A DNA stretch of 10,941 bases from Campylobacter sp. (GTDB taxonomy: Bacteria; Campylobacterota; Campylobacteria; Campylobacterales; Campylobacteraceae), in assembly GCA_017940085.1 (NCBI GenBank), contig JAGAZK010000129.1:1-10941 (forward strand), written 5' to 3'. Position numbers and translations under genes: made by a program. The stretch's first letter is position 1. The number at the start of each line of letters is the position of its first letter. The notes under the pieces were generated by a model. It made no database searches. It was not told the DNA's origin and saw nothing but the letters and a program-made list of their open reading frames with translations. Positions 1 to 10,941 of this stretch are shown in pieces.

Positions 1-268
1 AATATTCCACACTCTCTATGCTTCTAACAGCTCTGTTTTGCTTAATCTCAAAATCAGAAATCTCTATTTTTGGCAAATTTGCCCAAAGTTTTTGGCACCA
101 TTTAAGACGCAAATTTGGCGGTGCAAAAAATTTATCTTTAAAAGGATTTAAAAATGCTGGGATTATTATAAGTTTGTCGATTTGTAAATCTTTTAAAGCT
201 TGTTTGATGATGATTTCATGGGCATTGTGTGGGGGGTCGAAACTGCCTGAAAAAATTGCGATATTCAA
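1..268 (-). CDS. nadD: NadD, N-terminal half (nicotinate-nucleotide adenylyltransferase), inverted and cut by the window edge
   Basis: Reading the minus strand from a TTG at 268-266 gives 89 open codons to position 1. They begin MNIAIFSGSFDPPHNAHE and end SIESVEY. This is the nucleotidyltransferase half of NadD, which adenylylates nicotinate mononucleotide in NAD synthesis: the GSFDPPH motif lies at residues 8-14 and the HxxH pair at H14/H17. The ATP-binding second half is not downstream on this strand inside the window; it lies on the opposite strand from position 269. Two usual motif glycines are replaced (S7 and A16). No good Shine-Dalgarno precedes the TTG in this arrangement. If sequence left of position 1 continues with FLNLYKPE, this copy is intact; otherwise it is a broken gene. 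Identity is confident, the start codon moderately so. Confidence 0.85.
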   Translation of the reverse strand, partial: MNIAIFSGSFDPPHNAHEIIIKQALKDLQIDKLIIIPAFLNPFKDKFFAPPNLRLKWCQKLWANLPKIEISDFEIKQNRAVRSIESVEY

Positions 269-272
269 TATT
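1..272. other. Inverted segment carrying the first half of nadD
   Basis: Reverse-complementing bases 1-272 and joining them to base 273 gives GTG GAA TAT TTT TTA AAT CTT, so VEY runs directly into FLNLYKPE with no frameshift or missing codon. The restored ORF has 181 codons, a normal NadD length. Both ends of the segment carry the palindromic hexamer AATATT (1-6 and 267-272), and a further palindrome, ATATTCAATAT, covers 261-271. The segment is therefore either a real inversion with breakpoints in AATATT or a fold-back chimera or assembly join. The sequence shows the arrangement; its cause is inference. Confidence 0.8.
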
Positions 273-550
273 TTTTAAATCTTTATAAACCCGAAATTTG
301 TTATTTTTTAATCGGTGCTGATCAATTAAATGGGCTTAAAAATTGGTATAAATTTGATGAGCTTTCAAATTTAGTCAAATTTGTAGTAGCCTTAAGAGAT
401 GATATTAGTGTGCCAAGTGGTTTGCAAAAACTCAGTATTAATGCTAAAATTTCATCTACAAAAATGCGTCAAAATTTGAATTTTGACGGCGTTAGCGAAA
501 AAATAAGACCAGAAGTGATTAAATTTTATAAGGAAAAACATGCAAAATAG
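269..550 (+). pseudogene. nadD: NadD, C-terminal half, separated from its start by the inversion
   Basis: From codon 269-271 the plus strand reads YFLNLYKPEICYFLIGAD and continues to a TAG at 548-550. The family features here are LIGAD, the NWYKFDEL segment and the ISSTKMR motif near the C-terminus, which corresponds to the conserved SSTxxR ATP-binding loop of NadD. Upstream the frame stays open only to a stop at 248-250, and no plausible start precedes the ISSTKM methionine, so as drawn this half cannot make NadD. Joined to the minus-strand half at 1-268 it completes a 181-residue protein. It overlaps the rsfS start by 11 nt, the usual coupling of these two genes. Called a pseudogene for this arrangement only; it may be an artefact of the join. 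Confidence 0.82.
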
Positions 551-866
551 AATAAATCAAATTACTCAAATCTTAGATGCCAAAAAAGCTGAAGATATTG
601 AAGTAATCGATATGAGCGGTAGAGATTATATAGCTAAATTTGTTATTATCGCTACTACTTTAAATCCAAGACACGGCTCTAGTTTGAAAGATGAGCTTAG
701 CAACACCCTAAAGCCTTTGGGAGAAAAATTTTTAGGAACTGAAGAGAGCGATGAGTGGGTTGTGATTGATTTAGGCGATATTTTGATACATTTGATGAGC
801 CAAAATTACAGAGCAAAGTATAATATCGAAGAGTTTTTAAACGAACTCAAAAACACTAAAGGATAA
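540..866 (+). CDS. rsfS: Ribosome silencing factor RsfS (YbeB/Iojap family)
   Basis: A 108-residue protein of normal family length. RsfS binds ribosomal protein uL14 (L14) on the large subunit and blocks joining with the 30S, damping translation in stationary phase or starvation. Family landmarks are visible in order: DAKKAEDIEVIDMSGR (about 13-28), the FVIIATTLNPRH segment (about 34-45, equivalent to the usual ATGxSxRH), DEWVVIDLGDILIHLMS (about 91 onward in family alignments, here near 71-87), then YNIEEFL at the end. The ATG lies inside the last codons of nadD, with AAGGA at 530-534 as ribosome-binding site. The next gene starts 3 nt after its stop, so it is part of a compact operon. nadD-rsfS adjacency is common in bacteria and supports both calls. 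Confidence 0.95.
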   Translation: MQNRINQITQILDAKKAEDIEVIDMSGRDYIAKFVIIATTLNPRHGSSLKDELSNTLKPLGEKFLGTEESDEWVVIDLGDILIHLMSQNYRAKYNIEEFLNELKNTKG

Positions 867-869
867 AAA

Positions 870-1235
870 ATGCCACACATCAACATTAAATTAACTTCCC
901 CAATGCCAAGCCAAAAAAAGCTTGATTTAGTCGCTCAACAAATTACTCAAATAATGGTAAATGAGCTAGGAAAGACAGCCCAGAGAGTTATAATAAACTA
1001 TGAAGCCGCCGATCCAGATGCATTTTATTTTGGTGGAGAATCCGTAACTCAAATCAAAGCTAAAAAATCTCCAAAAGTAGCCAAAACTACTAAATTATCT
1101 AAAACCACAAAATCCACTAAATCAGCAAAAGATCCAAAAACTACAGCCAAAGTGGCAAAAGCTACAAAAACTGTAGCTAAAAAATCTGCTAAATCCACAA
1201 ATCCAAAGTCCAAAAAATCAAAGGCAAAAAAATGA
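870..1235 (+). CDS. 4-oxalocrotonate tautomerase-family protein with lysine-rich histone-like tail
   Basis: Residues 1-62 form a small tautomerase domain. After Met removal the N-terminus is Pro (MPHINIKLTS), the catalytic base of the 4-OT superfamily, and the conserved end FYFGGESVTQIK is present. The physiological substrate of such proteins in Campylobacter is not known to me. Residues 63-121 are quite different: a 59-residue tail of Lys, Ala, Thr and Ser with 23 lysines and only one acidic residue, resembling histone H1-like or AlgP-type tails that bind DNA or RNA. Ordinary members end near residue 65-70, so this is an extension. RBS AAAGGAT (858-864) overlaps the rsfS stop. Its own stop overlaps the bcp start in ATGA. 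The domain call is solid; nucleic-acid binding by the tail is inference. Confidence 0.88.
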   Translation: MPHINIKLTSPMPSQKKLDLVAQQITQIMVNELGKTAQRVIINYEAADPDAFYFGGESVTQIKAKKSPKVAKTTKLSKTTKSTKSAKDPKTTAKVAKATKTVAKKSAKSTNPKSKKSKAKK

Positions 1236-1723
1236 GCGATTTTAGCAAAGATGATTTAAAAATAACTCTACAAATAGGTGATCTTGCCCCAAATTTTGCA
1301 CTTCAAAATCAAGATGGAGTGCAAGTGAGCTTAAAAGATTTTGTCGGCAAAAAGATTGTGCTTTATTTCTATCCCAAAGATAATACGCCTGGCTGCACTA
1401 CTGAGGCTTGTGAATTTAGTGCAAATTTGAGTAAATTTCGCAAAGCAAATGTCGTTGTAATTGGTATAAGCCCAGATAACATAAGCTCTCATACCAAATT
1501 TATGGAAAAACACGGGCTTGAACATATTTTATTAAGCGATGAAAATAAAGAAGTAGCCAAACTTTATGGTGTTTGGCAAGTCAAGAAAAATTATGGCAAA
1601 AGTTATCTTGGCATAGTTCGATCTACTTTTGTAATTGATGAGAGAGGCAAAATCGCTAAAATTTACAAATCTGTCAAAGCCAAAGGGCATTCAGATAAAG
1701 TTTTGTTGGATCTAACAAAATAA
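1232..1723 (+). CDS. bcp: Bcp/PrxQ-type thiol peroxidase (peroxiredoxin)
   Basis: A 163-residue cytoplasmic peroxiredoxin that reduces H2O2 and organic hydroperoxides using thioredoxin-type reductants. The thioredoxin fold begins at GDLAPNFAL. The active-site loop reads YPKDNTPGCTTEACEF, with C55 as peroxidatic cysteine in the TPGC motif and C60 as resolving cysteine five residues later, the atypical 2-Cys pattern of Bcp. Further family marks are VVIGISPD, FPL-equivalent ILLSDE, and RSTFVIDERGKI. The ATG overlaps the tautomerase stop (ATGA, 1232-1235), implying translational coupling, with AAGG at 1221-1224. A tautomerase gene next to bcp is, as far as I recall, also found in C. jejuni. Confidence 0.95.
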   Translation: MSDFSKDDLKITLQIGDLAPNFALQNQDGVQVSLKDFVGKKIVLYFYPKDNTPGCTTEACEFSANLSKFRKANVVVIGISPDNISSHTKFMEKHGLEHILLSDENKEVAKLYGVWQVKKNYGKSYLGIVRSTFVIDERGKIAKIYKSVKAKGHSDKVLLDLTK

Positions 1724-1728
1724 GTAAA

Positions 1729-1757
1729 AACTTTTAAAGCTGATGTTTTAAAAAGTT
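1729..1757. terminator. Possible weak bidirectional terminator between bcp and waaM
   Basis: AACTTTTAAA (1729-1738) and TTTTAAAAAGTT (1746-1757) can pair around a seven-base loop with one bulge, between two convergent genes. The stem is almost entirely A-T and no clean U-run follows it, so it is a candidate only. Confidence 0.3.
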
Positions 1758-1789
1758 AAAAATAGCAAATTTAGGCTCATAGCTCAAAT

Positions 1790-2668
1790 TTACAAATAAA
1801 TTTCTTCGTAGAAATGCTTGAATTTTTTATGCATCCAAAAGTATTCATCAGGCTTTTGTGAGATTATTTTTTGTGTAGCATCGCTTTGCATTTGAGTGGC
1901 GATTTTGATGGCATCATCGCCTAGTAAATTTACATCAATTGGCTCAAAAAATATAATATCAATCAAATTTGGATTTTTGTCATTTCGTCTAGCAAAAGCC
2001 GGAATTATAAGCGCGTTTGTTTTTTTGGCAAATATACTAACTGCTGGAGTGTGTGAGATTTTTTTGCCGAAAAATTGGCACTCAATTCCATCATTTCCTG
2101 CATTTTGATCTACTAAAACGCCAAGTCTTCGCTTTGAGTTTAGGGCTGATAAAATTTGCTTGGCACTGCCTTTTTTTGGGATTAGTTCTATATCAAATTT
2201 GCGTCTTTGTTTGCTTAAAATTTTATCCATTACTTTGCTATCAAGATTTCGCCCGATTATGCTTACTTTGCCAAATTTGGCTGCCATTGCTAGTGAAAAA
2301 AACTCCCAGTTTCCATAATGTGCAGTTTGGACTATGATTGGACGACCACTATTTAGGGCATCTAAAAGATAATCTTCGTTTATTAAATTTGCTTTTTTTA
2401 GGATTTGTTCTTTATCCAAAGACTGATTTTTAAAAAACTCACTCGCAAAAAATGCGAAATTTTCATAAGTTTTAGCGATAATTTTGTAAGCTTCAAAATC
2501 ATTTAAATTTGGAAAACAAAAGCCTAAATTCACTCTCATTATTCTAGTGTGTTTAAAATCAAGTTTGAAAAAACAAAAAGCAATAAATTTAAATACCTTG
2601 TCCCCAAAAGGCAAAAACGCTATAAATTTAACAAATTTATAAATCAAAAGATAGATAAAATCAGCCAT
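1790..2668 (-). CDS. waaM: Lipid A biosynthesis acyltransferase (HtrB/LpxL/WaaM family)
   Basis: A 292-residue inner-membrane acyltransferase that adds a secondary acyl chain to lipid A during LPS/LOS assembly, using acyl-ACP. The N-terminus is hydrophobic (about residues 4-35), consistent with membrane anchoring. The catalytic HX4E/D motif is HYGNWE, with H117 and E122, preceded by GRPIIVQTA. Also typical are IIGRNLDSK, GVLVDQNAG, the GxxxxTPA-like GKKISHTPAVSIFAKK, and the C-terminal PDEYFWMHKKFK. Its ATG overlaps the 3' end of waaC by 8 nt, so the two are co-transcribed and probably translationally coupled. Heptosyltransferase-acyltransferase pairing is the known Campylobacter arrangement and supports the symbol. 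The exact acyl chain cannot be read from sequence. Confidence 0.93.
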   Translation of the reverse strand: MADFIYLLIYKFVKFIAFLPFGDKVFKFIAFCFFKLDFKHTRIMRVNLGFCFPNLNDFEAYKIIAKTYENFAFFASEFFKNQSLDKEQILKKANLINEDYLLDALNSGRPIIVQTAHYGNWEFFSLAMAAKFGKVSIIGRNLDSKVMDKILSKQRRKFDIELIPKKGSAKQILSALNSKRRLGVLVDQNAGNDGIECQFFGKKISHTPAVSIFAKKTNALIIPAFARRNDKNPNLIDIIFFEPIDVNLLGDDAIKIATQMQSDATQKIISQKPDEYFWMHKKFKHFYEEIYL

Positions 2669-3626
2669 TTAACAGTTTTCTTGCAAGCTCACAGATTAAA
2701 TTTGGATCAATTTCTTTGATACAAAAATCTTTTTTATCAATATGTTTGGCATCTATAAATTTGCCTACATCAGCGACTAAATTTATAGGCGTAACAAAAG
2801 CATTTCTAGTGCTTGGACGATTACCAAAAAGCGTGATTGATGGCTTATTTTGAGCCCAAGCAAGGTGTGGGATAGCACTATCATTTCCAATGACCAAATC
2901 CATCTCTTCAACTACGCCAGTCATTTTCAAAATATCCATTTTAGGTAGCAAAACTGCATCTGAGCCAAAAATTATTTTTAGAGCCAGATTATATTCTGTC
3001 TTGTTGCCATAGCACACATAAACTTGAGTGTCTTTGATAAGATCATGAACAACAAATTTAAAATGCGGATAGCACTTGCTGTATTCGCTCGCAAATGGTG
3101 CAATTAAGACCTTTTTTTTAGTTGTTGGCTCAAGACCGTATTTTGCAGAGCTAAAGATTTTTGGTTTTTCTAAAATTTCTTTTTCTTCAAATGAAAATCC
3201 AAGTGCTTTGCTTGCCAAAGTCAAATACCTAATAACTACATTTTCATTGTAATCACAAGCGATTTTGTGTTTATAAAATTTACTAGCGACATTTTCTTTT
3301 ATGCTATTTTCATCAAATCCATAAGAATTACTGCCTAAAATTTTGGCACAAATGGCTGATTTAATAAGCCCTTGAAAGTCCAAAATATAATCAAATTTGT
3401 GTCTATTTGCAAGCAAAGTCAAAAATGTTTTTGTGATTTTTTTGTCTTTTAATGGGATTTTGATGATTTTGTCAATATCTGGGATTTGTTCTAAAATTTT
3501 TGCAAATCTTTCATCGCAAACCCACGAAATGTGTGCTGATGCGAAGTGCTTTTTGATAAAATGAACGACTGTGGCTGTTTGTATAATATCACCTAGTGCT
3601 GAAAGTCTGATTATAGCTATCTTCAA
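2661..3626 (-). CDS. waaC: Lipopolysaccharide heptosyltransferase I (GT9)
   Basis: Transfers the first L-glycero-D-manno-heptose to Kdo in the LPS/LOS inner core at the cytoplasmic face of the inner membrane. I place the start at the TTG 3626-3624, giving MKIAIIRLSALGDIIQT and 321 residues. This puts the family catalytic aspartate at position 13, as in E. coli WaaC, and leaves GGAA (3636-3633) 6 nt upstream as ribosome-binding site. An in-frame TTG at 3638 would add four residues but lies too close to the predicted transcription start. Family marks are FDYILDFQGLIKS, LIAPFASEYSKCY and the C-terminal donor site GNDSAIPHLAWAQNKP followed by LFGNRPSTRN. First gene of a two-gene operon with waaM. 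Confidence 0.93.
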   Translation of the reverse strand: MKIAIIRLSALGDIIQTATVVHFIKKHFASAHISWVCDERFAKILEQIPDIDKIIKIPLKDKKITKTFLTLLANRHKFDYILDFQGLIKSAICAKILGSNSYGFDENSIKENVASKFYKHKIACDYNENVVIRYLTLASKALGFSFEEKEILEKPKIFSSAKYGLEPTTKKKVLIAPFASEYSKCYPHFKFVVHDLIKDTQVYVCYGNKTEYNLALKIIFGSDAVLLPKMDILKMTGVVEEMDLVIGNDSAIPHLAWAQNKPSITLFGNRPSTRNAFVTPINLVADVGKFIDAKHIDKKDFCIKEIDPNLICELARKLLNG

Positions 3627-3654
3627 ACAAATTTCCAATCAAAAAATTTTGAGA

Positions 3655-3663
3655 ATTATATCA
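3655..3663 (-). promoter_or_regulatory. Extended -10 promoter for waaC-waaM
   Basis: On the minus strand TGATATAAT reads from 3663 to 3655: a perfect TATAAT hexamer with the extended TGn. It is preceded by alternating A- and T-runs and no obvious -35, as is typical of Campylobacter sigma-70 promoters. Transcription would begin near 3648, about 22 nt before the preferred waaC start. Confidence 0.75.
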
Positions 3664-3738
3664 AATTTTTCAAAAAATAATAAATCTAACTAAATTTACA
3701 TAAATTTGGATTAAATTTAGTCAAATTTTGATTTAAAT

Positions 3739-5301
3739 TTATTTTATTTTCTCAATTTCTCCATTTTGCATTTTGTAAATTTTATCAGCATATTCAAAAT
3801 ATTTATCATCGTGAGAAATCGCAAAAATCGTGTATCCAGCGGATTTTAATTCACCCAAAATTTGCTCATAAAATTCTTTTCTAAATACAGGATCTTGATC
3901 TGCTGCCCACTCATCAAGCATAATAAATTTTCGTTCTTCCAAAAGACAAGCCACCATCGCAAGGCGTTTTCTTTGACCAGTTGAGAGATTTGTCGTGCTA
4001 AATTTATTATTTTCAACACTAACTTTTTTATCCAAGCCCATTTTTTCAAGCAAAATATTTGTATTTTTTTTATCACCCAAAACTCGCTCAAACAAATAAA
4101 AATCGCTAAAAATTGCACTTATATTTTGGCTATAGCTCCTAAGAGCGTCTTTTGAGACTGGTTTATTATCTATTAAAATCTCTCCATCACTAGCTTCATA
4201 AAGTCCAGCTAAAATCATAAAAAGTGTGGATTTTCCGCTTCCATTTGCACCTATTAAAAATACAATTTCACCTTTGTTGATTTGTAAATTTATATTTTTT
4301 ATGCCAAATTTGTTGTTTTCATACCAAAAAGAGATGTTTTTTAGCTCTAATTTCTCCCAAAGCGGTATTTTTGGGATCTCAAAACCATTTTGAAATGGAT
4401 CTAAATTTAAAGCTTTGATTTTTTCATAAGCGATTTTTGCTTTTAAAATACTTGGAAATGAAAACACAAGCATCATTAATGGAGCTCTTAAAAAAAGTAT
4501 CGTAATGGCGATAGTAACAGCGTTTGAGAGATTGTTGTTGCTTAGTCCAAAATACAGCACCACGCCAACAGCTCCAAGCATCATCACACTCATAAAATTT
4601 CCAGCTAATGCTTGATAAATTTGGGCTTTTAGAGAGTTTTTGCGAAGATTTATAGCATTTGGCAAAAAATCATCTTCATACAAACTTTTAGCTTTTTGGG
4701 CATTGATATACAGCTCTTTGTGTCCGCTAATACTTGATTTGTAATTTTTATATAAAATATCTTCATTTGCTCTGTAAATTTCAAAATTGTTCATCATTTT
4801 TTTCATCAAAATTTGGTTTAAAATCATCAAAATTCCAAGCCAAACAAACAAAAACAAAAACATTTCCCACGAAATATAAAATACATAAGCACCTACAAAA
4901 ATGACTATCATTAGTCCTTGAACTAATTCAGAAATCCGCATAAATCCATCAGTTAGTCTTGAAATATCCCCAGACAAACTTGCTAATAAATTTGCTTCAC
5001 TGGTTTGCTCGATTTTTTGGTGTTTGGTGTCAATGATTTGCTTGATTATTTTTGTTCTTATGTCAAAAACAAAATCATTTTCAAGCTTACAAAGTGCAGC
5101 CCTTGAAATAACCGAAAGTGCTAAAAACAAAATCAACAAAACAAAAAACAAAGCCAAGATATTTAAGTTTTTTTCGCTTAAAGTGAGCAAATATTTGTTG
5201 ATAAAAGACAAAATCCCAACCCCACAACCACTATAAATAGCGTTTAAAATGAGCATTAGAATTATTTGTTTGATTAGTTTTTTGGGTGCATAATTTATCA
5301 T
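3739..5301 (-). CDS. ABC exporter, fused permease-ATPase, cyclic-peptide exporter type (PvdE/SyrD/YojI family)
   Basis: A 520-residue protein with about six membrane segments (roughly 10-30, 47-66, 128-146, 148-165, 233-252, 262-283) followed by one nucleotide-binding domain. Walker A is GANGSGKST (351-359), the signature is LSTGQ (439-443), Walker B is FIMLDE with E464, and the switch histidine is H497. LDEWAADQDPVFRKEFY after Walker B is the hallmark of the PvdE/SyrD/YojI branch, whose members export cyclic or lasso peptides or siderophore precursors. The usual Q-loop is replaced by SAIFSDFYLF, as I recall for YojI-like proteins. No peptide synthetase or precursor gene lies in the window, so the substrate is unknown. 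It is not PglK-like despite sitting between waaC and an epimerase gene. Confidence 0.88.
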   Translation of the reverse strand: MINYAPKKLIKQIILMLILNAIYSGCGVGILSFINKYLLTLSEKNLNILALFFVLLILFLALSVISRAALCKLENDFVFDIRTKIIKQIIDTKHQKIEQTSEANLLASLSGDISRLTDGFMRISELVQGLMIVIFVGAYVFYISWEMFLFLFVWLGILMILNQILMKKMMNNFEIYRANEDILYKNYKSSISGHKELYINAQKAKSLYEDDFLPNAINLRKNSLKAQIYQALAGNFMSVMMLGAVGVVLYFGLSNNNLSNAVTIAITILFLRAPLMMLVFSFPSILKAKIAYEKIKALNLDPFQNGFEIPKIPLWEKLELKNISFWYENNKFGIKNINLQINKGEIVFLIGANGSGKSTLFMILAGLYEASDGEILIDNKPVSKDALRSYSQNISAIFSDFYLFERVLGDKKNTNILLEKMGLDKKVSVENNKFSTTNLSTGQRKRLAMVACLLEERKFIMLDEWAADQDPVFRKEFYEQILGELKSAGYTIFAISHDDKYFEYADKIYKMQNGEIEKIK

Positions 5302-5329
5302 CGCTAGGCTTTATTTAATTAAATTTAGC

Positions 5330-5339
5330 TAGAATTCTA
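5330..5339. promoter_or_regulatory. Palindromic shared -10 element of the divergent promoter
   Basis: TAGAATTCTA is a perfect 10-bp palindrome, so each strand carries a -10-like TAGAAT, at 5330-5335 (+) and 5339-5334 (-). Predicted starts are near 5342 (+) and 5327 (-), giving leaders of about 27 nt to the exonuclease gene and 25 nt to the ABC exporter gene. The whole spacer is only 67 nt, so both genes must be served from here unless they are silent. Confidence 0.55.
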
Positions 5340-5368
5340 CTCAAAATTTTCTAAAAAAGAGTAAATTT

Positions 5369-6205
5369 ATGAGCCAAAAAGAAAGCCTTTGTGTGTTTGA
5401 TTGTGAGACTATCCCAGATACTGAGTTGATCGAAAAATTTGCTAGTAGCGATATGCTAAAAGCTTCAAAAAACGGCAAAAAAATTGATCTTAAAAAATTA
5501 TCAGAGCTTTTTATGAAAGAACACGAAGAAAAAACAGGCTCAGGCTTTTTGCCAGTAAATTTTCACAAAATTGTCTGTATTTCGTGTGTGATGTGTGATG
5601 AATTTGGCAAATTTATTAGAGTTACGACAATACCAGCTGAAAATGAAAAAGAAATGATAAACAAATTTTTATCATACATAGATAAATTTAATCCACGACT
5701 TGTAAGTTTTAATGGGCGTGGTTTTGATTTGCCAATGATAATGATTAGAGCGATGAAATACAATCTTAGTGCGACAAATTATTTTTGCACAAATGATAAA
5801 TTAAATGGCAAAGACAAATGGAATAATTATAGATCTCGTTATGATGGGGCTTTTCATTTAGATTTGTTAGATCATATTAGTGATTTTGGCTCAGTTAGGG
5901 GATTTAAGCTTGATACGCTTTGTGCGAGTTTAAATTTGCCCGGTAAATACGATGTCAGTGGCGATCAAGTATTAGAATTATACTATCAAAACGAAAATGA
6001 CAAAATTAGCGAGTATTGCCAGAGCGATGTTTTAAATACATATTGGTTGTTTTTGAAATACGAGCTTTTAAGGGGAAATTTAATCAAAGAAGATTATTTA
6101 AACAATTTAGATTTAATGAAAAATTGGCTAAATCAAAACAAACCTCAAGCTTCATATACGCCTGTATTTGAGCAATATATACAAAAAGAATTAGGAGAAA
6201 TTTGA
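5369..6205 (+). CDS. Predicted 3'-5' exonuclease, PolB-like DEDDy family
   Basis: A 278-residue stand-alone exonuclease domain of the kind annotated as predicted 3'-5' exonuclease related to the B-family polymerase proofreading domain; there is no polymerase part. ExoI contains D11 and E13 (VFDCETIPD), ExoII is [14 protein letters not shown] with D120, and ExoIII is Y216-CQS-D220, the YxxxD form that defines DEDDy enzymes. These four residues would bind two metal ions. The family substrate is presumed DNA or RNA, and its cellular role is not established to my knowledge. AAGAG at 5357-5361 precedes the ATG. It is the first gene of a plus-strand set and shares one base with the epimerase start, so it is likely co-transcribed with it. 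Confidence 0.85.
6193..6197 (+). promoter_or_regulatory. Ribosome-binding site deciding the epimerase start
   Basis: AGGAG lies 7 nt before the ATG at 6205. This favours that codon over the in-frame TTG at 6202, which would only add one methionine-equivalent residue. Confidence 0.8.
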
Positions 6206-7248
6206 TGAAGATTTTAGTTACTGGAGCAGCTGGATTTATTGGCTTTGCACTTGCAAAAGAATTGGCAAAGCGTGGAGATAGTGTAGTTGGGTATGACAAC
6301 ATAAATGATTATTATGATGTAAATTTAAAATACGCTAGGCTTAATGAACTTGGATTTGAAAAAGAAAAAATCGCCCAAAATAAGCTGATTTATTCGTCAA
6401 ATTTAGCTTTTATCAAAGCTGATTTGGGCGATTTAGAGACGATGAAAAAGCTTTTTGAGAGCCAGAAATTTGATTGTGTGGTAAATTTGGCTGCACAAGC
6501 TGGAGTTAGGTATTCATTAATAAATCCACATGCTTATGTAAATAGCAATCTTGCTGGATTTGTCAATATCTTAGAATGCTCTCGTCATAACAATATCAAA
6601 AATTTAGTTTATGCAAGCTCTAGCTCTGTATATGGACTAAATACAAATATGCCATTTAATACGCACAATAGCGTAAATCACCCAATCAGCTTGTATGCAG
6701 CAACCAAAAAATCAAACGAATTACTCGCCCACACTTATAGTCATTTGTTTGATTTGCCTACGACTGGACTTAGATTTTTTACGGTTTATGGACCTTGGGG
6801 CAGACCTGATATGGCATTATTTTTATTTACAGATGCTGCAATTAAGGGCAAAGCCATAGATGTATATAATCATGGCAAAATGATGAGAGATTTTACTTTT
6901 GTTGATGATATTGTTAGTGGCATAATCAAATGCGTGGATAATCCAGCTAAATTTGATCCAAAATTTAATCCCCAAAATCCAGATCCTGCGATTTCATCAG
7001 CTCCATATAAAATTTATAATATCGGCAATAACAATCCTGTGGAGTTAATGGATTATATTAAAGCGATTGAAAAAGCACTTGGAGTTGAGATTAAGAAAAA
7101 TATGCTTCCAATCCAGCCCGGAGATGTCCCTGCGACATTTGCTGATGTGAGTGATTTGGTAAATGATTTTGGTTATAAACCAAATACCCCAATCGAGCAA
7201 GGTGTAGCTAAATTTGTAGAGTGGTATAGAAAATATTATGGAGTTTAA
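6205..7248 (+). CDS. UDP-glucuronate 4-epimerase (extended SDR family)
   Basis: A 347-residue NAD-dependent sugar epimerase. The Rossmann motif is GAAGFIG (7-13), with D31 at the end of the second strand for the NAD ribose. The catalytic set is S139-S141, Y164 and K168 (YAATK). [20 protein letters not shown] and [18 protein letters not shown] are the signature of UDP-GlcA to UDP-GalA epimerases (CapI/LspL type) rather than of GalE or Gne. The product would supply galacturonate for LOS, capsule or glycan. The start overlaps the exonuclease stop by 1 nt (TGATG). In C. jejuni, as I recall, the epimerase near waaC is the GalE-like Gne, so the enzyme type may differ here. No UDP-glucose dehydrogenase is visible in the window. 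Confidence 0.92.
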
Positions 7249-7281
7249 TTCAAATTTAGTCTAAATTTGGGCAAATTTATT

Positions 7282-8094
7282 ATGAAATTTATACTTTTTG
7301 CGGTTTTTATTTTTGTTAATTTGCATGGCATTATGCTTGTAAGTGAATACAAAGACCAAAATTTAAGCGGCTGGGTGATGAGTGAGAAATATGACGGAGT
7401 GCGTGGATTTTGGGACGGAGAGAATTTACTTAGCAAAAATGGCAAACAAATTCACGCTCCAAAGTGGTTTTTGGACGCTTTACCGCCATTTGCGATAGAT
7501 GGTGAGCTTTGGTGTGGTAGAGAAAATTTTCAAAAAGCCGTATCAATTACAGCAGATCTAAATCCAAGCGATGAGTGGCGAGATATTAGATATATGATTT
7601 TTGATGTGCCAAATGCTAAAGGCGATTTGCACGATAGACTTGGCGTTTTAGAGCAGTTTTTGGCAAAAAATGAGAGTAAATTTATAATTATTATCACCCA
7701 AATCCCAATAAAATCAAAATCTCACGCTTTTGAGTTTTTAGATGAGATTACGAAAAAAGGCGGTGAAGGCATAATTTTAAGAGATCCAAAAGCTTCTTAT
7801 TCTCACTCAAGAAGCACAAAAATTCTCAAACTCAAGCATTTTAAAGATAGTGAGTGCGAGATTGTTTCTATCAATGAAGGTAAAGGTCGCTTAAAAGAGC
7901 ATTTAGGCTCAATAACTTGCAAAGATTTACAAACAAAAGAGATTTTTAAAATCGGCTCAGGATTTAGCGATGAGATTCGTAAAAATGGGCTTAGAATAGG
8001 GCAGATTATTACTTACAAATACCAAAATCTCACAAATAAAAATAAGCCAAGATTTCCTGTGTTTTTGCGAGTGCGTAGTGATTTTGATAAATAA
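7282..8094 (+). CDS. ATP-dependent DNA ligase, minimal Lig E type, with signal peptide
   Basis: With the ATG at 7282 the protein has 270 residues and begins MKFILFAVFIFVNLHG, a short basic then hydrophobic leader typical of a Sec signal; the TTG at 7267 would add MGKFI ahead of it. Nucleotidyltransferase motifs follow: I is EKYDGVRG with adenylation lysine K36, III is IDGELW (72-77), IV is EGIILR (162-167) and V is ILKLKHF (181-187). An OB-fold of about 80 residues ends the protein. There is no DNA-binding domain, as in Lig E enzymes, which are proposed to work in the periplasm on incoming or extracellular DNA. It begins 33 nt after the epimerase stop with a weak RBS and is probably in the same transcript. 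Confidence 0.92.
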   Translation: MKFILFAVFIFVNLHGIMLVSEYKDQNLSGWVMSEKYDGVRGFWDGENLLSKNGKQIHAPKWFLDALPPFAIDGELWCGRENFQKAVSITADLNPSDEWRDIRYMIFDVPNAKGDLHDRLGVLEQFLAKNESKFIIIITQIPIKSKSHAFEFLDEITKKGGEGIILRDPKASYSHSRSTKILKLKHFKDSECEIVSINEGKGRLKEHLGSITCKDLQTKEIFKIGSGFSDEIRKNGLRIGQIITYKYQNLTNKNKPRFPVFLRVRSDFDK

Positions 8095-8131
8095 ATTTAC
8101 TCCCCTAATTCCCCAGCTCGGATATTATTTC

Positions 8132-8205
8132 GCACAAATTTTTGCCTATGACTGCAGTCGATAGACTTTTTGTCTTATCTTCTTTGTATAGGCAAAAATT
8201 TGTGC
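8132..8205. repeat. 18-bp perfect inverted repeat with structured loop
   Basis: GCACAAATTTTTGCCTAT (8132-8149) is repeated inverted and without mismatch at 8188-8205. The 38-nt loop holds the 10-bp palindrome GACTGCAGTC (8150-8159) and a small hairpin AGAC-TTTTT-GTCT (8163-8175). As RNA or single-stranded DNA it would fold into a long stem with a branched head. It may act as a terminator for either convergent gene, although no U-run follows. Confidence 0.8.
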
Positions 8206-8254
8206 AAACTAACCACAATCTGTCTTGAATATTTTTGCAAAACACAGCGAGTTT

Positions 8255-8306
8255 AATACTGCGTTTGATTAAATTTACTCACAAATATTTCTCAAATACT
8301 GCGTTT
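8255..8306 (+). repeat. 12-bp direct repeat, two copies
   Basis: AATACTGCGTTT occurs at 8255-8266 and 8295-8306, exactly 40 nt apart. The second copy abuts the left end of the palindromic element at 8306, so it could be a remnant of insertion or duplication. Confidence 0.6.
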
Positions 8307-8410
8307 TTGTCATGACTTAGCGAAGCGAAGAATCTAAATTTAGCACAAATTCAAGCAAGATATTTCGCTGCCCTTTCGCTACGCTCAAGGCTTTGGCTCA
8401 ATATGACAAA
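8306..8410. repeat. Palindromic intergenic element with 8-bp terminal inverted repeats
   Basis: The ends are TTTGTCAT (8306-8313) and ATGACAAA (8403-8410), perfect inverted repeats. Inside, AGCGAAGCGAA (8319-8329) pairs with TTCGCTACGCT (8375-8385) with one mismatch. The GTCAT plus AGCGAAGCGAAG combination resembles dispersed intergenic palindromes known from several bacterial lineages. It carries no ORF, so it would be a non-autonomous repeat. Confidence 0.6.
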
Positions 8411-8450
8411 CAAATTTAGCCATTTTTTACTGTGAGTTTTAAAAATTTAA

Positions 8451-8672
8451 TCAATCAGGTGGCATATAGCCCTTTTTTTCTTGAGCCATTTTTTTGCGTT
8501 TTTCCATTTGGTATGCGTCATTTAGGGCGTCTTGGCTGTCGTATTTGGTGCCGCCTAAAAATTTTTCATAATCTTCAAATTGCTTAGTTTTTATCCCCCA
8601 AATTAGTCCAAACAAAGCCAAAGCTCCTAAAAACAAGGAAATTCCTATCATTACAGCAAGAATATTACTCAA
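8451..8672 (-). CDS. ccoS: cbb3-type cytochrome oxidase assembly protein CcoS
   Basis: A 73-residue membrane protein with one N-terminal transmembrane segment (about 5-26) followed by the CcoS hallmark FGLIWGIKTKQFEDYE, where the helix exits into an aromatic-acidic cytoplasmic segment. The C-terminus is charged and soluble. CcoS is needed for cofactor insertion into the cbb3 oxidase, the high-affinity terminal oxidase of microaerophiles. The start is TTG (8672-8670), supported by AAAGGAT (8684-8678) 5 nt upstream, inside the last codons of ccoI. Only 3 nt separate it from the ccoI stop, so the two form an operon. Confidence 0.92.
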   Translation of the reverse strand: MSNILAVMIGISLFLGALALFGLIWGIKTKQFEDYEKFLGGTKYDSQDALNDAYQMEKRKKMAQEKKGYMPPD

Positions 8673-8675
8673 AAT

Positions 8676-10941
8676 TTATCCTTTAAATTTGATTTTTGAT
8701 GAGTTTAAGACCACTATTATCGAGCTTAGCGACATTGAGATTGCCGCAAATAGCGGTATAATCAGCCCTGCCATTGCAAGTGGGATTGTTATTGCGTTGT
8801 AGATGAGTGAAAATGCTAGATTTTGTTTGATTGTCAAAAATGTAAATTTAGATAATTTTATGGCTAAATTTAGTGATTTTAAATCGTCTTTTAATAACAC
8901 AATATCGCTATTTTCTACACTTACCGCAGCGCCACTTCCCATGCAAATACCAACACTAGCTGATTTTAGAGCCACTAAATCATTAATGCCGTCTCCTACC
9001 ATAACTACAGGTGAAGTTTTGTTTAGATCTGATACGATTTTGGCTTTTTGGAGTGGATTTGTTTGAGCATAAACTTCGTCTATTCCTAGATACAAAGCGA
9101 TTTTTTGAGCGATTTTTTCTTGATCGCCTGTTAGCATTATGATTTTAAATCCTGCGTTTTTGAGCGAATTTATTACGCTTCTAGCTTCGCTTTTAAGTTC
9201 ATCTTCTAGTTCAAATCTAGCTACAACATCACCATTTATCGCAAAATAATAACTTGAGTTTTCGCAATTTGTCTCCAAAACTCCTACGAATTTGGCCGAT
9301 CCGCCTTTTAATTCTAGATTATTAAATTTAGCCACTACGCCACACCCAGCGATATTTTGGGTATCTTCAAGTGGGAGTAAATTTGCATTTACAAAATCTC
9401 TCAAAGCTAGGCTAATTGGGTGAGTTGATACGCTCAATAAAGAATATAATAAATTTTCATCAAATTCGCTAAATTTTTGGGCTTTTACGACTTTGAGTTT
9501 GCCTTTTGTGAGTGTGCCAGTTTTGTCAAAAACCACGCATTTGCATTTGGCTAAATCTTCAAGCAGTCTTGCTTGTCTAAAAATAATACCATTTTTTAAA
9601 GCTGTGCTAAGTCCGACTAGACTTGCTACTGGAGTTGCTAAGCTCAAAGCACAAGGACAAGCGATTATTAGCACAGAAACTGCGACTATAACAGCATTTG
9701 CAGTCGTGCTAAAATACAGCCAAACACAAAAAGTAATTAATGCTAAGATTAAAATCGTAAGCGAAAATTTACCTGCGATTTGATTTGCGAGTTTTTCAAT
9801 TTTTGTCTTTTTAAAACTCGCAATTTCCAGCATAGAAATGATTTTGCTAAGCATAGAGTTTGCATAAATTTCATCTGCTTTATAAATCACACTTCCATCT
9901 ATACAAACCGCTCCGCTTGTGATTTTATCGCCATTTTGGAGCATTATTGGCAAACTCTCCCCACTCAAACTACTATAATCAAAACTCCCACTCCCACTTA
10001 TAATTTGCCCATCAATTTGAACTCTCTCGCCACTTCTTATCATAATTTCATCGTTTTTTTGTATATCATGAACGCTTTTTAGTTCAAATTTATCGCAATT
10101 TTTGACATAAATTTCACTGACTAAAAGCCCACTAAGGCTATCTAGATTGTCAATAGCTCTTTTTTTGCTAATTACTTCAAAAAATTTACCCACAAAAACA
10201 AATGTGATTATCATCGCTACTGAGTCAAAATAAACTTCGCCGTTTTTGCTCAACATCGCCCACACAGAGTAAAAATACGCAATACTCGCTCCAGCACTCA
10301 CACTCAAATCCATGCCGATGATTTTGTTTTTGAGATTTAAATAAGCAGATTTAAAAAACTCACTTCCTGTATAAAATAACACCGGACTTGCCAAAACAAA
10401 CTCAGCAAAATGCAAAATATCTTTGACACTTCTATCCATTCCGCTAAAATATCCGCCATAAAGTGCTACTGCTATCCACATAATGTTCATCGAGCAAAAC
10501 ACGCCAACGAGCATTTTGATATAAAACTCACGCCGTTTTTCATTTGCCCTAGCTTCTGCTTTGTTTGGATCATAAGGGAGCGGATTATATCCGATAGATT
10601 GGATTTTAGTTAAAATTTCAAGCAAAGAAATCACGCTATTGTCCCAGCAGATTCTGGCTTTGTTGGTAGTGGCGTTAATATCAGCTTCTAGCACACCTTC
10701 GCTTGATGCTAAGACTTTTTCATTTAGCCAAATACAAGCTGAGCAGTGAATTCCTTCGATAATCAAATAAATTTCGCAAATATCGCCATTTTGTTTGACG
10801 AAATTTTTAAAAAAACTGCTTATTGTTTGCTCATTTATAGGTTTGGGTGTGGCTTTTATGTGAGTTTGTTTGCCAAGTCTTTGATAAAACTCGCCAAATC
10901 CATTGCTGTTTAAAAACCCAAACACACTCAAACAGCCATTG
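8676..10941 (-). CDS. ccoI: Copper-translocating P1B-type ATPase CcoI/FixI (5' end beyond window)
   Basis: Partial: the frame is open to the right edge, where in-frame residues NGCLSVFG mark the end of a CCxGC metal-binding motif. The TTG at 10931 is therefore not the true start, and a few dozen residues are missing. Counting from that TTG: a heavy-metal domain with GIHCSACIW (C63, C66); about eight membrane helices; SGES (323-326) in the actuator where TGES is usual; the intramembrane CPC (425-427); the phosphorylation site DKTGT (D469); HP (504-505); and GDGIND (646-651). Such pumps export copper to the periplasm for the binuclear centre of cbb3 oxidase, unlike detoxifying CopA. Placement 3 nt before ccoS supports the CcoI role. 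Confidence 0.93.
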   Translation of the reverse strand, partial: NGCLSVFGFLNSNGFGEFYQRLGKQTHIKATPKPINEQTISSFFKNFVKQNGDICEIYLIIEGIHCSACIWLNEKVLASSEGVLEADINATTNKARICWDNSVISLLEILTKIQSIGYNPLPYDPNKAEARANEKRREFYIKMLVGVFCSMNIMWIAVALYGGYFSGMDRSVKDILHFAEFVLASPVLFYTGSEFFKSAYLNLKNKIIGMDLSVSAGASIAYFYSVWAMLSKNGEVYFDSVAMIITFVFVGKFFEVISKKRAIDNLDSLSGLLVSEIYVKNCDKFELKSVHDIQKNDEIMIRSGERVQIDGQIISGSGSFDYSSLSGESLPIMLQNGDKITSGAVCIDGSVIYKADEIYANSMLSKIISMLEIASFKKTKIEKLANQIAGKFSLTILILALITFCVWLYFSTTANAVIVAVSVLIIACPCALSLATPVASLVGLSTALKNGIIFRQARLLEDLAKCKCVVFDKTGTLTKGKLKVVKAQKFSEFDENLLYSLLSVSTHPISLALRDFVNANLLPLEDTQNIAGCGVVAKFNNLELKGGSAKFVGVLETNCENSSYYFAINGDVVARFELEDELKSEARSVINSLKNAGFKIIMLTGDQEKIAQKIALYLGIDEVYAQTNPLQKAKIVSDLNKTSPVVMVGDGINDLVALKSASVGICMGSGAAVSVENSDIVLLKDDLKSLNLAIKLSKFTFLTIKQNLAFSLIYNAITIPLAMAGLIIPLFAAISMSLSSIIVVLNSSKIKFKG
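8678..8684 (-). promoter_or_regulatory. Ribosome-binding site supporting the TTG start of ccoS
   Basis: AAAGGAT on the minus strand overlaps the ccoI stop and lies 5 nt from the TTG. It is the only good start signal for ccoS. Confidence 0.75.

Follow-up and report, generated by a model that had tools for sequence, protein, structure and literature searches.

The window analysed here is the whole of one contig, C102 (10,941 bases), from a draft Campylobacter assembly of 268 contigs and 1,500,737 bases that is 83.55% complete; position 1 of the window is the contig end. At that end nadD lies in two pieces on opposite strands, and the three genes that follow it are undisturbed (Table 1). The reading frames of nadD and rsfS overlap by 11 bases. 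The tautomerase-family protein scores 25.6 bits against TIGR00013, for which the cut-off is 56.9, and its second half is a Lys/Ala/Thr/Ser-rich tail that we take to be reminiscent of histone-H1-type DNA-binding tails. Further along the window, positions 7267-8094 encode a PRK09125-family DNA ligase whose N-terminus is hydrophobic, as in an exported protein, and the open reading frame at 5369-6205 has no NCBIfam match whatever. Promoter and tRNA scans added nothing.

Table 1. Features around the split nadD gene, with positions in the window.
Feature	Position	Strand	Remarks
AATATT at the end of C102, where the distal repeat copy is cut to half its length	1..6	+	
N-terminal half of nadD (codons 1-89), in opposite orientation to the C-terminal half	2..268	-	TTG start; open reading frame open at the contig end
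Stretch matching the last 79 bases of contig C18 at every position (79/79), there following gapA and a ribosome-site-like AAGG	200..278	-	
AATATTTTTTAA, the copy of the perfect 12-bp inverted repeat that lies at the abnormal junction	267..278	+	nadD codons 88-92
C-terminal half of nadD (codons 90-181 plus stop), lacking a start of its own	272..550	+	92 codons
rsfS (ribosome silencing factor), undisturbed	540..866	+	
Tautomerase-family protein with a long Lys/Ala/Thr-rich tail, undisturbed	870..1235	+	TIGR00013 below cut-off
bcp-type thiol peroxidase, undisturbed	1232..1723	+	

Both pieces belong to the NadD family, as they match complementary parts of the TIGR00482 profile (194 positions): the N-terminal half covers profile positions 1-85 and the C-terminal half positions 94-187. 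Each falls short of the cut-off set for the whole protein, which is what one expects of half a sequence. In an alignment with seven intact relatives the two adjoin directly, with no column lost or repeated. The original prediction had described a gene divided between the minus strand (268 to 1) and the plus strand (272-550), from which turning the first piece around restores 181 codons with the frame intact, and the profile matches and alignment bear out both parts of that description. Its further wording, a precise 272-bp inversion, is not supported. Because position 1 is the end of C102, just one of the two junctions of an inversion is visible, and because bases 1-6 and 267-272 are each the palindrome AATATT, the breakpoint cannot be placed within that motif. 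The segment looks precise because C102 stops inside the repeat that would form its other boundary.

The start of the gene also stands elsewhere in the assembly in its uninverted setting. One end of contig C18 (14633 bases), on which gene names were assigned by reading, carries gapA, encoded on the minus strand, followed by AAGG, TTAAAAAATATTG and the opening codons of nadD. C18 and C102 diverge at the outer edge of a 12-mer, beyond which gapA lies on C18 and the C-terminal nadD half on C102. Since C18 runs into gapA, the uninverted gapA-nadD start is present in the sequenced DNA, and the normal arrangement is thereby seen at the left junction. Two further junctions were sought in the assembly, in which stretches of N may have gone unsearched, and neither was found: the right one in its normal form, running from codon 88 to 90 (17-base pattern), and the second one of an inversion (18-base pattern). 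The assembly therefore shows one normal and one abnormal junction when both orientations are sought.

The uninverted start on C18 is also why we set aside an inversion fixed in the lineage, with NAD made in another way, as scarcely conceivable, even though C102 itself reads across the inverted junction. Matches to PF01467 in the assembly are three: the N-terminal half of nadD, a CoaD-like protein beside a thymidylate-kinase-like open reading frame, and an HldE-like protein, the last two named by reading the open reading frames. A second NadD was thus sought with PF01467 and not found in the 83.55% complete draft, and the reversed state is one without a complete NadD. With only the CoaD-like and HldE-like proteins besides the N-terminal half, a lineage that had lost NadD for good would be expected to survive only with difficulty. 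nadD is generally held to be essential in most bacteria; a literature search on its essentiality in Campylobacter led to work on Porphyromonas instead. Public data also speak against a fixed inversion. In a search whose alignment contained the relatives and, each in a row of its own, the two halves, and in which 8000 candidates were scored and the best 120 of 2503 compared, an intact public NadD of 181 aa proved 97% identical to each half and belongs to a cluster of 13 member sequences. A search for a short truncated NadD, with the N-terminal half as query against proteins of similar length, found none, a weak test because it needs shared exact words and lengths near that of the query.

At the abnormal junction, AATATTTTTTAA is the perfect inverted copy of TTAAAAAATATT, which precedes the nadD TTG on C18, with 260 bases between them. 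Inverted repeats thus lie at both ends of the segment, as they do in invertons, the second copy being cut on C102 by the contig end. Among 1,000,000 random inverted position pairs drawn from the 52 sampled contigs that were readable, with a spacing of 150-500 bases, a complementary run of at least 12 occurred in 3, a rarity from which we conclude that the join was made through the repeat. Perfect 12-bp inverted repeats are common in this AT-rich draft and nothing special: the 402,812 sampled bases contain 206 pairs with arms 0-500 bases apart and 18 with arms 200-300 bases apart, counts that leave out the nadD pair, which spans two contigs.

To see how the locus is built in related genomes, we searched 15 others of the same genus, counting matches at E 1e-5 or better. 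Both nadD halves were matched in 11 genomes, the N-terminal half alone in 1 and neither in 3. The genus, Campylobacter, is deduced from a same-genus genome, G002 (L008), whose NadD shows 98% identity to a protein named as that of C. iguaniorum. In all of the 11 (11/11), gapA, the nadD N-terminal half, the C-terminal half and rsfS are collinear and adjacent, and nadD is intact, with open reading frames of 181-182 codons except in L010 and L013, where the frame has 284. Looking for both orientations in related genomes, as the original prediction had proposed, thus yielded no inverted one among these 11. The N-terminal half matched 12 loci on the contigs of other genomes, at best with 56% identity, and so no second assembly of the species is among them, where near records may have been left out. 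The 284-codon frames (1511-2365 in L010, 906-1760 in L013) are nadD and rsfS fused as one; L013 matches both TIGR00482 and TIGR00090, and L010 is assigned by its length. Both Pfam domains also occur together on many public proteins among the matches listed.

The repeat does not share the conservation of the gene order. Its upstream arm, which separates AAGG from the TTG start codon, is similar in 11/11 relatives and identical in 1, while the arm inside the gene has not been retained. Perfectly complementary 12-mers at the two places occur in 0/11 same-genus nadD loci, which show 4-8 mismatches, and the best arm complementarity within 30 bases in the 11 relatives still has 2-5 mismatches. A repeat pair kept in relatives is a supporting sign of an inverton, not a strictly defining one, and it is absent here.

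Gene-altering or intragenic inversions and invertons have reportedly been described by Jiang (2019), Milman (2023) and Chanin (2024). Invertons and intragenic inversions, as described in PMC11868660 and PMC11892184, resemble the nadD locus in having short inverted repeats around a segment of a few hundred bases over a gene start, and the 12 bp found here lie within the range of 10-40 nt that PMC11892184 gives for inverton repeats. Unlike the cases in those papers, the nadD locus shows no second junction, no recombinase was found, the repeat is unconserved and the target is a housekeeping gene. A programmed inverton, in which a recombinase acting on the 12-bp repeat would control nadD and the genes downstream, has in addition to explain an upstream arm that is a spacer similar in 11 relatives without the partner arm, and a target gene that is generally held to be essential in most bacteria. 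No tyrosine or serine recombinase (PF00589, PF00239) matched in the assembly, which is 83.55% complete and in which 29/80 sampled contigs read N throughout; as controls, the two profiles matched in 14/14 and 10/14 genomes, respectively. XerH would be expected in this genome, and because this expected protein is missing as well and the draft is incomplete, the negative is a weak one. Nor was a recombinase among the 12 protein pieces of the window compared with NCBIfam, a set that leaves out the 73-aa open reading frame at 8451-8672. We regard a programmed inverton as extremely improbable.

The abnormal join at 267-278 is most probably an in vitro chimera, formed at the inverted repeat and retained by the assembler at a contig end; such an origin would explain all of these observations. 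On C102 two nearby segments meet at one inverted junction with short complementarity, as a chimera of this kind would leave them, and the junction lies close to where the contig breaks off within the other copy of the repeat. The repeat itself, the presence of just one new junction, the normal left junction on C18 and the collinearity of relatives are observed; that the event took place in the tube, and the path of the assembler, we infer. The true chromosome order would be gapA, TTAAAAAATATT, nadD to codon 88, AATATTTTTTAA, the remaining nadD and rsfS. While the DNA was being amplified or the library prepared, a 3' end lying in one repeat copy would have paired with a strand bearing the other and then been extended; fill-in of a frayed end may be an alternative route. 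The product would join the C-terminal part of nadD to the reversed N-terminal part, and the assembler would take this chimeric join and halt inside the repeat at position 1, so that the true gapA-nadD start would end up as the end of another contig. A mixture of chimeric and normal molecules would branch the assembly graph at both repeat copies, which would fit one contig ending in one copy and another shortly past the other.

Published chimeras offer precedents. In the study of multiple displacement products by Lasken and Stockwell (2007, PMC1855051), inversions made up 406 of 475 mapped chimeras from MDA of one E. coli cell, and 76.8% of the MDA chimeras had at least 2 complementary bases at the join, with up to 21. 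Those chimeras resemble the nadD join in that nearby segments are inverted at short complementarity (at most 21 nt there, 12 nt here). They differ in that an intervening deletion is described as accompanying them, whereas the nadD pieces abut exactly, which they do because C102 stops in the other repeat copy. The same paper attributes its MDA chimeras mainly to displaced 3' ends priming on nearby strands and not to hairpin self-priming, which counts against a chimera here. For sonicated libraries, Chen et al. (2024, PMC10908179) describe reads that hold the sequence between natural inverted repeats reverse-complemented, explained there by the PDSM model; the inter-repeat sequence is reverse-complemented at nadD in the same way. 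In their description, however, the libraries are human and the chimeras are low-frequency reads, whereas here one would have entered an assembly.

What tells against a chimera is that the assembler took the abnormal branch and that neither the normal right junction nor the second inversion junction was found in the assembly. Since the assembler chose it, the abnormal junction cannot have been far less frequent than the normal one in the reads used at that point, except with very low coverage or with a chimera produced at an early stage of amplification. A real inversion of the first 88 nadD codons across the 12-bp repeat in a minority of cells would give the same contigs. It would arise by illegitimate recombination or by template switching in replication, would be selected against through the loss of NadD, and would have had both of its states assembled. 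The perfect 12-bp repeat sits exactly where this would need it, the normal left and abnormal right junctions in one assembly look like a mixture, and the point inside the repeat at which C102 stops would be the branching point of the two orientations. Against it, the second inversion junction was not found in an assembly whose N stretches may have escaped the search, the protein collection held no short truncated product (the weak test above), and cells that lose NadD would probably be too rare to win the assembly path. On balance such an inversion is unlikely.

We also considered that software alone made the join, merging the reversed gene start and the C-terminal piece through a 12-base end overlap with no chimeric read. 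The overlap would then equal the 12-bp repeat, in which C102 likewise stops; yet nothing else would explain why both pieces finish precisely at the repeat, and assemblers normally demand longer overlaps, which makes a pure misjoin very improbable. In search of an assembler fingerprint, we compared the ends of sampled contigs. Among 102 ends of 52 readable contigs, four share at least 20 exact bases with another contig (25, 76, 79 and 107), and no common overlap length emerged as an assembler fingerprint. One assembler uses 79 as a k value, to which we give no weight. The three overlaps besides C18-C102 resemble natural repeats, as judged by reading: one is AT-rich and contains mismatches, one is the repeat-rich tail of a protein and one is chemoreceptor-like. 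In one, the 3' ends of two genes for repeat-rich proteins (L085 5256-5362 on contig C47 and L083 1-107 on C45) share 107 identical bases and remain similar past them, being either a paralogue pair or an assembly break at a repeat. Contigs C10 and C33 have in common, with a few mismatches, an AT-rich sequence that includes a C9 run (L048 3978-4105 and L071 1-128); short pieces of it recur in C35 and C45, as in a dispersed repeat.

Apart from C18-C102, the end overlaps gave no junction of the nadD type, and no further one was recognised in the sampled contigs. A coding-strand screen for junctions near contig ends listed 11 ends, and in a revised form 13 ends with seemingly ordinary start and stop codons; as neither version listed the known case, C102, the screen is uninformative either way. 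With no other such junction recognised and a screen that missed C102, the draft is not demonstrably prone to chimeras, a point against the chimeric origin that we favour.

In its overall interpretation the original prediction had weighed a reversible switch, a subpopulation, a compensating NAD route and an artefact, leaning towards the last, and that preference is strengthened by the uninverted left junction, the single junction at a contig end, the unconserved repeat, the collinear order in 11/11 relatives, the intact public allele and, weakly, the lack of a truncated form. The suggested on/off switch on NAD synthesis and on the rsfS-tautomerase-bcp genes finds no support except the repeat itself. 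A related picture, in which the 12-bp repeat flips nadD codons 1-88 in a minority of cells and so gives transient NAD-starved, dormancy-like cells able to revert, appears quite improbable. An inverted join without its second junction should not be named an inversion, and if the join is an artefact it is a useful warning that a chimera at a contig end can mimic a clean intragenic inversion. A genuine inversion, by contrast, would put a gene that is generally held to be essential under a reversible DNA switch.
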